A stretch of 64,000 nucleotides of DNA from Asticcacaulis benevestitus DSM 16100 = ATCC BAA-896. Its GTDB lineage: Bacteria; Pseudomonadota; Alphaproteobacteria; Caulobacterales; Caulobacteraceae. The notes under the pieces were generated by a model that was not told the origin of the DNA, made no database searches, and was given only the letters and a program-made list of their open reading frames with translations. A program made the translations under genes and the position numbers. Of this stretch, positions 1-64,000 are shown in pieces (the first letter of the stretch is position 1; the number at the start of each line of letters is the position of its first letter). Where the stretch lies: NCBI RefSeq assembly GCF_000376105.1, contig NZ_AQWM01000010.1, positions 1-64,000 of the forward strand, given 5' to 3'.

Positions 1-1
1 C

Positions 2-256
2 ACCAAGACATTGCTAAAGGATATCGGGCTGGAGCAACGCTCAACGCCCGTCAGAAGTCCTGAATCCAATGGCATGGCGGAGGCCTTCGTAAAGACGTTC
101 AAGCGCGATTATGTCAAAGTAAACCCGCTGCCCGACGCTCAAACCGTCATCGATAATCTACCAAAATGGTTTGAGCACTATAATGAACTTCACCCCCACA
201 AGGCTTTGCGCTATCTCTCACCGAGAGAGTTCAGAGCCATGCAATCGAAAACCTGA
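2..256 (+). CDS. IS3-family transposase OrfB, C-terminal end (5' part outside window)
   Basis: The reading frame is already open at the first base, so only the tail of the protein is visible. It matches the end of the rve/DDE integrase domain of IS3-family transposases: a SPESNGMAEAF segment, in which the E should be the last acidic residue of the DDE triad, followed by the typical HYNELHPHKALRYLSPREF ending. The stop codon lies about 30 bp before a probable IS end. The product would catalyse strand transfer of the element. Whether the copy is intact cannot be judged from this window. Confidence 0.85.
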   Translation, partial: TKTLLKDIGLEQRSTPVRSPESNGMAEAFVKTFKRDYVKVNPLPDAQTVIDNLPKWFEHYNELHPHKALRYLSPREFRAMQSKT

Positions 257-285
257 TCCTGTCCGGGAATTAGGGGGCAACTACA
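257..285. repeat. Putative right terminal inverted repeat of the IS3-type element
   Basis: Directly after the transposase stop is a segment that, read inward from position 285 on the minus strand, starts TGTAGTTGCCCCCTAATTCC. IS3-family ends usually begin with TG and lie this close to the orfB stop. The matching left end is outside the window, so the assignment is an inference. Confidence 0.45.
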
Positions 286-570
286 CAGGACAGTTGTGCG
301 GGTGAAGTGTGCCGATTTGATGGTCTCGAAAGCCATATTTTCTCAATAAAATCAGCAACTAGCAGCTTCCTAACTGTGCCGATTCACTGTGCCGATTCTA
401 TGCGTCCACCACGAGAATCGGATCATGCAGAATCCACCATCAAAAATGATCCGATATCGGACGATCTTTCACGTTCTAAAAAACGACTTGTGAAGCTGTT
501 TGGTCAACGATCTGAGAAGGCTGTTCAGACCGAAAGACTTCCCCGATCCTCCCCTGTGAGATCGAGACGG

Positions 571-1303
571 ATGGGAATCATTTCCAGAGGCAAGTCCTAT
601 TACGTTCGGCTCAACGTCCCTAAATCGCTGCAAGCCATCGTCGGCAAGACGGAATTTCGACGGTCTCTCAAAACTGGTCGAATGGCGGAGGCCGTCAGGA
701 AGGCTCGAATTGTATCCGCTGAATTTGAGCAATGGCTGCTTGAAGCCGAGGGGAAGGCCGTTGAAGGCATTGCGCCAGTCGCGCTGGCGACGCCTTCGAG
801 CTTCAAACCCGAGCCAACAGGCAAGTCCCTACGGGAGCTTTGTGAGGTCTTCCTGAAAGACCCGACCAAGAATAGGTCAGGCAAGGCCGTTTCTGGCTAT
901 TGGAACGCCGTCGAACTGTCAGAGGCGGTTCTGGGGCGTGACAAAGTCATCGGCGCAATTGAAAGGCAGGACTCACATCAAGCTGTTTCCAGAACTGTCG
1001 ATTAGCGCGACAGGCTATTACAGTGACCCATTCTCGAAATGGTTTACGCGCTTCTTGATTAAGTGCGGCGCGGCGCGCGACAAAACATCATTCCACTCAT
1101 TTAGACACTGCTTCAGAGACGCAATTCGGGACGCCAACCTTGACCATGAAATCGGACTGGCTTTAGGTGGGTGGACATCGGCTAATGGCAAGGACGCTGA
1201 AATCGCATCTAATTATGGCAGAGGATACAACACGAGGTCATTGAAGCAAGCTATTGATAAAATAGCATATACCTCCTTGAACCTGACACACCTACTTAAA
1301 TAG
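571..1303 (+). pseudogene. Tyrosine recombinase (phage-type integrase), internally deleted and frameshifted
   Basis: Two pieces of one integrase lie in different frames. The first, from an ATG at 571 (the frame is open from 307), has the N-terminal region seen in DUF6538-type integrases, beginning MGIISRGKSYYVRLNVPKSL. The second, readable from about 938, has the C-terminal half of the catalytic domain with FHSFRH (the HxxR box), a GGW box and a tyrosine in NYGRGY. The segment between them, which should hold the first catalytic arginine and the lysine, is absent, and the frame changes near 950-970. The remnant should be inactive. Its stop overlaps the convergent flagellin gene by 12 bp. It marks an old integration event next to the IS element. 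Confidence 0.8.
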
Positions 1304-2878
1304 CTTCAAAATCCAGTCTGGCTCTTGATTTGCCATAGAAAGTGTCTGTGTCGCCAGTTGCGCCTTTACCTGCGCGGCCTGCAAATTGGCACTCTCTTTG
1401 CCCATATCAGCGTCAACCAAATTGCCGACCCCTTTAGTCAGGCTATCAGAGAGCTTATTGTTCTGAGTAAGCATCTGGTCGATTGCATTCTGTTGCGACC
1501 CAAAATATCCCGCGTAAGTGGAAACCCTGCTTATTGCGCTATCGACGCTATCTAAGATCGCTTGCGGACTCAGGTTATTTAAATTGTTTAGCCCCAACCA
1601 CTGTGTTGTCATCGGTTGCTTGAATAGAGTAAAATTACCGCCCGCTGGATTAGAAAGAAGATCCACACTATAGTTTTTAAAGGGCGTGATCGTAATGCTT
1701 GTCAACGCTACGCCATAATTATCGGGCATGGGATTTGAAACGGGTGTTACGTTAGCCGTTGCGTTAAAATTTACGGTAAAACTTCCAGTATTTGCCTGCC
1801 CTTCCCCCATGTATCCTTGTGATACTGAACCATATGAAGACTGCTGATTATATATCTGATCAGAGCCATTGTTCGGAGCACGCACAGAGATACTTTTTGA
1901 ATCATTATACCAATCACCCGTCATGTTGATTTGAGCAGTAACGACTTCGGAAGGATTGGGGAAACTGCGTGCGAGCGCGTAATATGAGTCGCGCTCAGCA
2001 ACGGTCACATTGCCGTCTGCGTCAGTGTCGATGTTGGCAAAGACGCCGTCTGCCTGAGCAGTCGAACCGCCAACGCCAGTATACCAGTTTTCAAATTCGG
2101 ATTGATCGACACCACTGCTGGAGTTCGCATCGAGCGACGCCATGGTTGGCTCCTTGAAGAAAGCGTCCCTTTCAGTCGTCGTCAGATTGCCATCGGCATC
2201 ACCATCTATTTTATCGAAATAGTAGTCCGCCTGCGCCGTCGAATAGCCCAATGAATTGAAGTAGGTTTCCACGTCAGCTTTTGTAGCCGTAGAAGCCCTA
2301 TCGTGATCCGCAGCCATATAATCGCGAGCATAGCGAAGGTAATTATGCACGCTGTAATCATAGGTGACCATGCTCGGAGGCCCACTGATTGTCGCGGAAT
2401 AACTAATGCTTTTTTGGTAGCCTGTCGAAGAACCAGATAGCGTCTGCGCGGTTCCCATCTCTGGCTTCATAAGATTTTGGCCGTTGAAGGTGGCATTATC
2501 AACTGCGCTGCCTATTTGTTTTCCAAGCGCATTAAGATCGTTCATCAAGGCGTTATGCGATGTAGCATCCAACGAACTATCATTGAGCGAGACTGCTATT
2601 TCTTTCATCCGCACCAGCAAATCGCTGATGTTTTCGGTCGCAGCAGCGGTGACGTCCAGTAGGCTTTTGCCACGGTTCAGGCTGTCGTTTACCGCCTTCC
2701 ATGAACCGATATCACCGCGAATATTTTGTGCTATCGCATATGCCGCACCATCGTCCTTCGCGCTTGATATCTTCTGCCCTGTGGAAATGCGATTTTGCGC
2801 CTCTTGCAAGTCACGATTATTGGCGTTCAATATTTGAACTGCCTGCATCGCGTTCTTGTTGGTTAGGATAGAAGCCAT
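1292..2878 (-). CDS. Large flagellin with an inserted EF-hand (calmodulin-like) module
   Basis: The 528-residue protein has intact flagellin ends. Residues 1-140 form the conserved N-terminal D0/D1 part (MASILTNKNAMQAVQILNAN, with the RISTGQKISSAKDD segment), and about 435-528 form the C-terminal part ending LSMANQEPDWILKLFK. Caulobacter-type flagellins are about 270 residues, so some 250 residues are inserted. Residues 187-300 of the insert contain two near-perfect canonical EF-hand loops, D225-E236 and D284-E295, plus weaker loops at 250-261 and 191-202. Residues 310-435 are unrecognised and have a beta-rich look. The gene has no flagellar neighbours, lies between recombinase remnants, and shows no clear Shine-Dalgarno before the ATG. 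The ends suggest it can still enter a filament; calcium binding is inferred from the loop residues. Confidence 0.9.
   Translation of the reverse strand: MASILTNKNAMQAVQILNANNRDLQEAQNRISTGQKISSAKDDGAAYAIAQNIRGDIGSWKAVNDSLNRGKSLLDVTAAATENISDLLVRMKEIAVSLNDSSLDATSHNALMNDLNALGKQIGSAVDNATFNGQNLMKPEMGTAQTLSGSSTGYQKSISYSATISGPPSMVTYDYSVHNYLRYARDYMAADHDRASTATKADVETYFNSLGYSTAQADYYFDKIDGDADGNLTTTERDAFFKEPTMASLDANSSSGVDQSEFENWYTGVGGSTAQADGVFANIDTDADGNVTVAERDSYYALARSFPNPSEVVTAQINMTGDWYNDSKSISVRAPNNGSDQIYNQQSSYGSVSQGYMGEGQANTGSFTVNFNATANVTPVSNPMPDNYGVALTSITITPFKNYSVDLLSNPAGGNFTLFKQPMTTQWLGLNNLNNLSPQAILDSVDSAISRVSTYAGYFGSQQNAIDQMLTQNNKLSDSLTKGVGNLVDADMGKESANLQAAQVKAQLATQTLSMANQEPDWILKLFK
1979..2320 (-). other. 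Duplicated paired EF-hand module inside the flagellin
   Basis: This segment encodes flagellin residues 187-300. It reads as two copies of a unit of about 55 residues. Copy 1 (187-240) holds a degenerate loop at 191-202 and a canonical loop DGDADGNLTTTE at 225-236. Copy 2 (246-300) holds a divergent loop DANSSSGVDQSE at 250-261 and a canonical loop DTDADGNVTVAE at 284-295. Both copies share the linker STAQAD before the second loop, which supports tandem duplication. By hand count, 1981-2100 is about 54% GC, whereas the following flagellin segment at 1621-1800 is about 42%. Confidence 0.85.
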
Positions 2879-3002
2879 CTACGAATGAATTTTGCCCGAA
2901 TCAAATCTCGCTATTCGGGTAAATGGTTACACGTCCGAAATACGAAATTGCAACCTCCATCTGCACCGCCACCACCTGCGAGGGCGGACATTCTTCATCG
3001 CA

Positions 3003-3497
3003 TCAATACAAGGTCTGACGCGAGACGCCGATCTCTTTGCACAGATCACCAACGATGGTCTCAGGCTTGCCCATCGATGGTTGTGCCAGCCGCAGCTTGG
3101 CAGGTCTCATGGTGAACTTCCTGCCGCCGCTACGACCACGCGCACGAGCAGCCGCCAGCCCCGCCATCGTCCTTTCTCGGATCAGTTCGCGCTCGAAGCC
3201 CGCAAGGCTGGCGAAGATTCCAAAGATGAGCTTGCCTGATGCGGTCGTCGTATCGATCTCGGCCCCATGACCTGCCAATACCTTGAGGCCGATCCCTCGG
3301 TTGGCCAGATCATGCACGGTGTTCACCAGATGGCGCAGGTCTCGGCCGAGACGGTCGAGCTTCCAGACAACTTAGGTGTCGCCTTCACGCAGAGCTTTGA
3401 GACAGGCCAGCAAGGCAGGTCGATCATCCTTCTCACCCGACGCCACATCCTGATAGATGTTCTCTGGATCAATGCCGAACTCGGCCAGTGCATCCAT
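3003..3497 (-). pseudogene. Serine recombinase (resolvase/invertase) with in-frame stop and damaged 5' end
   Basis: The frame reads MDALAEFGIDPENIYQDVAS and continues to an in-frame TAA at 3372-3374, then resumes with VVWKLDRLGRDLRHL and runs to a C-terminal helix-turn-helix (DLCKEIGVSRQTLY). This is the classic small resolvase/DNA invertase layout. The first roughly 20 residues, which normally hold the catalytic serine (YARVS box), are not recognisable upstream of 3497, although the frame stays open to about 3536. With the active-site region and an internal codon lost, it is almost certainly inactive. It is a second mobile-element remnant flanking the flagellin gene. Confidence 0.75.
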
Positions 3498-3539
3498 CTG
3501 CATAGAGGTAGCAAGCTTGAGCTTTTGCTTTTTTTACTG

Positions 3540-3993
3540 GCGTCTTCAGAACGCGAAGCGCTGTCATTGCGCTGGCATTTGTTAGAATGGATGGCTACTG
3601 AATTCCGTTTGCAAACAAAGGGACTTAAATGCGGCCGGTATTATACACGGCGAGCCACACCGCATGGAAGGCCACCGTCAACGAGCCTATCTGGCATGGC
3701 TTAGGACGGACAGGAAGGGTCTCAATGACCGTGCCGTCTCGCTGTAGCCCAAGCGCTCAACATGGCCACAGAGGGCTCACAGCCGCCTTCAAGGGGCTGC
3801 GTGGAGTGGCCAACGCTCAACAAAGCGTCCACGATTCTTCGACAGAATGGGCCTGCCGTGGTTGATTGAACAGACCATTCGTCGAAAGAACACCATTGAA
3901 ATTAATGCCCAAATGCCCCCCAAAGCCAAGCTGACAATCACAACCAAAAGCGCACCCGCCGAGTCCACCGTCGCCTTTTATTCCCCGAAGTCT
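3540..3993. other. Gene-poor stretch with no recognised gene
   Basis: Open frames on both strands here are short and show no recognisable domain. The composition resembles decayed DNA between the mobile region and the Kef-type antiporter. I see no clear terminator, repeat or RNA gene. Confidence 0.5.
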
Positions 3994-5814
3994 TCAAGAC
4001 TCCTGCTGGTCTTCCTTCAGGATGCCTTCCAGTTCCTCCCGGGACAGCTTGGCGAAGTTGATCATATCCGGCTCACTTTCGAAAAACTCGAACGAACGGC
4101 GCAGAGTCTGAATGTCGTGCGCGCGGAACTTCTTGGCCTTGCGCTCGATAACGGCCTTGGCATAGCCCATGGCGACCATGGCGTCGCGCGCCAGGGTGAG
4201 TGAAGAATCGAGCGTTTCGCGGTGGTAATAGTCGACGCCGGCCTTGTGAAGTTCATAGGCGTGACGGCGGTTTCTCGCCCGTGCATAGACCAGCAGCTTC
4301 GGGAAGTGCAGCTTGCTCAGCTTGACGATCTCAACCGCGCTTTCAGCGTCATCGACCGCCACCACCAGCATGCGCGCTTCCGCCAAACCGGCCGAACGCA
4401 ACAGATCCAAGCGCGTGGCGTCACCGAAATAGCCCTTTGAGCCAAAGCGGCGCAGCAGCTCGACCTGATCGGGGTTCTTCTCCAGAACCGTCACCTTGAG
4501 CCCCTGCGACAGCATAAAACGACCGACGATCTGCCCGAAACGGCCAAAGCCGGCGATGATCACCGGGTTATGCTCGTTGATGACATCGTAATCGCGCTCC
4601 GGTAAGGCGCTCATGAAACGCGGCAGGATAAACCTGGAGAACAAAGTGGTCAGGATCGGCGTGGCGGCGATGGAAAGCGCCACCACCAGCACAAGGAACT
4701 TCTGCGCGTGCGGATCGATGATCTTCAATCCGCCGATCAGTTGCAGAAGAACAAAGGCAAACTCCCCGCCTTGTGACAAACCGAGCGCTAGCCCCATGGC
4801 GGGCGCGCTATCGAGCTTGAATATCTGACCAAGGCCATACAGGATGACACCCTTGATCAGCATAAGCCCGATCACCGCGCCCACCAATCCGAGCGGGTGA
4901 TGGGTAAATTCGGTGAAGTCCATCCCCATCCCGACCGAGATGAAGAACAGGCCAAGCAACAGCCCCTTGAAGGGTTCGATATCGGATTCGATGGTGCGGC
5001 GGTATTCGGAGTTGGCCAGCACAACGCCGGCAATAAAAGCGCCGAGCGCCGGCGAGACGCCCACCAGTTCCATCAGGATGGTCACGCCGAACACCAGGGC
5101 CAGTGAAACAGCGGTGAAGACCTCGCGCAGATTAGCGCGGGCGATGGCCTGAAAGACATAGCGCGACAGATAATTGCCAGCCAGGATGACCGCGGCGATG
5201 ACGGCGATGACGGCGATCGGCTGCAACCAGGCCGGCCAGTGAGCGATCAGACTGGCGCTTTCCGCCCCCTCCACGACCGGCATAACCCCGAAATTGAGCG
5301 TGGTGGCCAGAATGGGGATGATGATGAGGATAGGGATGACGGCGATATCCTGAAACAACAGGATCGAGAAAGACGTTTCGCCAACCACCGAATGGGTCAG
5401 GTTTTTTTCGTTGAGCATCTGCATGACCAACGCGGTCGAGGACAGCGCCAGCGCCATGCCGATGGCCAGCGAAGCCTGCCAGCCGTGGCCTAGCACAATG
5501 CCTACCACCATCAGCGCCAAAGCCGTCACCGTCACCTGCAGGCCGCCTAAGCCGACAATCTGCCGGCGCAGACGCCACAGAATGGCTGGCTCGAGTTCCA
5601 TACCGATCAGGAACATCATCATGATGACCCCGAATTCGGCGAAGTGCATCACCTTGTCAGCGTCGCCGATCAGGCCCAGCACGAAGGGCCCGATGATAAC
5701 GCCGGCGATCAGGTAGCCCAACACGGAACCGAGTTTGAAGCGCTGCGCCAGCGGCACGACGAGACAGCCCGCCAGCAGGAACACAAACACATTGAGTAAG
5801 AGATGAATGTCCAT
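3994..5814 (-). CDS. CPA2-family cation:proton antiporter of the KefB/KefC type
   Basis: The 606-residue product has an N-terminal membrane domain (about residues 1-390, a dozen hydrophobic segments) with CPA2 features such as GSVLGYLIAGVIIGP, and a long GEFAFVLLQL segment. A soluble TrkA-N (RCK) nucleotide-binding domain follows at about 410-530, with the Rossmann glycine motif IAGFGRFGQ. Such proteins exchange K+ or another monovalent cation for protons in the inner membrane and are gated by ligands on the TrkA-N domain. No kefF/kefG-like ancillary gene is next to it, so glutathione gating is uncertain. The gene stands alone, divergent from the downstream methyltransferase. Confidence 0.88.
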   Translation of the reverse strand: MDIHLLLNVFVFLLAGCLVVPLAQRFKLGSVLGYLIAGVIIGPFVLGLIGDADKVMHFAEFGVIMMMFLIGMELEPAILWRLRRQIVGLGGLQVTVTALALMVVGIVLGHGWQASLAIGMALALSSTALVMQMLNEKNLTHSVVGETSFSILLFQDIAVIPILIIIPILATTLNFGVMPVVEGAESASLIAHWPAWLQPIAVIAVIAAVILAGNYLSRYVFQAIARANLREVFTAVSLALVFGVTILMELVGVSPALGAFIAGVVLANSEYRRTIESDIEPFKGLLLGLFFISVGMGMDFTEFTHHPLGLVGAVIGLMLIKGVILYGLGQIFKLDSAPAMGLALGLSQGGEFAFVLLQLIGGLKIIDPHAQKFLVLVVALSIAATPILTTLFSRFILPRFMSALPERDYDVINEHNPVIIAGFGRFGQIVGRFMLSQGLKVTVLEKNPDQVELLRRFGSKGYFGDATRLDLLRSAGLAEARMLVVAVDDAESAVEIVKLSKLHFPKLLVYARARNRRHAYELHKAGVDYYHRETLDSSLTLARDAMVAMGYAKAVIERKAKKFRAHDIQTLRRSFEFFESEPDMINFAKLSREELEGILKEDQQES

Positions 5815-5939
5815 GATGCGCCCTCAGAATCTTCAAGAGGCAGTATCTAGGTACGAAGCCCCATATGGCAAGGCAAGATATACCCTTTCGCAAAGGCGCC
5901 CTTGACCGCGTCAGGATCGCGGCGCTTAATCAGCCTGTC

Positions 5940-6680
5940 ATGACCGACCATTTTTCCACCGTCGCCCGACAGTATGCCGAAGCCCGCCCGACCTATCCGG
6001 CGGCGCTTTTCGATTGGCTGGCCACCCTGACACCGGCGTGCGATCAGGTCTGGGACGCCGGCGCCGGGTCGGGACAGGCGTCATTAGCCTTGGCTGAGCG
6101 TTTTCAGCGCGTGCAGGCCACCGATATCAGCGCCGAACAACTCAAGTCCGCGCCTCAGCATCCGCATATCACCTGCAGGGTTGACGACATGAGCGGCCTG
6201 GTAGATGCCTCGGCCGATCTGGTGACCGTGGCACAGGCCCTGCACTGGTTCAATCTTGACGCCTTCTATGCCGAGGTCAAGCGCGTGCTCAAGCCGGAGG
6301 GCGTCATCGCCGTCTGGAGCTATGGCCTGCTTACGACCGATGATGACGATCTCACCCAGGCGGTGGCGCATCTGCATAACGATATCGTTGGTCCCTACTG
6401 GCCGCCGCAACGCCACGACGTCGAGAATGGCTACGCCAACCTGACCTTCCCTTTCGTCGCCCTGCCCGTGCCCGACTTCGCCATGACCGCGCAATGGGAC
6501 CTGAACCGCCTGCTCGGCTATTTCCGTAGTTGGTCGGCCACGGTACGCATGGAAAAAGACACCGGCGACAACCCGATCGATGGTTACGCGCCCGTTCTGC
6601 AAGCGCTGTGGGGCGATCCGGAGCAACCTCGCACTCTCACTTGGCCACTGATGGTGAGGGCTGGCGAAGTCACGGCTTGA
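5940..6680 (+). CDS. Class I SAM-dependent methyltransferase
   Basis: The product (246 residues from this ATG) has methyltransferase motif I as VWDAGAGSGQ (residues 37-46), then DLVTVAQALHWF and a KRVLKPEGVIAVWSYG strand, the usual class I Rossmann layout. It resembles the Methyltransf_11 group that includes trans-aconitate and Crg1-like enzymes; the substrate cannot be named. The frame is open further upstream to an ATG at 5865, but family members begin near MTDHFSTVARQYAEARPTYP, so 5940 is preferred. It lies 32 bp before the next gene on the same strand and may be co-transcribed. Confidence 0.8.
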   Translation: MTDHFSTVARQYAEARPTYPAALFDWLATLTPACDQVWDAGAGSGQASLALAERFQRVQATDISAEQLKSAPQHPHITCRVDDMSGLVDASADLVTVAQALHWFNLDAFYAEVKRVLKPEGVIAVWSYGLLTTDDDDLTQAVAHLHNDIVGPYWPPQRHDVENGYANLTFPFVALPVPDFAMTAQWDLNRLLGYFRSWSATVRMEKDTGDNPIDGYAPVLQALWGDPEQPRTLTWPLMVRAGEVTA

Positions 6681-6712
6681 CAGTTCGCGCCGGCATAGGT
6701 TCAACTGAAACC

Positions 6713-7525
6713 ATGCCCTCTGACCATCAGACCACGGACCATCCCGTCTTTGCCTTTCACGAAGGCACGTCGCCGCTCGTCATCGCCGCGCCGCATGTCG
6801 GCACCTACATTCCGCCTGATATTGCCGCAAAGCTGAACGACACCGGCCGGGCCGTGCGCGAAACCGATTTCCACGTCCATCGCCTGTTCGATTTTGCCAA
6901 AGACCTCGGCGCCACGACGCTTTTCGCCACCCATTCGCGCTATGTCATCGATCTCAATCGTGATCCGGCTGGCAACAATCTCTATCCCGGCAAATTCGAG
7001 ACCGGCCTCTGCCCCATCAGCGACTTCGACCAAAACCCGATCTACCCCGAAGGCCATAACCCTTGCGCCGCCGAGGTTGTTGATCGGCGCGACCACTTCT
7101 GGCAGCCCTATCATGACCAGCTCAAGGCTGCGCTCGAAGCCGCGGTTGCACGTCATGGCAAGGCGCTTCTGATCGACGCCCATTCGATCCGCGGCGTGAT
7201 CCCCAGCCTGTTCGAGGGGCGCCTGCCCGATCTCAACTTCGGCACCAATTCCGGCCAGACCATGCGTGGCGACACCTTGAAGGCGCTGGAGGATTGGCGA
7301 TCAAAAACAAAAGTCTACAGTCATATCCTCGATGGTCGCTTCAAGGGCGGCTACACCACGCGGCACTACGGGGCCGTGTCACCACAAATTCAGGCCCTGC
7401 AGATTGAAATTGTTCAGGACACTTATCTGGACTCCACCACGCCGCACCTGTATGACGCCCGCATCGCCGCCCCTTTGTGTCATACCCTGCGCCCGCTCGT
7501 TGAGGCGCTTGTGGCGGCCCTTTAA
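6713..7525 (+). CDS. N-formylglutamate amidohydrolase family protein
   Basis: The 270-residue product matches the N-formylglutamate deformylase (HutG-type) family. It begins with an IAAPHVGTYIP segment and has ATHSRYVIDLNRDP, LLIDAHSIRG and a late GGYTTRHYG box, with His, Asp and Arg residues expected to bind the metal and substrate. These enzymes hydrolyse N-formyl-L-glutamate to glutamate and formate. The frame is open upstream to 6530, but the ATG at 6713 lies just after the methyltransferase stop and gives the family length. No other hut gene is near. The next gene, folD, handles one-carbon units, so formate release could be metabolically linked; that is inference. Confidence 0.82.
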   Translation: MPSDHQTTDHPVFAFHEGTSPLVIAAPHVGTYIPPDIAAKLNDTGRAVRETDFHVHRLFDFAKDLGATTLFATHSRYVIDLNRDPAGNNLYPGKFETGLCPISDFDQNPIYPEGHNPCAAEVVDRRDHFWQPYHDQLKAALEAAVARHGKALLIDAHSIRGVIPSLFEGRLPDLNFGTNSGQTMRGDTLKALEDWRSKTKVYSHILDGRFKGGYTTRHYGAVSPQIQALQIEIVQDTYLDSTTPHLYDARIAAPLCHTLRPLVEALVAAL

Positions 7526-7540
7526 ATTGCAGGTGTCCCG

Positions 7541-8467
7541 ATGAGTGCTCCCTTCCACCAGAAAACCGCCGAGCGCGGCAACATTATCGATGGTGCCGGT
7601 TACGCCAAGAGCCTGCGCGACCGTCTGGCCGTCCATGTTACCAATCTGAAAGAGGCCCATGGCCAGACGCCATGCCTCGTCGTTGTCATCGTCGGTGACG
7701 ATCCCGCCAGCCAGGTCTATGTCAAGTCAAAGGGCGAGATGACCCAGGCGATCGGCATGGAATCGCGCACCGTCCGCCTGCCCGATACCACCTCCGAAGA
7801 CGAACTGCTGAAACTGATCGACGACCTGAACCGAGACAATGTCGTCAACGGCATTCTTGTGCAACTCCCCCTGCCGAAGCATATGTCGTCGCTTAAGGTG
7901 ATCGACGCTATCAACCCTGACAAGGACGTCGACGGTTTCCACGTTATCAATGCCGGCAAGCTGGCTGTGGGCCTCGATGGCATCGTGCCCTGCACGCCAC
8001 TGGGCTCGCTGATGCTTCTGAAGGACGCGGCGCTGGCCCATGGCGATACGCTGGCTGGCAAGAACGCGGTCATCGTCGGTCGCTCGAACATTGTCGGCAA
8101 GCCCATGGCGCAACTGCTGCTGAACCAGGACTGCACTGTCACCATAGCGCACTCGAAGACGAAAGATCTGGCCGAAGTCTGCCGCGCCGCCGATATCCTG
8201 GTGGCCGCCGTCGGCCGGCCGAAGTTCATCGCCGGTGACTGGGTGAAGGACGGTGCCTATGTGATCGATGTCGGCATCAATCGCATCGAACTCGATGGCA
8301 AGGGTAAGCTGGTCGGCGATGTCGATTTCGATGGCGCGAAGGACCGCGCCCTAGCCATCACGCCGGTGCCGAAGGGTGTGGGGCCCATGACTATCGCCTG
8401 CCTGCTCAACAACACGATCAAGGCCTTCTGCCTGCAAAATCACTTCCCGGTGCCTGAAGGCGTTTAA
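7541..8467 (+). CDS. folD: Bifunctional methylenetetrahydrofolate dehydrogenase / methenyltetrahydrofolate cyclohydrolase
   Basis: The protein (308 residues; family about 290) converts 5,10-methylene-THF to 10-formyl-THF in the cytoplasm with NADP+. It shows [14 protein letters not shown] with the catalytic Tyr60/Lys64 pair, [12 protein letters not shown], a PCTPLG box and the dinucleotide-binding [16 protein letters not shown] segment, then the [11 protein letters not shown] ending. It starts 15 bp after the N-formylglutamate amidohydrolase stop. The first 15 or so residues exceed the E. coli form, so a slightly later start is possible. Confidence 0.96.
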
Positions 8468-8505
8468 AGTTTTTGCTATGAAGGCCCCTCGCCCGGCCTT
8501 CGCCC

Positions 8506-8583
8506 CCCTCTCCCCGGCCTCGGCGGCAGGCAAAACAGGGAAAAGGACATGATAATCTCCTCGCCCCGCTTCCGGGGAGAGGG
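8506..8583. repeat. Inverted-repeat element of the CCGGGGAGAGGG type
   Basis: Perfect 12-bp arms CCCTCTCCCCGG (8506-8517) and CCGGGGAGAGGG (8572-8583) flank a 54-bp spacer. The right arm continues as TTGGGGTGAGG, a string recognisable from dispersed palindromic repeats in many proteobacterial intergenic regions. It sits between folD and the ferredoxin reductase gene and could form a stem-loop in the transcript. Confidence 0.6.
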
Positions 8584-8615
8584 TTGGGGTGAGGTGCTTC
8601 TTCTGGATACCACAC

Positions 8616-9839
8616 ATGTCTCAAAGCGTTGTCATCATTGGCGCCGGTCACGCCGGCGGAGCGGTCGCAGGTACTTTACGTCAGTACGGCCACACCGGAC
8701 CGATCACCCTGATCGGCGCCGAACCCTACCTGCCCTATCAGCGCCCGCCTTTATCCAAGGCCTGGCTCAAGGGCGACGCCTCGCTCGATGATCTCTATCT
8801 GCGCGGCGATTCCTTTTATGCCGATCAAGGCATGACCGTCCGCACGGATACCCAAGCTGTCACCATCGATCCCGCCGGCAAGACCGTCACCCTGCTGAAC
8901 GGCGAACACATTTCCTATGATCACCTGATCATCGCCACCGGCTCCAAGGCTCGCCCCTTCGCCGTGCCCGGCGCCGATCGGGTGCCGCACCATCTGCTAC
9001 GCACGCTCGATGACGCAGAAGCGCTCAAAAACGCCCTGCGGCCAGGTCATCGCATTGGTTTGATCGGCGCAGGCTACGTCGGGCTCGAAGTCGCCGCCTC
9101 CGCTCGCTATCTAGATTGCGAAGTCACCGTATTCGAGCGCGAAAGCCGCATCCTGGCGCGCGTCGCCTCACAAACCCTGTCAGACTTCTTCACCGATATG
9201 CACAAAGGGCGCGGCGTCGGCATCATCACCGAGGCTAGCGTCACCGAACTGTCCCTCGGTCAGGGTGACCGCAAGGTGGTGCATCTGGCCGATGGCCGCA
9301 CCCACGAATTTGACTTGCTGCTCGTAGGCATTGGCGCATTGGCCAATGACGATCTGGCCGCTCTGGCTGGCCTTGCCACCGCCAATGGGATTATTGTGGA
9401 CGAACAAGCCCGCACCAGCGACGCGCACATCTTTGCCATAGGTGACGTTACTTCGCGCACCCTGCCCACCTATGACGGCCGCTTCCGACTGGAGAGCGTT
9501 CCAAATGCGCTAGAACAGGCCAAACAGGCCGCCGCCGCGATCACCGGCTACAAGCCACCGATCGTTGAGACGCCATGGTTCTGGTCGGATCAATATGAGT
9601 TCAAGCTGCAAATCGCCGGCCTGCTGCGCCCGGATTGCCGCGATCTGGTTCGCGGCGACCCGGCCAGTGGTGCCTTCAGCGTCTACCACCTTGACGGCGA
9701 TGGCCGACTGATGACCGCCGAATGCGTCAGCAGGCCGGCTGATTTCATGGCCGCCAAGCTTTTGATCGCCAAGGGCATCGCACTAGACGACACCATCGCT
9801 GATCCGGAGGTTTCACTGAAACCTTTCTTGCAGAAATAG
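8616..9839 (+). CDS. FAD/NAD(P)H-dependent ferredoxin reductase (rhodocoxin/putidaredoxin reductase type)
   Basis: The product (407 residues from the ATG at 8616) has an N-terminal FAD-binding motif VVIIGAGHAGG at residues 4-14, the family hallmark LPYQRPPLSKAWLKG, an ATGSKARP box, a second dinucleotide motif IGLIGAGYVGLEVAAS for NAD(P)H, and an AIGDV box. The C-terminal reductase domain begins near WFWSDQYEFKLQIAG. Such enzymes pass electrons from NAD(P)H to a [2Fe-2S] ferredoxin serving P450s or oxygenases. No ferredoxin or P450 gene is adjacent, so the partner is unknown. An upstream ATG at 8589 is less likely because the FAD motif normally starts within ten residues. Confidence 0.88.
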   Translation: MSQSVVIIGAGHAGGAVAGTLRQYGHTGPITLIGAEPYLPYQRPPLSKAWLKGDASLDDLYLRGDSFYADQGMTVRTDTQAVTIDPAGKTVTLLNGEHISYDHLIIATGSKARPFAVPGADRVPHHLLRTLDDAEALKNALRPGHRIGLIGAGYVGLEVAASARYLDCEVTVFERESRILARVASQTLSDFFTDMHKGRGVGIITEASVTELSLGQGDRKVVHLADGRTHEFDLLLVGIGALANDDLAALAGLATANGIIVDEQARTSDAHIFAIGDVTSRTLPTYDGRFRLESVPNALEQAKQAAAAITGYKPPIVETPWFWSDQYEFKLQIAGLLRPDCRDLVRGDPASGAFSVYHLDGDGRLMTAECVSRPADFMAAKLLIAKGIALDDTIADPEVSLKPFLQK

Positions 9840-9952
9840 TTAGGTAGAAATAACACCAGCGCCAGACTGTCGCACTGCACAAAATTGAGGTGACATTACT
9901 TGCGGTTTGCGCTTAGGTCAGAGGCAGAAACAACCCTCAGCCAGAGGATTCC

Positions 9953-10699
9953 ATGCCCAGTTCCCCCAAAGTCTTCCCCGACGCCAAAACCGCCCTCGAA
10001 GGTTTAGCCTTCGACGGCATGACCGTCATGTCCGGTGGCTTCGGCCTGTGCGGCATCCCGGAAAACCTGATCGCGGCCCTGCGCGGTTCCGGGGTCACCG
10101 GCCTGACCGTTATCTCCAACAATGCCGGCGTTGATGGCTTCGGCCTTGGTCAGTTGCTGACCACGCACCAAATCAAAAAAATGATCAGTTCTTACGTCGG
10201 TGAAAACAAGGAGTTCGAGCGGCAATATCTCGCCGGCGAACTGGAACTGGAATTCAATCCGCAAGGCACTCTGGCTGAGCGCATACGCGCCGGCGGCGCT
10301 GGCATACCAGGCTTCTACACCGCTACGGGCGTCGGCACGATCGTCGCCGCGGGCAAGGAGATCAAGCGCTTCGGTGATCGTGATTACGTGCTGGAAACCG
10401 GCCTGACAGCTGATCTGTCCATCATCAAGGCGTGGAAGGGCGATGCCCGCGGTAATCTGGTCTACCGCAAGACGGCGCGCAATTTCAACCCGATGATGGC
10501 GACGGCCGGCAAGGTCTGCATCGCCGAGGTCGAGGAAATCGTGCCGGTCGGCGCGCTCGATCCCGACACCATCCATACCCCCGGCATCTATGTCGATCGC
10601 ATCGTGCAGGGCACGTTTGAAAAGCGCATCGAGCAACGCACCGTGCGCTCAAGCAGCGAAGCGATAGCGCAAAATAAAACTGCCAAAGAGGAGGCATAA
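9953..10699 (+). CDS. scoA: 3-oxoacid CoA-transferase, subunit A
   Basis: The 248-residue protein is the alpha subunit of a succinyl-CoA:3-ketoacid (or acetoacetate) CoA-transferase. It has the GGFGLCGIPENLI segment, the SNNAGVDGFGL segment and the GIPGFYTATGVGT region typical of family I CoA-transferase subunit A. With subunit B it moves CoA between succinyl-CoA or acetyl-CoA and acetoacetate. Its TAA overlaps the next ATG (TAAATG spacing), indicating a translationally linked operon. The exact CoA donor cannot be told from sequence alone. Confidence 0.93.
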   Translation: MPSSPKVFPDAKTALEGLAFDGMTVMSGGFGLCGIPENLIAALRGSGVTGLTVISNNAGVDGFGLGQLLTTHQIKKMISSYVGENKEFERQYLAGELELEFNPQGTLAERIRAGGAGIPGFYTATGVGTIVAAGKEIKRFGDRDYVLETGLTADLSIIKAWKGDARGNLVYRKTARNFNPMMATAGKVCIAEVEEIVPVGALDPDTIHTPGIYVDRIVQGTFEKRIEQRTVRSSSEAIAQNKTAKEEA

Positions 10700-11341
10700 A
10701 TGCCCTGGACAAGAGACCAACTGGCTGAACGCGCGGCAAAAGAACTGAAGGACGGTTTCTATGTCAATCTCGGCATCGGCATCCCGACGCTGGTGGCCAA
10801 CCATATCCCCGCTGGCATGACCGTCACGCTGCAATCGGAAAACGGCATGCTCGGCATGGGCCCCTTCCCGACCGAGGATGAGATCGACGCCGACCTGGTC
10901 AATGCCGGCAAGCAGACCATCACCGAACTGGATGAGACGAGCTATTTCTCTTCTGCGGACTCGTTCGCCATGATCCGCGGTGGCCACATCAACCTGACCA
11001 TTCTGGGCGCCATGGAAGTGGCAGAAAACGGCGATATCGCCAACTGGATGATCCCCGGCAAGCTCGTCAAGGGGATGGGCGGCGCTATGGATCTGGTGGC
11101 CGGCGTTAAGCGCGTGGTCGTGGTCATGGACCACGCCAACAAGCTCGGTGAATCCAAGGTACTGAAAAAGTGCGACCTGCCGTTGACCGGCACAGGCGTC
11201 GTCAATCTGATCATCACCACGCTTGGAGTTTTCGAGGTCAAGCCCGACCGCTCAGGCTTGAAGCTGATCGAACTGGCGCCGGACGTAACTTTGGAAGAGA
11301 TCGCCGAAAAGACCGAGGCAGCATACGAAGTGGCTTTGTAA
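10700..11341 (+). CDS. scoB: 3-oxoacid CoA-transferase, subunit B
   Basis: The 213-residue beta subunit contains NLGIGIPTLVANHIP and the active-site QSENGMLGMG box; the Glu of SENG is the residue that forms the covalent glutamyl-CoA intermediate in the family. It also shows GGHINLTILGAMEV and the late KGMGGAMDLVAG segment. It starts directly after subunit A, and an extended inverted-repeat element follows its stop. The pair links ketone body or polyhydroxybutyrate metabolism to central metabolism. Confidence 0.94.
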   Translation: MPWTRDQLAERAAKELKDGFYVNLGIGIPTLVANHIPAGMTVTLQSENGMLGMGPFPTEDEIDADLVNAGKQTITELDETSYFSSADSFAMIRGGHINLTILGAMEVAENGDIANWMIPGKLVKGMGGAMDLVAGVKRVVVVMDHANKLGESKVLKKCDLPLTGTGVVNLIITTLGVFEVKPDRSGLKLIELAPDVTLEEIAEKTEAAYEVAL

Positions 11342-11351
11342 AGAAGATTTT

Positions 11352-11483
11352 TATCCACCGATAAGCCAGATAGCACAGATGATATGTGCATGTCCTCGTG
11401 TGCAGAGAACATGAATTAAAATGGAAAAGGCGGCCTCTAGGCCGCCAATTCTTTATCTGTGCTATCTGGCTTATCGGTGGATA
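11352..11483. repeat. Long inverted-repeat element (copy 1) between convergent genes
   Basis: Two perfect 29-bp arms, 11352-11380 and 11455-11483, are exact reverse complements; the left arm begins TATCCACCGATAAGCCAGAT. The 74-bp spacer contains a second palindrome, GGCGGCCTCTAGGCCGCC (11429-11446). The element fills the gap between scoB and the convergent lipoprotein gene and may act as a two-way terminator. A closely related copy lies at 16012-16134. Confidence 0.85.
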
Positions 11484-11490
11484 GACGTCC

Positions 11491-12180
11491 TCAAAGTCCT
11501 TCGACCTTCTGGCCCGGGGTCGCCGGCACATTCGGCGCCGGGGGCTGAGCGGCGACGAAGGGCGCCAGCGTGGTTTCGCTGAAATCAATCAGCCCCGCCA
11601 CGACCTGCGTCGTCGCCTGATTATAACCGTCGGCCATCAAATTCATATCGTTACGGCGTACGGCTACATCGGCGCTGATGAATTTTTGCCCCACGACGAC
11701 GCGATCGGAAATGCGGATCAGGCGAGCGTCGAGTGCAATCGATACGGTCGGCTTGTTGCGCGTATAGCTGGTCTCGAACTTGCGCACACTGATGTCGATC
11801 CGATAGTTGGCCGCAGTGGGCACGCGCGGCTCCAGCGTCACCGTCTTCGCCGTGCGGGCAAATCCAGTCGTGATAGCATCACTAAACAGGCTGGAGGCGC
11901 CGGTCGTCCAGCGCGCCTCGGCCACGTAGGAGGCCTGCGCGCCATCGACCGTCAGGATCTGATCTCCGGCACTGTCCTTCGGGAAGGTAACACCGCCAAA
12001 GATGACGCCAAGCGGCGACCTGTCCGGCATAACCGCCGTCTGCGCTTTTCGCTCTACCAATTCCGGCTCATAGCCGAAACGATAAAGCTGCGCCGGCTTG
12101 GTCTTGGGAAGCAGAGTGACGCAACCGCTCAGACTGACCGCCAGACCCGCGACCATCAGGGTTTTTACGAGCTTTTTCAT
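11491..12180 (-). CDS. ABC-type lipid transport auxiliary lipoprotein (LinN/PqiC-like)
   Basis: The 229-residue protein has a lipoprotein signal (MKKLVKTLMVAGLAVSLSGC, lipid-modified Cys20). A domain matching the ABC transport auxiliary family (YmbA/PqiC, LinN) follows: YRFGYEPELVER near residue 33 and the VPTAANYRIDISVRKFET strand. It should sit in the periplasm, anchored to the outer membrane, as the terminal part of an MCE-type phospholipid transport path. Its ATG overlaps the stop of the MCE gene by 4 bp (ATGA), so it is the last gene of the four-gene operon 15095-11491. A long inverted repeat follows it. Confidence 0.85.
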   Translation of the reverse strand: MKKLVKTLMVAGLAVSLSGCVTLLPKTKPAQLYRFGYEPELVERKAQTAVMPDRSPLGVIFGGVTFPKDSAGDQILTVDGAQASYVAEARWTTGASSLFSDAITTGFARTAKTVTLEPRVPTAANYRIDISVRKFETSYTRNKPTVSIALDARLIRISDRVVVGQKFISADVAVRRNDMNLMADGYNQATTQVVAGLIDFSETTLAPFVAAQPPAPNVPATPGQKVEGL

Positions 12181-13112
12181 TGGCTCACCTTTCTTTCCTT
12201 GGCGACCGGTTTATTGACCAGGCCCTGCGGGCTGGCCTGCACGCTGTCGACCAGCGAGCGCACCGAAGACGAGGCTTCATTGAGATTGCGCAGAGACTCC
12301 TGCAATTCCGGCAGTGTCTGCGTGTTGAGTTGATCGGCAGGGGCCTTCATCGAGTCAGCCAGGGCGCTGACGTGATCAGCGGCATCGGCCAGTTTTTTGG
12401 TCGCCGCATTGATCTGCTCCATGGTTTCCGGCAGTTTTTCCGAGGCCACGCCGTTGGTCGAATTAGCCAGCTTGGTCACCGCATCGGCGGCCTGACCGGC
12501 ACTGATAATGGCTTCGTGAGCGTCATCGATCAGTTGTTCACGGCCCTTAAGCATGGCCGTGATGTCCTTAAGGTTGGTCAGGCTGTCCGAGAAGGTCTTG
12601 ATGTTTTGATCGGAAAGCAGCCGGTTGACGCGGTTGAGGCTTTCATAGGTATTCTCGATCACAGAACCTGACCCGGACAGCAGCTTTGACAGCGCGCTTT
12701 CCTCGGAATGGATGAGCGGCGGCGGCGCGTTAGGCTCATGTTTGAGCAGAGGCGCATTGGCCGAACCCGGCGATATCTGCATGTAATAGAGGCCGGTGAT
12801 GCCTTGTGGCTCTAGCGAAGCCACCGAATCGACACGCACCGGCGTGCCCTCGTCGAGTTGCACGGTAGCGATCACCTGGTGGGTGTTGGCATTACCGAGG
12901 CGCAGGCTCGTCACTTCGCCGACCTTGATGCCGTTGAAGTGGACCTCGGCACCCTTGGTCAGACCATCGACCGGTGTGTTGAACTCGACCTCGTAGGTGC
13001 CGAAATTCTTGTTGAAATCGAACTGGATGAACCAGAAGGCAAAGACGAGCAACACCAACGCCAGAGCGAAGGTGGCCAGGCCGACGAGAGCATAATGGGC
13101 TTGACGTTCCAT
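12177..13112 (-). CDS. MCE-family (MlaD/LinM-like) lipid-binding protein
   Basis: The product (311 residues from MERQAHYALVG at 13112) has one N-terminal transmembrane segment at about residues 5-28. An MCE/MlaD domain follows at about 38-115 (YEVEFNTPVDGLTKGAEVHF, GITGLYYMQI), then a long alpha-helical, coiled-coil-like C-terminal half rich in Ala, Leu and Asp/Glu. MCE proteins form hexameric lipid shuttles across the periplasm. The start at 13112 is 4 bp after the stop of the ATPase gene and puts the membrane segment at the very N-terminus. The frame is open further upstream inside the ATPase gene, which is not a credible start. Confidence 0.9.
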   Translation of the reverse strand: MERQAHYALVGLATFALALVLLVFAFWFIQFDFNKNFGTYEVEFNTPVDGLTKGAEVHFNGIKVGEVTSLRLGNANTHQVIATVQLDEGTPVRVDSVASLEPQGITGLYYMQISPGSANAPLLKHEPNAPPPLIHSEESALSKLLSGSGSVIENTYESLNRVNRLLSDQNIKTFSDSLTNLKDITAMLKGREQLIDDAHEAIISAGQAADAVTKLANSTNGVASEKLPETMEQINAATKKLADAADHVSALADSMKAPADQLNTQTLPELQESLRNLNEASSSVRSLVDSVQASPQGLVNKPVAKERKVSQ

Positions 13113-13116
13113 AACC

Positions 13117-13905
13117 TTAAGCCTTGAGTCTACCTCTGGGGCCATGAAAATACTCATGAATCCAGGGATGGGTTGATTTTTCCAGCACCTCGACGGTGCC
13201 CTTTTCCACCACGTGCCGTTCCGCCAGAACGGCGATTTCGTCACAGATGGCATAGAGACTATCAAGATCGTGCGTGATCATGAAGACGGTGAGATCGAGA
13301 CTGTCCGCGAGTTCACGGATCAGGGTATCAAAAGCGGCCGCGCCGATCGGGTCGAGGCCGGCGGTGGGTTCATCGAGAAACAAAAGCTGCGCATCGAGCG
13401 CCAGCGCTCGCGCCAAAGCGGTGCGCTTGATCATGCCACCCGAAAGCTCCGAGGGCGCCAGTTCCGCAGCCCGCAATGGCAATCCCGCCAGTGACATCTT
13501 CATCAGGGCGATGGCGCGGGCCTCCGTCCGGCTCAGACGGGTAAATTCCATGATGGGGGTCATGATGTTCTCGACCACGCTCAACGTCGAAAACAGAGCG
13601 CCGCTCTGGAACAGCACACCGGTCTTGGCTTTTATCTGCCGCGTCCGTTCTTCGCTGCCCTCATAAAGCTTATGGCCGAAAATGCGAATATCGCCCGACG
13701 TCGGCTTTTGCAGGCCAAGGATCGAATTGAGCAGAACGGTCTTGCCGGAGCCGGAGCCGCCGACAATGCCCAGAACCTGCCCGCGCTTGACGGTCAGGTC
13801 GAGATTTTCGTGGATCACATTCGTGCCGAAGCTGTTATTCAGCCCGTTGATGACGATGGGATCGTCACTTTCATTGTCCAGCGGGGCGAGGTTCTTTCTC
13901 TTCAT
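13117..13905 (-). CDS. ABC transporter ATPase of the Mla/Lin lipid transport system
   Basis: The 262-residue cytoplasmic ATPase has Walker A GGSGSGKT, a Q-loop in VLFQSGALFSTLSV, the ABC signature LSGGMIKR, Walker B LLFLDEPTAGLD and the H-loop in MITHDLDS. The GALFSTLSVVENIMTP segment is typical of MlaF/LinL. It powers lipid movement by the permease encoded just upstream; its ATG overlaps the permease stop by one base (TGATG), so the two should be translated together. Confidence 0.94.
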   Translation of the reverse strand: MKRKNLAPLDNESDDPIVINGLNNSFGTNVIHENLDLTVKRGQVLGIVGGSGSGKTVLLNSILGLQKPTSGDIRIFGHKLYEGSEERTRQIKAKTGVLFQSGALFSTLSVVENIMTPIMEFTRLSRTEARAIALMKMSLAGLPLRAAELAPSELSGGMIKRTALARALALDAQLLFLDEPTAGLDPIGAAAFDTLIRELADSLDLTVFMITHDLDSLYAICDEIAVLAERHVVEKGTVEVLEKSTHPWIHEYFHGPRGRLKA

Positions 13906-15095
13906 CAGAATACAAATCCATTAAAGAGCATGGCGAAAATGGCGTCGATCATGAAGACGAGGAAAATCGACTGCACAACCGCCGTGGTCACCTGACGGCC
14001 GAGCGAAATGACATCGTCCTTGACGGTCATACCCATGCGGCAGCCGACGACGGCGATGGTGATGGCGAGAAACGGGGTCTTGATCATGCCGACGAACAGA
14101 TTGACCGCCGGCACATAGTCATGCATGCGCTGCACAAAGAACGCCGGACCATTGCCCAGCGAACCCCAGATGGCCAGGGCACCGCCCAGCATGCCGGCGA
14201 ACATGCCGACAAAGGTAATCAACGGCATCATCACCACGAGCGCGATAACGCGTGGCAGCACCAGAGCCTCGTAAGGATCAATACCCATGACGCGCATGGC
14301 GTCGATTTCCTGATTGATCTTCATCGAACCGATTTCGGCGGCGAAGGCCGAAGCGCTGCGGCCGCTGATCAGAACGGCGGCGATCAGCGGACCAAATTCG
14401 CGCAACACGCCGATAGCGACCATATCGACCGCGAAAACGGCGGCGCCAAATTGTTTCAATGTCAGCACCAACAGGAAGGCTAGGGTCGCGCCGACGAACA
14501 TATTGGTAAAGAAGATAATCGGCAGGGATTCAAGCCCGGCACGCTGCATGATGTTGAACAACGCGGCCCAGCGAACGCGTGACGGCCGCACGATCGACAG
14601 CATCCATAGGGTAATGACGTGGCCCATGAAGACGGACTGATTGATAAAGCCGCGTCCGAAAGCCGACATGATCCGGCCCAGATGCTCCAGCACATAATAG
14701 ACAGGATGCAGCCAGAACTTTTGTTTTGACGGGTTATCCTGCTCATAGGCATCGACATCACCCTTGCAAGTCGTCACCAGAGCATAGATGCGGGCGTAGT
14801 TTTCATTGTCAGAGAAGATGTCGCCGTCAAGCTTGTCCGCCACCGCCTGTCGCAAGGTAAAGGCGCCGGCAGTATCCACGGCCTCAAGCCCCTCACCCGT
14901 AATGCGCACCTTGTCATGCTTTTTAAGCGCTGCGACCAGTCGAGACGACACGCCTTCGAGACGGGTGACGATCCACTGCCCAGTCAGGTTCAGAATGGCG
15001 ATAGAATCGCCCTTCGCGTCGCCCTTTTCAGGCAACGTAAGGGTAAATTTAGCCTTGATCGCGGATGGTGGCGCCTTGGGCATGGAGTTCGGCAA
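13905..15095 (-). CDS. MlaE/LinK-type ABC permease with N-terminal STAS-like domain
   Basis: The 396-residue protein has an N-terminal soluble part (about 15-120) resembling a STAS domain, then a MlaE permease domain with five or six hydrophobic segments and the family signatures GQ/VFMGHVITLW, RSASAFAAEIGSMKINQEIDAM and VLPRVIALVVMMPL. It is the inner-membrane channel of a phospholipid transporter. Gene order (permease, ATPase, MCE, lipoprotein) matches linKLMN of sphingomonads and Mla-like operons. Whether transport is toward or away from the outer membrane cannot be judged. Confidence 0.92.
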   Translation of the reverse strand: MPNSMPKAPPSAIKAKFTLTLPEKGDAKGDSIAILNLTGQWIVTRLEGVSSRLVAALKKHDKVRITGEGLEAVDTAGAFTLRQAVADKLDGDIFSDNENYARIYALVTTCKGDVDAYEQDNPSKQKFWLHPVYYVLEHLGRIMSAFGRGFINQSVFMGHVITLWMLSIVRPSRVRWAALFNIMQRAGLESLPIIFFTNMFVGATLAFLLVLTLKQFGAAVFAVDMVAIGVLREFGPLIAAVLISGRSASAFAAEIGSMKINQEIDAMRVMGIDPYEALVLPRVIALVVMMPLITFVGMFAGMLGGALAIWGSLGNGPAFFVQRMHDYVPAVNLFVGMIKTPFLAITIAVVGCRMGMTVKDDVISLGRQVTTAVVQSIFLVFMIDAIFAMLFNGFVF

Positions 15096-15250
15096 AGGTC
15101 TCAGACATGAAAAACGTAGCTGTTACCGGATCATAGAGGCTTCATATTGATAAAATGGCAATAGTGAACGTAAAAAAACTGTACGGAAGTGTTCACTTTT
15201 TGCCACGGGCGGTAACAGATATGAACTTACGATCTGTGTCGCCTTTGAGA

Positions 15251-15499
15251 TTATGCCTTTTGCGGCAGACGCACGCGATAGACGCCCTTAAAGCCTTCCG
15301 GCTCAATCGGCTTGCCCTTGCGCAGCACTTCCAGCTTGCCCTGACGCGCCAGGCCGATGATAACGCCGCGCACCTTGGGCAATTCGCGGCGCCACTGTTC
15401 GGCATTAACCGCCTTAGCGACATCGTTAGGGCTTATAGACTCTCCGTCTCGCACCTGCGATAAGAGCCCCAAAAGCGTCTCTTCGATAAGCTGAGACAT
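15251..15499 (-). CDS. Small DUF3253-family protein
   Basis: This 82-residue protein fits DUF3253: SPNDVAKAVNAEQWRRELPKV, then GLARQGKLEVLRKGKPIEPE and a GVYRVRLP end. The predicted fold is a small winged helix-like domain; its function is unknown. It is divergent from the thioesterase gene at 15524, with 24 bp between the starts, and 155 bp from the lipid transport operon. Confidence 0.78.
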   Translation of the reverse strand: MSQLIEETLLGLLSQVRDGESISPNDVAKAVNAEQWRRELPKVRGVIIGLARQGKLEVLRKGKPIEPEGFKGVYRVRLPQKA

Positions 15500-15523
15500 G
15501 TGTGATTACTCCGGAGTTGCAAG

Positions 15524-15976
15524 ATGAGTGAGCGTGAGCTGATAAAGGTGACCGAAGGCGATTTCGCGGGTTGGGTGCTGTCGCCCGAAGGCGAAAACTT
15601 CAACGGCCTTGTGGGCCCCTATTACTACCAGTCCGATGATCCCGCCAACGTCAAAGTGGCCTTCAAAGCGGAAAAGCGCCATTTAAACGGCGGCGGCACG
15701 GTGCACGGCGGCTGTCTGCTCACCCTGGCCGATACCTCTTTGTTCATTTTCGCCCTGCCCCATCTGGGCGATGGCGGCGCGGTCACCCTGCAACTTGACT
15801 CGCAGTTTCAGAGCCCCGGCCGCGAAGGCGACATCATCGTGGCGACCGGCGAGATCACCCGCGCCGGCAAGTCGGTCATCTTTGGCCGCGGCCAACTGAC
15901 CTGTGGCGACCGCATCCTGCTGAGCTATTCCGGCATCATGGCGCGTATCGCCTCCAAGCCTTCGGGCGACGCCTGA
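15524..15976 (+). CDS. PaaI-family hotdog thioesterase
   Basis: The 150-residue protein has a single hotdog fold domain: LNGGGTVHGGCLLTLADTSL in the central helix region, with the His-Gly-Gly and Asp of PaaI-type acyl-CoA thioesterases, and SQFQSPGREGDIIVATGEI and GRGQLTCGDRILLSYSG strands. It should hydrolyse acyl-CoA or aryl-CoA thioesters; the substrate is unknown. A Shine-Dalgarno-like GGAG lies 11-14 bases before the ATG. Its stop is followed by inverted-repeat element copy 2. Confidence 0.85.
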   Translation: MSERELIKVTEGDFAGWVLSPEGENFNGLVGPYYYQSDDPANVKVAFKAEKRHLNGGGTVHGGCLLTLADTSLFIFALPHLGDGGAVTLQLDSQFQSPGREGDIIVATGEITRAGKSVIFGRGQLTCGDRILLSYSGIMARIASKPSGDA

Positions 15977-16011
15977 TAGGTTCGTGTTTGCGGCATCTGC
16001 TGTAAGGTTTG

Positions 16012-16134
16012 TCCACAGATAAGCCAGAGAAGCACAGATTTCACGGTCATTATTTGACGACTGAATATGTGGTTCGCTTAAGCCTTGGCGTCGTATGCAC
16101 AAAAGCATCTGTGCTTATCTGGCTTATCTGTGGA
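16012..16134. repeat. Long inverted-repeat element (copy 2) between convergent genes
   Basis: Arms of 28 bp at 16012-16039 (beginning TCCACAGATAAGCCAGAG) and 16107-16134 are reverse complements at 27 of 28 positions. The arms clearly match those of the element at 11352-11483 while the spacers differ. This copy also lies between convergent genes, here the thioesterase and the nucleoside transporter. Confidence 0.85.
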
Positions 16135-16153
16135 TCACTTCACGTCTTAATAT

Positions 16154-17440
16154 CTAAAGCCCGTACACCGCATTCGGCAGGGCACCGACGATCGCCGCCG
16201 ACAGGCAGGTCGCCAGGAACGCCGCCGCCAGCGCTTTCCAGATCAGGGTCATGATCTCCGGACGGCGATCCGGCATAAGTGCGCCAAAGCCCGCAACCGT
16301 AATGCCGACCGAGCCGATATTGGCGAAGCCGCAGGTGGCGTAGGTCAGCAGGATACGCGTACGCGGAGTCATCTCGGCCACGGGAATCGCCGCCAGTTTG
16401 AGGAAGGCGACAAACTCGGTCAGCACCATCTTGATGCCGAGGATCTCGCCGCCCTTGGCCGCTTCGTTCCACGGCACGCCGATTAGCCAGGCCAGTGGCG
16501 TGAAGGCCACACCGAGCGCACGCTCGATGGTCACCGGCTGGCCGCCGATGGGGGGAATGACGCTGAGGATCATGTTGGTGAGCGCCGCAAGCGCTACCAT
16601 AACGATCAGAATAGCAGCGATATTGACCGCCACCATCATGCCGTCGACCGTGCCTTTCGACACGGCGTCGATGGCGGAATCATATTTCAGCGCGCTGTCG
16701 TAATCTAGCTTCTCGATCTTGTGGTTCATCAGGTCGGGCACGATGATACGCGCCAGCAGCACACCCGCCGGCGCTGAGACGATGGCCGCCGCCAGAATAT
16801 GTCCCGCCGCATTGGGCAGGACGTGTTGCAGGATCAGGACATAGGCTACCATGGTGGACCCGGCGACATTGGCCATGCCGACCACGACCAGCACGAACAA
16901 TTCGGAACGGGTCAGCTTGTCGAGATACCCCTTGATGATGATCAGGCTCTCGACATTGCCGACGAAGATGCCCGACGCCACACCAAGCGACGTGGCGCCG
17001 CCGAGCCCGATCAGCTTTTCAAAAGCATAGCCAAAGCCACGAATGATAATTTTAAGCACACCGATATGCCACAACAGGGCCGACAGCGCCGAAATGACGA
17101 GGATTAGCGGCAACACCCGAAGCGCGAAGACGAACAACGCGCCTTCATTGACCACCTGATAGGGCTGTGCGCCGCCGCCCATATAGCCAAAGACGAACTG
17201 CATGCCCTGATCGGTGGCGGCCGACAGGGACGTCATGCCGTTGGCGATGCCCCCAAGCATCACGTGCGATTGCGGGATGGCGAACAGGGCCAGGATCAGC
17301 ACAACCTGAAGACCAATGGCGCCCATAGCCAGGAAAACGGGAAACCTGCGCTTGTTCTCGGATAGTCCCCAGCAGATCAGCAGGATGACCACAATCCCCA
17401 GCAGGCTCTGCGCGTTTTCAAGACCGTAATGGATGGGCAC
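16154..17440 (-). CDS. Concentrative nucleoside transporter (CNT/NupC family), atypical binding motifs
   Basis: The 428-residue membrane protein has CNT architecture: N-terminal helices, a gate-like domain and the C-terminal nucleoside transporter domain with GIFVGNVESL (hairpin 1), GIKMVLTEFVAF (hairpin 2) and CGFANIGSVGI. CNTs bring nucleosides in with Na+ or H+. Typical sequences read GQTE and NEFVA at the two hairpins; here they are GNVE and TEFVA, so two nucleobase-contacting positions and the usual Asn differ. The gene lies downstream of, and on the same strand as, the TonB receptor at 17576, separated by a terminator-like hairpin. Substrate is therefore open. Confidence 0.85.
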   Translation of the reverse strand: MPIHYGLENAQSLLGIVVILLICWGLSENKRRFPVFLAMGAIGLQVVLILALFAIPQSHVMLGGIANGMTSLSAATDQGMQFVFGYMGGGAQPYQVVNEGALFVFALRVLPLILVISALSALLWHIGVLKIIIRGFGYAFEKLIGLGGATSLGVASGIFVGNVESLIIIKGYLDKLTRSELFVLVVVGMANVAGSTMVAYVLILQHVLPNAAGHILAAAIVSAPAGVLLARIIVPDLMNHKIEKLDYDSALKYDSAIDAVSKGTVDGMMVAVNIAAILIVMVALAALTNMILSVIPPIGGQPVTIERALGVAFTPLAWLIGVPWNEAAKGGEILGIKMVLTEFVAFLKLAAIPVAEMTPRTRILLTYATCGFANIGSVGITVAGFGALMPDRRPEIMTLIWKALAAAFLATCLSAAIVGALPNAVYGL

Positions 17441-17524
17441 GTAGGTACTCCTGAGCAGGCAACAAACAAAAAGCTATAGTGACGGCATGTGCAGGATTTG
17501 TGACAGCCGTGTGTCTATGCAGAA

Positions 17525-17551
17525 AGGCGGGCTCCGCCAAGGAACCCGCCT
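17525..17551 (-). terminator. Probable rho-independent terminator after the TonB receptor
   Basis: On the minus strand a stem with arms AGGCGGG/CCCGCCT is followed by TTTCT, 25 bases past the receptor stop. Confidence 0.55.
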
Positions 17552-17575
17552 CCCTATCATACGTGTGTAACGAGG

Positions 17576-20137
17576 CTAGAACGACGAACCGAGGCGCACC
17601 CCGAAGGTTTGCGGTGTGTTCGGCACGATATAGTTGCGCTGATAGCAGATGCTGCACTGGACATAGCGTGACAACTCGGCGCGTTCATTAAAGGCGTTGC
17701 GCAGGTAAGCCTCCAGCGTCCATGTGTCCCACTCGACGCCAACGGCCAGATTAACGACCTTGAATCCTCGCAGGCGACCAAGCGCCTCTGCCTGGGCGAC
17801 ACGAATATCGGTCGAGGCGCCGGATTGATAGGTGGCGTCGATCTGCCAATAGGGGCTGTACTTGCCAACATCCCAGCTATAGCGGGCGTTGGCGGCCAGC
17901 TTGACCTGTGGGGTGATCGGCAGACGGGTGCCGATGGGCGCGGCGATCGAATCCTCGTGAGGGGCGTAGACGTCGGTGGCGACGCCATCCTTATACTGGG
18001 TTTCGTGCGTCGTGATGGTACCGGAGCAGTCCGCGTTCGAATCCCCCTCATAGGCGCAGAGATTGCTGGTCGTCTTGGCGTTGGTCAGGGCGCCGCTGGC
18101 GCCTATGGTCAGGCCCTGCATCGGCACCCAGGCCAGATCCATTTCCAGACCCTTGATATCTGCATCGGGGCCATTGTGGATTTCGGTAAAGCTGTTCTGA
18201 CCCAGGAAGGCGAACTGGAAGCTCTCCCACTTCTGATCATAAAGGGCGCCGTTGAGGTGGACCGTCTTGTTGAACAAGGTGGCCTTCCAGCCGAATTCAA
18301 CATTGCTCAGATAGTCCGGTGCGTAGTTCGGCACGCTGGCGCGGCGGTTGATGCCGCCCGGACGGAAGCCCTTGGAATAGGTGCCGTAGAGCATAAGGCT
18401 CGGTGTGGCCTTCCAGGACAGGTTGACCTTGGGCGAGAAACCGCTGCCCTTGGCGTGCTTGGGCGAGATGGAGCCGTCGGCGCTCTGGACTCCAAGATCG
18501 GTACAGGGCGTGCCTTCAATACCTCCTTTGGTGAGGAGCGTGCCCGTCGGATCCTTGGGGTTATCGACGCCATAGGTGTCGGTGGTGAAGCAGCGGCGGA
18601 CGCCTGTGCTGGCACCTAAAGCATTTGGGTTACCAAAGCCGAAGAAGCCGATCAGCGAATTGTCATAGGTGAAGGAGCGCCCGCCCGCGGTCAGGGTCAG
18701 TTTCGGCGTGATGTCGAAGCTGACCTCGCCGAAAATGGCGGCGTCGCGGTCGATGCGGCTTTGCTTGGTCAGCCAGAGCGTGCCTTCCCAGCCGTTGACC
18801 GATCCATCGACGCCCAGATTGGGCACCTGATAGTCTTGCAGGATATCGTGCGTTTGGTATTGATAGAAGGCGCCGGCGACAAAGCGCAGACGATCGGTCG
18901 TGGGTGACGCGATACGGAATTCGTGGCTCTGCTTGGTGAACTTGTCTGTGCCGAAAATGGTCTGACGCGGGTCTATCGTATTGCCATCATTATCCTTAAA
19001 AGACTGAACGTTAGCCAGTCCTCCGTCAGAAGCATAATAAGCTTCATAAGCCTCGGCGTAGTCGGTATAGTCGGACTGCGTATTGACCTTGCGTTCCATA
19101 TAGGCGCCGGCATAGGTCAGGTCGAAATTGCCGATCTTGCCCTGAACGGTGAGCGCGGCCTGAGCAAAGCGGTCATGGCCACTTTCGGGAAAGAAGCGCT
19201 GGACCTGCAGATCGCCGAGCGAGCTATCGTAGGCATAGGTGCCATGGCTCTTGGTGTCCTGCGCGATGATCGTCGCCGTCGTCGTCCAGTTGTCATCAAG
19301 ATCAACTTTCAGCGCGGCGCGACCACCAACAACGTCTGTGTCGTTATAGTCCTTCTTGACGAGCTGATTGTTGTAGACCGTGATACCGGGCAGGTAACCC
19401 GTGATATTTTCTTGCTCATCCTTAATCTGCAACCCCTGGAAGGTGCGGGTGCCCGGAATATTGTCGATATACCCGGCGTCATGGTCATACCAGCCGACGA
19501 GGCGCAAGGCGGCCTTACTGCCGATCGGGGTGTTGAACATGCCTTCCAACTGGCCACCCATCCCGCCATCGGTAACCTTGTTCACTTCGCTGTCGAAGCG
19601 GCCATAGGTGCCGGTCATATCCGGCTTGTTGGTGATGATGCGCAGGGTGCCGGCTTCGGAAGAAGCGCCGTAGAGCGTACCTTGCGGACCGGCAAGCGAT
19701 TCGATGCGGGCGATGTCATAGACGTGGACATCAAGCGCACCGTCGATCGTGGTGACCGGCTGTTCATCCAGATAGATACCGACGCTGGGGAGCGAGCCGG
19801 AGTGGTTGCCATCACCGCCCGAGGCGACGCCGCGGAAATAGACCTTCGTCGAGCCCGGCGAACTGGTCTGGAACGAGACGCTGGGGAGTTGGGCGGCGAA
19901 GTCGTTGAAATTGGAGATGTTGAGTTCATCCAGCTTCTTGGTGCCGAGCACCTGAATGCTGATCGGCACATCCTGGAGGCGTTGCGAGCGCTTCTGCGCC
20001 GTGACGATGACCTCGATGCCCTCGGAGTCCGAACCTGCGGTGACCGTGGTGGGCGCACTTTGAGCGAAAGCGAAGGCTGGCAGCGTGGCGAGCATGGTGC
20101 TCGTCAGAAGGGTGGTGGTTAAGCGACGCGCATTCAT
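17576..20137 (-). CDS. TonB-dependent outer-membrane receptor
   Basis: The 853-residue protein has a signal peptide (about 1-25, ending AFAFA). A TonB box-like EGIEVIVTAQKR at about 40 is followed by a plug domain to about 165 (DVPISIQVLGTKKLDELN, SLAGPQGTLYGASSEAGTLRI) and a long beta-barrel ending in TFGVRLGSSF with the terminal Phe needed for barrel assembly. The plug type (QGTLYGA...G) is the common one in Caulobacterales and sphingomonads; substrate unknown. A TPR-sulfotransferase gene lies upstream on the same strand with a 206-bp gap, and a nucleoside transporter lies downstream. No clear operator is seen in the gap. Confidence 0.93.
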   Translation of the reverse strand: MNARRLTTTLLTSTMLATLPAFAFAQSAPTTVTAGSDSEGIEVIVTAQKRSQRLQDVPISIQVLGTKKLDELNISNFNDFAAQLPSVSFQTSSPGSTKVYFRGVASGGDGNHSGSLPSVGIYLDEQPVTTIDGALDVHVYDIARIESLAGPQGTLYGASSEAGTLRIITNKPDMTGTYGRFDSEVNKVTDGGMGGQLEGMFNTPIGSKAALRLVGWYDHDAGYIDNIPGTRTFQGLQIKDEQENITGYLPGITVYNNQLVKKDYNDTDVVGGRAALKVDLDDNWTTTATIIAQDTKSHGTYAYDSSLGDLQVQRFFPESGHDRFAQAALTVQGKIGNFDLTYAGAYMERKVNTQSDYTDYAEAYEAYYASDGGLANVQSFKDNDGNTIDPRQTIFGTDKFTKQSHEFRIASPTTDRLRFVAGAFYQYQTHDILQDYQVPNLGVDGSVNGWEGTLWLTKQSRIDRDAAIFGEVSFDITPKLTLTAGGRSFTYDNSLIGFFGFGNPNALGASTGVRRCFTTDTYGVDNPKDPTGTLLTKGGIEGTPCTDLGVQSADGSISPKHAKGSGFSPKVNLSWKATPSLMLYGTYSKGFRPGGINRRASVPNYAPDYLSNVEFGWKATLFNKTVHLNGALYDQKWESFQFAFLGQNSFTEIHNGPDADIKGLEMDLAWVPMQGLTIGASGALTNAKTTSNLCAYEGDSNADCSGTITTHETQYKDGVATDVYAPHEDSIAAPIGTRLPITPQVKLAANARYSWDVGKYSPYWQIDATYQSGASTDIRVAQAEALGRLRGFKVVNLAVGVEWDTWTLEAYLRNAFNERAELSRYVQCSICYQRNYIVPNTPQTFGVRLGSSF

Positions 20138-20343
20138 AGGTAGCCCCCGTATGTCGGTTTAAGCTATCGAGACTGTGCTTCGCCTTTCAAAGCGTCAATG
20201 GCCATCTGTTGCGGCGCAAAATTGAGATCACAAATGTGTCGCAATTGCCGCACTTTTTGCCACAAACACCCGAGCGGAATGTCAGTCACCCAAGTAAATT
20301 AAAGGGATGCCGCATATTTTCGCAAGATTGACCTTACGTTATG

Positions 20344-21978
20344 CTATCTCGCACATGCGAAATGAGAGACGTCAGGATAGGCCTCAAGCACAGGGCCAAG
20401 AGCCGCCTTCAGCGGCCCAAGCCACGGCTCGAAACCTTGCCAGCCTTCGGTGCCCTCGCGGAAAATCGGCTTGCGCACCTGTTCGGACGAAGCCGTGCGC
20501 ACCGCACGTTCGGTTTCGTGAAAACGCAGGGTTGCCGCCTCAAATTCCAGTCCGCAGGCGGCCAGCAGGGCGCGCACTTCCGTCTCGGTATCGTCCACCA
20601 TGCGCTCATACAGCACGCGCTGCACCCGCCCCGGCAGAACGTCATCGACATGCTTCATCAGCCGCACATAGTCGGCGTAATAGCGGCCAAGATCGTCCAG
20701 ACTGTAAGAAAAGGCCTGCCCCTTGGCGAAGTGCTGCTTGAAGTTCGAGAAACAGCAGCCGAGCGGATGGCGGCGCGCATCGATGATGATGGCGTTGGGC
20801 AGGATCAGATGGATAAAGGGCACATGCGCCCAGTTGTTCGGCAACTTGTCGATGAACAAAGGACGGCCGGTCTTGCGCTGGATTCGGGTACGCGCCAGGT
20901 AGCTTTCGCCGAGGTCTCGCAGATGTTCCGGTGTCAGGCCAGCGACGGGATTGGGATAATCCTTCGAGGTGCGCGCCAGAGCCGGAATATCCGGCAGTTC
21001 CGAGGTGCCTTCAATCTGGCTGTGGCTGGAAAGTATCTGCTCGACCAGGGTGGAGCCGGCGCGTGGCATTCCCAGAATAAAGATAGGATCGTGGGCGTCG
21101 CAGCCCTGCCCTTCACGCGCCTTGAAAAATTCCGGCGTAAACAGGGCGATGCTGCGATCGACAAAAGCCGTGGTGTCTTCGGCTCTGTAGTCGATCGTCT
21201 CCCGCCGAAGCATGTTGCCAGCCTCGTAATGCCGGAAAGCTTGCGCGTAGGCCTTCTGGTCTTCGTAAGCCTTGCCGAGCGCGAAATCGAGGTGGAAGCG
21301 ATCCTCGTCGCGCAAGGTCTCGCGGGCGAGCGCGCTTTCCATCGCCGCCACGTCGTCCGGCGTGAAGCGCACCGTCTTGAGATTGGCCAGACTCCACCAC
21401 ACCTCGCCAAGAGTCGGGGTCAGCTCAAGCGCCTTGCGATAGGCGGCGATCCCATCCTCCTGCCGCCCCACCGTCTTGAGCATATGGCCGAGGCTCATCC
21501 ATACCTTCGGCTGGTTCGGCGCTTTCGCCACCACGTCCTGATAGAGCTGGATGGCCTCGTCGAAACCACCAATCCTGCTGAGCGCCGCCGCTTTCAGATT
21601 GTTGAGGCCGATATTTTCCGACTCGCCGTCAAGCAGGCTATCGAGTTCGGCAATGGCCTCCGGCGCGCGGTTTTGTTTATAGAGCACCGAGGCCAGATTG
21701 GCGCGGGCCGCGCCAAAGGTCGGCGCCAGTTCCAGGGCGCGGCGCAGCAGGTTTTCCGAGTCACGATAGCGCCCGATGCGCGCCGCCACCTCGGCCAGCA
21801 TGCGGATGGCGGCCACATCGAACGGATCGGTTTTGAGGTGCTTGCGCAGCAGCGGCTCGGCGACCTCAAGGCGGTTATCGTAAAGCGCCAGCGCCGCGTT
21901 CATGACGTCGGCGTTCTGCATGCCCTGACGGATGGCGATCTGTTCGGGCGTCTCGGGGCTATCAAAAGAAGGGGACAT
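20344..21978 (-). CDS. TPR-repeat sulfotransferase family protein
   Basis: The product (544 residues from the ATG at 21978) starts with five or six tetratricopeptide repeats (about 10-225; e.g. AEVAARIGRYRDSENLLRRA). A sulfotransferase domain follows from about 265, with the 5'-phosphosulfate-binding loop FILGMPRAGSTLVEQIL and a later FIDKLPNNWAHVPFI segment. The family transfers sulfate from PAPS, and the best-studied relatives act on tyrosines of proteins or on glycans. The acceptor is unknown; the neighbouring TonB receptor on the same strand makes a surface or periplasmic partner possible but unproven. No signal peptide is evident, so it is probably cytoplasmic. The ATG at 22032 is possible but adds a tail not seen in the family. 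Confidence 0.85.
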   Translation of the reverse strand: MSPSFDSPETPEQIAIRQGMQNADVMNAALALYDNRLEVAEPLLRKHLKTDPFDVAAIRMLAEVAARIGRYRDSENLLRRALELAPTFGAARANLASVLYKQNRAPEAIAELDSLLDGESENIGLNNLKAAALSRIGGFDEAIQLYQDVVAKAPNQPKVWMSLGHMLKTVGRQEDGIAAYRKALELTPTLGEVWWSLANLKTVRFTPDDVAAMESALARETLRDEDRFHLDFALGKAYEDQKAYAQAFRHYEAGNMLRRETIDYRAEDTTAFVDRSIALFTPEFFKAREGQGCDAHDPIFILGMPRAGSTLVEQILSSHSQIEGTSELPDIPALARTSKDYPNPVAGLTPEHLRDLGESYLARTRIQRKTGRPLFIDKLPNNWAHVPFIHLILPNAIIIDARRHPLGCCFSNFKQHFAKGQAFSYSLDDLGRYYADYVRLMKHVDDVLPGRVQRVLYERMVDDTETEVRALLAACGLEFEAATLRFHETERAVRTASSEQVRKPIFREGTEGWQGFEPWLGPLKAALGPVLEAYPDVSHFACAR

Positions 21979-22149
21979 GCCGATTATGTTCAATAGAAAC
22001 CCGGCATTGTAAACTGAAATTGTTTCATCCACCGGACAGGCGCCATCAAGTGACGGATCAGGACTTTACAAAATTAAAGGAATAGTGATCAGTCAAGCTT
22101 TACATATCTGTTTAGAGTCGTCGTAAAGACCCACAGAAAGAACACTGAA

Positions 22150-22851
22150 ATGAGCCTGGCCACAGGGCAGAACGATGCAACCACCCGCCACCTGCTTGTG
22201 GTTGACGACGATGACCGCATCCGCACCCTGCTGAAAGAGTTCCTGTCACGGCAGGGTTTCCGCGTCACTGCTGCGGCCCATGCCGACGCCGCCAAACGGA
22301 TGCTGCAACTGCTCGATTTCGATCTGTTGATCGTCGATGTCATGATGCCGGGCGAGGATGGTTTCTCGCTGTCTAAATGGGTGCGCGCCAATTCCAATGT
22401 GCCGATCCTGATCCTGACGGCGCGCGGCCTGCCCGATGACCGCATCATGGGGCTTTCGATCGGCGCCGACGACTACCTGTCCAAACCCTTCGAGCCGCAG
22501 GAACTCTTGCTGCGCATCGAGGCGATCCTGCGCCGCACCGGTGTCAAGCCCGCCCTGCCCAAGGCCATCGCCATGGGGCCGTTCAGCTTCGATCTTGAAC
22601 GCTCAGAACTGAGCAAGAGCGGCACGCTGGTGCGCCTGACGGAGGCAGAATCGCAACTGCTTAAATATCTCGCAGAACGCGCCAATGTGCCGGTCGATCG
22701 CATGGATCTGGCCAAGGACAGCGTCGATACCACCGGCCGCGCCGTCGATGTCCAGGTTACCCGCCTGCGCCGCAAGATCGAGCAGGACCCGAAGAACCCG
22801 CGCTATCTGCAAACCGTGCGTGGCAAGGGCTATATGCTGGCGCCTGACTAA
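22150..22851 (+). CDS. OmpR-family response regulator
   Basis: The 233-residue protein has a receiver domain (about 14-130) with the acidic pair in VVDDDDR, the phosphoacceptor Asp63 in LLIVDVMMPGEDG and the conserved Lys in DDYLSKPFEPQELL. A winged-helix DNA-binding domain follows from about 140 to the end (VTRLRRKIEQDPKNPRYLQTVRGKGY). It is coupled by a TAATG overlap to the kinase gene that follows. Its targets are unknown; the adjacent TonB receptors are candidates only by position. Confidence 0.95.
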   Translation: MSLATGQNDATTRHLLVVDDDDRIRTLLKEFLSRQGFRVTAAAHADAAKRMLQLLDFDLLIVDVMMPGEDGFSLSKWVRANSNVPILILTARGLPDDRIMGLSIGADDYLSKPFEPQELLLRIEAILRRTGVKPALPKAIAMGPFSFDLERSELSKSGTLVRLTEAESQLLKYLAERANVPVDRMDLAKDSVDTTGRAVDVQVTRLRRKIEQDPKNPRYLQTVRGKGYMLAPD

Positions 22852-24239
22852 TGGCGCCAAAGATGGCTCAGGGCACACGGCGTAAACTGCCGAAAATCAA
22901 GTTCTGGCCGGCCGTGCTGAAACGCAAGTTCCCGCGTACCCTTATGGCGCGTGTGCTGCTGATCATCGTCCTGCCGATCGCGGTGATGCAACTGGCGATC
23001 ACCTGGGTGTTCTTCGATCTGCATTGGCAGACCGTCACCGCCAAGCTTTCCGAAGGCCTGGCCGGCGATATCGCCTGGGCGGTGCAGGCCTATAAGGAAG
23101 ATCCCGACGACGACAATCTGAACAAGATCAGGCTCCAGGCCGAACAATCCATGCAGCTTTCGATCACCCTGAAAAAGGGCGAAAAACTGCCGACCACCCT
23201 GCGCCCGTCGATTTTCGTGGCACTTAACCGCACCATCGACAAGGCGCTGGGTGACCAACTCCAGGAAACCTACTGGTTCGATACCACGCGCTATCCCGGC
23301 TTTGTCGATATCCGCGTCCAGACAGTGCAGGGTGTTCTGCGCTTTATCGCACCGAAGGACCGCGCCTTCGCCACCACCGGCTATATCTTCATCTTCTGGA
23401 TGCTCGGCGCCACCTGTATCCTCACCGCCGTGGCCATGCTGTTCATCCGCAATCAGGTGCGCGCCATCGAGCGGCTGTCACAGGCGGCGGAGAAATTTGG
23501 GCGCAATGAGGAAGACCCCGGCTTCAAGCCCTATGGCGCCACCGAGGTGCGGGCCGCCGCCGAAGCCTTCCTGAAGATGAAAGCGCGCATCCAGCGCCAG
23601 ATCGAACAGCGCACCACCCTGCTCGCCTCGGTCAGCCATGACCTGCGCACGCCCCTCACGCGCCTCAAGCTCGAACTGGCCATGTCAGAGCAGGATGAGG
23701 CCAACAAACGCATGAAGCAGGACGTGTCGGAAATGGCCTATATGATCGACGAATACCTGGCCTTCGCGCGCGGGGAAATGTCCGAAAATACCGACAGCGT
23801 ATCGGTGCGGGTGCTGATGGACACCATCACCGATAATGTGGCGCGCGCCGGCCACAAGCTGCAAACCGAACGCCTGCCGGAAGATCTGCGTGTCAATATT
23901 CGCGAACTGGCCGTCCAGCGCGCCATTATCAACCTGATCATGAATGGCTTCCATTACGGCAAGTATGTCCGCTTCCATGCCGAGGTCGATAGAGCCAGCG
24001 CCGTCTTGCGCCTGTTCATCGATGACGATGGGCCAGGCATCGCGCCGGAGCGCCGCGAGGAGGCGTTCAAACCGTTTTCGCGGCTTGATGAATCACGCAA
24101 CCAGAACATCAAGGGTGTGGGCTTGGGGCTCGCCATCGCGCGCGATATCATTCGGGGCCATGGCGGCGAACTCGTGCTCGATACCAGCCCGCAAGGGGGA
24201 CTGCGCGCCTCTATGAGCTTGCCGATCGCGCAGGTTTAA
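22851..24239 (+). CDS. EnvZ-like sensor histidine kinase
   Basis: The 462-residue inner-membrane kinase has two transmembrane segments (about 30-55 and 178-200) around a periplasmic sensor region of about 120 residues, then a HAMP domain. The dimerisation/phosphoacceptor box is SVSHDLRTPLTRLKLELAM and the HATPase domain has INLIMNGFHYG (N box), DDDGPGIAPERRE (G1) and GLGLAIARDI (G2). It should phosphorylate the regulator encoded immediately upstream. The SHDLRTPLTRLK box and layout are those of EnvZ-type kinases. Confidence 0.94.
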   Translation: MAPKMAQGTRRKLPKIKFWPAVLKRKFPRTLMARVLLIIVLPIAVMQLAITWVFFDLHWQTVTAKLSEGLAGDIAWAVQAYKEDPDDDNLNKIRLQAEQSMQLSITLKKGEKLPTTLRPSIFVALNRTIDKALGDQLQETYWFDTTRYPGFVDIRVQTVQGVLRFIAPKDRAFATTGYIFIFWMLGATCILTAVAMLFIRNQVRAIERLSQAAEKFGRNEEDPGFKPYGATEVRAAAEAFLKMKARIQRQIEQRTTLLASVSHDLRTPLTRLKLELAMSEQDEANKRMKQDVSEMAYMIDEYLAFARGEMSENTDSVSVRVLMDTITDNVARAGHKLQTERLPEDLRVNIRELAVQRAIINLIMNGFHYGKYVRFHAEVDRASAVLRLFIDDDGPGIAPERREEAFKPFSRLDESRNQNIKGVGLGLAIARDIIRGHGGELVLDTSPQGGLRASMSLPIAQV

Positions 24240-24313
24240 AGTGCCCTGACCGTATCTGAAGAATACTGCGCGTCAGCATAAAAGACATTCATTATGGGTG
24301 CGGACACCAAAAA

Positions 24314-24338
24314 GGGCGCCCCCGAATGGAGACGCCCC
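24314..24338 (-). terminator. Possible terminator after the phosphorus-locus TonB receptor
   Basis: Read on the minus strand, GGGGCG and GGGCGCCC sequences form a GC-rich stem followed by TTTTT, about 20 bases past the receptor stop at 24358. Confidence 0.5.
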
Positions 24339-24357
24339 AGTCTTGGCTTCCTGTATC

Positions 24358-27231
24358 CTAGTAGCTGTAGGCGAAGCGCAGGATGAAGTTGCGGCCCGGC
24401 TCCATATAGTCTTTCTGATACGATGGGCTCTTGCCCTTGGTGGTGTAATAGCGGTGACCATCGAGGATGTTCTGCACGTCGAAATCGACGCTCAGGCCCG
24501 AACGGATGTTGTAGCGGGTATGCAGGTCGAGCGACTTGTTCGGCTGCACCCATTTGTCGACCGCATTGTCACGCAGGTCTTCGATATACTTGCCCTGATA
24601 CTGATAGCTCAGCTTGCCCTCGAAACCGTATTTCTGATAGGTCAGCGAAGTGTTGTAGATCAGGTTCGGCGCCTGAATAAAGGTGATCGGATCGCCCTTG
24701 CGGTAGTCAAGGCCGGTCTCGGCTTCCGAGGTCTGCACCGTGATGTTGGCCTCGACGCCGAAGCCGTCAAACGGAGCGGCCAGGCCTTCAAACGACTTGA
24801 TCAGGTTCAGTTCGACACCGGAAATCTTGGCGTCCTCACCGTTCTTGGTTTCGGTGATCTCAATCGTGCCTGCCTTGGTGTCGGCATTGACCGCTGAGCC
24901 GTTGGTGAAGATGAAGTTCTTGATCGCCTTGTGGAACAGGCCGACCGACACCACGCTGGAACTATCGGGATAATATTCCGCCGACAGGTCGAAGTTGAGC
25001 GCCTCAGCCGGCTTCAGATCCGGATTGCCACGCGCGATGGCAACGATTTCCTTGGTAATCTTGTCGCGCGTGATCGATTCGCCACGGGTGATGTTGCCAT
25101 ATTCCGGACGCGAGAAGCTGGTCCAGATAGCGCCGCGATACACCACATTGTCGCTTTGACGATAAACGGCGGTGACACTTGGCAGAAAGTTGGAATAATC
25201 GGCCTTGGTGTTGGCGAAGTGTGAAACGCCGCCATTTTTGGTGTCTTCGTTGATCCAGCTTGTGTTGTCGACCTGGGTGTTCTCGATGCGTGCGCCGGCC
25301 ACCACTTCCCAGTTTTCGGATTTCATATTGGCCAGGGCATAGGCCGCATAGATGGTTTCCGAACCATGCTTGTCGTCGCCGTTCTGATCGGCTTCCGAAT
25401 AGGTGACCGGCGTCGTTTTCATCGCCCCGTCGATGGCGGACGTCACCTTGTCACGGTTCAGGACAGCGCCGTAATAGTAGCGCCCGCCCAGGAAGCTGTC
25501 GAGACTGCGTTCGATCAGGCCTGACTGCGCCAGATTGCCCGTGTTGGCGATATCCCCATCCCATAGCTTCGTCTTGTCATATTTGCGCTCGGATTTGGAG
25601 TACTTGACGCCCGCCTTGACGTAATCGACAAAGCCGCCAAGATCGTAGCGCGCATCCAGCTTCAGGGCTGTGCGGGCATCTGACTGCTTGTATTTTTCCA
25701 GCGAAGCGCCGTCATATTGCAGCAGGCTTGGGTCGGACTGGACCGTGCTGGCGAAAGCCGGCAGTTGCGGCAGAGGGAAGCGCGGATCGAAGGACGACCA
25801 CAGTACGCCGGTCGAATTAAAGATCGGACCGCAAGCCGCCTTAGCGCCCAGGTTCTTGCCATCGCAATTGTAGCCGATGCTGTAATCGCCGTCGCTGCCC
25901 TTTTCACCATAGGAATAGCTGGCGTCATATTCGAGCGTCAGGGCATCCTTGTGCGTTATGCCGCCGGCGTTGATCGTCGCCAGGCTGGACTTTTGATCCT
26001 GTGTCTGGAAACTGCGGGCGAACTGCATCGCCTTAGGGTCCCATACCCCGGAACGACCGTTGAGCGACCAGTAACCGCTGCTGTTGCGATCCTGATCCGT
26101 TATGATCCCATCACCGACCATAACAACCTTACCGTTGACAGTAGTTTTCTCGGTAAGCTGGTCAACAATCTGGCTGGTCGTATAGCCGTAGATATTGCCT
26201 TTGACCGGATCGGAGCCGGTAATCATGCTCTCCGGCGCGCGGAGCGTGGTGTCGTCAATATTGACCTGCGTCAGACGCTTGGTCGGACGGCTGCGGAAGT
26301 CCGTGTAGTCGTTGGTGCCAGTACGGTCGAGTTTGGCAAACTGCCCGCGCAGGTAAAGCTGAGTTGCATCGCCATGATAATCGAGCGAGAAGTTGCCACC
26401 GTAACGCTTCTGCTCACCATGGCGGAAGTCGAGGTCGATACCCGGCAGATACATCGAGCGCGAGTCGATGGCCTCCTCGGAGTCCTTGCGCCAGCGATAG
26501 GGCTCCCACTCGCCGTCGTTCTCGGTTTCCTCGTTGGAATAGGCCGACTTGCCGTAATAGGCGGAGGCGAAGATGCCGAAACGGTTGGCTTCACCGAACT
26601 TGCGGGCGAGATCGACCTGAAGCTGCCCACCATCGGCGCCTTCGCCATTATCGGGAGCGCGGTCGTTATGGGTGAGCGCGCCGAATACACGCACCGTCGG
26701 CTTCTTGAAATCAAAGGCCGTGGGCGTGACGAAATTGACCGCACCGCCGATGGCGTCGCCATCGAGATCAGGCGTCAGGGTTTTGGACACCGAGATCGAC
26801 TTCAGGCCGTTGGGCGGCAGGACCGTCATCGACATCTTACGGCTGGCGCTGTCGGTAAGTGCGACGCGAACACCATTGATCGAATAGGCGTTGAACGTGC
26901 CGGCCATGCCGCGCACCGAGACATATTCGCCTTCACCGGTTTCCTGATTAACCACCACATTGACACCGGGAATGCGCGCCAGGGCGTCAGCGACATTGGC
27001 GTCCGGCAGTTTGCCCAGATCGTCGGCCGAGATGACGTTCACAACGCCGGTGGCTTTCTTCTGCGCGCCGATCGAGTTGGCGTTCGACAGGCGCTGACCG
27101 GTCACAACGACCGTCGTCGGTTCTTCAGTGGCCTGCGCCGAATCCTGTGCAAAGGCGCTTAGCGGCAAGGCACAGATCAGGGCCGCGACACTGGCCCCCA
27201 TAAACTTTGATTGAGAGGTTTGCGATGACAT
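24358..27231 (-). CDS. TonB-dependent receptor of the phosphorus-scavenging locus
   Basis: The product is 957 residues from MSSQTSQSKFMGASV, which gives a signal peptide cut near SAFA-QD at about residue 29. The plug domain follows (VVVTGQRLSNANSIGAQKKA, KLPDANVADALARIPGVNV, DGDAIGGAVNFVTP), then a barrel ending FILRFAYSY with a terminal aromatic residue. The plug belongs to the large KLPDANVAEAL receptor class common in Caulobacter and Xanthomonas, often carbohydrate-related. A HutC-type operator at 27453-27466 lies about 220 bp upstream, so it is probably controlled by the GntR/UTRA regulator at 27731 and may import a phosphonate- or phospholipid-derived compound. An upstream ATG at 27351 would spoil the signal peptide. 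Confidence 0.92.
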   Translation of the reverse strand: MSSQTSQSKFMGASVAALICALPLSAFAQDSAQATEEPTTVVVTGQRLSNANSIGAQKKATGVVNVISADDLGKLPDANVADALARIPGVNVVVNQETGEGEYVSVRGMAGTFNAYSINGVRVALTDSASRKMSMTVLPPNGLKSISVSKTLTPDLDGDAIGGAVNFVTPTAFDFKKPTVRVFGALTHNDRAPDNGEGADGGQLQVDLARKFGEANRFGIFASAYYGKSAYSNEETENDGEWEPYRWRKDSEEAIDSRSMYLPGIDLDFRHGEQKRYGGNFSLDYHGDATQLYLRGQFAKLDRTGTNDYTDFRSRPTKRLTQVNIDDTTLRAPESMITGSDPVKGNIYGYTTSQIVDQLTEKTTVNGKVVMVGDGIITDQDRNSSGYWSLNGRSGVWDPKAMQFARSFQTQDQKSSLATINAGGITHKDALTLEYDASYSYGEKGSDGDYSIGYNCDGKNLGAKAACGPIFNSTGVLWSSFDPRFPLPQLPAFASTVQSDPSLLQYDGASLEKYKQSDARTALKLDARYDLGGFVDYVKAGVKYSKSERKYDKTKLWDGDIANTGNLAQSGLIERSLDSFLGGRYYYGAVLNRDKVTSAIDGAMKTTPVTYSEADQNGDDKHGSETIYAAYALANMKSENWEVVAGARIENTQVDNTSWINEDTKNGGVSHFANTKADYSNFLPSVTAVYRQSDNVVYRGAIWTSFSRPEYGNITRGESITRDKITKEIVAIARGNPDLKPAEALNFDLSAEYYPDSSSVVSVGLFHKAIKNFIFTNGSAVNADTKAGTIEITETKNGEDAKISGVELNLIKSFEGLAAPFDGFGVEANITVQTSEAETGLDYRKGDPITFIQAPNLIYNTSLTYQKYGFEGKLSYQYQGKYIEDLRDNAVDKWVQPNKSLDLHTRYNIRSGLSVDFDVQNILDGHRYYTTKGKSPSYQKDYMEPGRNFILRFAYSY

Positions 27232-27452
27232 GGGTGTTCTCCAACGGGTCCATAAGCCTAATAATGACGCTTCTTCTGACCACACGCCCGATAGGCGCGC
27301 CGGATCGTCACCCCATCCCGCTCCTGGCCCCCGCATGTCGTACAGGCGCAAGGGTTCGCACCTTCTGACACAGGACAGAATTCGATATGGACAGATGATG
27401 CCCGGGTCATGATTGTTAATAAGAAGCCGTTACTTCATGTCTTAAAATAAAT

Positions 27453-27466
27453 CTGGTGTAAACCAG
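27453..27466. promoter_or_regulatory. HutC/PhnF-type operator upstream of the TonB receptor
   Basis: CTGGTGTAAACCAG has 5-bp inverted arms and fits GTNTANAC, the operator pattern known for the HutC (UTRA) subfamily of GntR regulators. It matches two sites in the phnZ/plc intergenic region (29188 and 29279) at the same arm positions. Confidence 0.7.
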
Positions 27467-27622
27467 TTTAGATAGATTTGAAAAAATTATTTAATAACAA
27501 TAATTTATTTATAAAAATGTCACATTATAATGCTTTTCTGCAAGGCTGCCCTTTGAGGCAAGCCCATCACGCAGCCGCCCCATAACGACTGCTTGTTCTG
27601 AAAAATTGTCTATTTTCAAACA

Positions 27623-27734
27623 CTAGAGCGAATTCCGATCTGATTGGATCAGATCAGATCGGCGCTCTATTTTTATTTGTTTTGACGCGCTTTTTTATCC
27701 GAAAATGCGTCACACTTTTCGGAAAGCACTCTAG
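27623..27734. repeat. Intergenic palindromic repeat with CTAGAG/CTCTAG ends
   Basis: The element starts CTAGAGCG and ends CACTCTAG. Its left half (27624-27669) forms a long hairpin, TAGAGCG with CGCTCTA enclosing CCGATCTGAT with ATCAGATCGG, and is followed by a T-rich run. Its right half has TCCGAAAA with TTTTCGGA. The sequence type is familiar from dispersed alphaproteobacterial intergenic repeats. The end of the element supplies the TAG stop codon (27731-27733) of the GntR gene. The rest of the 27232-27730 gap is AT-rich with no gene seen apart from the operator. Confidence 0.7.
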
Positions 27735-28498
27735 CCGACGCGAATATCGACGCTGACCTTAAGTGCATCGTGGCGCCAGTATTCCTGATCATATTCGACC
27801 ACGCGGCCTTGCGCATCGTAACTGATGCGCGTTACCAGAAGCCCCGGCAAGCCGGACTTGACGCGAAGAGCGGCAGCTTCCGCCTGCGTCAGCGCGCAGG
27901 GCTGCATATCGATGCGATTGCGTGCGACATCGACAACATATTCCCGCTTGAGCACCTGGGTGAGCGAGCCGTCGAGATCATGATCAAGCAGGCCAGGCGC
28001 CAGACGCGGGTCGACATAGATGGTCTCAACCAGCACAGCGCGGTCATCGACATAACGGCGGCGACGCAGTTCATAGAGAGTCGCGCCAGCATCGACACCG
28101 AAGATGTCCGCCAAAGCCGCCGTGGCCTGCACCTCACATGTGCCGAGAAGTTCGGTCTTGGGATCGCGTCCCTGCGCCTTCACATAGGACATGAAGCCTT
28201 CCCAGCGCGTCGGATCATAGACGATCGGCGCCGGCGACACATACCAGCCGCTACGCTCCTTGCGATAGATCAGACCCTCGGCCTCAAGCTGGAACAGGGC
28301 GGCCCGCACGGTGCCGCGCGCTGCACCCGTGCCGCTTTGCAACTGGCGCTCGGACGGCAGGCAGGCGTTGTGCCCCAGATCACCGTTTTCGATGTGGGCG
28401 GCTATACTGTCACGCACCCCCAGATAATGGCGTGTATCGGCGCCATCCGGCAGGTCCATCCACCAGTCGGGCCGGGCAAGCGATTTCTTCAGGGTCAT
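27731..28498 (-). CDS. GntR-family regulator with UTRA domain (PhnF-like)
   Basis: The 255-residue protein has an N-terminal winged helix (about 25-95; LPSERQLQSGTGAARGTVRAALFQLEAEGLIYR) and a C-terminal UTRA effector domain (about 105-250; ETIYVDPRLAPGLL, DQEYWRHDALKVSVD), placing it in the HutC subfamily. The subfamily includes PhnF, a repressor of phosphonate or phosphate uptake genes. It follows the PhnZ-like gene with a 59-bp gap and is probably co-transcribed with it from the divergent promoter. Three palindromes of HutC type lie before its own operon, the plc operon and the TonB receptor, so it is the likely controller of all three. Its stop codon lies inside a repeat element. Confidence 0.88.
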   Translation of the reverse strand: MTLKKSLARPDWWMDLPDGADTRHYLGVRDSIAAHIENGDLGHNACLPSERQLQSGTGAARGTVRAALFQLEAEGLIYRKERSGWYVSPAPIVYDPTRWEGFMSYVKAQGRDPKTELLGTCEVQATAALADIFGVDAGATLYELRRRRYVDDRAVLVETIYVDPRLAPGLLDHDLDGSLTQVLKREYVVDVARNRIDMQPCALTQAEAAALRVKSGLPGLLVTRISYDAQGRVVEYDQEYWRHDALKVSVDIRVG

Positions 28499-28557
28499 GC
28501 AGGTCGAGTTCCGGCGGTCAGTTCAAGGCACCACCTGCATACGCGACTCGCGGCGTC

Positions 28558-29154
28558 TTACCTAGCCTTCTCATCAAGCAGTGACCGGATCATCGGCGCA
28601 TAGCTGGCGAAGGCCGGCATTTCGGCGCCGACCACCTTGCCCAGTTCATCGTATTTCCGCAATTGCATAGCCGCGTCATGCCTGGGATCAGCCAGAAAGG
28701 CGTCGACCTCTTCCGGATCCATGATACCGCCCTGCAGCACGAAGCTTTGCAGGGAGGCTTCACTCAACCCCTCGATATAGGGCGGGTTCGTCGTCGCCAG
28801 ATAACGCTTGGCGCTGACGTGCAGCGCTATCGGCGCGGTCACACTCGGCGGCAGGATGCGCGCCAGCCAACCTGAGCCAATGCGCTCATGTCGCGTGTCG
28901 ATACCGCGATCGGCGGCATCTTCGCCGAACTTATGCAGCAGGTGGCCGATGTCATGCAGCAGGGCCGCAATAATCAAAGCGTCATCAGCGCCGTCTATAT
29001 GGGCATGATAGGCGCATTGCTCGGCATGTTCGCGCTGACTGATGTCCTCGCCGTAGTGATCGTCGCCGCGCGTTGCGTAGAGGTGGAGGATATAATCAAC
29101 ACTATCGGAGGCGGCGGCAGGCTCAGGCGACAGGGCAAGGTCAGGCAGGGACAT
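28558..29154 (-). CDS. phnZ: PhnZ-like HD-domain oxygenase (phosphonate-associated HD protein)
   Basis: The 198-residue protein belongs to the phosphonate-operon HD family whose characterised member PhnZ is a mixed-valence di-iron oxygenase cleaving 1-hydroxy-2-aminoethylphosphonate to glycine and phosphate. In order it has Tyr34, His43, His67-Asp68 (LLHDIGH), His89, His112 and Asp169, which match the metal ligands and switch tyrosine of PhnZ at nearly constant offsets. SAKRYLATTNPPYIEGLS is the typical substrate-side segment. PhnZ normally works after PhnY, a 2-oxoglutarate hydroxylase, which I do not see here, so the substrate may differ. The gene is first in the minus-strand operon with the GntR regulator, divergent from the phospholipase. 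Confidence 0.85.
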   Translation of the reverse strand: MSLPDLALSPEPAAASDSVDYILHLYATRGDDHYGEDISQREHAEQCAYHAHIDGADDALIIAALLHDIGHLLHKFGEDAADRGIDTRHERIGSGWLARILPPSVTAPIALHVSAKRYLATTNPPYIEGLSEASLQSFVLQGGIMDPEEVDAFLADPRHDAAMQLRKYDELGKVVGAEMPAFASYAPMIRSLLDEKAR

Positions 29155-29187
29155 TAAGATTTACTCGGTTTGAAAGGCATCAGCTTA

Positions 29188-29203
29188 TCTGGTCTATACC
29201 AGA
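29188..29203. promoter_or_regulatory. HutC/PhnF-type operator 1
   Basis: TCTGGTCTATACCAGA is a near-perfect palindrome with 6-bp arms around CTAT and contains GTCTATAC, matching GTNTANAC. It lies 34 bp before the PhnZ-like start codon on the minus strand. Confidence 0.75.
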
Positions 29204-29278
29204 GAGATTGTCCAAGAACAAACGCCAAATGGCCGCAGTTAAAAATGTCACAAAAATTTAAAACTACGCCTCCCGTCA

Positions 29279-29292
29279 CTGGTCTATACCAG
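29279..29292. promoter_or_regulatory. HutC/PhnF-type operator 2
   Basis: CTGGTCTATACCAG repeats the core of operator 1 exactly and lies 27 bp before the phospholipase ATG, where repressor binding would block plc transcription. Confidence 0.75.
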
Positions 29293-29319
29293 ATCAAATT
29301 CTGCTGAAGGGGCCTGATC

Positions 29320-31485
29320 ATGACCAAGACACCTGCATTCGACGCCAGCCGCCGCCAGCTTCTGCAAATGGCCGGTGCGGGCATCAGCCTGGCTTCGCTT
29401 GCCTCGCTGCAAAAAGCCATGGCCACGCCGGCGCATAATGTCAGCGGCACCCTCATGGATGTCGAGCACGTCGTTATCTTCATGCAGGAAAACCGGGCCT
29501 TCGATCATTATTTCGGCACCTTCCCGGGTGTGCGTGGTCAGGGCGATCCGCGCCCCTTGCGCCTGCGCAACGGCCACAGCGTCTGGCGTCAACCGAGTGA
29601 CCAGCACCCCGACGGTTTCGTGCTGCCCTACTGGGCCGATTCCAAAACCGCTAATGCCTATGTCGTCGATGGCGCCGATCAGGGCCATGACGCCGCCACC
29701 ATCATCGTCAATGGCGGCCACTACGATCAGTGGGGCGTATCAAAGCAACTGCAAAACCGCATGACGCACTACAAGGCGTCAGACCTGCCGTTTTACCATG
29801 CGCTGGCGGCCAACTTCACCATCTGCGACGCCTACCACTGCTCGACCCTGACCCAGACCTACCCGAACCGGCTGCATCTTTGGACGGGCTGCAATGGCGC
29901 GGGCGCGGTCGGCGGCGCGCCGGTGCTTTCCAACTACGGCGAGGACGAGACGCCATCGGCCGACATGGCCGAGGACCGACCGATCAAGGCCTATGAATGG
30001 ACCACCTATGCCGAGCGCCTGGAAAAGGCCGGCATCAACTGGAAGGTCTATCAGGAATACGACAATTTCGGCGACAACATCCTGTCGGTTTTCAAGCCCT
30101 TCCGCCCGTGCGACAAGACCTCGAACCTTTATAAGCGTGGCCGCTCGTGGGTTTCGGAAACCAAACCGGCGCCCGACCGCACCCGCTCGGATGGCCAGCA
30201 ACTGGTCGAGGCTTTCCGCGCCGATATCGCTAACGGCAAACTGCCGCAAGTGTCGTGGATTGTCACCGCCGCCGCACTTTCCGAGCATCCCAGCTGGACG
30301 CCGGCCGACGGCGAGAATGTCTGTGCCAAGCTGATAGAGGCCCTGACCGATCATCCGGAGGTTTTCGCCAAGACCGCCTTCATCATCAATTACGATGAGG
30401 CCGGCGGGCTATATGATCACATGCTGCCGCCGATGCCGCCCGCCGACGACACACAAGGCTATAGCGGTGTCAATGTCGCCGGAGAGTTCAAGGACTATGG
30501 TCACGAGGCGGGCAAACCCAATCAGGGGCTGCAACCGCTCGGCCTCGGCATCCGCATTCCGGCCATGGTCATCTCGCCCTGGAGCCGTGGCGGCTTCGTC
30601 TGCTCGGAAGTCTTCGATCACGTCTCGACCATCAAGTTCATGGAAAAGCGCTTTGGCGTGATGGAACCGAATATCAGCGCCTGGCGTCGCACCATCAGCG
30701 GTGATCTGACCTCAGCCTTCGATTTCAAAACACCCAACCGGGACTTAAGCCAGCTCAACCTGCCCTCGACGGACGATTACAAGGCGCGCCTGCTCCACGC
30801 CAGTCAGCAGCCGTCTCTGAAGATTCCCGGTGTACAGGTCGCCGGCGGCCAGCCGGCGCAGCAGCGTCCGGCGCGGCCCCTGCCCTATGCCGTCAGCGCC
30901 AATATGCGTCAGGTTGAGCGCAACCTTCTGATCGATCTGCTCAACAGCGGCAGCAAGGCCGCCGTCTTCACCATCCACGATTACGGCCCCTACGCGGTCA
31001 ACGGCCCCTGGCGCTATACGCTCGATGCCGGCCAGAGCCATAGCGCTGGTCACTGGAACAACCCACACCGCGAAATCTACGATCTGGCCATACATGGTCC
31101 GAACGGCTTCTATCGCCATTTCACCGGTCGCCTGCGCGACGATGACAAGCTTACACCCGATCCGGTCGCCGTTACCCTGCGCGAAGACAACGCCATGGGC
31201 GAACTGGTCGTCACCCTGCAAAACGCTGGCGGCAAGCAGGCCGTGCTTAGCTTAGCCTTTGATCCGCGCTACGCCCGCGGCAATCTTCTGCCCGCACACC
31301 GCGACATCGTGCTGGCATCGGGTGAGACGCAAACCCTGCGCTTCAATCTCAGCCCGGCCGATCACTGGTATGATCTCAGCCTGACCCTGGCCGACACCTC
31401 CGGCTGGCTGCGTCGTTACGCCGGTCATATCGAAACCGGCAAGGCCAGCCGTACCGATCCCGGCATCGGCGCGATGGTTATCTGA
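29320..31485 (+). CDS. Tat-exported phosphocholine-type phospholipase C
   Basis: The 721-residue protein matches the phosphocholine-preferring phospholipase C family (alkaline phosphatase-like fold, as in Pseudomonas PlcN/PlcH). It has a Tat signal (SRRQLLQMAGAGISLASLAS, residues 10-29), then VEHVVIFMQENRAFDHYFGT with the metal and active-site entrance, an NYGEDETPSADM segment, and two C-terminal beta domains (about 500-610 and 610-715) typical of the family. It should cleave phospholipids outside the cytoplasm, releasing the phosphorylated head group. Its TGA overlaps the ATG of a phosphonate-type flavoenzyme by one base, an unusual partnership. A substrate with a phosphonate head group is an inference from that coupling. 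Confidence 0.9.
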   Translation: MTKTPAFDASRRQLLQMAGAGISLASLASLQKAMATPAHNVSGTLMDVEHVVIFMQENRAFDHYFGTFPGVRGQGDPRPLRLRNGHSVWRQPSDQHPDGFVLPYWADSKTANAYVVDGADQGHDAATIIVNGGHYDQWGVSKQLQNRMTHYKASDLPFYHALAANFTICDAYHCSTLTQTYPNRLHLWTGCNGAGAVGGAPVLSNYGEDETPSADMAEDRPIKAYEWTTYAERLEKAGINWKVYQEYDNFGDNILSVFKPFRPCDKTSNLYKRGRSWVSETKPAPDRTRSDGQQLVEAFRADIANGKLPQVSWIVTAAALSEHPSWTPADGENVCAKLIEALTDHPEVFAKTAFIINYDEAGGLYDHMLPPMPPADDTQGYSGVNVAGEFKDYGHEAGKPNQGLQPLGLGIRIPAMVISPWSRGGFVCSEVFDHVSTIKFMEKRFGVMEPNISAWRRTISGDLTSAFDFKTPNRDLSQLNLPSTDDYKARLLHASQQPSLKIPGVQVAGGQPAQQRPARPLPYAVSANMRQVERNLLIDLLNSGSKAAVFTIHDYGPYAVNGPWRYTLDAGQSHSAGHWNNPHREIYDLAIHGPNGFYRHFTGRLRDDDKLTPDPVAVTLREDNAMGELVVTLQNAGGKQAVLSLAFDPRYARGNLLPAHRDIVLASGETQTLRFNLSPADHWYDLSLTLADTSGWLRRYAGHIETGKASRTDPGIGAMVI

Positions 31486-32576
31486 TGAACGCGTCTTATG
31501 ATGTGGCGATTGTCGGCGGCGGCATCGTCGGACTGGCTCACGCCTATGCCGCCATCAAATCCGGCCTGAAGGTGGCGTTGTTCGAGCGTCATCCGCAGGC
31601 GCTCGGCGCCTCGATCCGCAATTTCGGCTTTGTCACAGTCACCGGGCAGCAGCGCGGCGAGTTTCATGCGCTGGCCATGCGGGCGCGCGATCTCTGGCTG
31701 GAAGTCGCGCCGCATGCCGGCATCGCCGTCGAGCAGCGCGGTCTCTATGTCAGCGCGCGCTATGCCGAATCGGAAGCGGTGTTGCGCGCCTTTATTGATA
31801 CCGAAATGGGTGAAGGCTGCCGCCTGATGCCGCCTGCCGAAGCGCCTTTTCTGGCCGATGGCCAGCGGCTCGTCCTGCACTCAGCACACGATATCCGCGT
31901 TGAATCGCGCACCGCCATTCCGAAGCTCAGCGCCTGGCTCGGCGAACGCGCCACGTTGCGTTATGGCGTGTCGGTTACCGGCATCGACAGCGGCAGGCTG
32001 GAAACGTCGATCGGCACGATTCTGGCCGAACGCATCATTGTTTGCCCCGGTGATGACCTTAATGGCCTGTTCGCCGATCGCATCAGGGCCGCACACATCT
32101 CGCGCTGCCAGTTACAGATGCTGCGCCTGGCCGATCCCGGCTTTCGACTGCCCGGTGCGGTCATGTCCGATCTCAGCCTGATCCGCTATCTCGGCTATGC
32201 CGACCTGTCCGAAGCCGCCGCGCTGAAAGCCCGACTGCAAGCCGAACACGCCGAACAACTGGCGCAAGGCGTCCACCTGATTGTGGTGCAGAACGCCGAT
32301 GGCTCGCTCGTGGTCGGCGACAGCCATGTCTATGGCGACGGCCCTCTGCCCTTCGCCTCCGAGGCCACCGACCGGCTTATCCTGGATGAATATCACGCCG
32401 TTCTGGGCGCCCCCCCGCCGGTCATCGAGCGCTGGACCGGCACCTATGCCGTAGCGCCCGACCGTCTCTATCTCATCGACACACCCATGCCGGATGTCCG
32501 GCTGGCCGTCGTCACCTGCGGCGCGGGCGCGTCTACCGCCTTCGCCATCGCTGAAAAAACCTTCTCCACCTTCTGA
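31485..32576 (+). CDS. FAD-dependent oxidoreductase of the phosphonate-associated type (TIGR03364-like)
   Basis: The 363-residue DAO-fold flavoprotein opens with the FAD motif DVAIVGGGIVGLAHAYAA, then ERHPQALGASIRNFG, and ends with an NAD-independent oxidase-like TCGAGASTAFAIAEK segment. It resembles the clade of flavoenzymes recurrently found in phosphonate operons and proposed to deaminate aminophosphonates oxidatively. Acting on 2-aminoethylphosphonate or an N-methyl derivative, it would give phosphonoacetaldehyde, the substrate of PhnX encoded 7 bp downstream. It is translationally coupled to the phospholipase. The family name is from memory and should be confirmed by a profile search. 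Confidence 0.82.
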   Translation: MNASYDVAIVGGGIVGLAHAYAAIKSGLKVALFERHPQALGASIRNFGFVTVTGQQRGEFHALAMRARDLWLEVAPHAGIAVEQRGLYVSARYAESEAVLRAFIDTEMGEGCRLMPPAEAPFLADGQRLVLHSAHDIRVESRTAIPKLSAWLGERATLRYGVSVTGIDSGRLETSIGTILAERIIVCPGDDLNGLFADRIRAAHISRCQLQMLRLADPGFRLPGAVMSDLSLIRYLGYADLSEAAALKARLQAEHAEQLAQGVHLIVVQNADGSLVVGDSHVYGDGPLPFASEATDRLILDEYHAVLGAPPPVIERWTGTYAVAPDRLYLIDTPMPDVRLAVVTCGAGASTAFAIAEKTFSTF

Positions 32577-32583
32577 GGCACTC

Positions 32584-33417
32584 ATGACTTCTCCCATCAA
32601 GGCGTTCGTATTCGACTGGGCCGGCACCATGGTCGATTTCGGTAGCATGGCGCCGGTGCGCGCCCTGCAATCGGTCTTCGCTCTGGAAGGCATCGACCTG
32701 TCCGCCGCCGAGGCCCGCGCCGACATGGGCATGGCCAAACGCGCCCACATCACCGCCATCCTCGGCCGCGAACCGATGCGCACGGCCTGGCGTGAACTGA
32801 AAGGCGCAGAGGCGGGCCCCGCCGATATCGACCACCTGTTCGAGGCTATCGGCCCCTTGATGGAACAGGCCGCCACCGAATGCGCCGTCATCATCCCCGG
32901 CGCGGTCGATCTGGTGACCCTGCTGCGCTCGAAAGGCGTCCGCATCGGTTCAGGCACGGGCTACAGCCGCGAGATGATGCGCGGCATCCTGCCCAATGCG
33001 GCGGCGCAGGGCTATGCGCCTGATCTGGTCGTCTGCGCCGGGGAAACCGCCGAGGGACGCCCCTCGCCGCTGATGACGTGGAAGGCGATGGTAGATCTTG
33101 GTGTCTGGCCGGCGCGCGCCTGCGTCAAGGTTGATGATGCCACCGTCGGCATTATCGAAGGCCGCGAAGCCGGCGTCTGGACCATAGGCGTGGCGGCCTG
33201 CGGCAATGGCGTCGGACTCGATTTCGCCGACTTCAACGCCCTGTCACACGATGATCGCATAAGCCGTGTAGCGGCATCTGCGGATGCCTTGCAGGCGGCC
33301 GGTGCGGATTACGTTGTGAACAGCGTCGCCGATATCGCGCGCCTGTTGCCTGAAATCGAAGGGCGTATTGCCTCCGGTGAACGTCCCGGCGTCCAAACCG
33401 ACCCTATCCGGCCTTAG
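32584..33417 (+). CDS. phnX: Phosphonoacetaldehyde hydrolase (phosphonatase)
   Basis: The 277-residue HAD-superfamily enzyme splits phosphonoacetaldehyde into acetaldehyde and phosphate. It has the phosphonatase form of HAD motif I, FDWAGT, with nucleophile Asp11 and Ala13 where other HAD enzymes have Asp. The Schiff-base lysine of the cap domain is Lys52 in MGMAKRAHI, and SGTGYSREMM and VKVDDATVGIIEGREAG supply motifs II and IV. The start at 32584 follows the flavoenzyme stop by 7 bp. The next gene starts 9 bp after its stop, so it is the third gene of the plc operon. Confidence 0.95.
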   Translation: MTSPIKAFVFDWAGTMVDFGSMAPVRALQSVFALEGIDLSAAEARADMGMAKRAHITAILGREPMRTAWRELKGAEAGPADIDHLFEAIGPLMEQAATECAVIIPGAVDLVTLLRSKGVRIGSGTGYSREMMRGILPNAAAQGYAPDLVVCAGETAEGRPSPLMTWKAMVDLGVWPARACVKVDDATVGIIEGREAGVWTIGVAACGNGVGLDFADFNALSHDDRISRVAASADALQAAGADYVVNSVADIARLLPEIEGRIASGERPGVQTDPIRP

Positions 33418-33426
33418 GAGCCTTAT

Positions 33427-34731
33427 ATGAGCAGCATCGACGCCCCCCTGACCACGTCGGGTAAACTCTCCGGTTTTCAGGGATGGCTGGCCAAGGCGCC
33501 GCCGGCGGTCTTTGCCCTTTATGGCGGACTGATGGCGTTCGGCGCCTATTTCGCCATGTACGCCTATCGCAAGCCTTTCGCCGTGGCCAGCTTCGCCGAT
33601 GTGGCGGGGTTCGTCGTCGATTACAAAATCGCTCTGGTCATCTCGCAGGTCTTTGGCTACGCGCTCTCCAAGGTCATCGGCGTCAAGGTCATCTCCGAAC
33701 TGCCGGGGCGTTATCGCGCCATCGCCATCCTGATGCTGATCGGCTTTGCTGAGCTTATGCTGGTGGCCTTCGCTGCCGTGCCAGCGCCCTACAACATCGC
33801 CGCCCTGTTCTTCAACGGCCTGTCGCTCGGTCTGATCTGGGGCTTGGTGTTCGGCTTCCTCGAAGGCCGCCGCGTCTCGGAAATCCTCGGCTCTATCCTG
33901 TGCGCCAGCTTCATCGTCTCGTCGGGCGTCGTTAAATCGGTCGGCAAATGGGTCATGCTGCAAGGCATCGCCGGCGAATTCTGGATGCCGGCGGTTACGG
34001 GCCTGATCTTCGCCCCGCTTCTGCTGATCTGCGTGCTCGGCCTGTCGCAACTGCCGCCCCCCTCACCCGAAGACGAAGCCGCCCGTATCGTGCGTGCGCC
34101 TATGAACAAGGCTGCGCGCAAGGCCGCCTTTTCCGCCTTCGCGCCCGGCCTGATCGCCCTCGTCGTGATCTATGTTGGTCTGACAGCCCTGCGCGATTTT
34201 CGTGACAACTTCGCTGCTGAAATCTGGACCGATCTCGGCTTCAAGGACAGCGCCAGCATCTTCACGGTATCTGAACTGCCGATCGGCATCGTCGTGCTCT
34301 GCGCCATGGCGCTGCTCACCGTTTTCCGTAACAACCGTATGGCCTTCCTGGCCAATCTCGTCATGATCGGTATTGGCCTGGTGCTGGCGGGCGCCTCCAC
34401 CTTGGCTTATCAGGCCCATTTGCTCGGTCCGGTAACGTGGATGGTACTGCTGGGTGGAGGTCTCTATCTCGCCTATACGCCGTTCAACGGCCTGTTGTTC
34501 GACCGCTTCTTTGCCGCCAGCGGCATGGTCGGTACGGCCGGCTTCCTGATCTACGTCGCCGACGCCAGCGGCTATCTCGGCTCAACGGCCTTGCTGCTGT
34601 TCAAGAATTTCAGCGGCCTGACCCTTCCGTGGACGCAATTCCTGATGGGTGCAGCCTACGGCACGGCCGGTTTGGGCTTGATCCTGCTGGTCTGGAGCAG
34701 CGTCTATTTCAGTCGCCGCCTCAAGGCCTAG
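33427..34731 (+). CDS. DUF5690-type multi-spanning membrane protein (MFS-like)
   Basis: The 434-residue protein has about 12 hydrophobic segments and begins with FALYGGLMAFGAYFAMYAYRK, a DUF5690/MFS-like first helix. LPGRYRAIAILMLIGFAEL and LIWGLVFGFLEGRRVSEILG are further signatures. Family members are described only as membrane proteins. Its place 9 bp behind phnX at the end of the plc operon suggests it moves a substrate or product of the pathway, such as an aminophosphonate, across the inner membrane; that is inference. It converges with pstS. Confidence 0.8.
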   Translation: MSSIDAPLTTSGKLSGFQGWLAKAPPAVFALYGGLMAFGAYFAMYAYRKPFAVASFADVAGFVVDYKIALVISQVFGYALSKVIGVKVISELPGRYRAIAILMLIGFAELMLVAFAAVPAPYNIAALFFNGLSLGLIWGLVFGFLEGRRVSEILGSILCASFIVSSGVVKSVGKWVMLQGIAGEFWMPAVTGLIFAPLLLICVLGLSQLPPPSPEDEAARIVRAPMNKAARKAAFSAFAPGLIALVVIYVGLTALRDFRDNFAAEIWTDLGFKDSASIFTVSELPIGIVVLCAMALLTVFRNNRMAFLANLVMIGIGLVLAGASTLAYQAHLLGPVTWMVLLGGGLYLAYTPFNGLLFDRFFAASGMVGTAGFLIYVADASGYLGSTALLLFKNFSGLTLPWTQFLMGAAYGTAGLGLILLVWSSVYFSRRLKA

Positions 34732-34748
34732 CAGGATCACTTTAGACG

Positions 34749-35807
34749 TTAAGACGCCGAGGGCTGATAGACCGGCTTGCCCTTGGCGACAATGGCGGAC
34801 CATTGCCCACGCACCATCGATTTCACCGTCTCCGGCATCGGCACGTAATCCAGTTCGGAAGCGTTGCCGTCGCCCTTGGCATAGGCCCAGTCGAAGAATT
34901 TCAGCACCGCTGCGCCCTTGCCGGCATCGGCCTGCTCCTTGTGGATCAGGATGAAGGTGGCGCCGGTGATCGGCCACGTGCCTTCGCCCGGCTGATCAAG
35001 CAACAGGAGATAGTTGCCCTTGGCGCTGGTCCAGTCGGCGCTCGCCGCGGCCGCAGCAAAGGACGCGCCGCCGGGTGCGGGGAACTGACCGGCCTTGTTG
35101 CGCAGAACCGCATAGGCACCACCGGTTTTCTTGGCATAGGCGTATTCGACGTAGCCGATGGAACCTTCGGTTTGCTTGACGAAGGCCGCGACCCCGTCAT
35201 TGCCCTTGCCGCCCAGGCCAACCGGCCACTCCACCGTATCGGAGCCGCCGACCTTTGACTGCCATTCCGGTGATTGCGACGACAGGTAGGTGGTGAACAG
35301 GAAGGATGTGCCAGAACCATCGGAGCGGTGGACGACCGTGATCGGCGTGGCCGGCAGCTTAACGTCAAGGTTCAGGGCAGCGATGGCGGCATCATTCCAC
35401 TTGGTGACCTTGCCGAGGAAAATGTCGGCCAGCAGCGCGCCGGTCAGCTTGAGTTTACCTGGCTCAACGCCCGTCAGGTTGACGATCGGCACGATGCCCC
35501 CCATGACCGTGGGGAACTGGTAAAGTCCGGCCTTGTCGAGTTCTTCCGGCTTCAAGGGCTTGTCGGTGGCACCGAAATCAACCGTATTAGCTTCGATCTG
35601 CTTGATGCCGCCGCCGGAACCAATGGCCTGATAGTTCAACTCAGCGCCACCCGTTGTCTTATATTGTCCTGCCCATGCCGTATAAAGCGGTGCGGGGAAG
35701 GTAGCGCCGGCGCCTGAAATCTTGGCTGCCGATTGCGCCGGCTTGTCCGGATTGCTGCACGCGGCCAGCGACATCATAAAGGCCAGGGCGAGGACTTTTT
35801 TCAACAC
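34749..35807 (-). CDS. pstS: Phosphate ABC transporter substrate-binding lipoprotein PstS
   Basis: The 352-residue protein has a lipoprotein signal with Cys17 (MMSLAAC). The PstS fold is marked by SGAGATFPAPLYTAWAGQY, YQAIGSGGGIKQI, VDFGATDKPL, VHRSDGSGTSFLFTTYL and GSIGYVEYAYAKK, which hold the phosphate-binding Ser, Arg, Asp and Thr residues. It captures phosphate in the periplasm for PstCAB, but no pstC, pstA or pstB is in the window, so it is an orphan copy. It converges with the phosphonate operon, fitting a common role in phosphorus supply. Confidence 0.95.
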   Translation of the reverse strand: MLKKVLALAFMMSLAACSNPDKPAQSAAKISGAGATFPAPLYTAWAGQYKTTGGAELNYQAIGSGGGIKQIEANTVDFGATDKPLKPEELDKAGLYQFPTVMGGIVPIVNLTGVEPGKLKLTGALLADIFLGKVTKWNDAAIAALNLDVKLPATPITVVHRSDGSGTSFLFTTYLSSQSPEWQSKVGGSDTVEWPVGLGGKGNDGVAAFVKQTEGSIGYVEYAYAKKTGGAYAVLRNKAGQFPAPGGASFAAAAASADWTSAKGNYLLLLDQPGEGTWPITGATFILIHKEQADAGKGAAVLKFFDWAYAKGDGNASELDYVPMPETVKSMVRGQWSAIVAKGKPVYQPSAS

Positions 35808-35946
35808 GAGAGATTCTCCATTATTGAGGGATCGATCTACAGACTTACGCCGATGTTTGCGACGTTACTGTCACAAGCCCATAAGGATGAACCAAGGATC
35901 AGGCAACCCTTATGTAAGGTCACCATAAGGGACGCAGACAGCCGCT

Positions 35947-36735
35947 TTAAGCCAGCATGTTGCGCTTGTGCGCCGGAAGCTTGCCACGCGGCTTCGGTGC
36001 AGGTGGTGGTGGTGTCGGGTCTGGCGTTGGATCTGGCACCGGTTCAGGGGTGATCACGGGCGCGGTTCCTGCCGTGTCGGCATCTTTGAGCGCACCGGCC
36101 ACGGCGGCCTCGATCGTCTTTGACACGGATTCCGGCTTTTTCAGCAGCGGCTTGATCTCTTTACGCGGCTTGCGTTCCAGTTCGTCCTGCGCCGCGATAA
36201 TCATGGCCATGATCTTCGGCTTGTCGCTCCAGTAGGTGTTGAGCGCCTGCAGGGCCTTCCAGACTTCGAGGTAATGGGCATCGGTCGGCAAGGCCACCTT
36301 GACCTTGGCCGGCGCCGGTCCTGGGGCTGGCCCTGTCGCCTTGCCCTCCAGCGCCTTGTCGAGCGACTGGATGATCTTGCCGGGCTTGTTGGTCAGGGCC
36401 AGCACATAGCCAAGACGCGCCTCGATCAGATCGCCGACCTCGCGGCCACGCTCCAGAATCACGCCACCGGATGATTTCAGCGCGCGATCGAGATAATAGC
36501 GCACACTGGCGTATATGGCCTCCGCCGAAGCCAGCCGATCGGCGGCCAGACGGCGCAGGCCACGCTGACGACCGGCATAGAGCCCACCGGCGCAGATCGC
36601 CATGACCACGCCCAACACGACACCGATCAGGACGAGCACCCACAGGTCGATATGCGGCCCGTAATAGCTGGGATCAATATCCGGCGCATCAAATGGTTCT
36701 TCAAAACCTCTGTCGATTCCCTGAGCCAGCAGCAT
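35947..36735 (-). CDS. Single-span membrane protein of unknown function, paralogue of the upstream gene
   Basis: I do not recognise a family. The 262-residue protein has an acidic, Pro-rich start, one transmembrane segment at about residues 30-52 (WVLVLIGVVLGVVMAICAGG) and a cytoplasm-like helical region to about 195. A Pro/Thr-rich tail (PDPTPDPTPPPPAPKP) and a basic C-terminus follow. Its helical part ends in SLDKALEGK, matching KLNKALEGT in the preceding gene, and VWKALQALNTYWSDKPKI matches LWKAVQKLFSYWKNL, so the two are diverged paralogues. The ATG overlaps the upstream stop by one base (TGATG). Confidence 0.7.
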   Translation of the reverse strand: MLLAQGIDRGFEEPFDAPDIDPSYYGPHIDLWVLVLIGVVLGVVMAICAGGLYAGRQRGLRRLAADRLASAEAIYASVRYYLDRALKSSGGVILERGREVGDLIEARLGYVLALTNKPGKIIQSLDKALEGKATGPAPGPAPAKVKVALPTDAHYLEVWKALQALNTYWSDKPKIMAMIIAAQDELERKPRKEIKPLLKKPESVSKTIEAAVAGALKDADTAGTAPVITPEPVPDPTPDPTPPPPAPKPRGKLPAHKRNMLA

Positions 36736-37472
36736 CAGTCGGCCCTCGGCTTCTGGAAGGGGCTGCGATCGTCATTACGCGGATCGATCCAGCGCTCGGA
36801 GAACATAAGCTGCTGCTGCGCCGCACGGAAGGCTGCTGTCACCACATTGAGATTTTTCCAGTAGCTGAAAAGCTTCTGAACCGCCTTCCACAGCGATTCG
36901 CTCTTTTCTTCCGGGCTCATCATATCCGGTTCACCAACGGCATGAGGCGGCGCATGGACTGGCGGGGCACTATGCCCCCCGGCATCACCGGCCGTGGCCG
37001 TGCCGTTATTAACCGCGATATTGATCACCGTGCCGCCCGCCATGACGGGGCCGCCACCGTGGCCGGCATGAGGCGCATCCTTCTCGACCGTGCCTTCGAG
37101 CGCCTTGTTGAGTTTATCGACCACCTTATTCAGGTCAGCGCTGAGTTTCAGCGTCTGGCCGAAATTCTCGGCAATGGCGTCACTGGCCGCTTGCGTCTGC
37201 GCCACCTGCTCGTCCTGACGGGCGCGCGCCGCATGGGACAGCGCCTTCAGCACCACCTTGGCCCGGCCATCGATGGCATCGCCCAAACCGTTGCGCACGC
37301 GACGCTCAGCTTCCTTGAAAAGAACGGTGAGGACACAGGCGAGAACGATCAGACCAATGGTGACCAAGGCCCAGAACAGCAGATCATGCTGCACGATCGG
37401 ATCGGCCGGAAAGTCGCTGGGGGCTTGCGTCGGCGCATCAAAATCATCGTGCATGTCGAACCCTCCCCTCAA
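36735..37472 (-). CDS. Single-span membrane protein of unknown function, paralogue of the downstream gene
   Basis: No family is recognised. The 245-residue protein has an acidic N-terminus, one transmembrane segment at about 33-53 (LLFWALVTIGLIVLACVLTV), a helical, Ala-rich region with coiled-coil character (about 60-130), a Gly/His/Pro-rich linker (about 135-180) and a C-terminal SLWKAVQKLFSYWKNL helix shared with its partner. It is the first gene of a two-gene operon. An ATG six codons later (37454) could be the true start. The shared layout suggests a heteromeric membrane-anchored complex. Confidence 0.7.
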   Translation of the reverse strand: MRGGFDMHDDFDAPTQAPSDFPADPIVQHDLLFWALVTIGLIVLACVLTVLFKEAERRVRNGLGDAIDGRAKVVLKALSHAARARQDEQVAQTQAASDAIAENFGQTLKLSADLNKVVDKLNKALEGTVEKDAPHAGHGGGPVMAGGTVINIAVNNGTATAGDAGGHSAPPVHAPPHAVGEPDMMSPEEKSESLWKAVQKLFSYWKNLNVVTAAFRAAQQQLMFSERWIDPRNDDRSPFQKPRAD

Positions 37473-37556
37473 CGCGCTGCAACTCTGATACTAAGGGTTA
37501 ACAGATTGCCAAAGGGGAAGCCAGTACACAACGCCTAATTTGCGAAGCCAGTGGTT

Positions 37557-38018
37557 TTACGCCTCGGCGCCAGCCTGCGCCTTAAGCGCTGCGTCCTCGA
37601 TCCGGCGCAGCAGACGCTTCATGATGGCGACTTCTTCCGACGAAAAATCGGCAAGCATCAGCTTTTCATACTCAACCGCCGCCGGTGCCACATCGGCAAA
37701 CAAACGCTCCCCCTCACTGGTCAGAATCAGATGGTGCGAACGCCCGTCATGCTCATGCGGCGCGCGGGTGATCAGGCGGCGCTTGGCCAGGGCTTGCGCG
37801 GCGCGAGAAATCGTCACCTTATCCATGCCGGCGCGCTTGACCAGAGCCTGCTGCGTCGACGGACCATCCTCGCGCAAAACCACGATCAGCCGCCATTCCG
37901 GTATTTTGAGACCGTAAAGGCTGTCATAAAGGGTGGAGATCAGCGTACTGACCGCGCTTGATGCCACGGCGAGGCGGTAGGGTACATACTCATCCAGAAT
38001 CAAAGCATCTTGAGACAT
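37557..38018 (-). CDS. MarR-family transcriptional regulator
   Basis: The 153-residue protein has the MarR winged helix: PEWRLIVVLREDGPSTQQAL, the recognition helix region MDKVTISRAAQALAKRRLITR, and the wing with HDGRSHHLILTSEGERL. MarR proteins are dimers, usually repressors released by small aromatic ligands or by oxidation; no Cys is present, so redox sensing is unlikely. The target is unknown; the divergent yqaA-dsbB-coq7 run starts 199 bp away. Confidence 0.9.
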   Translation of the reverse strand: MSQDALILDEYVPYRLAVASSAVSTLISTLYDSLYGLKIPEWRLIVVLREDGPSTQQALVKRAGMDKVTISRAAQALAKRRLITRAPHEHDGRSHHLILTSEGERLFADVAPAAVEYEKLMLADFSSEEVAIMKRLLRRIEDAALKAQAGAEA

Positions 38019-38217
38019 TAAACGGTTCCTTCGTAGGGAAATTACTCTTTGCCCTGACGGAAGGCCAATTACAAATCAGTTATTGTTAAGATAGGCTCTA
38101 CCTCAGCTAACGCAGAACGCTGTAATTTGATTTTTTAGCCTCTGAGGTCTGCGTGCAGGCGACAAGCCGGCGAACTACTGGTAAGGGTTTGACCTGTTCG
38201 TATTTTCAGGAGCTTAC

Positions 38218-38799
38218 GTGCTTAAACGACTTTACAACTGGCTATTGAAACTGGCCGGCACACAACACGCCGAAAAAGTTCTAGCCGTCGTCTCTTTTGC
38301 CGAAGCGTCCTTTTTTCCCATCCCGCCCGATGCCATGCTGATCCCTATGGTGCTGGCCAAACCCGAGCGCGCCTGGCGCACCGCCGCGATCTGCTCGATC
38401 GCCTCGGTGCTCGGCGGCTTTCTGGGCTACGCCATCGGCTACTATGCCCAACCGCTCGGTCAATGGCTGCTGGCCCTGTTCGGTCATGCCGATGGTCTTG
38501 CCGAATTTCATACCTGGTTCGCCAAGTGGGGCGTTGGCCTGATCTTCATGAAGGGCCTGACGCCTATTCCTTACAAGCTGGTGACCATCGCCGCCGGTCT
38601 GGCGCAGTTCAGCCTCCTGTGGTTTTTTATCGCCTCGACCCTTACACGTTCGATCCGCTTCTTTGCGGTTGCGGCGCTGGTGAAGAAATTCGGTCCTGAA
38701 ATCACAGAATTGCTGGAAAAGCGTTTCTATCTTGTCGGGACTATTGCCGTGGCCGTGCTCGTGCTAGGGATTCTCGCCATCAAATTCATTCCGCACTGA
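38218..38799 (+). CDS. YqaA-type VTT (DedA-like) inner-membrane protein
   Basis: The 193-residue protein, starting with GTG, belongs to the YqaA branch of the VTT/SNARE-associated family. FAEASFFPIPPDAMLIPMVL is the re-entrant loop with the conserved Glu and Pro residues, and GVGLIFMKGLTPIPYKLVTIAAG is the second conserved segment with its Pro-x-x-Tyr-Lys. DedA-like proteins are linked to lipid flipping and membrane homeostasis; the role of the YqaA branch is not settled. Five base pairs separate it from dsbB. A GGAG lies 8 bases before the GTG. Confidence 0.85.
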   Translation: MLKRLYNWLLKLAGTQHAEKVLAVVSFAEASFFPIPPDAMLIPMVLAKPERAWRTAAICSIASVLGGFLGYAIGYYAQPLGQWLLALFGHADGLAEFHTWFAKWGVGLIFMKGLTPIPYKLVTIAAGLAQFSLLWFFIASTLTRSIRFFAVAALVKKFGPEITELLEKRFYLVGTIAVAVLVLGILAIKFIPH

Positions 38800-38804
38800 G
38801 CCCC

Positions 38805-39356
38805 ATGAACGCCCCCAAATCGAACAAGTTCGGTAAACGTCTGGCCCTCGTCTTCAGCCGCTGGTGGAGCATTACGGCGCTTGTCCTGTCGCTGGCTATG
38901 CTGGCCACAGCCTGGTCCTTCCAGTTGTTTGCCCACCTGAGTCCCTGTCATCTCTGTCTGAAACAGCGCGATGTCTACTGGATCGCCGTCGGCGTCTCTC
39001 TGGTGGCCAGCGTCTGGGCGCTTTTCACCGGCGCCAAGGGACCGCCGCGCGTCTTCTCGTTCGTGCTGTTCGCCATTTTCACCACCGGCGCGGCCATCGC
39101 CCTTTTCCATGCCGGCGTCGAACTGAAATGGTGGACCGGCCCGCAAAGCTGCACCGCTTCGGGTGCCGAGATCAGCCTTGACCAGATGGCGGCCTTCCTC
39201 GCCGGCGCCACCACCAAGGCGCCGATGTGCGATGTGGCGCAATGGCGCATGTTCGGCATCAGCATGGCGGGCTATAACGCCATAGTCTCAGCCATTCTGG
39301 CCCTGCTCAGCCTGATCGCTTCGCTGCGTTTCCGGCCAAAGCGCAAGATTTACTAA
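38805..39356 (+). CDS. dsbB: Disulfide bond formation protein B
   Basis: The 183-residue protein has four transmembrane helices, the first periplasmic Cys pair as CHLC in LSPCHLCLKQRDVYW, and a second pair in the other periplasmic loop (SCTAS and PMCDV). DsbB reoxidises DsbA and passes electrons to quinone. The next gene makes ubiquinone, so the placement is functionally consistent. No dsbA is nearby. Confidence 0.9.
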   Translation: MNAPKSNKFGKRLALVFSRWWSITALVLSLAMLATAWSFQLFAHLSPCHLCLKQRDVYWIAVGVSLVASVWALFTGAKGPPRVFSFVLFAIFTTGAAIALFHAGVELKWWTGPQSCTASGAEISLDQMAAFLAGATTKAPMCDVAQWRMFGISMAGYNAIVSAILALLSLIASLRFRPKRKIY

Positions 39357-39368
39357 AAGGCGCGTTCC

Positions 39369-39935
39369 ATGTCCGATGCTGCAAAAACGCTTCCCCCTCG
39401 CCCCGGCCATGGCGCCTCGCGCCGCCGGCTGGAGGAAATCCTGCGCGTCGATCATGCTGGCGAACTTGCGGCCGTTCATATCTACAAGGGCCAGAGCATG
39501 GTCTTCGCCGATACGCCGAAGCGAGCCTTGAGCCAACAGTTCGAGCATATGCAGGGCGAGGAACAGGTCCACCTCGATGCTTTCGAAGGGCTGATGCGCG
39601 AAAAGAATGTTCGCCCCACGGCCATGTCACCGGTCTGGCGCCTGGCCGCGCTGGGCCTCGGCGTCGGCACCGCCCTGCTCGGTGAAAAGGCCGCGCACGC
39701 GTGTACAGAGGCGGTGGAAAGCGTCATCGCTGATCATTATGCCAAGCAGATCGCTGAACTGGAACCGTCCGACCCGGCGCTGGCGGCGCGTCTGACGCAG
39801 TTCCGCGAAGATGAGATCGGCCACCATGATCGCGCCGTCGATCAGGGGGCGCGCGAGGCGACAGCCTATCCCCTGCTGTCGGCCCTTATCAAAACCGGAT
39901 GCCGCGTCGCTATCAAGATCAGCGAAAAAATATAA
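39369..39935 (+). CDS. coq7: Demethoxyubiquinone hydroxylase (Coq7 family)
   Basis: The 188-residue di-iron enzyme adds the C6 hydroxyl of the ubiquinone ring. The carboxylate/His ligands of the ferritin-like fold appear as LRVDHAGELAAVHIYKGQ (Glu), EHMQGEEQVHLDAF (E..ExxH), CTEAVESVIADHY (Glu) and FREDEIGHHDRAV (E..ExxH). It lies 12 bp after dsbB. The Coq7 type is the usual aerobic hydroxylase of alphaproteobacteria. Confidence 0.95.
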   Translation: MSDAAKTLPPRPGHGASRRRLEEILRVDHAGELAAVHIYKGQSMVFADTPKRALSQQFEHMQGEEQVHLDAFEGLMREKNVRPTAMSPVWRLAALGLGVGTALLGEKAAHACTEAVESVIADHYAKQIAELEPSDPALAARLTQFREDEIGHHDRAVDQGAREATAYPLLSALIKTGCRVAIKISEKI

Positions 39936-39980
39936 ACAAATCCGCATAGACTGTGCATCGCTTTGGGAACCTAAGTCGCC

Positions 39981-41270
39981 ATGCCCGTCATCGAACTGCC
40001 AGACGCCAAGCCCGAAAAAGAAAAGCCCAAGGGCTTGAAAGCGTTATGGAACTTGCTTGGACCGGGCCTGATCACCGGCGCCAGCGATGATGACCCTTCC
40101 GGCATCGCCACGTACAGCCAGGCCGGCGCGCAATATGGTCTGACGACACTATGGACGGCGCTGATCACCTTCCCATTGATGGCCGCCGTGCAGGAAATGT
40201 GTGCACGCATCGGCGTGGTCACGGCGCAAGGCCTGACCGGCATCCTGCGCAAAAACTACCCCAAGCCTATCCTGTGGTTGATGGTGCTGTTCAGCTTTCC
40301 CGCCATCATTCTCAATATCGGCGCGGATATCGCCGGCATGGGCGCTGTGGCCAATCTGATCTTTCCGAACGTACATCCTATCATCTTCAGCGTGGTTTTC
40401 ACGGCGCTGTTGCTGGTCGCTATCATCGCCTTGCCCTATTCCAAATTCGCGGCCGTGCTGAAATGGCTATGCGCTATCCTGCTCGTCTATCTGGTTGTGC
40501 CGTTTCTGGTCAAAACCGATTGGGTGAGCGTAGCCCGGCATACCTTCATCCCTGCGATACAGTTCAACAAGGACTATGTCAGCGTGCTTGTGGCGATCCT
40601 TGGTACGACGATTTCGCCCTACCTGTTCTTCTGGCAGGCCACCATGGAGGTGGAAACCGTCAAGCATGACAAGCGCATCGTGGTCAATAAGCGCTACATC
40701 GAAGACGTCGGCTTCGATGTCGATATGGGCATGCTGTTTTCCAATATCGTCATGTATTTCATCATCCTGACCACCGGCACCGTGCTGTTCAATGCCGGCA
40801 TCCACCAGATTGATACGGTCGAGCAGGCCGCTAAGGCGCTGGAGCCGATCGCCGGCGCCGGCGCCTACTATCTTTTCGCCATCGGCATCATCGGCACCGG
40901 TTTCCTGGCCATTCCGGTTTTGAGCGGCTCGCTGTCCTACATTATTTCCGAGACCTTCGGCTGGGAAGAAGGCCTCGACAAACGTCTGCACGAAGCGCCC
41001 GCCTTTTATGCCGTCATCATTCTGTCTCTGCTGGTCGGCCTCGGCATCAACTATGTCGGGATCAGCCCGATTCAGGCGCTGATCTGGTCGGCCATCCTCT
41101 ATGGCGTCACCTCACCGGTGATCATCGCCATTGTGCTGCACATTTCCAACAATAAAAAGGTGATGGGCAAGTTCACCAACGGCGGCTGGTCGAACCTGTT
41201 TGGCGGCCTGGCCCTGCTGCTCATGACCGCGGCCGCCGGCTTTATGATCTACTTCACGTTTGCGGGCTAG
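39981..41270 (+). CDS. Nramp-family metal transporter with non-canonical binding motifs
   Basis: The 429-residue protein has 11 or so hydrophobic segments and the Nramp fold signature GPGLITGASDDDPSGIATYS. In canonical Nramp/MntH the first helix reads DPGN and the sixth reads MPHN. Here they read DPSG and ISPYLFFWQ, so the usual Asn, Met and His contacts are missing. The ion selected (Mn, Fe, Mg or none of these) is therefore uncertain. It follows coq7 by 45 bp and overlaps the convergent GT87-like gene by 17 bp. Confidence 0.85.
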   Translation: MPVIELPDAKPEKEKPKGLKALWNLLGPGLITGASDDDPSGIATYSQAGAQYGLTTLWTALITFPLMAAVQEMCARIGVVTAQGLTGILRKNYPKPILWLMVLFSFPAIILNIGADIAGMGAVANLIFPNVHPIIFSVVFTALLLVAIIALPYSKFAAVLKWLCAILLVYLVVPFLVKTDWVSVARHTFIPAIQFNKDYVSVLVAILGTTISPYLFFWQATMEVETVKHDKRIVVNKRYIEDVGFDVDMGMLFSNIVMYFIILTTGTVLFNAGIHQIDTVEQAAKALEPIAGAGAYYLFAIGIIGTGFLAIPVLSGSLSYIISETFGWEEGLDKRLHEAPAFYAVIILSLLVGLGINYVGISPIQALIWSAILYGVTSPVIIAIVLHISNNKKVMGKFTNGGWSNLFGGLALLLMTAAAGFMIYFTFAG

Positions 41271-42480
41271 GTTCCGGTTCGGCTTCGGCTTTCAGGCCGA
41301 AATGCCCGGCTACGGCGCGCAGGGCCACGATCACGGTCAGGCAACCGAACAGTAACATCGCCATGGGTGTGCGGTGCCACGCCTCGATCTTGAAAATATA
41401 GGAACAGACGCCCCAGATCATCCAGCCGGCGAAAATCCACGACATGACAAATCGGAAAATCCCGCCGCCGACCCGATACGCGATGGCCATCAGAAGCGCG
41501 GCATAAGGGGCAATCAGGATCATATCGTAATCGAGGATGCGCGGCGTCATCAGCGGCGCCAGGCCCATGCCGAACAACAGCCGCTCGTCGTCGTCCATCC
41601 GGCCCCAGTGCGCGATCGCCATGCCAGCCAGGCCCATAACCAGCATGAAGCCCAGAGCCAGTTGCCAGTTCAGGTCCGACTTGCCCGGCACGTGGAAGAC
41701 GAAATTGGTCAGTTCGAACCAGCCCATGCCGGGCTGACGCGCCAGGGTGACGGAATGCAGGGTCTTCTGCCATGCCTTGCCGAAATGACCATCTGTCAGG
41801 ATCATGAGTTGATTAACGCCGATCCCCGCCACGGCGCGCCAGCCAAAGGCGAAAGCGCGTCGCCACAGCGCCACGTCATCCAGCATGAAAACGATGAAAT
41901 AGACCAGAAAGGTCGGCTTGACACAGGAGCACAAAAGAACGGCGGCGGTGAAAGGCCAGCGCGACAGTTCGCCTTCCTTGTTGCGGAAGAAAAACAGGCT
42001 GGCCAAAACGATGGCATGCATGACGATGCCAACATTGGCGCACAGGAAAGTCATGGGCGTCAGGGCGGCGAAACCGAGCCAGCGCCAGCGCATGTCGATA
42101 TCCGCAAACCTCTTGATCAAGGCGAACCACAACAGGAACAGGGTGGCCGGCCACAGCAAAACCCACAGGAACAGGGTGCGCGTGCCGGGTATGCCCAAAT
42201 GATCGATGAAGGGCATGAACAGGTACGCTACCTGCGGCGCATAGACATAGGCCGCCGGCCGGACGCCCGCGCAGGTGGGCGGATGGATGGCATAGGGCGA
42301 ATGACCAGAAGCCAGGGTCTTGGCGCCGCACAGCACCGCGTCGATATCCATCAGCATCCACGCGTGATGGGTGATCATATGGTACATGCCAGCCACCACC
42401 GGCCAGGCGCAGAAGGCGATGAAAAGACACAACAGCGGCCTGAAATCCGTCAGGCGGCGTAACACCGACAGAGCATCCAT
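41254..42480 (-). CDS. GT87/DUF2029-like membrane glycosyltransferase
   Basis: The product (408 residues from MDALSVLRRL at 42480) is a polytopic membrane protein with about ten hydrophobic segments and a conserved aromatic/acidic loop early on (MDIDAVLCGAKTLASGHSPYA, with YAPQVAYLFMPF), as in GT87 polyprenol-phosphate-mannose-type transferases. LTPRILDYDMILIAPYA, late in the protein, fits the family. It probably moves a sugar from a lipid carrier to an acceptor outside the inner membrane; the sugar is unknown. The chosen ATG is 5 bp after the preceding stop. Confidence 0.72.
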   Translation of the reverse strand: MDALSVLRRLTDFRPLLCLFIAFCAWPVVAGMYHMITHHAWMLMDIDAVLCGAKTLASGHSPYAIHPPTCAGVRPAAYVYAPQVAYLFMPFIDHLGIPGTRTLFLWVLLWPATLFLLWFALIKRFADIDMRWRWLGFAALTPMTFLCANVGIVMHAIVLASLFFFRNKEGELSRWPFTAAVLLCSCVKPTFLVYFIVFMLDDVALWRRAFAFGWRAVAGIGVNQLMILTDGHFGKAWQKTLHSVTLARQPGMGWFELTNFVFHVPGKSDLNWQLALGFMLVMGLAGMAIAHWGRMDDDERLLFGMGLAPLMTPRILDYDMILIAPYAALLMAIAYRVGGGIFRFVMSWIFAGWMIWGVCSYIFKIEAWHRTPMAMLLFGCLTVIVALRAVAGHFGLKAEAEPEPSPQT

Positions 42481-42484
42481 ACTT

Positions 42485-42814
42485 TCAAAGGGCTTCAAAA
42501 TCATGGCTCTGGCGGATGTGCTCCAGGATGATTTCGCGCACATCGTCATCGACCGCGCCGAGATCGATCTGGGCGTCGCCGCTATCCTGCAAACGTAGTT
42601 TCACGCGCTCGCCCATATACATAAAGCTAAGGATCTTTGGGCCGAACAGGCGTTCGCGCTTGATCTCGAACCGTACGCCAAGCGTCGCCTCGAGTGCACC
42701 TTGCAACGGCTCCAGCGGGATACGCGTCCGCCCCTTGGGCCGCGGAAACGACACAAGTCCGAAGCGGCGTTCATCGAGGATGAACCGCACAGGTGATGGT
42801 GTCTCAGACGACAT
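42485..42814 (-). CDS. Conserved small protein of unknown function
   Basis: The 109-residue protein is soluble, has no signal peptide and contains RFGLVSFPRPKGRTRIPLEPL and a DLGAVDDDVREIILEHIRQ helix. I do not recognise a family. It lies between the HNH nuclease gene and the GT87-like gene on the same strand, with gaps of 34 and 4 bp, so all three may be one operon. Confidence 0.65.
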   Translation of the reverse strand: MSSETPSPVRFILDERRFGLVSFPRPKGRTRIPLEPLQGALEATLGVRFEIKRERLFGPKILSFMYMGERVKLRLQDSGDAQIDLGAVDDDVREIILEHIRQSHDFEAL

Positions 42815-42848
42815 CTATACCCAGCCCCATTCGCCATGTGAAAGACGA

Positions 42849-43409
42849 TCAGCCTTCCAGTAGCGTATCCCAGTACAGGTAGTCTATCCAACTTTCGTGA
42901 AGATAGTTAGGGGGAAAACGCCGCCCCAGTTCCTGAAGCTGATACATTGTCGGGCGGTGTGGATTTTTTGTCGGCATCATGCGTGCCTGCTGGGGAGTTT
43001 TTCCCCCTTTACGCAAGTTGCATGGGGCACAGGCCGTGAGGATATTGGTCCAGCTCGACTTGCCACCCTGCGATACGGGCACGACATGATCGAAGGTTAG
43101 ATCTTCATCAATGCCGCAGTACTGACAGGAGAACTGATCGCGCAGGAACACATTGTAGCGCGTAAAAGCCGGCGGACGGTTCTGATCGATGTAGGTCTTC
43201 AGCGACACCACGCTCGGCAGCCGCATCTTCATCGACGGCGAGTGGATTTCGATATCGTAGGTCGACACCACATCGACCCGGCCTTCAAAAACGGCCTTCA
43301 CAACCTCCTGCCACGGCTTGGTCGACAGGGGGTAATAGGACAGAGGACGGAAATCGGCATTGAGCACAAGGGCGCGCCAATCCGAAGGGGGGCTTTTCAG
43401 AACCTGCAT
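42849..43409 (-). CDS. HNH endonuclease family protein
   Basis: The product (186 residues) has a standard HNH core: Cys95/Cys98 (CQYC), His108 in LTFDHVVPVSQGG, Asn121 in TNILTA, then Cys127/Cys130 and Asn131 (CAPCN), forming a zinc site beside the metal-bound nuclease centre. The N-terminal region VLNADFRPLSYYPLSTKPWQ is typical of the widespread stand-alone HNH proteins. A Shine-Dalgarno AGGAG lies 7 bases before the ATG at 43409, which decides this start over 43436. The biological role of this family is not established; no phage gene is adjacent. Confidence 0.88.
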   Translation of the reverse strand: MQVLKSPPSDWRALVLNADFRPLSYYPLSTKPWQEVVKAVFEGRVDVVSTYDIEIHSPSMKMRLPSVVSLKTYIDQNRPPAFTRYNVFLRDQFSCQYCGIDEDLTFDHVVPVSQGGKSSWTNILTACAPCNLRKGGKTPQQARMMPTKNPHRPTMYQLQELGRRFPPNYLHESWIDYLYWDTLLEG

Positions 43410-43590
43410 GACGATCTCCTGCTCAGGAGACAGCACGAAGGGCGAAGCACTCTACAGGTATCAAAATGTTTGAAGACGTATCCTCCTTATGACAAGCAGG
43501 TAGCGACTGTGGATAGTTTGGGCCCGATTCCACAGAAAAGAAACTGGTATTTTTTATGAATTTTTTGCGGCGCTTCATTATGATGCCCCT

Positions 43591-44382
43591 ATGTTGACAC
43601 GCTTCGCGCCCTCCCCCACCGGATACCTGCATCTTGGTCATGCCTATAGCGCCCTGACCGCTTTCGATATGACGCGGGCTAAGGGTGGAGACTTTATCCT
43701 GCGTATCGAGGACATCGACCATACGCGCTGCCGTCCGCCCTATGAATGGACGATCTATGAGGATCTGGAGTGGCTGGGATTGGAATGGCCGAAGCCGGTT
43801 CTGCGCCAAAGCGAGCACCTGCCGGATTATGCCGAGGCGCTCGAACGCCTGCGATCCATGGGCGTACTCTATGCCGACCACAAGACCCGCAAGGGCGAGG
43901 CCGAAGCGGCTCTGAGCGCGCCACAAGGCGAGAGCGTGACCAATGGCGCCGGCGCCAATCCAGCCTGGCGGTTATCGCTTGAGGCGGCGCGCGATGTGCT
44001 GGGCAGCCGTTACGATACCCTGAGTTTTATGGAAAAGGGCGAGGTGCGGAAAACCGATCCGGCGATCAATGGCGATGTCATTCTCGGCCGCAAGGATATC
44101 GGCGTCGCCTACCATCTCTGCGTGGTCATCGACGATGCACGTCAGGGGATCAGCCATGTCGTGCGCGGTCACGATCTCTACGATGCCACCCACACGCAGG
44201 TGCTGTTGCAGGCCCTGCTCGACCTGCCGACACCGGCTTACCACCATCATGCCCTGCTGCTCGATGCTGAGGGGCGCCGGCTCGCCAAGCGCAAGGGTTC
44301 AAAATCTCTGCGTGACTATCGAGAGGAAGGACTTAGCCAAGCTGACATTAAGGCTATGCTGACGGCCACAGCCAAGGGCTAG
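43591..44382 (+). CDS. gluQ: Glutamyl-Q tRNA(Asp) synthetase
   Basis: The 263-residue enzyme is a shortened GluRS catalytic domain without anticodon-binding region, which attaches glutamate to queuosine in tRNA(Asp). It has FAPSPTGYLHLGHAYSAL (HIGH box), RIEDIDHTR, and LAKRKGSKSLRD in place of KMSKS. The Cys-rich zinc site that the E. coli enzyme has after the tRNA-acceptor segment is absent (LYADHKTRKGEA), as in part of the family. A bidirectional terminator follows. Confidence 0.92.
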   Translation: MLTRFAPSPTGYLHLGHAYSALTAFDMTRAKGGDFILRIEDIDHTRCRPPYEWTIYEDLEWLGLEWPKPVLRQSEHLPDYAEALERLRSMGVLYADHKTRKGEAEAALSAPQGESVTNGAGANPAWRLSLEAARDVLGSRYDTLSFMEKGEVRKTDPAINGDVILGRKDIGVAYHLCVVIDDARQGISHVVRGHDLYDATHTQVLLQALLDLPTPAYHHHALLLDAEGRRLAKRKGSKSLRDYREEGLSQADIKAMLTATAKG

Positions 44383-44394
44383 CAGAGGTTACAA

Positions 44395-44429
44395 AAAAGC
44401 GCAGGCCGCGTGACGCCGCCTGCGCTTTT
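44395..44429. terminator. Bidirectional terminator between gluQ and the cold-shock gene
   Basis: Perfect 11-bp arms AAAAGCGCAGG (44395-44405) and CCTGCGCTTTT (44419-44429) with A/T runs on both sides serve both convergent genes. Confidence 0.85.
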
Positions 44430-44453
44430 CTATCTCAGATATAGATGCGTCTC

Positions 44454-44657
44454 TTACAGAAGCTGGATATCGACCGCGGCGGTCTTGCCACGTTCGCTTT
44501 GCAGTTCGTAGGAAACCTTCTGGCCATCGGCGAGGCCTTGCAGGCCTGCGCGCTGAACCGCCGAGATATGAACGAAGACGTCGTTGCCGCCTTCTGCGGG
44601 CTGAATGAAACCAAAGCCCTTTGTGGTGTTAAACCATTTTACCGTACCTTCGGCCAT
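44454..44657 (-). CDS. Cold-shock protein (CspA family)
   Basis: The 67-residue protein is a single cold-shock domain with both RNA-binding motifs: KGFGFIQP (RNP1) and DVFVHIS (RNP2), starting MAEGTVKWFNTTKG. It binds single-stranded RNA and melts secondary structure. The ATG at 44657 gives the family length; the frame is open to 44705. More than 360 bp upstream are free of genes, as expected for a long regulated leader. Confidence 0.95.
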   Translation of the reverse strand: MAEGTVKWFNTTKGFGFIQPAEGGNDVFVHISAVQRAGLQGLADGQKVSYELQSERGKTAAVDIQLL

Positions 44658-45025
44658 GTCGCTCTCCTTGGATCTCGAAGCTGTTACGAGGCGTGAGGCT
44701 TTCACCCCTCACAAGACAATCGTGTAGCTCGGTAGCAGCGGGCGAGATTCAAAGGACCGGCACGAAGCCAAAACCCTTAAAATCCCTTAAGCATAGGCAG
44801 CAAGACTAACGGATTGTGCCGATATTAAGACGTAGGTTTTTGAGATGGTCAAACAAAAATGCACCTGATTTGGCGAATCTCGCGCGCATTTTACTGAGGA
44901 TCTTGCCAAAATGTCCCACTTTTTGGCCTTTCGCGGGATTTCTGCCCGTCAGACGCCGGAAATTGAGCGTTTTGACGAGGGTTGAATAGTGCTAGACTCG
45001 AGTCCTCCACTTCCCTTGAGGCCTT
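44658..45025. other. Gene-free region upstream of the cold-shock gene
   Basis: No gene is seen. The left part should hold the leader and promoter of the cold-shock gene on the minus strand. The right part should hold the promoter of the hydrolase-like gene on the plus strand. No conserved cold box or other element could be confirmed. Confidence 0.5.
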
Positions 45026-46156
45026 ATGCCCACCTTTGCGAACACCTGGAACACGTCCGGACTGAACACCTGGCTGCTGAAAAAAGCGCTTAGCCTGCCC
45101 GCGCCGGTGTTACGCGGCCTGTCAGGCGGTGGCGTCGTTTATAGCCAGGGCCGCACGCTTGATCCGCAGATCCAGTTTTTGTGGCGCAGCCTGTTCACCC
45201 CGCCGTCCGGACGCACGGGCCTCAGCCTCACCAACCGCAGTCTGGAGAGCGCACGTCAGGCCTGGCAGGACGCCACCAGCCTTTTCGGTGTGCCCGATAA
45301 TCTCCGGGTCAGGTACGAACAGATCGGCGCCGACGCGGCAGGCTCAACCTTTGGCGGCGTAGCGCCGATCGGCGGACTGCTGATCCGCCCCGCGCGTATT
45401 TCCGAAGATGCCCCCCTGCTCGTCTTTTTCCACCAGGGCGGCGGCGTCCTTGGCGGCCACGATCTCAGCAAGGCCTTCTGCGCCCTGCTCGCTCAGGAAG
45501 CCCGCTGCCCTATTTTTCTGCCGGATTATCGGCTGGCTCCCGCCAACCGCTTTCCCGCCGCGCTCGATGATGCCCGAACAGCGTTCGAGTGGGCGCAAAG
45601 CAACGCTTTCCGGCTGGGCGCCAAGTCCGGTCGCGTGGCGGTCGGCGGCGCATTGATGGGCGCCAATCTGGCCCTGCGGCTATCGCTCGACCTGCGCCGC
45701 GATTTCAAGCCCACGTCCGCCGGTCAACTGTTGATTACGCCGCTGGTCGATCTTTCCGATACCCAAATCAAGGCAGGGGCCTCATTAGGCATGTGGCCGC
45801 TCACCACGGGCGACCTTGATACCATGATCAGCCACTATGCCGGTGCCGGCACCAACCTCGACGATCCGTGCATTTCGCCTGCGCTGGAGCCCCTGATCAA
45901 TGGTCAGCCAAAGACCTTCGTCATCTCGGCCGGGCTTGATCCCTTGGCGGCGCAGGGCGAGCTGCTGGTCAAGCGCCTGAGTGCCGCGCGCACCCAAACG
46001 CTCTATCGAAGATACGACACCCTGCCGCTGGGTTTCGACCTGTTCGCCGCCGTGGTCGATGAGGTGCGTGCCGCTACGCTCGATATAGCTGAAAACTGGG
46101 TCAATCTGTTGCGATCCGGCACAACAGAAGCCAACGCCGAACAGGCCGTGGTGTAA
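45026..46156 (+). CDS. Alpha/beta-hydrolase homologue (HSL type) lacking catalytic Ser and His
   Basis: The 376-residue protein follows the hormone-sensitive-lipase family: an N-terminal cap (1-110), the oxyanion-hole segment FFHQGGGVLGGH at about 134-145 (usually HGGG), LPDYRLAPANRFPAALDD, and the acid-loop segment SAGLDPLAAQG. The nucleophile elbow, normally GDSAGGN, reads GGALMGAN, so the serine is replaced by leucine. The histidine region, normally HGF, reads PLGF. Two of three triad residues are therefore gone, and the Asp remains. The frame is otherwise intact, suggesting a conserved pseudo-enzyme, perhaps a binding or regulatory protein. Its TAA overlaps the start of the DUF1285 gene (TAATG). 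Confidence 0.82.
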   Translation: MPTFANTWNTSGLNTWLLKKALSLPAPVLRGLSGGGVVYSQGRTLDPQIQFLWRSLFTPPSGRTGLSLTNRSLESARQAWQDATSLFGVPDNLRVRYEQIGADAAGSTFGGVAPIGGLLIRPARISEDAPLLVFFHQGGGVLGGHDLSKAFCALLAQEARCPIFLPDYRLAPANRFPAALDDARTAFEWAQSNAFRLGAKSGRVAVGGALMGANLALRLSLDLRRDFKPTSAGQLLITPLVDLSDTQIKAGASLGMWPLTTGDLDTMISHYAGAGTNLDDPCISPALEPLINGQPKTFVISAGLDPLAAQGELLVKRLSAARTQTLYRRYDTLPLGFDLFAAVVDEVRAATLDIAENWVNLLRSGTTEANAEQAVV

Positions 46157-46701
46157 TGGACCTGACGCGCCTCTATGCCGATGCACAGGCCCAAGGATCA
46201 TTGCCACCGGTCGAGCGCTGGCATCCGCCCTTTTGCGGCGATATCGATATGCGCATCGCCTCTGATGGCACGTGGTTCTACAACGGCACACCCATTGAGC
46301 GGACTGCCATGGTGCAGTTGTTCGCCCGCATCCTGCGTAAAGAAGAGGACGCCTATTTTCTGGTCACGCCGGTTGAGAAGGTCGGAATTACTGTCGAGGA
46401 TGTACCTTTTATCGCCGTGGAGATGACGGCCAGCGACGGTGCCCTCACCTTTCGTACGAGCGTCGGCGATGTGGTGACGGCGGGCGCAGACCATCCCTTG
46501 CGTTTTGAAAATGACGAAGACGGTTTCAGGCCCTATATCGAGGTGCGTCATGGCCTTGAAGCCCGCATGAGTCGCGGCCTGGCACAGGATATTGCCGCCC
46601 TGGGCATGGTGGTTGACGGCTGGTTTGGCGTCAGATCGTCCGGCGTTTTTTACGCCATAGCCCGAGTAGATAAGGTCTTTTCGAAAGATGAACAAACTTA
46701 A
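46156..46701 (+). CDS. DUF1285-family protein
   Basis: The 181-residue protein matches DUF1285: CGDIDMRIASDGTWFYNGTPI, LFARILRKEEDAYFLVTPVEK and the later DVPFIAVEM and RPYIEVRHGLEARMSRGL segments. The fold is known from structural genomics but no function is assigned. It is translationally coupled to the hydrolase homologue before it, which gives two proteins of unknown activity made together. Confidence 0.85.
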   Translation: MDLTRLYADAQAQGSLPPVERWHPPFCGDIDMRIASDGTWFYNGTPIERTAMVQLFARILRKEEDAYFLVTPVEKVGITVEDVPFIAVEMTASDGALTFRTSVGDVVTAGADHPLRFENDEDGFRPYIEVRHGLEARMSRGLAQDIAALGMVVDGWFGVRSSGVFYAIARVDKVFSKDEQT

Positions 46702-46776
46702 CCACCATGTTCATGCCGGGTTCAGGTGGCAAAGCTTAGCGTGAGCTCAATGGGGCAACACACAAAGGAGATCGCC

Positions 46777-47214
46777 ATGAAACGCCTTCTTACATCCACG
46801 GCCTTAGCTTTCCTCGCCGGTACACTTGCTTTCGGCGGCGCCGCCTCGGCTGAACCACGCCACGACCACGACCGGTATGAACGCGGCTATGACCGCCACG
46901 ATCGCGGCGACCGATACGATCGTTATGACCGTCACGATCGATATGACCGGTATGACCGGTATGACCGGTATGAACGCCGCGACGACCGCCGCGACTACAA
47001 TCGCGGCTACCGCTCCGGCTGGCGCGACCGTTCCGACTGGCGCCGCGGCGGCTACGTCTCCTACCATGACTGGAATCGCGGCTATTACGTAGACTATCGC
47101 CATCACCACCTTCGCCAGCCGCCACGCGGCTACGAATGGCGCCGGGTCGATGACAATTACGTCCTGGCCGCTGTTGCCGGCGGCCTCATTGCTTCGATCA
47201 TCTTGTCCAACTAA
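46777..47214 (+). CDS. RcnB-family periplasmic protein with Arg/Asp/Tyr repeats
   Basis: The product (145 residues from the ATG at 46777, which has AAAGGAG 7 bases before it) has a signal peptide ending near ASA-EP. A strongly charged repeat region follows (DRYDR units, about 30-75), then the RcnB C-terminal signature YVDYRHHHLRQPPRGYEWRRVDDNYVLAAVAGGLI. RcnB is a periplasmic protein linked to Ni/Co homeostasis in E. coli, though most alphaproteobacterial members are uncharacterised. At DNA level a 9-bp unit TATGACCGG repeats around 46940-46968, a site where slippage could change length. Confidence 0.82.
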   Translation: MKRLLTSTALAFLAGTLAFGGAASAEPRHDHDRYERGYDRHDRGDRYDRYDRHDRYDRYDRYDRYERRDDRRDYNRGYRSGWRDRSDWRRGGYVSYHDWNRGYYVDYRHHHLRQPPRGYEWRRVDDNYVLAAVAGGLIASIILSN

Positions 47215-47218
47215 ACTG

Positions 47219-47246
47219 AAAAGGCGCTTCAAACGAAGCGCCTTTT
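47219..47246. terminator. Bidirectional terminator between the RcnB-like gene and dxs
   Basis: Perfect 12-bp arms AAAAGGCGCTTC (47219-47230) and GAAGCGCCTTTT (47235-47246) with a 4-base loop. Confidence 0.88.
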
Positions 47247-47247
47247 C

Positions 47248-49164
47248 TTAAATTTTCAAAGTTTTCAGGCTCTGAACGTCTTCCAGCCTCAGAGCTTTAA
47301 GCGCCGTCAGCGTAATGCCGGCCGCATCAAGGCCCGCCTGCGCATACTGGTTGGCCTGCGAATCCTGATCCTGATAGATGTCCGGCAGGGTCAGGGTGCG
47401 GATCTTGAGACCGGCGTCAAGCGCGCCCTCGCCCGCCAGATAGTGCAGAACGAATGCGCCGAAACCGCCGACAGCGCCTTCTTCGACCGTGATCAGACAT
47501 TCGTGGTGACGCGCCAGTTGCAGCACCAGATTCTTATCGAGCGGCTTGGCAAAACGGGCATCGGCCACGGTGGTCGAGAGACCGCGCGCCGCCAGCATAT
47601 CAGCCGCTTTGAGCGCATCGCCGAGGCGAGTGCCGAGCGACAGAATGGCGACCTTTGAGCCTTCGCGTAAGATTCGCCCCTTGCCAATGGCCAAAGGTGA
47701 CGCCATCTCCGGGATGGTGATACCGGTGGCCTCGCCGCGCGGATAGCGGAAGGCGGACGGTCCATCATTATAGGCTGTGGCCGTAGCGATCATCGCCGCC
47801 AGCTCGGCCTCATCGGCGGCCGCCATGATCATCATGTTCGGCAAGGCGCCGAGATAGCCGATATCGAAGGTTCCGGCGTGGGTGGCGCCATCGGCCCCAA
47901 CCAGACCGGCGCGATCGATAGCGAAGCGCACCGGCAGGTTCTGCAAGGTGACATCGTGCGCCACCTGATCGTAACCACGTTGCAGGAAAGTTGAATAGAG
48001 GGCGCAGAACGGCTTCATGCCATCCGCCGCCAGGCCTGCGGCAAAGGTGACGGCGTGTTGCTCTGCGATCCCGACATCATAGGTGCGCGCCGGGAAAACC
48101 TCGGCGAATCGATCCAGACCGGTGCCGGACGGCATGGCAGCGGTGATGGCGACAATCTTCGGGTCGACACGCGCCTGCTTGATTAGTTCGGAGGCGAAGA
48201 CATCGGTATAGCTCGGCGCGTTGGCTTTCGGCTTGGCCTGTTCGCCGGTGATGACATCGAACTTGGCGACGCCGTGATACTTGTCGGGCGAGGTTTCGGC
48301 GGGGCCGTAGCCCTTGCCCTTTTGCGTCACCACATGGACCAGCACCGGGCGGTCATTGATGTCCTTGACGCGCTTCAAAACGGTCAGGAGATGCTCCATA
48401 TTGTGACCGTCGATCGGACCCACATAGTAGAAGCCGAGTTCCTCAAAAAAGGTACCGCCGGTCACCCATGTGCGAGACAGTTCTTCGGACTTGCGCACCA
48501 TCTCAAACAACGGGCGCGGCAGGCGTTCGGCCACCGACTTGCCCCAGCGGCGTAAAGATTGATAGGCGCCGCCGGACACCAGATTGGCCAGATAGGCGCT
48601 CATCCCCCCCACCGGCGGAGCGATCGACATATCGTTGTCGTTGAGGATGACGGTCAAATTCTTGGTCGTCTCAGCGGCGTTGTTCATCGCCTCATAGGCC
48701 ATGCCGGCGCTCATCGAACCGTCGCCGATGACCGCGATGACCTTGTTGCTTTCGCCCTTCTGGTCACGCGCCGCGCAGAAACCGAGCGCCGCCGAAATCG
48801 AGGTGGCGGCATGTGCCGCGCCGAAGGGGTCGTAGACGCTTTCAGAACGCTTGGTGAAGCCGGACAGCCCGCCGCCCTGGCGCAGGGTGCGGATACGGTC
48901 GCGGCGGCCGGTCAGGATCTTGTGCGGATAGCACTGATGGCCGACATCCCATATCAAAATATCTTTGGGAGTCTCGAACACGTGGTGGATGGCCACAGTC
49001 AGTTCGACCACGCCCAGCGCCGAACCGAGATGGCCGCCAATCTTCGACACCACGTCGATGGTCTCGGCACGGACTTCCTCGGCCAGCAGCTTAACCTGCG
49101 GCACCGATAGATCCCGGATGGCTTCGGGCTGTTCGAGAGTATCGAGAATGGGGGTCTCAGGCAT
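47248..49164 (-). CDS. dxs: 1-deoxy-D-xylulose-5-phosphate synthase
   Basis: The 638-residue thiamine-diphosphate enzyme makes DXP from pyruvate and glyceraldehyde-3-phosphate, the first step of the MEP isoprenoid pathway. It has the ThDP motif [17 protein letters not shown] then NDNDMSI, the H-x-H-like [15 protein letters not shown], the second-domain [12 protein letters not shown] and the C-terminal transketolase domain. It is the last gene of the run xseB-ispA-dxs on the minus strand, 41 bp after ispA, the order typical of alphaproteobacteria. Confidence 0.98.
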
Positions 49165-49205
49165 TCAAACGCAACCCGTTGCTGGCGTAACAGTAGACAT
49201 GAAAC

Positions 49206-50117
49206 TCAGTTGCGCCGATTAAGAACGAAGTCAACACTATCGCGCAAGTATCGTGCGTTTGCGCCGAAAATTTCCAGACGCGACTTGGCCTGTTCCGCCA
49301 GGATCTGCACGCGGGCCTTCGCCTCATCAAGCCCCAACAAGGTGACAAAGTTGGTCTTGCCCTTGGCTGCATCCTTGCCGCCCGAAGCCTTGCCGAGCAG
49401 ATCGGGATCGCCTTCGACATCAAGCACGTCGTCGGCGATCTGGTAGGCGAGCCCCAGGTCCTGCGCAAAGTGCATAATGGCCATGCCGTCCTTTTCGGGC
49501 GCATCGGCGATAATCAGGGGAATCTGGAAGGCATAGACGATAAGCGCGCCGGTTTTCAGGCGCTGCATCCGCGCCACGCCGCCGAGATCATCGGACACGC
49601 CGATCAGATCGATCATCTGGCCACCGGCCATACCCTGCGCGCCGGAGGCTACGGCCAGCATGCGGATGAGCTCGACGCGCACCTGCGCATCTTCGTGAGT
49701 ATCTTCGTGCGACAGGATTTCAAACGCGACGCTTTGCAGAGCATCACCGGCCAGAACGGCGGTGGCTTCATCATAGGCGCGGTGAACGGTCAGTTGCCCC
49801 CGGCGGATATCGTCATCATCCATGCACGGCAGATCGTCATGGATCAAAGAATAGGCGTGGATACATTCGAGCGCGCAGGCGGCGCGCAGCACCGAATTTT
49901 CATCGGCATCGAATAGGCGGGCCGCTTCCAAGGCGAAGAAGGGCCTCAGGCGTTTGCCAGGCCCCAGCGCGGCATAACGCATGGCTTCGGTCAGGCGCGA
50001 TTCCGGCCCCTCACCGCGCGGCAAAAGCTGATCGAGCGCCATCGTCACCAGATCGGCCGTTTCCGCCATGCGGATTTGCAGCGGCGGCAGGTCTGAATTG
50101 GCGGCGATGGGGGTCAA
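49206..50117 (-). CDS. ispA: Polyprenyl (farnesyl/geranyl) diphosphate synthase
   Basis: The 303-residue prenyltransferase has the first Asp-rich motif in [17 protein letters not shown] and the second in [13 protein letters not shown], plus GPGKRLRPF and [10 protein letters not shown]. The residues before the first motif (YS) suggest a short-chain, C15 product. It condenses IPP and DMAPP made by the pathway that dxs starts. Confidence 0.94.
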
Positions 50118-50226
50118 AATGGCTTGGCTCCGTAATCCGTAGTTGTCATCTCCGGATTGTCTAAATCCGGCAAGGGCAAGGCCCGCCCGAGCTTATGCGA
50201 GGTAGCCCCGCGGCATCTGAACGCGC

Positions 50227-50466
50227 TTAAGAAGAAAAATCGGCCGGAGCCACACCTTCAACGGCGCCGATCTTGGACAGCGAAATCTTTTCGACCTGCA
50301 GGCGCGCCGCTTCCAAGCGATCCTCGCAAAGCTTCTTAAGACGCGCACCTTCTTCGTAAAGAGCCAATGACTTTTCGAGCGGCGCCTGACCGGATTCCAA
50401 TTCGCTGACGATCTTTTCGAGTTGTTTCAGGGCCTCTTCAAAGGACAGTTCGGCTGTTTCGCTCAT
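50227..50466 (-). CDS. xseB: Exodeoxyribonuclease VII small subunit
   Basis: The 79-residue helical protein has SFEEALKQLEKIVSELESGQ, PLEKSLALYEEGARLKKLCE and LEAARLQVEKI, the XseB signature. It partners XseA in degrading single-stranded DNA. It overlaps the upstream phosphatase gene by 4 bp and lies 109 bp before ispA. Confidence 0.95.
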   Translation of the reverse strand: MSETAELSFEEALKQLEKIVSELESGQAPLEKSLALYEEGARLKKLCEDRLEAARLQVEKISLSKIGAVEGVAPADFSS

Positions 50467-51146
50467 GGCTTCTTCCTTAGTTCGTAACGCCGGCAGCCCC
50501 AGTATTTAAAGCCCTGCTCCAGTGTTTTTATATAGCCCATTTTTTTCAGTTCAATACTGATCATCAGATTGAAAAAACCGTGCGCCAGAACGAGCACATC
50601 GCCGCCTTCGCTGGCTTTTTCATAGAGGAATTGAGCCATTTTGCGGGCGCGTATCTTTGCCGGTTCGCGCCCTTCTGTATCGCCGTGGATATTGAGATAC
50701 CACCAGCACACCCGCGCCCAGAACCCCCATGAGTAAGAGTTGGGCGTCAGCTTGATAAAGGAGGGCAGATGCGGTGGCGGCAGCGGCGCTTCGATCAGTT
50801 CCGGCAGCGAGGTGAAAGCGCGGTCGCCGCAGATGGCCTGAGCGGTCTCAATCGAGCGCCTCAAGGTCGAGGAGTAGATATAGCGGGCGTCGCGGGCATA
50901 GTCGTGCAACAGCGCCGGCGGGGTCTGGCCTTCGAGCAGGCCGGCCTCGTCGTACTTTTTCCACCATTCGATATAGCCGCGCCAATCCAGCTTGACGCGA
51001 CGCGACAACGCCGGTTCGCCATGGCGCACAAGGGTGATCGCTCCCGGCCTGACCGTGGATGCTTTAGCTTGCTCGATGTGACGTGCGTCGTGCAACGAAC
51101 CCCCAAACCAGCAAAAACGCGAAAACGCGGATTCGCCGTTGGCCAT
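50463..51146 (-). CDS. Histidine phosphatase superfamily protein
   Basis: The 227-residue protein has the phosphohistidine motif as LVRHGEPAL, then YSSTLRRSIETAQAI and the second His in VLVLAHGFFNLMI. It belongs to the phosphoglycerate-mutase-like superfamily; the substrate is unknown. The first 30 residues lie before the conserved core, so a later start is possible. It overlaps xseB by 4 bp. Confidence 0.85.
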   Translation of the reverse strand: MANGESAFSRFCWFGGSLHDARHIEQAKASTVRPGAITLVRHGEPALSRRVKLDWRGYIEWWKKYDEAGLLEGQTPPALLHDYARDARYIYSSTLRRSIETAQAICGDRAFTSLPELIEAPLPPPHLPSFIKLTPNSYSWGFWARVCWWYLNIHGDTEGREPAKIRARKMAQFLYEKASEGGDVLVLAHGFFNLMISIELKKMGYIKTLEQGFKYWGCRRYELRKKP

Positions 51147-51285
51147 TTAACAGAGGCCGTTGGTAACGTCCTTACAGGAGGCGGGCAAGGCATTTTTTGC
51201 TCAGAGGCCCCAGGGCTCGCGCAAAAGTGCACGGCGGGCGCTCGCCCTTGCCGAGGCGAAATGCCTGGAAGATATGAGCTATGAC

Positions 51286-52506
51286 CTAATCCGCGCGTTG
51301 TAGTTCCAGGTGCACGACATTGGTGCGCTGGGCGCGGAAGCCGGCCTCGCAATAGGCCAGATAGAATAGCCACAGCTTGCGGAAGTGCGCGTCAAACCCC
51401 TGGATTCGCCCTTCCTTCCACGCCTCCTCGAAACGCTGACCCCATTGTTTCAGAGTTTCGGCATAATCCAGTCCGAACTTGAACGAGGAAATCGCCTTGA
51501 GGCCAGCATTTTGCGTCTGCTCCAGCAGCTTTTGCGCGGAAGGCAGCATACCGCCGGGGAAAACGTATTTCTGGATGAAATCGGCGCGCGACTTGTAATC
51601 CTCGAACATATCGTCGGCGATGGTAATGATCTGCAAACCGGCCTTGCCGCCTTTTTTAAGCACCTCATGCAGCTTGTTGAAATAGGTGCCCCAGTAGCTT
51701 TCACCGACCGCCTCGAACATCTCGATCGACACCACAGCGTCATACTTGCCTTTGATATCGCGGTAATCCATCATCACGATCTCGACCTTATCGGACAGGC
51801 CAAGGCGCTTCATGCGCTCAACGGCGAAATCGTGTTGGGCCTGAGAGATGGTGACGCCGGTCACGCGCGCGCCGATCACCTCGGCGGCGTATTGCGCGAA
51901 ACCTCCCCAGCCGCAGCCGATTTCCAGAACGTGCTGACCGGCTTTGAGATCGACCATCTCGGCCAGCTTGGCATATTTTGCGGTCTGGGCGGCGCTAAGA
52001 TCCTTGTGGTCCTTGGAGAAAAGCGCCGACGAGTAGGTCATGGTCTGATCGAGCCATTGATCGTAGAAGCTGTTGCCCAGGTCATAGTGCTCGAAGATGT
52101 TGCGCTTCGAGCCTTGCTTGGTGTTCTTGCGGAAATGATGGAGCAGATTGTTGATCGTCTGCGTGATGATGTTACCGGTGAAAAGCTGACCGAGCTTTTC
52201 CGAATTCAGGCTCAGCACGGTCAGAAGCGTGGCGAGGTCCGGGCTGTCCCACTCCCCCTCCTTGTAGCCATCGCAAAAGCCGATATCGCCGGAATTCAGC
52301 ACCCGTTTCATGAAGTTGAAGTCCTTGACCAACAGGGTGGCGGCCGGGCCCGGCTGCTTGCCGGTCAGGGTCATCTGGCGCCCATCAGGGAAGACCACCG
52401 CCATCGTGCCACACTCCCAGACCTTTTGCAGCGTCTCTACGCCCTTGCGCACGGCAAACGGCTGATCCTTCAGGTCGTAGGGAACAACGGCGGTTTGTGT
52501 GGTCAT
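51286..52506 (-). CDS. cfa: Cyclopropane-fatty-acyl-phospholipid synthase
   Basis: The product (406 residues from MTTQTAVVPYDL at 52506) transfers a methylene group from SAM to unsaturated phospholipid acyl chains. It has the N-terminal domain with FCDGYKEGEWDSPDLATLL, then FEHYDLGNSFYDQWLD, the SAM motif VLEIGCGWGGFAQYAAE and VSIEMFEAVGE, with the late FKFGLDYAETLKQW end. The start at 52506 avoids about 47 unrelated residues from the open upstream frame. A terminator stands between it and the gene upstream, so it is transcribed alone. Confidence 0.93.
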   Translation of the reverse strand: MTTQTAVVPYDLKDQPFAVRKGVETLQKVWECGTMAVVFPDGRQMTLTGKQPGPAATLLVKDFNFMKRVLNSGDIGFCDGYKEGEWDSPDLATLLTVLSLNSEKLGQLFTGNIITQTINNLLHHFRKNTKQGSKRNIFEHYDLGNSFYDQWLDQTMTYSSALFSKDHKDLSAAQTAKYAKLAEMVDLKAGQHVLEIGCGWGGFAQYAAEVIGARVTGVTISQAQHDFAVERMKRLGLSDKVEIVMMDYRDIKGKYDAVVSIEMFEAVGESYWGTYFNKLHEVLKKGGKAGLQIITIADDMFEDYKSRADFIQKYVFPGGMLPSAQKLLEQTQNAGLKAISSFKFGLDYAETLKQWGQRFEEAWKEGRIQGFDAHFRKLWLFYLAYCEAGFRAQRTNVVHLELQRAD

Positions 52507-52630
52507 GAACGGTGGCCTTTCCTCAGAATGGGTTAACGCTCTTATACGGTGCGCCCCGCCCTTCTGGATGACGACGGCGCGATACATATCCACATATGTC
52601 ATAAGATTAACAGAAAACTCGGCAGACGCA

Positions 52631-52661
52631 AAAAGGCCCGGGCGCAATGACCGGGCCTTTT
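52631..52661 (-). terminator. Rho-independent terminator after the alpha-xylosidase gene
   Basis: Arms AAAAGGCCCGG (52631-52641) and CCGGGCCTTTT (52651-52661) with a T-rich run on the minus strand, 25 bp past the stop. Confidence 0.85.
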
Positions 52662-52685
52662 CACGCAGAGTTTATATAAAACGTT

Positions 52686-55562
52686 TTAGCGTTTCACGAC
52701 GACTGCCGCGCCCGTATAAACCACATCCTTGTCGAAGGCGTCATAGGCCGTACTGGCCACGCCCGCCTTGACGAAGCGGACGCGGAAGGTGCGATTGGTG
52801 ACCATGCCCTTGTAGCTGCCGCTGCGTGCGCCAATGGTCAGTTCGCCGGTCTTGTCGTTATAGTTCAGCGGGATACGCGAGAACTCGCCGCGGACATAGC
52901 CATTCGACACGCCGTCATCTTCGTAGAAACTGAAGCTGCCGTCAGCGCCGGTATAGACGTTGATCGTGATCGGGGCGTCGGGCTTTTCATCGACATACTG
53001 GGTCACCGGACCGATCGGCACCACCGAGCCCGCCTTGACGAACAGAGGTATCTGATCGAGCGGCGCCTTGACCGTGATCGAAGCGCCACCATCAAAGCGT
53101 TCGCCGGTGTAGTAGTTATACCAGCCCGCTCCCGCCGGCAGATAGACGTCACGCGAACGCGCCTCATAGGCGGTCACCGGCGCCACCAGGAAGGATTTGC
53201 CGAACATATATTCGTCACTGACGTTCTTGGCCTTGGCGTCGTTCGGGAAGTCCATGGCGAAGCCGCGCATGATCGTGCCCGAATTGTAATAGATGTCCGA
53301 AGCAGTGGCATAGATGTAAGGCATCAGGCGATAACGCAGTTCGAGATAGCTGACCATGTTGGCGCGCATATCGGAACCGGCCGGCGAAATCTCGTTGATC
53401 TCGCGTTTGACGCCTTCGCCGTGTGAACGGAACAGCGGCGAGAAGGCGCCGAACTGGAACCAGCGCTGGTTCAGCTCACGCCATTCTTTCAGGTCACCCG
53501 CCGTACCGGTGCCACCGGCCGCACGGTTTTCTTGAAGGCCGCCTACATCCGAGCCCTGGAAGCGCGTCTCCTGCGCATAACCGCCGATATCATGCGTCCA
53601 GTTGGGGATGCCGGACATCGACATCTGCACGCCGGCCGAGATTTGGTCGTGGAAGTTGGCCCAGGTGCCTACGATATCGCCCGACCACACGGCCGAGGCA
53701 TTGCGCTGCACGCCAGCGAAGCCGGAGCGCGTCAGGATGAACTGACGCGTATCGGGTTGATCGACCTTGAGGCCGTCATACATGGCCTTGGTGTTCATCA
53801 GGGCATAGGCGTTATGGACGATGGCGCCCGGCCCCATCTGGGTCGGGGTGATCAGCTTGGCAAAGTCCTCGATACGCTCGTTGGAATTGACATCCGGCTC
53901 GGTGTTGTCCATCCACCAGGCGTCGATGCCGAGCGGGATCAGCTTGTCCTTGAGCTGGCGATAGTAGATGTCGCGGGCTTCCTGATTATAGGGCGAATAG
54001 TGGCTGTTGAGATAGCCAGCCCCCACCCAGTCGCGCGTGCCGTTCTTGACGTTCTGGGTCCACATGTAGCCCTTTTTCTCGAACTCTTTGTAGTTGTCCG
54101 TATTGGCGTAGAACTTGCCCCAGATCGAGAACATGACGTGGGCGTGGTTCTTGTGGACCTCATCGACCATGCCCTTCGGATCGGGAAAACGCTTGGGGTC
54201 GAAATCGTGGCTGCCCCACTGGTCTTCCGGCCAGTAGAACCAGTCCTGTACGATGTTATCGATCGGCCACTTGTTGTCGCGGTAGGTCTTGAGAACGCCT
54301 AAAAGCTGATCCTGCGTCTCATAGCGCTGACGTGACTGCCAGAAGCCGTAGGCCCATTTCGGCATCATCGGTGCCTGGCCGGTCAGGTGACGATAGCCGC
54401 CGATCACGCCATCCAAGCTGTCGGAGGCGATGAAATAGTAGTTCAGGCCGGTGCCGGCTTCCGAGGTCAGGCTGAGCGAATGCTTGTCGGCTTCGGACTG
54501 CGGATTGTTGTGGTGCATGGAGATCATGCCGCCCGAAGGCTTCCACTCGACATGCAGCTTGACCGGCTTGCCCTTGGTGAAGCTGGTCTCGAAATTATGG
54601 TACCAAGGGTTCCAGCCCTGACGCCAGATGTTGTCGAAGATCGTCTTGTCGCCGACCTTGAGCGTGGCGTAGTCCGAGGAATACATGCGCAGCTTGTGCA
54701 CACCGTCCTGATCCGACGTCATGGCGCCATCCCAGACGACCTTGACCGACTTGCCCTGTGTGGACGCCTTGCTGAGCGCAGCGTCCTTCGGCCAGTATTC
54801 GGCGACATCCTTCAGGTACTGATAGTTGATGTCGGTCTCAACCCGGGTCAGGATCAGTTTGCCGTCGACATAGTATTTCGCCGTCAGGCCGGGCTTGCCA
54901 TCTTCCGTGGTCAGCTTGAGATCGCGGCTGAGCAGGCCATAGCGCGTCGGATTGCCGAAGCGGGTGACCGAATTGTTGTCCCACAGCACGCCGTAATTCA
55001 TATCCGACAGGACGAAGGGCACGCCGACATCCATATTGTGCTGGCGCAGTTCGACGTCCTCGCCATTGAGGTTCATCTGGGCGTTCTGGTGCTGACCAAG
55101 GCCGTAGAAAGCCTCCTTCGTGCCGGTATTGAACTGGGCGCGCGTGGCGACGAAGGACTGGCCCTCGATGGTGACCGGCGTGATGGCGGCCTGCTTTTCG
55201 GTCAGAACCGGCTTGCCGGCGGCGTTATAGAAGGTGACCAGACCGGTCTCCAGCGACACGACGGCCGATGCCTTTCCGGTCTTCAGAGTGACGTCCTTCT
55301 TCGTTTCCGAGACGGTGAAAGCGCCTTCGGGCGTAGCCACGGTCATAAGCGACGGCATCTGCTGGCGCGCCGGATCATCGACCGCCAGAACGTGGATGAT
55401 CGAGTCGCTCATGACCTCAAGGCGGACCTCCTTCGCCGCCCCTGTGTCAGGCTTGACCACGATGCCGGTGGCGGTTTTCTCAAAGGAACCGGCCAGTGCG
55501 GCGCCGGCGGACATCACCATGGCCAGTACGGATACCGAAGCCAGAATTTTTGCTGCTTTCAT
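52686..55562 (-). CDS. GH31 alpha-xylosidase (xyloglucan type) with PA14-like insert
   Basis: The product (958 residues from the ATG at 55562, after GGGAG 8 bases upstream) has a signal peptide (AGAALAGS cut), a GH31 N-terminal beta domain, an inserted PA14-like domain at about 225-380 and the GH31 barrel. The nucleophile is Asp552 in WWMDNTEPD and the acid/base is Asp629 in WSGDIVGTW. LPAGAGWYNYYTGERFDGG near the C-terminus is typical. The closest architecture I know is the Cellvibrio alpha-xylosidase acting on xyloglucan oligosaccharides. Paired with the GH35 gene upstream, it should trim xylose units in the periplasm. Confidence 0.9.
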   Translation of the reverse strand: MKAAKILASVSVLAMVMSAGAALAGSFEKTATGIVVKPDTGAAKEVRLEVMSDSIIHVLAVDDPARQQMPSLMTVATPEGAFTVSETKKDVTLKTGKASAVVSLETGLVTFYNAAGKPVLTEKQAAITPVTIEGQSFVATRAQFNTGTKEAFYGLGQHQNAQMNLNGEDVELRQHNMDVGVPFVLSDMNYGVLWDNNSVTRFGNPTRYGLLSRDLKLTTEDGKPGLTAKYYVDGKLILTRVETDINYQYLKDVAEYWPKDAALSKASTQGKSVKVVWDGAMTSDQDGVHKLRMYSSDYATLKVGDKTIFDNIWRQGWNPWYHNFETSFTKGKPVKLHVEWKPSGGMISMHHNNPQSEADKHSLSLTSEAGTGLNYYFIASDSLDGVIGGYRHLTGQAPMMPKWAYGFWQSRQRYETQDQLLGVLKTYRDNKWPIDNIVQDWFYWPEDQWGSHDFDPKRFPDPKGMVDEVHKNHAHVMFSIWGKFYANTDNYKEFEKKGYMWTQNVKNGTRDWVGAGYLNSHYSPYNQEARDIYYRQLKDKLIPLGIDAWWMDNTEPDVNSNERIEDFAKLITPTQMGPGAIVHNAYALMNTKAMYDGLKVDQPDTRQFILTRSGFAGVQRNASAVWSGDIVGTWANFHDQISAGVQMSMSGIPNWTHDIGGYAQETRFQGSDVGGLQENRAAGGTGTAGDLKEWRELNQRWFQFGAFSPLFRSHGEGVKREINEISPAGSDMRANMVSYLELRYRLMPYIYATASDIYYNSGTIMRGFAMDFPNDAKAKNVSDEYMFGKSFLVAPVTAYEARSRDVYLPAGAGWYNYYTGERFDGGASITVKAPLDQIPLFVKAGSVVPIGPVTQYVDEKPDAPITINVYTGADGSFSFYEDDGVSNGYVRGEFSRIPLNYNDKTGELTIGARSGSYKGMVTNRTFRVRFVKAGVASTAYDAFDKDVVYTGAAVVVKR

Positions 55563-55587
55563 CTCAAGTCTCCCAAGTTCTTTTTTA

Positions 55588-57264
55588 TTATTGTTCATAC
55601 GTCGCCAGACGGACCTTCAATAGCACAGGCTCGCCGGCAAAGTTGAGGCCATAATCGGTCTGATCGCCGTTCCAGACGCGCGACATGACCCACTTGCCGG
55701 CTTCGTAATGGCCTTCCTCGACACGATCGACCAAGATGCCCTTCTTAGCATTGGCTTCACCGGTGCCGAAGGTAATGCGCGCATTCAGGCCCGCCACCAG
55801 AAATTCATTGTCGCTCAGCTTCGCCACGGCGATGCCGCCGCTCGGCGTATCAGAGCCTTCGGGGAAACCGTTCCTGTTCTCCGGATCCCACTTGCGCAGG
55901 CCAAACTGCCATTCGCGGTAGCTGACCGTAGCGTTCCACTTAGGCCCAAGATCAAGCTTCTGATCCGTGTGGTCGTCCGGCTCGGACACACCCCAGACCT
56001 GCGATTCAAAGCTCAGCTTCGCCCACTCCCGGTCCATGCCACCAAACAGCTTGTAGACCGTGGCGAAGGGCTTCACCATCTCTATACCGGTCTTGGTCGT
56101 GCCGAGCGGATGGTTGGAGTAGCCGGTGTAATCGAAGCCGAACGGATCAAAACCGATGGCCTGGCGGCCGAGCGCCGAGAAGATATAACGGGCATAGACA
56201 GGCCGGTTGCCGCTTTCGGCGACGTAGAGCGCATTGTCCTTGCGGGCATAAAGCTCCAGCGTCTTTTCGTAGCTTTGTGAGGTCGGGGTGTAGAGATCGG
56301 GCGCCAGCAGTTCGATATGCGGCGCGGCCGCCTTCCAGACGTCGATCACGCTGTAGACCGGGCCGCCGGAGGCATAGGAGCCTGGCTTGTGATCGGGATT
56401 AAGCGGATCTTTGAGCGCGGCGTTGACGTAGGTCGGCAACGGATAGATCGCATCACCAGCGGCCACGATATCGTCGATATAGCGGGCGATCGACCAGGCG
56501 TGGAAATATTCGTCGGCATCCTTGCCGAAGACTTCATTCCAATTTCCAGACGTCTTGTTGTATTTCTTGAGCAGGGCCGCCGGCACCGGCTTGGCCATCA
56601 GGGCATCGGCCTTCTTGGAATAGTCACGTGCGGAGCCATAGACCCCGGTTTCATTCTCCGGCTGAAGCATGATGACCGTGTGCTGCTCACCATCAATCGC
56701 CTTGATGTGCTTGACCAGTTCGACATAGGCCTTCTTGTCGGCCTCGCGCGTGGTGTCATAGAGCGGTGACAGCGCATAGGAGGTCGTGCCGTCCTTATTG
56801 GTCAGGCGCGGAAAGCGCTTGTTGTCCGTCTTGACCCAGGTCGGAGAATAGGAAGGATTGGTGTTCTTCCAAGTCGCGAACCACAGGATGACAAGCCGTA
56901 CATTGTTTTCACGCGCCTGCGTCACCAGCGCATCGACAAAGCTGAAATCGAACTTACCCTCGACCGGCTCGATCTGTTCCCATGCCACCGGCATGGCCAG
57001 GGTGTTGGCGTGCATGTCCTTGATGGCCGGCCACACCTTGGGAAGGGCGCCTTCATAGTTGCTTGAATTGTTGGCCTGGCCACCGAGGATGAGATAGGGG
57101 GCGCCATCGACCATCAGAGCGAACTTGCCGTTCTTCTGAACGAGTTCTGGGATCGGCTTGGCGGCCTGCGCCTGAACCGAAGCTGCGCTGCCGAGCAGCA
57201 TGGCGCTCGCTGATAACGCTAACAAAAGACCCTGCTTCTGGGTGGATAAGCGTAGACGTCTCAT
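55588..57264 (-). CDS. GH35 beta-galactosidase with DUF5597-like C-terminal domain
   Basis: The product (558 residues from MRRLRLSTQKQG at 57264) has a signal peptide ending SVQA-QA and a GH35-type barrel (YLILGGQANNSSNYE, WEQIEPVEGKFDF). Glu205 in PENETGVYG is the likely acid/base and Glu350 in YVAESGN the likely nucleophile. A C-terminal domain from about 430 matches DUF5597-type. Relatives remove galactose from xyloglucan oligosaccharides. It lies 25 bp before the GH31 gene, and a divergent FadR-type regulator starts 253 bp away, so these form a small carbohydrate locus. The frame continues upstream to 57375 without a signal peptide, so 57264 is preferred. Confidence 0.88.
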   Translation of the reverse strand: MRRLRLSTQKQGLLLALSASAMLLGSAASVQAQAAKPIPELVQKNGKFALMVDGAPYLILGGQANNSSNYEGALPKVWPAIKDMHANTLAMPVAWEQIEPVEGKFDFSFVDALVTQARENNVRLVILWFATWKNTNPSYSPTWVKTDNKRFPRLTNKDGTTSYALSPLYDTTREADKKAYVELVKHIKAIDGEQHTVIMLQPENETGVYGSARDYSKKADALMAKPVPAALLKKYNKTSGNWNEVFGKDADEYFHAWSIARYIDDIVAAGDAIYPLPTYVNAALKDPLNPDHKPGSYASGGPVYSVIDVWKAAAPHIELLAPDLYTPTSQSYEKTLELYARKDNALYVAESGNRPVYARYIFSALGRQAIGFDPFGFDYTGYSNHPLGTTKTGIEMVKPFATVYKLFGGMDREWAKLSFESQVWGVSEPDDHTDQKLDLGPKWNATVSYREWQFGLRKWDPENRNGFPEGSDTPSGGIAVAKLSDNEFLVAGLNARITFGTGEANAKKGILVDRVEEGHYEAGKWVMSRVWNGDQTDYGLNFAGEPVLLKVRLATYEQ

Positions 57265-57493
57265 GTATGTGTTCCCTCTGACCAATGCTGCCCTACTTAT
57301 CACCGCAAAGTTTTTACCTGCGAACGGACAGTCACCTGTGAAATTGACATATAATGTGACCGCTATCAACGGCAAGCGTCAAATCACGAATCCTGTTTTA
57401 AAATAGTATTTTTTCTGTAAGCATTAAAATGCCATGTGCCGAGTCCTTAAAATAGCTAAGGGCTCCGGCCTGATGCAGGGATTTAATAAACTA

Positions 57494-57504
57494 TAGTAAG
57501 ACCA
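57494..57504. promoter_or_regulatory. FadR-subfamily operator candidate before the GntR/FCD gene
   Basis: TAGTAAGACCA fits the FadR-subfamily pattern TNGTNNNACNA and ends 13 bp before the ATG at 57518, where it could serve autoregulation. A single match to a short pattern is weak evidence. Confidence 0.45.
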
Positions 57505-57517
57505 GAAAGCAGACTTT

Positions 57518-58234
57518 ATGCGCTCCGAACTCGGCATCAGCCTCGCCTACGGGCTCCTCGCATCGCTTGGACAGTCCATCGTTACCGGCGAATTTGAAAA
57601 GACCGGCTTCCCCACAGAGGCGGAACTGTGCACCAAGTTTGGCGCCAGCCGCACCGTCATGCGCGAAGCCGTCAAGATGCTGTCCGCCAAGGGGCTGATC
57701 AGCTCTCGCCAGCGTCAGGGCACGCGCGTCGAGCCGGTCGAAAACTGGAACCTGCTCGATCCGGACGTGCTGCGCTGGCTGATGGAGCGCCCCTACTCCA
57801 ACAAGATCTTCCTCGAATTCACGCAGATGCGCCTGGCGATTGAGCCGACCGCGGCCTTTCTGGCGGCAGAATTACAGGACAGGCTGGCCATAGCCGGCAT
57901 CCGCGAAGGCTACGAGGCGATGGTGCTGCATGGTGGCGCCACGGCCGGCGGCGGCGACAAAGACCTGGCCCTTCAGGCCGATATTGACTTCCACGTCGCC
58001 ATTCTCAAGGCCTCTGGCAATCCCTTCTTCTGGCGCCTTAAGCCGCTGATCACCAATGCCCTGAACCTGTCGATTCAGCTCACCAACAAAATTGCGGGCC
58101 ACATGGCCGATCTCGCTTCGCATGAAGCTATTCTGGTCGCCATCGAAAAGGGCGACGCCGCCGCTGCGAAGAATGCCTCAGAGGCTATTCTGTTGGAATC
58201 GCTGACCTTTATTGAAACAGCCAAGGCGGTTTAG
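57518..58234 (+). CDS. GntR-family regulator with FCD domain (FadR type)
   Basis: The 238-residue protein has a winged helix (about 15-80; FPTEAELCTKFGASRTVMREAVKMLSAKGLI) and an all-helical FCD effector domain (from about 95; QMRLAIEPTAAFLAA, QADIDFHVAILKASGNPFFW, SHEAILVAIEKGDAAAA) with the His and Asp/Glu residues expected to bind a metal and an organic acid. Such regulators sense sugar acids or related metabolites. It is divergent from the GH35-GH31 pair, which it probably represses. Confidence 0.9.
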   Translation: MRSELGISLAYGLLASLGQSIVTGEFEKTGFPTEAELCTKFGASRTVMREAVKMLSAKGLISSRQRQGTRVEPVENWNLLDPDVLRWLMERPYSNKIFLEFTQMRLAIEPTAAFLAAELQDRLAIAGIREGYEAMVLHGGATAGGGDKDLALQADIDFHVAILKASGNPFFWRLKPLITNALNLSIQLTNKIAGHMADLASHEAILVAIEKGDAAAAKNASEAILLESLTFIETAKAV

Positions 58235-58283
58235 CCCCCGCAACGCGCTTAAGGGAAGTGTGAAGCAAAGCTCTGTTCTCATA

Positions 58284-58314
58284 GAAAAAAAATGCCCCGC
58301 ACGATGGCGGGGCA
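58284..58314 (-). terminator. Rho-independent terminator after the phytase-linked TonB receptor
   Basis: Arms TGCCCCGC (58293-58300) and GCGGGGCA (58307-58314), with nine A/T bases (58284-58292) giving a T run on the minus strand, 31 bp past the receptor stop. Confidence 0.88.
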
Positions 58315-58344
58315 AGTCTGCACAGGAATAGTGTTTCAGAACGC

Positions 58345-60912
58345 CTAGAACTTGGCCGAAACGCCAACGCGCCAGGTGCGGCCATAGGCTTCGTTTTCGA
58401 CCAGTTGGCGCTTGTTGCCGACATAACGTTGCCAGTCGGCCTCGGTCAGGTTCTTACCTTCGACATAAAGCTGCCAGTTCGGCGTCACGGCGTAACCGAT
58501 CTTGAGATCAACCTTGCCATTGGCGGCCGTATAGACGTCCGTGGCCTTGCTGACGCCCAAGGTGTCGAGATAGGCCGAGCGGTAGGTGTAGGCGACGCGG
58601 GCCGACCAGTTGGCCTTTTCGTAGGTCAGTTCGGCGGTACCGGTCAGGTCAGATGTATAGATCAGCGCCACCTTGTCGGAGCGACCAGGCGCGCCATCGG
58701 TGCTCGAATCCTGCGCCGTCACGTTGAACGAAGTGCCCAGACCATCGAAAGGCGCCGGCAGGCTGTCGAACTGCATGATGAAGTTGAATTCGACGCCCGA
58801 AACCTTGGCCGATTTCAGGTTCTGCGATTGCGTGATCTTGGCGCCGTCATAGAGCGTGCCGTTGATCGTTTCGTTGTCGGCTTCGCGTTCGGTGACGAAG
58901 ATCGGGTTGTCGATCGACTTGTAGAAGGCGGCCACCGAGATCATGCCCTTCTTGCCGAAATAGTGCTCATAGCCGGCGTCGAGATTGACCGAGGTCAGCG
59001 GATCGAGGTCCGGATTACCAACTTCCAGTTCAAGATCGTCCTCATCGTGGTTGATGGCGACGCGCGGCGCCAGATCGACATAGTTCGGACGGCCGATCGA
59101 GGTGGTGGCGGCGAAGCGTACCAGCGAATTGCCGTCGAAGTCATAACGGCCGACCAGCGAGGGGAAGAGGTCGGTATAGGATTTCTTTCCGAAGCTGTTG
59201 AAGACACCGGCCGCGATCAGATCGGCTTCCGTCTCGATGTCGTCCGTATCAAACTGGATGGCCTTGTATTCGGCCTTGGTCTGCTCGACACGCAGACCGG
59301 GGATCAGGGTCAGGTTGCCGCTGTGGATGGTGGCCTGGAAGTAAGCAGCCGCTACCTTTTCGCGCACATCGTAATCGCCGCCCAGCTCGTCAGGAGTGCT
59401 TTCGCCAACATTGACTTTCAGAAGCCCCTTAGCTTCGGCATCATCGAGCGATTTGAGGAAATCGACGGTCGGTCCAAACTTCGTGGCGTACAGGTCACCG
59501 GCGTCATAGGACAGGTAGTTCGACAGCACCAGACCGCTGACATCATAGTAGCGATAATCGACGGCACTGCGCTTGTGGCGCTCGGAGTATTTGACGCCCA
59601 TCTTGAAGGTGGTATCGCCACCAAAGGCCGAGGTCGGCAGGGTGTAATCGGCCGAGGCCTGATTCAAGGTTTCGCGGGCGTGGTCGGCTTCCAGTTCGGC
59701 GGATTTCGCCGTGTACTTGGTCGCATCGTAACCGGCGGCATCGGGCGTTACCTTAAACAAGGTATCGGTCAGGTCGTAGGTGCCGGATACCGTGCTCTTT
59801 TTGGTCGCATAGGCGAAATTGTAGCGCGGGTCATCGTCCTTGATAGCTGTAGAACTGGTGACATCGACCTTCAGCTTGCCGGTGGCGAGCTTGAACTCAC
59901 CGCCGAGGTTAACTGTCGAGATGTGTTCGTCCTCAAAGCGATATTTAGCATTGCGGCTGGCGGCCTTCGGCGCCTTGGTGAAAGTGCCGGTCGTCCCACT
60001 AGCGGGCGTGAATGCGCCTTCGAGGCTGACTCGGAATTCCTGGCGCTGTTCCATATCGGTGAAGTGCGAGAACAGGGTGCGGGCATAGAGGTGCATATCG
60101 TCATTCGGCTTGTAGTCGAAATTGATCGCTGCGCCCTGACGGTTACGAATGACGTAATAGTCGCGCAGGCGCCAGTCGTCCGGCTTGCCATTCGTCCAGG
60201 CATCCGAGCCCTGGAGATTTTGCGAGGCCTGAGGACGGCGCGAGGCATTGAGTGCGGCCACGATGCCGAACTCATTATTGGCACCAAAGCGCGTGCCGGC
60301 GGCCACGTCGGTGTCATAGGAGGTCTTGTCGTTCAGCTCGATATAGCCGGCGCTATAACGGGCGCTGACGAAAGGCTTCTTGCGATCGAAGGCCGACAGG
60401 GTCTTGATATTGACGGCGCCGGCGATGGCGTTGGCGTCATATTCGGCGGTCTGGTTCTTGATGACCTCGACGCTGCCGATCAGCCCCGTCGGCACGGTGT
60501 CAAGCTTGACCGAGCGCGTATCGGTTTCAGGTGCTGCGGCGTCCTGACCATTGATGCGCACGGCGGCCAGTGACGGATCGAGACCGCGGATAACAACATA
60601 ACGGCCCTCGCCCTGATCGTCGGCAACGGCCACGCCCGGTGCGCGCGACACCACTTCACCGACATTCTGATCGGGCAGCTTACCGGCGTCGTTGGCGGTG
60701 ATCACTTCGCGGGTGACATTGGAGCTATGCTTCTGGTCCATCGACTGACGCTCAGCGGCGCGCGTGCCGAAAACGACGACTTCAACCGCCGGCTCGCTGG
60801 CGGCAGCGCTCGCCACCTCGTCCTGCGCCTGAGCAGCCGTGGTCGAAAGACCGGCGATCAGGATCAGCGGCGCTACCGCAGCCCCCGTCAGTAAATGCTT
60901 CATCGTTGTCAT
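58345..60912 (-). CDS. TonB-dependent receptor divergent from the phytase
   Basis: The 855-residue protein has a signal peptide (cut near AQAQ-DE, about 30), a TonB-box-like AVEVVVFGTRAAE at about 43 and a plug domain of the KLPDQNVGEVVSRAPGVAV class with YVVIRGLDPSLAAVRINGQ and DANAIAGAVNIKT. A barrel ending TWRVGVSAKF with the terminal Phe follows. It is transcribed away from a beta-propeller phytase gene with 89 bp between start codons. Such pairs recur in Gram-negative genomes, so phytate or its lower inositol phosphates are the likely cargo. A terminator follows it. Confidence 0.93.
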   Translation of the reverse strand: MTTMKHLLTGAAVAPLILIAGLSTTAAQAQDEVASAAASEPAVEVVVFGTRAAERQSMDQKHSSNVTREVITANDAGKLPDQNVGEVVSRAPGVAVADDQGEGRYVVIRGLDPSLAAVRINGQDAAAPETDTRSVKLDTVPTGLIGSVEVIKNQTAEYDANAIAGAVNIKTLSAFDRKKPFVSARYSAGYIELNDKTSYDTDVAAGTRFGANNEFGIVAALNASRRPQASQNLQGSDAWTNGKPDDWRLRDYYVIRNRQGAAINFDYKPNDDMHLYARTLFSHFTDMEQRQEFRVSLEGAFTPASGTTGTFTKAPKAASRNAKYRFEDEHISTVNLGGEFKLATGKLKVDVTSSTAIKDDDPRYNFAYATKKSTVSGTYDLTDTLFKVTPDAAGYDATKYTAKSAELEADHARETLNQASADYTLPTSAFGGDTTFKMGVKYSERHKRSAVDYRYYDVSGLVLSNYLSYDAGDLYATKFGPTVDFLKSLDDAEAKGLLKVNVGESTPDELGGDYDVREKVAAAYFQATIHSGNLTLIPGLRVEQTKAEYKAIQFDTDDIETEADLIAAGVFNSFGKKSYTDLFPSLVGRYDFDGNSLVRFAATTSIGRPNYVDLAPRVAINHDEDDLELEVGNPDLDPLTSVNLDAGYEHYFGKKGMISVAAFYKSIDNPIFVTEREADNETINGTLYDGAKITQSQNLKSAKVSGVEFNFIMQFDSLPAPFDGLGTSFNVTAQDSSTDGAPGRSDKVALIYTSDLTGTAELTYEKANWSARVAYTYRSAYLDTLGVSKATDVYTAANGKVDLKIGYAVTPNWQLYVEGKNLTEADWQRYVGNKRQLVENEAYGRTWRVGVSAKF

Positions 60913-60946
60913 TGGAAATGCCCCATCGCATAAAATTTGAAGTGCA

Positions 60947-60967
60947 AATACAGATCAATTCTGTATT
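60947..60967. promoter_or_regulatory. Palindrome in the divergent receptor/phytase promoter
   Basis: Perfect 8-bp arms AATACAGA and TCTGTATT around TCAAT form a possible regulator site about midway between the two start codons. The regulator is unknown, and the site does not resemble the HutC-type operators. Confidence 0.5.
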
Positions 60968-61001
60968 AACCGATGCAACGAGCTATTAGGTGGAGCATAT
61001 G

Positions 61002-62117
61002 ATGAATTCTAAACGCTTTTGCGACAGTTCAATGACACGCAGCTTATTGATTATAAGTGTGATGTGTTTGTCATCATGCGCACCTATACATCCGGAGTTG
61101 ATTTCCGACTCCAAGCTTGTTGATCACGGCACCGGAACGCCCGTAGTGGCCACCATGGAAACCGAGGCCGTCGCCACCAAGGCGCTCGATAGCGCCGATG
61201 ATCCTGAGATCTGGGTCGATGCGAAAGATTCCCACCGTGCCCTGATCTACGCCACCGACAAGAAGGCCGGGCTGTATGTCTATGATCTGAAGGGCAAGCA
61301 GGTGCAGTTCCTGGCTGTGGGGCCGATGAACAATGTCGATCTGCGCAGCGGTCTCAACATCGCCGGTCTGCCGGAAACGATTGTCGCAGCGTCCGATCGC
61401 GTCAAAGGTGGCGCGGCTTTGTTCAAGCTCGATCCGGCGACTCTGCAAACCACGCCCTGGGGTTTCGTGGCCATGCCGACCAGTGAGGCCTATGGCTTCT
61501 GTGTCGGCGTCACCAAAGCCAACCAACTGACCTTTATCATGGTCGGCAAGACGGGCGACGTCACGCAATCGCTCATCACCACCGAGAACGGCCAGCCCAA
61601 GGCCACGGTGATGCGTCAGTTCGCCACCGGCAGCCAGTCGGAAGGCTGTGTCGTCGATGATGTCAGCGGTCGTCTCTATATCGCGGAGGAAAATACGGCC
61701 TTGTGGCAATACGGGCTCGATCCGGCCAGCGGCACAGCGCGCACTGCGGTCGAATCCTTGCCTTCGCAAAAGCTGGTCGCCGATATCGAAGGCCTGACCC
61801 TGCTGCGTGATGATGGCAAAACCTACCTGATCGCCTCATCTCAAGGCGACTCAGCCTTTGCCGTCTGGCGCGTCGAAGGCGAAGCGCCGGTCTATCAGGG
61901 CCGGTTTTCGGTCTATGCCGGCAAGGGTATCGACGCTGTGACCGGCACGGACGGCGTGGCGGCGCTGGGCGGCCAGGTCGGCCCTTATGGCAAGGGCGTC
62001 GTGGTGATGCAGGACGATTCGGACACCGATGGCGAGGCACCAGCCACGGCCCGCGTCCGCCAGAACTTCAAGCTGGTGGACTGGAACGAGATCGTAAAGG
62101 CGCTGAAGATAAAGTAA
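61002..62117 (+). CDS. Beta-propeller phytase, predicted lipoprotein
   Basis: The product (371 residues from the second of two adjacent ATGs, 6 bases after GTGGAG) has a lipoprotein signal with Cys26 (SVMCLSSC). The six-bladed phytase fold is marked by DDPEIWVDAKDSHRALIYATDKKAG, NNVDLRSGL, SEGCVVDDVSGRLYIAEEN and SSQGDSAFAVWRVEG, which hold the calcium- and phosphate-binding Asp, Glu, Lys and Arg residues. It removes phosphate from phytate in the periplasm. GTG at 60990 or ATG at 60999 are less likely starts because the ribosome site would overlap or crowd them. It shares a divergent promoter with the TonB receptor. Confidence 0.92.
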   Translation: MNSKRFCDSSMTRSLLIISVMCLSSCAPIHPELISDSKLVDHGTGTPVVATMETEAVATKALDSADDPEIWVDAKDSHRALIYATDKKAGLYVYDLKGKQVQFLAVGPMNNVDLRSGLNIAGLPETIVAASDRVKGGAALFKLDPATLQTTPWGFVAMPTSEAYGFCVGVTKANQLTFIMVGKTGDVTQSLITTENGQPKATVMRQFATGSQSEGCVVDDVSGRLYIAEENTALWQYGLDPASGTARTAVESLPSQKLVADIEGLTLLRDDGKTYLIASSQGDSAFAVWRVEGEAPVYQGRFSVYAGKGIDAVTGTDGVAALGGQVGPYGKGVVVMQDDSDTDGEAPATARVRQNFKLVDWNEIVKALKIK

Positions 62118-62130
62118 GAGCCTCCGGCGG

Positions 62131-62149
62131 GAAGGGGCACAGCCCCTTC
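62131..62149. terminator. Stem-loop between convergent phytase and proC genes
   Basis: Arms GAAGGGGC and GCCCCTTC with a 3-base loop lie 14 bp past the phytase stop. The T runs are poor, so termination strength is uncertain. Confidence 0.5.
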
Positions 62150-62157
62150 ACCCAAAT

Positions 62158-62961
62158 CTAGCCCAGTTCCTTGGAACGCTTGTGGGCGGCATCGACCGAG
62201 GCCAGCACCAGTTCGTCAAGCCCCTCGCCCGGTTTGCACAGGATATTGAGCGCGGCTTCCGTGGTGCCGCCAGGTGAAGCCACCTTCTTGATCAAAGCGT
62301 CCGGTTCCTCACCGGTTTCATCAAGAAGTCGCGCCGCCGAGATCAGCGTGCCACGCGCCAGATCGCGGGCGTGGCTCGATGACAGACCGTTGGCCCGGCC
62401 GGCTTTTTCCAGCGCACGCACAAAAGCATAGACGTAGGCCGGACCGGAACCGGACACGGCCGTCGCCGAATTGATCTGGTCTTCATCGGCCAGTTCGACC
62501 GTCTGCGCCATGGGGGCGAACAGGCCCCGCGCCGCATCCCAGGCCGGTTCGCTGTCCGCGTAAAGACTGGCAACGCCCTTGCCGGTCGCAACCCCCGTGG
62601 TCGGCATAACGCGCGCCACCGGATGACCGGCGAAGGCCTGCTTGAGCTGGGTGGTTGTCACACCGGCCATCACCGAAACAAAGGCGGCCTTCGGATCGAT
62701 ATTACCAGATAGAATTTGCGCCACGGCATACCAGCCCTGCGGCTTGACGGCCAGGATAATGGTCTTGGCCTCGCGCCAGATTTCCGGCAGCGGATTGAGG
62801 CGCGCGCCATCGGCGGCATAGGCTAAAGCTTCACCGCCCGGCTTGAGATCGAGGATCATCACGTCGGCAGGTATCACATGCCCCTGGACGCGGAAGCCCT
62901 TGAGTATCGACGAACCCAGAGCGCCGGCGCCCACAAGCAAGATCGGTTTGGCTAAGCTCAT
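62158..62961 (-). CDS. proC: Pyrroline-5-carboxylate reductase
   Basis: The 267-residue enzyme reduces pyrroline-5-carboxylate to proline with NAD(P)H. It has the dinucleotide motif ILLVGAGALGSSILKG, ILAVKPQ, MAGVTTTQL, RVMPTTGVATGKG (usually RxMPN with Asn; here Thr), VSGSGPAYVYAFVRALEKAG and the C-terminal VASPGGTTEAAL signature. It lies 88 bp behind the YbjN-like gene on the same strand. Confidence 0.95.
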   Translation of the reverse strand: MSLAKPILLVGAGALGSSILKGFRVQGHVIPADVMILDLKPGGEALAYAADGARLNPLPEIWREAKTIILAVKPQGWYAVAQILSGNIDPKAAFVSVMAGVTTTQLKQAFAGHPVARVMPTTGVATGKGVASLYADSEPAWDAARGLFAPMAQTVELADEDQINSATAVSGSGPAYVYAFVRALEKAGRANGLSSSHARDLARGTLISAARLLDETGEEPDALIKKVASPGGTTEAALNILCKPGEGLDELVLASVDAAHKRSKELG

Positions 62962-63049
62962 CGTATCATTCCTCAGACTGAATAGGTCTGTCTAGTTAGT
63001 TACAGTGCGCGCCTTACACAAGCACCCGCAGGGCGCAAGGCGCGCGCTT

Positions 63050-63595
63050 TTAGGCCTCGCCCACCGTTTCAAACAGACACGCCGCGAAGGCGTCCGCCGG
63101 CGTGACAACGCCCTTGAACCAGAAGTCAAACGCCGGGAAGAAGCGATCAACGGCCTCGGCGGCGCTGTTGATCATGTGGGCGCTGGCCACCACCGAAGCG
63201 CGCTCGAGCGGATTGAGCGCCACCGTATGACGGAAGATGACATCGTAAGCGCCCGCCCCTTCGGCCACTTCCACATCGCGGAAGACCTCGAAATGGCCAA
63301 ACCAGACATGCGAATTGATCAAGCACAGCAGTTCATAAAGCCCCGCCAGACGATCGGCCGCCAAAGGCTGGCCGGCGCCGCTTTCGACATCGAGCGAGCA
63401 GCACAGTTGCAGACACTCGCCTTCCGGCCGCCACGAAAACCACATTTCGTAGGTGCGCCAGTCGCCGGTCAGGGCAAAGCCCAGATCGCCTTCAGGCGTG
63501 CGCTCAAATTCCAGCCCTTCCTCGGTCAGGATGGATTCCACCATATCGAGGGGATCGAAGGCGGCATCGCTGTCGAGGGTCTGTGGGGTATTCAT
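63050..63595 (-). CDS. YbjN domain-containing protein
   Basis: The 181-residue protein matches the YbjN family (type III secretion chaperone-like fold): DMVESILTEEGLEFERTPEGDLGF, YEMWFSWRPEGECLQLCCSLD and LYELLCLINSHVWFGHFEV. The role of this family is unclear; in alphaproteobacteria it commonly neighbours proC and ubiK, as here. Confidence 0.88.
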   Translation of the reverse strand: MNTPQTLDSDAAFDPLDMVESILTEEGLEFERTPEGDLGFALTGDWRTYEMWFSWRPEGECLQLCCSLDVESGAGQPLAADRLAGLYELLCLINSHVWFGHFEVFRDVEVAEGAGAYDVIFRHTVALNPLERASVVASAHMINSAAEAVDRFFPAFDFWFKGVVTPADAFAACLFETVGEA

Positions 63596-63635
63596 GTAAT
63601 CTCGTTCTATCTAAATTTTAGTCTTGCGGCCAAAT

Positions 63636-63899
63636 TTAATCCTGCGGAATGTCTGTATCAGGCTTTACGCCCTTGCCTTTGGGCTTGATACTTAAGGCCG
63701 CCACGGCCGCACGCAGTTCGGCCACCTCAGCCTTCAAGGCGTCCAGTTCATCACGGCGGACCAGATCCATGTCGGCCACGAAGCGGTCGCCCTGGGCGCG
63801 GAAAGCCGCCTTGGCTTCTTCGCCGGCGGCCTGGGCCAGTGACATGGCGCCGGTGGTCATCTTGGCGAGTTCGTCGAGGAAGGGGTTTTGGCTTTGCAT
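63636..63899 (-). CDS. ubiK: Accessory factor UbiK-family (BMFP) protein
   Basis: The 87-residue protein has NPFLDELAKMTTGAMSLAQAAGEEAKAAFRAQ and a C-terminal coiled coil with ELDALKAEVAELRAAVAAL, the BMFP/UbiK signature. UbiK-type proteins help the ubiquinone synthesis machinery at the membrane; BMFP also fuses membranes in vitro. It is the first of three minus-strand genes with YbjN and proC. Confidence 0.85.
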   Translation of the reverse strand: MQSQNPFLDELAKMTTGAMSLAQAAGEEAKAAFRAQGDRFVADMDLVRRDELDALKAEVAELRAAVAALSIKPKGKGVKPDTDIPQD

Positions 63900-64000
63900 G
63901 GTAAGGCACTCCGCGGATGATAAGATCGTCTTGTTATATAGGCGCTTATCTCATTTCCGACAAACTTTTCATGATTCTGGCGGCACTGCCTCTCTTTTGT

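What the first reader, a model, noticed from the sequence alone, without database searches (positions are those of the whole stretch)
1292..2878. Flagellin carrying a calmodulin-like EF-hand domain in its variable region
The ends are those of a polymerising flagellin, but about 115 residues of the middle hold two canonical EF-hand loops (D225-E236 and D284-E295) and two weaker ones, with a further unrecognised 120-residue segment after them. The variable region of flagellins faces outward in the filament, so thousands of calcium sites would be displayed along it. Insertions with enzyme activity in flagellins are known (flagellin metallopeptidases); I do not recall an EF-hand flagellin being described. 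The filament might change stiffness, bundling or adhesion with calcium.
Basis: partly seen in the sequence, partly recalled or inferred. Interest (0 to 1): 0.88.

Follow-up and report, generated by a model that had tools for sequence, protein, structure and literature searches.

The report
Flagellin with calcium-binding EF-hand insert
A bacterial flagellin gene carries, in the part expected to face outward on the flagellar filament, a domain of four EF-hand units of the calcium-binding kind; it is real in the sequence and belongs to a rare lineage of stand-alone flagellins, but whether it is made or binds calcium is untested.

Summary
The 528-aa ORF has Flagellin_N and Flagellin_C above Pfam's cut-offs and, between them, four EF-hand units: two canonical loops (225-236, 284-295), one near-canonical (250-261), one degenerate (191-202). 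They form an in-register duplication of one two-hand unit. No Pfam EF-hand model reaches its cut-off, but AlphaFold predicts four helix-loop-helix units, and none of 200,000 shuffles gave two canonical loops. Of 143 flagellin-like ORFs gathered, this one alone has a strict EF loop. The nearest named profile is a bacterial EF-hand family, not calmodulin.

It groups (support 100/99) with five long flagellins of the same family, one in the same genome, none with EF-hands. Relatives of that lineage occur on Novosphingobium plasmids; some sit beside a two-component system or a resolvase. The window gene lies among broken recombinase pieces, has foreign base composition and shows no recognisable flagellar promoter.

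A filament surface that folds or changes with calcium is plausible but unproven; an unexpressed mobile leftover is the main rival. Domain insertions in flagellins are a known kind; this insert appears undescribed within the searches made.

The parts
1292..2878 (-). EF-hand flagellin ORF, 528 aa, stop included
2468..2869 (-). Flagellin_N, residues 4-137
1298..1555 (-). Flagellin_C, residues 442-527
1964..2356 (-). Four-EF-hand domain, about residues 175-305
   Evidence: AlphaFold model of residues 165-315, mean pLDDT 79.1; bounds approximate
2273..2308 (-). EF1 loop, residues 191-202, degenerate (Ala at position 5, Asp at 12)
2171..2206 (-). EF2 loop, residues 225-236, canonical
2096..2131 (-). 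EF3 loop, residues 250-261, near-canonical (Ser in place of Gly at position 6)
1994..2029 (-). EF4 loop, residues 284-295, canonical
2156..2308 (-). First copy of the internal repeat, residues 191-241
1979..2131 (-). Second copy of the internal repeat, residues 250-300
1643..1963 (-). Unrecognised segment, residues 306-412, GC 42.7%
   Evidence: no Pfam match, best match to solved structures E=0.34, no match to the beta-type domain of its relatives

Best explanation
A flagellin of a rare, horizontally moving long-flagellin lineage whose outward-facing part contains a duplicated EF-hand pair. Shown here: flagellin ends, four EF-hand units by motif and predicted fold, internal duplication, membership of the long lineage, foreign base composition, recombinase pieces on both sides. 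Inferred: the protein is exported unfolded by the flagellar secretion system, where cytoplasmic calcium is low; outside the cell two to three EF-hands bind calcium and the insert folds; subunits co-assemble with the five other flagellins of the genome and give the filament calcium-dependent surface patches that affect adhesion, bundling or stiffness.
For: Flagellin_N/C over cut-off; 29 of 33 columns invariant among 26 other flagellins are kept; full-length model gives confident flagellin helices; EF model mean pLDDT 79.1 with helix-loop-short strand-helix at all four loops; Foldseek against PDB: the 50 listed matches are EF-hand proteins, mostly calmodulins, probability 1.00; shuffle controls; clade of six at 100/99; GC 47.8% and GC3 0.51 against 58.6% for the window and GC3 0.78 for the neighbouring transporter gene; resolvase, integrase-type and rve pieces beside it.
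Against: Every Pfam EF-hand match is under its cut-off. TM-scores to calmodulins are only 0.30-0.40 (query-normalised, rows listed). In the full-length model the insert is mostly below pLDDT 50. No relative with the insert was found, so selection on the calcium ligands cannot be tested. No sigma-54-type site lies upstream of the ORF (nearest at 3662-3674, about 780 bases away), the sigma-70-type scan gave no site on the minus strand upstream, and no clear ribosome-binding site is seen.
Confidence: 0.45

Rival explanations
1. An intact-looking but silent leftover of a mobile element: the ORF is kept only because it was acquired recently; the EF-hands do nothing in this host.
For: Broken integrase-type, resolvase and rve pieces on both sides; foreign composition; no recognisable flagellar promoter or ribosome-binding site; none of the other 24 genomes of the genus lists a match reaching past residue 173 (rows at E<=1e-30).
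Against: 528 codons open without a stop; 29 of 33 invariant flagellin columns kept; two canonical loops intact. A consensus scan is a weak test of expression.
Confidence: 0.35
2. The EF-hands are structural only: calcium is bound permanently outside the cell and stabilises the insert or helps export and folding, with no regulated change of the filament.
For: Extracellular calcium is usually high enough to saturate EF-hands (general knowledge); two canonical loops fit tight binding.
Against: One degenerate and one near-canonical loop suggest sites of unequal affinity, which would allow graded binding.
Confidence: 0.15
3. No EF-hand at all: chance acidic, Asn/Gly-rich stretches.
For: Pfam EF-hand models stay under cut-off.
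Against: 0 of 200,000 shuffles gave two strict loops; in-register duplication; predicted fold; XopAW profile E=6.1e-8.
Confidence: 0.02
4. Assembly join: the insert was fused to the flagellin by mis-assembly near a contig end.
For: The gene lies 1.3 kb from the start of contig C10, in an assembly of 100 contigs; repeats and mobile pieces are near.
Against: The flagellin ends match one lineage on both sides of the insert and the reading frame is open throughout.
Confidence: 0.03

Closest known systems
Flagellinolysin and other flagellins with domains in the hypervariable region (PMC5595980)
   Same: A foreign functional domain sits between intact flagellin ends; scattered distribution suggesting lateral transfer.
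   Different: Metallopeptidase there, EF-hands here; no HExxH motif in this protein. The survey's full list of 61 domains was not readable here, so a rare EF-hand entry in it is not excluded.
Ordinary short flagellins of the same family (about 275-320 aa ORFs)
   Same: N and C helical parts, 40-48% identity in the alignment for the shorter rows.
   Different: They lack the insert and the 'PM..LGL' segment before the C-terminal helix, and form a separate side of the tree.
Long flagellins of the same family and of Novosphingobium plasmids
   Same: Same clade and same C-terminal half, e.g. 39% over 116 residues with the one in this genome.
   Different: Their middle is an unrecognised beta-type domain, one or two copies; no EF loops. 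Some have a neighbouring two-component system; the window gene does not.
NCBIfam XopAW (NF041410) and alphaproteobacterial EF-hand proteins
   Same: Best named profile for the insert, residues 213-328, E=6.1e-8; an EF-hand protein of the same genome matches the same profile (E=7.1e-11).
   Different: Score far under the family cut-off (32.7 against 120); those proteins are free-standing. That XopAW is an effector of plant pathogens is recalled and in the model's title; none was fetched.
Calmodulin
   Same: Four EF-hands in two pairs.
   Different: Best calmodulin by sequence E=0.044; one hand degenerate; TM-score below 0.5.

Membership tests
Bacterial flagellin | Flagellin_N and Flagellin_C above curated cut-off | tested here: met
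Bacterial flagellin | Conserved core residues | tested here: met
   29 of 33 columns invariant in 26 others kept
Bacterial flagellin | Assembles into filaments | not testable with these tools
   needs protein work
EF-hand domain | 12-residue loops with ligands at 1, 3, 5, 9, 12 | tested here: met
   two strict, one near, one degenerate
EF-hand domain | Curated EF-hand profile above cut-off | tested here: not met
   best 27.3 bits against 30
EF-hand domain | Helix-loop-helix with short loop strands, in pairs | tested here: met
   prediction only; strand partners were not shown
EF-hand domain | Binds calcium | not testable with these tools
   needs protein work
Calmodulin | Four functional hands and clear sequence kinship | tested here: not met
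   degenerate EF1; best calmodulin E=0.044
XopAW (NF041410) | Score above family cut-off | tested here: not met
   32.7 against 120
Flagellinolysin | HExxH motif | tested here: not met
   absent
Long orphan flagellin lineage (defined here) | Same clade on N plus C parts | tested here: met
   100/99 with 66 rows; 98/93 with plasmid rows
Two-component-linked flagellin module (seen here) | Histidine kinase and response regulator beside the gene | tested here: not met
   no adjacent homologue in the window; no kinase match at E<=1e-25 in 25 genomes of the genus

The most novel reading that the evidence does not exclude
There is a mobile lineage of stand-alone flagellins, carried on islands and plasmids and in some cases with their own two-component system and a resolvase, that lets a bacterium swap in a filament with a different outer domain; the EF-hand member is a version whose surface folds and changes with calcium.
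Probability: 0.2. Interest if true: 0.8.

Novelty: new variant of a known kind. Interest (0 to 1): 0.55.

Why it matters
If the protein is made, a single gene would give a filament an array of calcium sites, a directly testable way to make a flagellum sense or respond to its surroundings and a natural example of calcium-triggered folding after export through the flagellar channel. The lineage it belongs to suggests that outer flagellin domains are exchanged by mobile DNA.

Tried and rejected
Searches for relatives of the insert: order sample 20 of 299 genomes with a match and class sample 17 of 385 (the two samples overlap). Apart from the window's own gene, the 35 loci taken from them (L025-L059) are free-standing EF-hand proteins: 31 matched the insert and no flagellin part, the other 4 were checked. 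Genome contigs twice: 14 and 19 stretches matched a pattern, none confirmed; viral contigs with the insert: none, with the long-lineage alignment: 67 stretches, none confirmed; phages: none; plasmids: 194 records match the protein, none over 80% of it. These pattern scans find close relatives only.

Two long hits first taken as possible EF flagellins were not: G049/G045 (28%) and G985/G989 (31%) have no EF loop.

Homology of residues 306-412 to the beta-type domain of the relatives: not supported (hhalign probability 0.4%). That domain itself has no Pfam match and no solved relative (best E=0.09).

Organism: not named by any tool. Multiple short flagellins and family make-up suggest Caulobacterales, perhaps Asticcacaulis; this is a guess from recall.

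Paper searches for an EF-hand or calcium-binding flagellin: searches gave no such report; open-licence PubMed Central papers only. One search (Asticcacaulis and flagellin) gave nothing used. Read: passages and one section of PMC5595980, passages of PMC10574481; its supplements were not available. Other papers were seen as listings only.

Full report
Observation. The ORF 1292-2878 (minus) is a 528-aa flagellin with Flagellin_N and Flagellin_C over their cut-offs. The genome holds six flagellin matches. Between the ends lie four EF-hand units. Two loops are canonical (225, 284), the one at 250 has Ser in place of Gly at position 6, the one at 191 has Ala at position 5 and Asp at 12. The first two and last two units are an in-register duplication (22 of 51 residues identical, 80 of 153 bases; 0 of 2,000 shuffles as high). 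Two strict loops never arose in 200,000 shuffles. Against: all Pfam EF-hand matches are under cut-off.

Structure. A model of residues 165-315, built on an alignment with 19 free-standing EF-hand proteins from other genomes (20 of the 30 rows then available counting the window), has mean pLDDT 79.1 and pTM 0.63, with helix-loop-helix at all four loops and DSSP strand residues at loop positions 7-9. This alignment could favour the EF fold. Foldseek against PDB lists EF-hand proteins, mostly calmodulins, probability 1.00, E from 6.3e-5, with TM 0.30-0.40 by query length. The full-length model (27 rows, all others flagellins) has mean pLDDT 55.3: the flagellin helices are confident over most of their length, residues 201-220 average 75-79, the rest of the insert is low. 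Position on the filament surface is inferred from flagellin architecture, not modelled.

Kinship of the insert. NCBIfam XopAW matches residues 213-328 at E=6.1e-8, far under its cut-off; an EF-hand protein on contig C14 of the same genome matches the same profile. PF13499 has three places over cut-off in the genome, none of them the flagellin. Identity of the insert to the free-standing proteins is 15-29% in the alignment, so the donor is unknown.

Distribution. No second EF-hand flagellin was found: in 25 genomes of the genus the only listed match beyond residue 173 is the gene itself (rows at E<=1e-30); in samples of 299 and 385 genomes of the order and class the other insert matches are free-standing proteins; of 143 flagellin-like ORFs gathered only this one has a strict loop; the phylum sample of 398 genomes, searched with the whole protein at E<=1e-27, gave none. 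Samples are part of larger groups.

A separate flagellin lineage. The C-terminal 117 residues match a 380-aa flagellin on contig C3 at 39%, including a 'PM..LGL' segment that the short flagellins lack in the alignment. A profile of these two ends (A3) searched in 385 class and 328 order genomes ranked next a few long ORFs: G1077 (616 aa open frame), G076 (421, twice), G244 (449), G149 (496). One hit of similar rank, G254, is an ordinary short flagellin and was not counted. On N plus C parts (66 of 96 rows, 55 drawn at random) the window gene, the C3 gene and four of these form one side of a branch at 100/99 (the second G076 copy was not in the tree). With two Novosphingobium plasmid flagellins added the group holds at 98/93, and at 98/95 without the C3 gene. 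Branches are long. An earlier tree of 33 rows, before these relatives were known, left the window gene outside the short flagellins at 94/91.

Mobility. In G076 a 4.25-kb stretch occurs twice at 90% identity; it holds a 197-aa resolvase tail-to-tail with the flagellin, a protein with a weak to borderline kinase ATPase match, and a response regulator. One copy lies near a large serine recombinase, the other beside a McrBC protein. Two Novosphingobium plasmid flagellins lie beside an annotated sensor kinase and response regulator, homologous to those of G076 at about 41% and 48-53%. The related plasmid genes lie beside HipA-type toxin genes and lack the flagellin N part in the annotated ORF (L132). 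The G1077 gene lies in a contig with type III restriction and HEC-05 matches. Against a general link: the G244 and G149 genes show no mobile neighbour among the few neighbours scanned, and the C3 gene of this genome lies between a sigma-factor-like gene and ruvB (names from reading the ORFs, not scanned). In the window there is an rve_3 piece (11-256), a DUF6538 piece (307-1005), an integrase-type piece (938-1303, phrog_1 at E=0.015; one of four plasmid matches annotated site-specific integrase) and resolvase pieces (3003-3326, extending to 3503). No homologous kinase is adjacent.

Composition and expression. GC 47.8%, GC3 0.51, against 58.6% for the window and GC3 0.78 for the transporter gene at 3994-5814; the segment 306-412 is lowest (42.7%). 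No sigma-54-type pattern lies near the start; the 19 matches in the window are what chance gives (mean 17.45). The sigma-70-type scan shows no site on the minus strand upstream of the start. These scans are weak; Caulobacterales flagellin promoters are only partly covered.

Verdict. The EF-hand flagellin is real as a sequence and very probably as a fold. Calcium binding, filament display and function are inferred. As a kind it joins the known flagellins with inserted domains; this insert was not found in print in the searches.

Noticed in passing
L127:5700-9950 and L128:3303-7550 (G076): A 4.25-kb unit with resolvase, long flagellin, kinase-like protein and response regulator, present twice at 90% identity on two contigs.
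   Followed up: partly
L133, L134 (Novosphingobium plasmids NZ_CP030355.1, NZ_CP128493.1): Stand-alone flagellins beside a sensor kinase and response regulator, with two beta-type domains each; no flagellar genes among the features listed.
   Followed up: partly
L099, L100, L102, L098, L132-L134: An unrecognised domain with a 'GRIDLYLDAY..PDVLEIWQGG.R.AATGQ ... SFDYDPA.G' pattern, one or two copies, no Pfam match in the four proteins scanned.
   Followed up: partly
L058 / G000:C14:51411-51605; L029; L052; L054: Free-standing EF-hand proteins without an obvious signal peptide by eye; the one of this genome matches the XopAW profile (E=7.1e-11).
   Followed up: no
window 2895-2919: Seven-base inverted repeat CCCGAAT / ATTCGGG with an 11-base loop, 16 bases upstream of the flagellin start (read).
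   Followed up: no
window 307-1303: Two integrase-type pieces in different frames whose 3' end overlaps the flagellin's stop tail-to-tail; a broken gene by appearance.
   Followed up: partly
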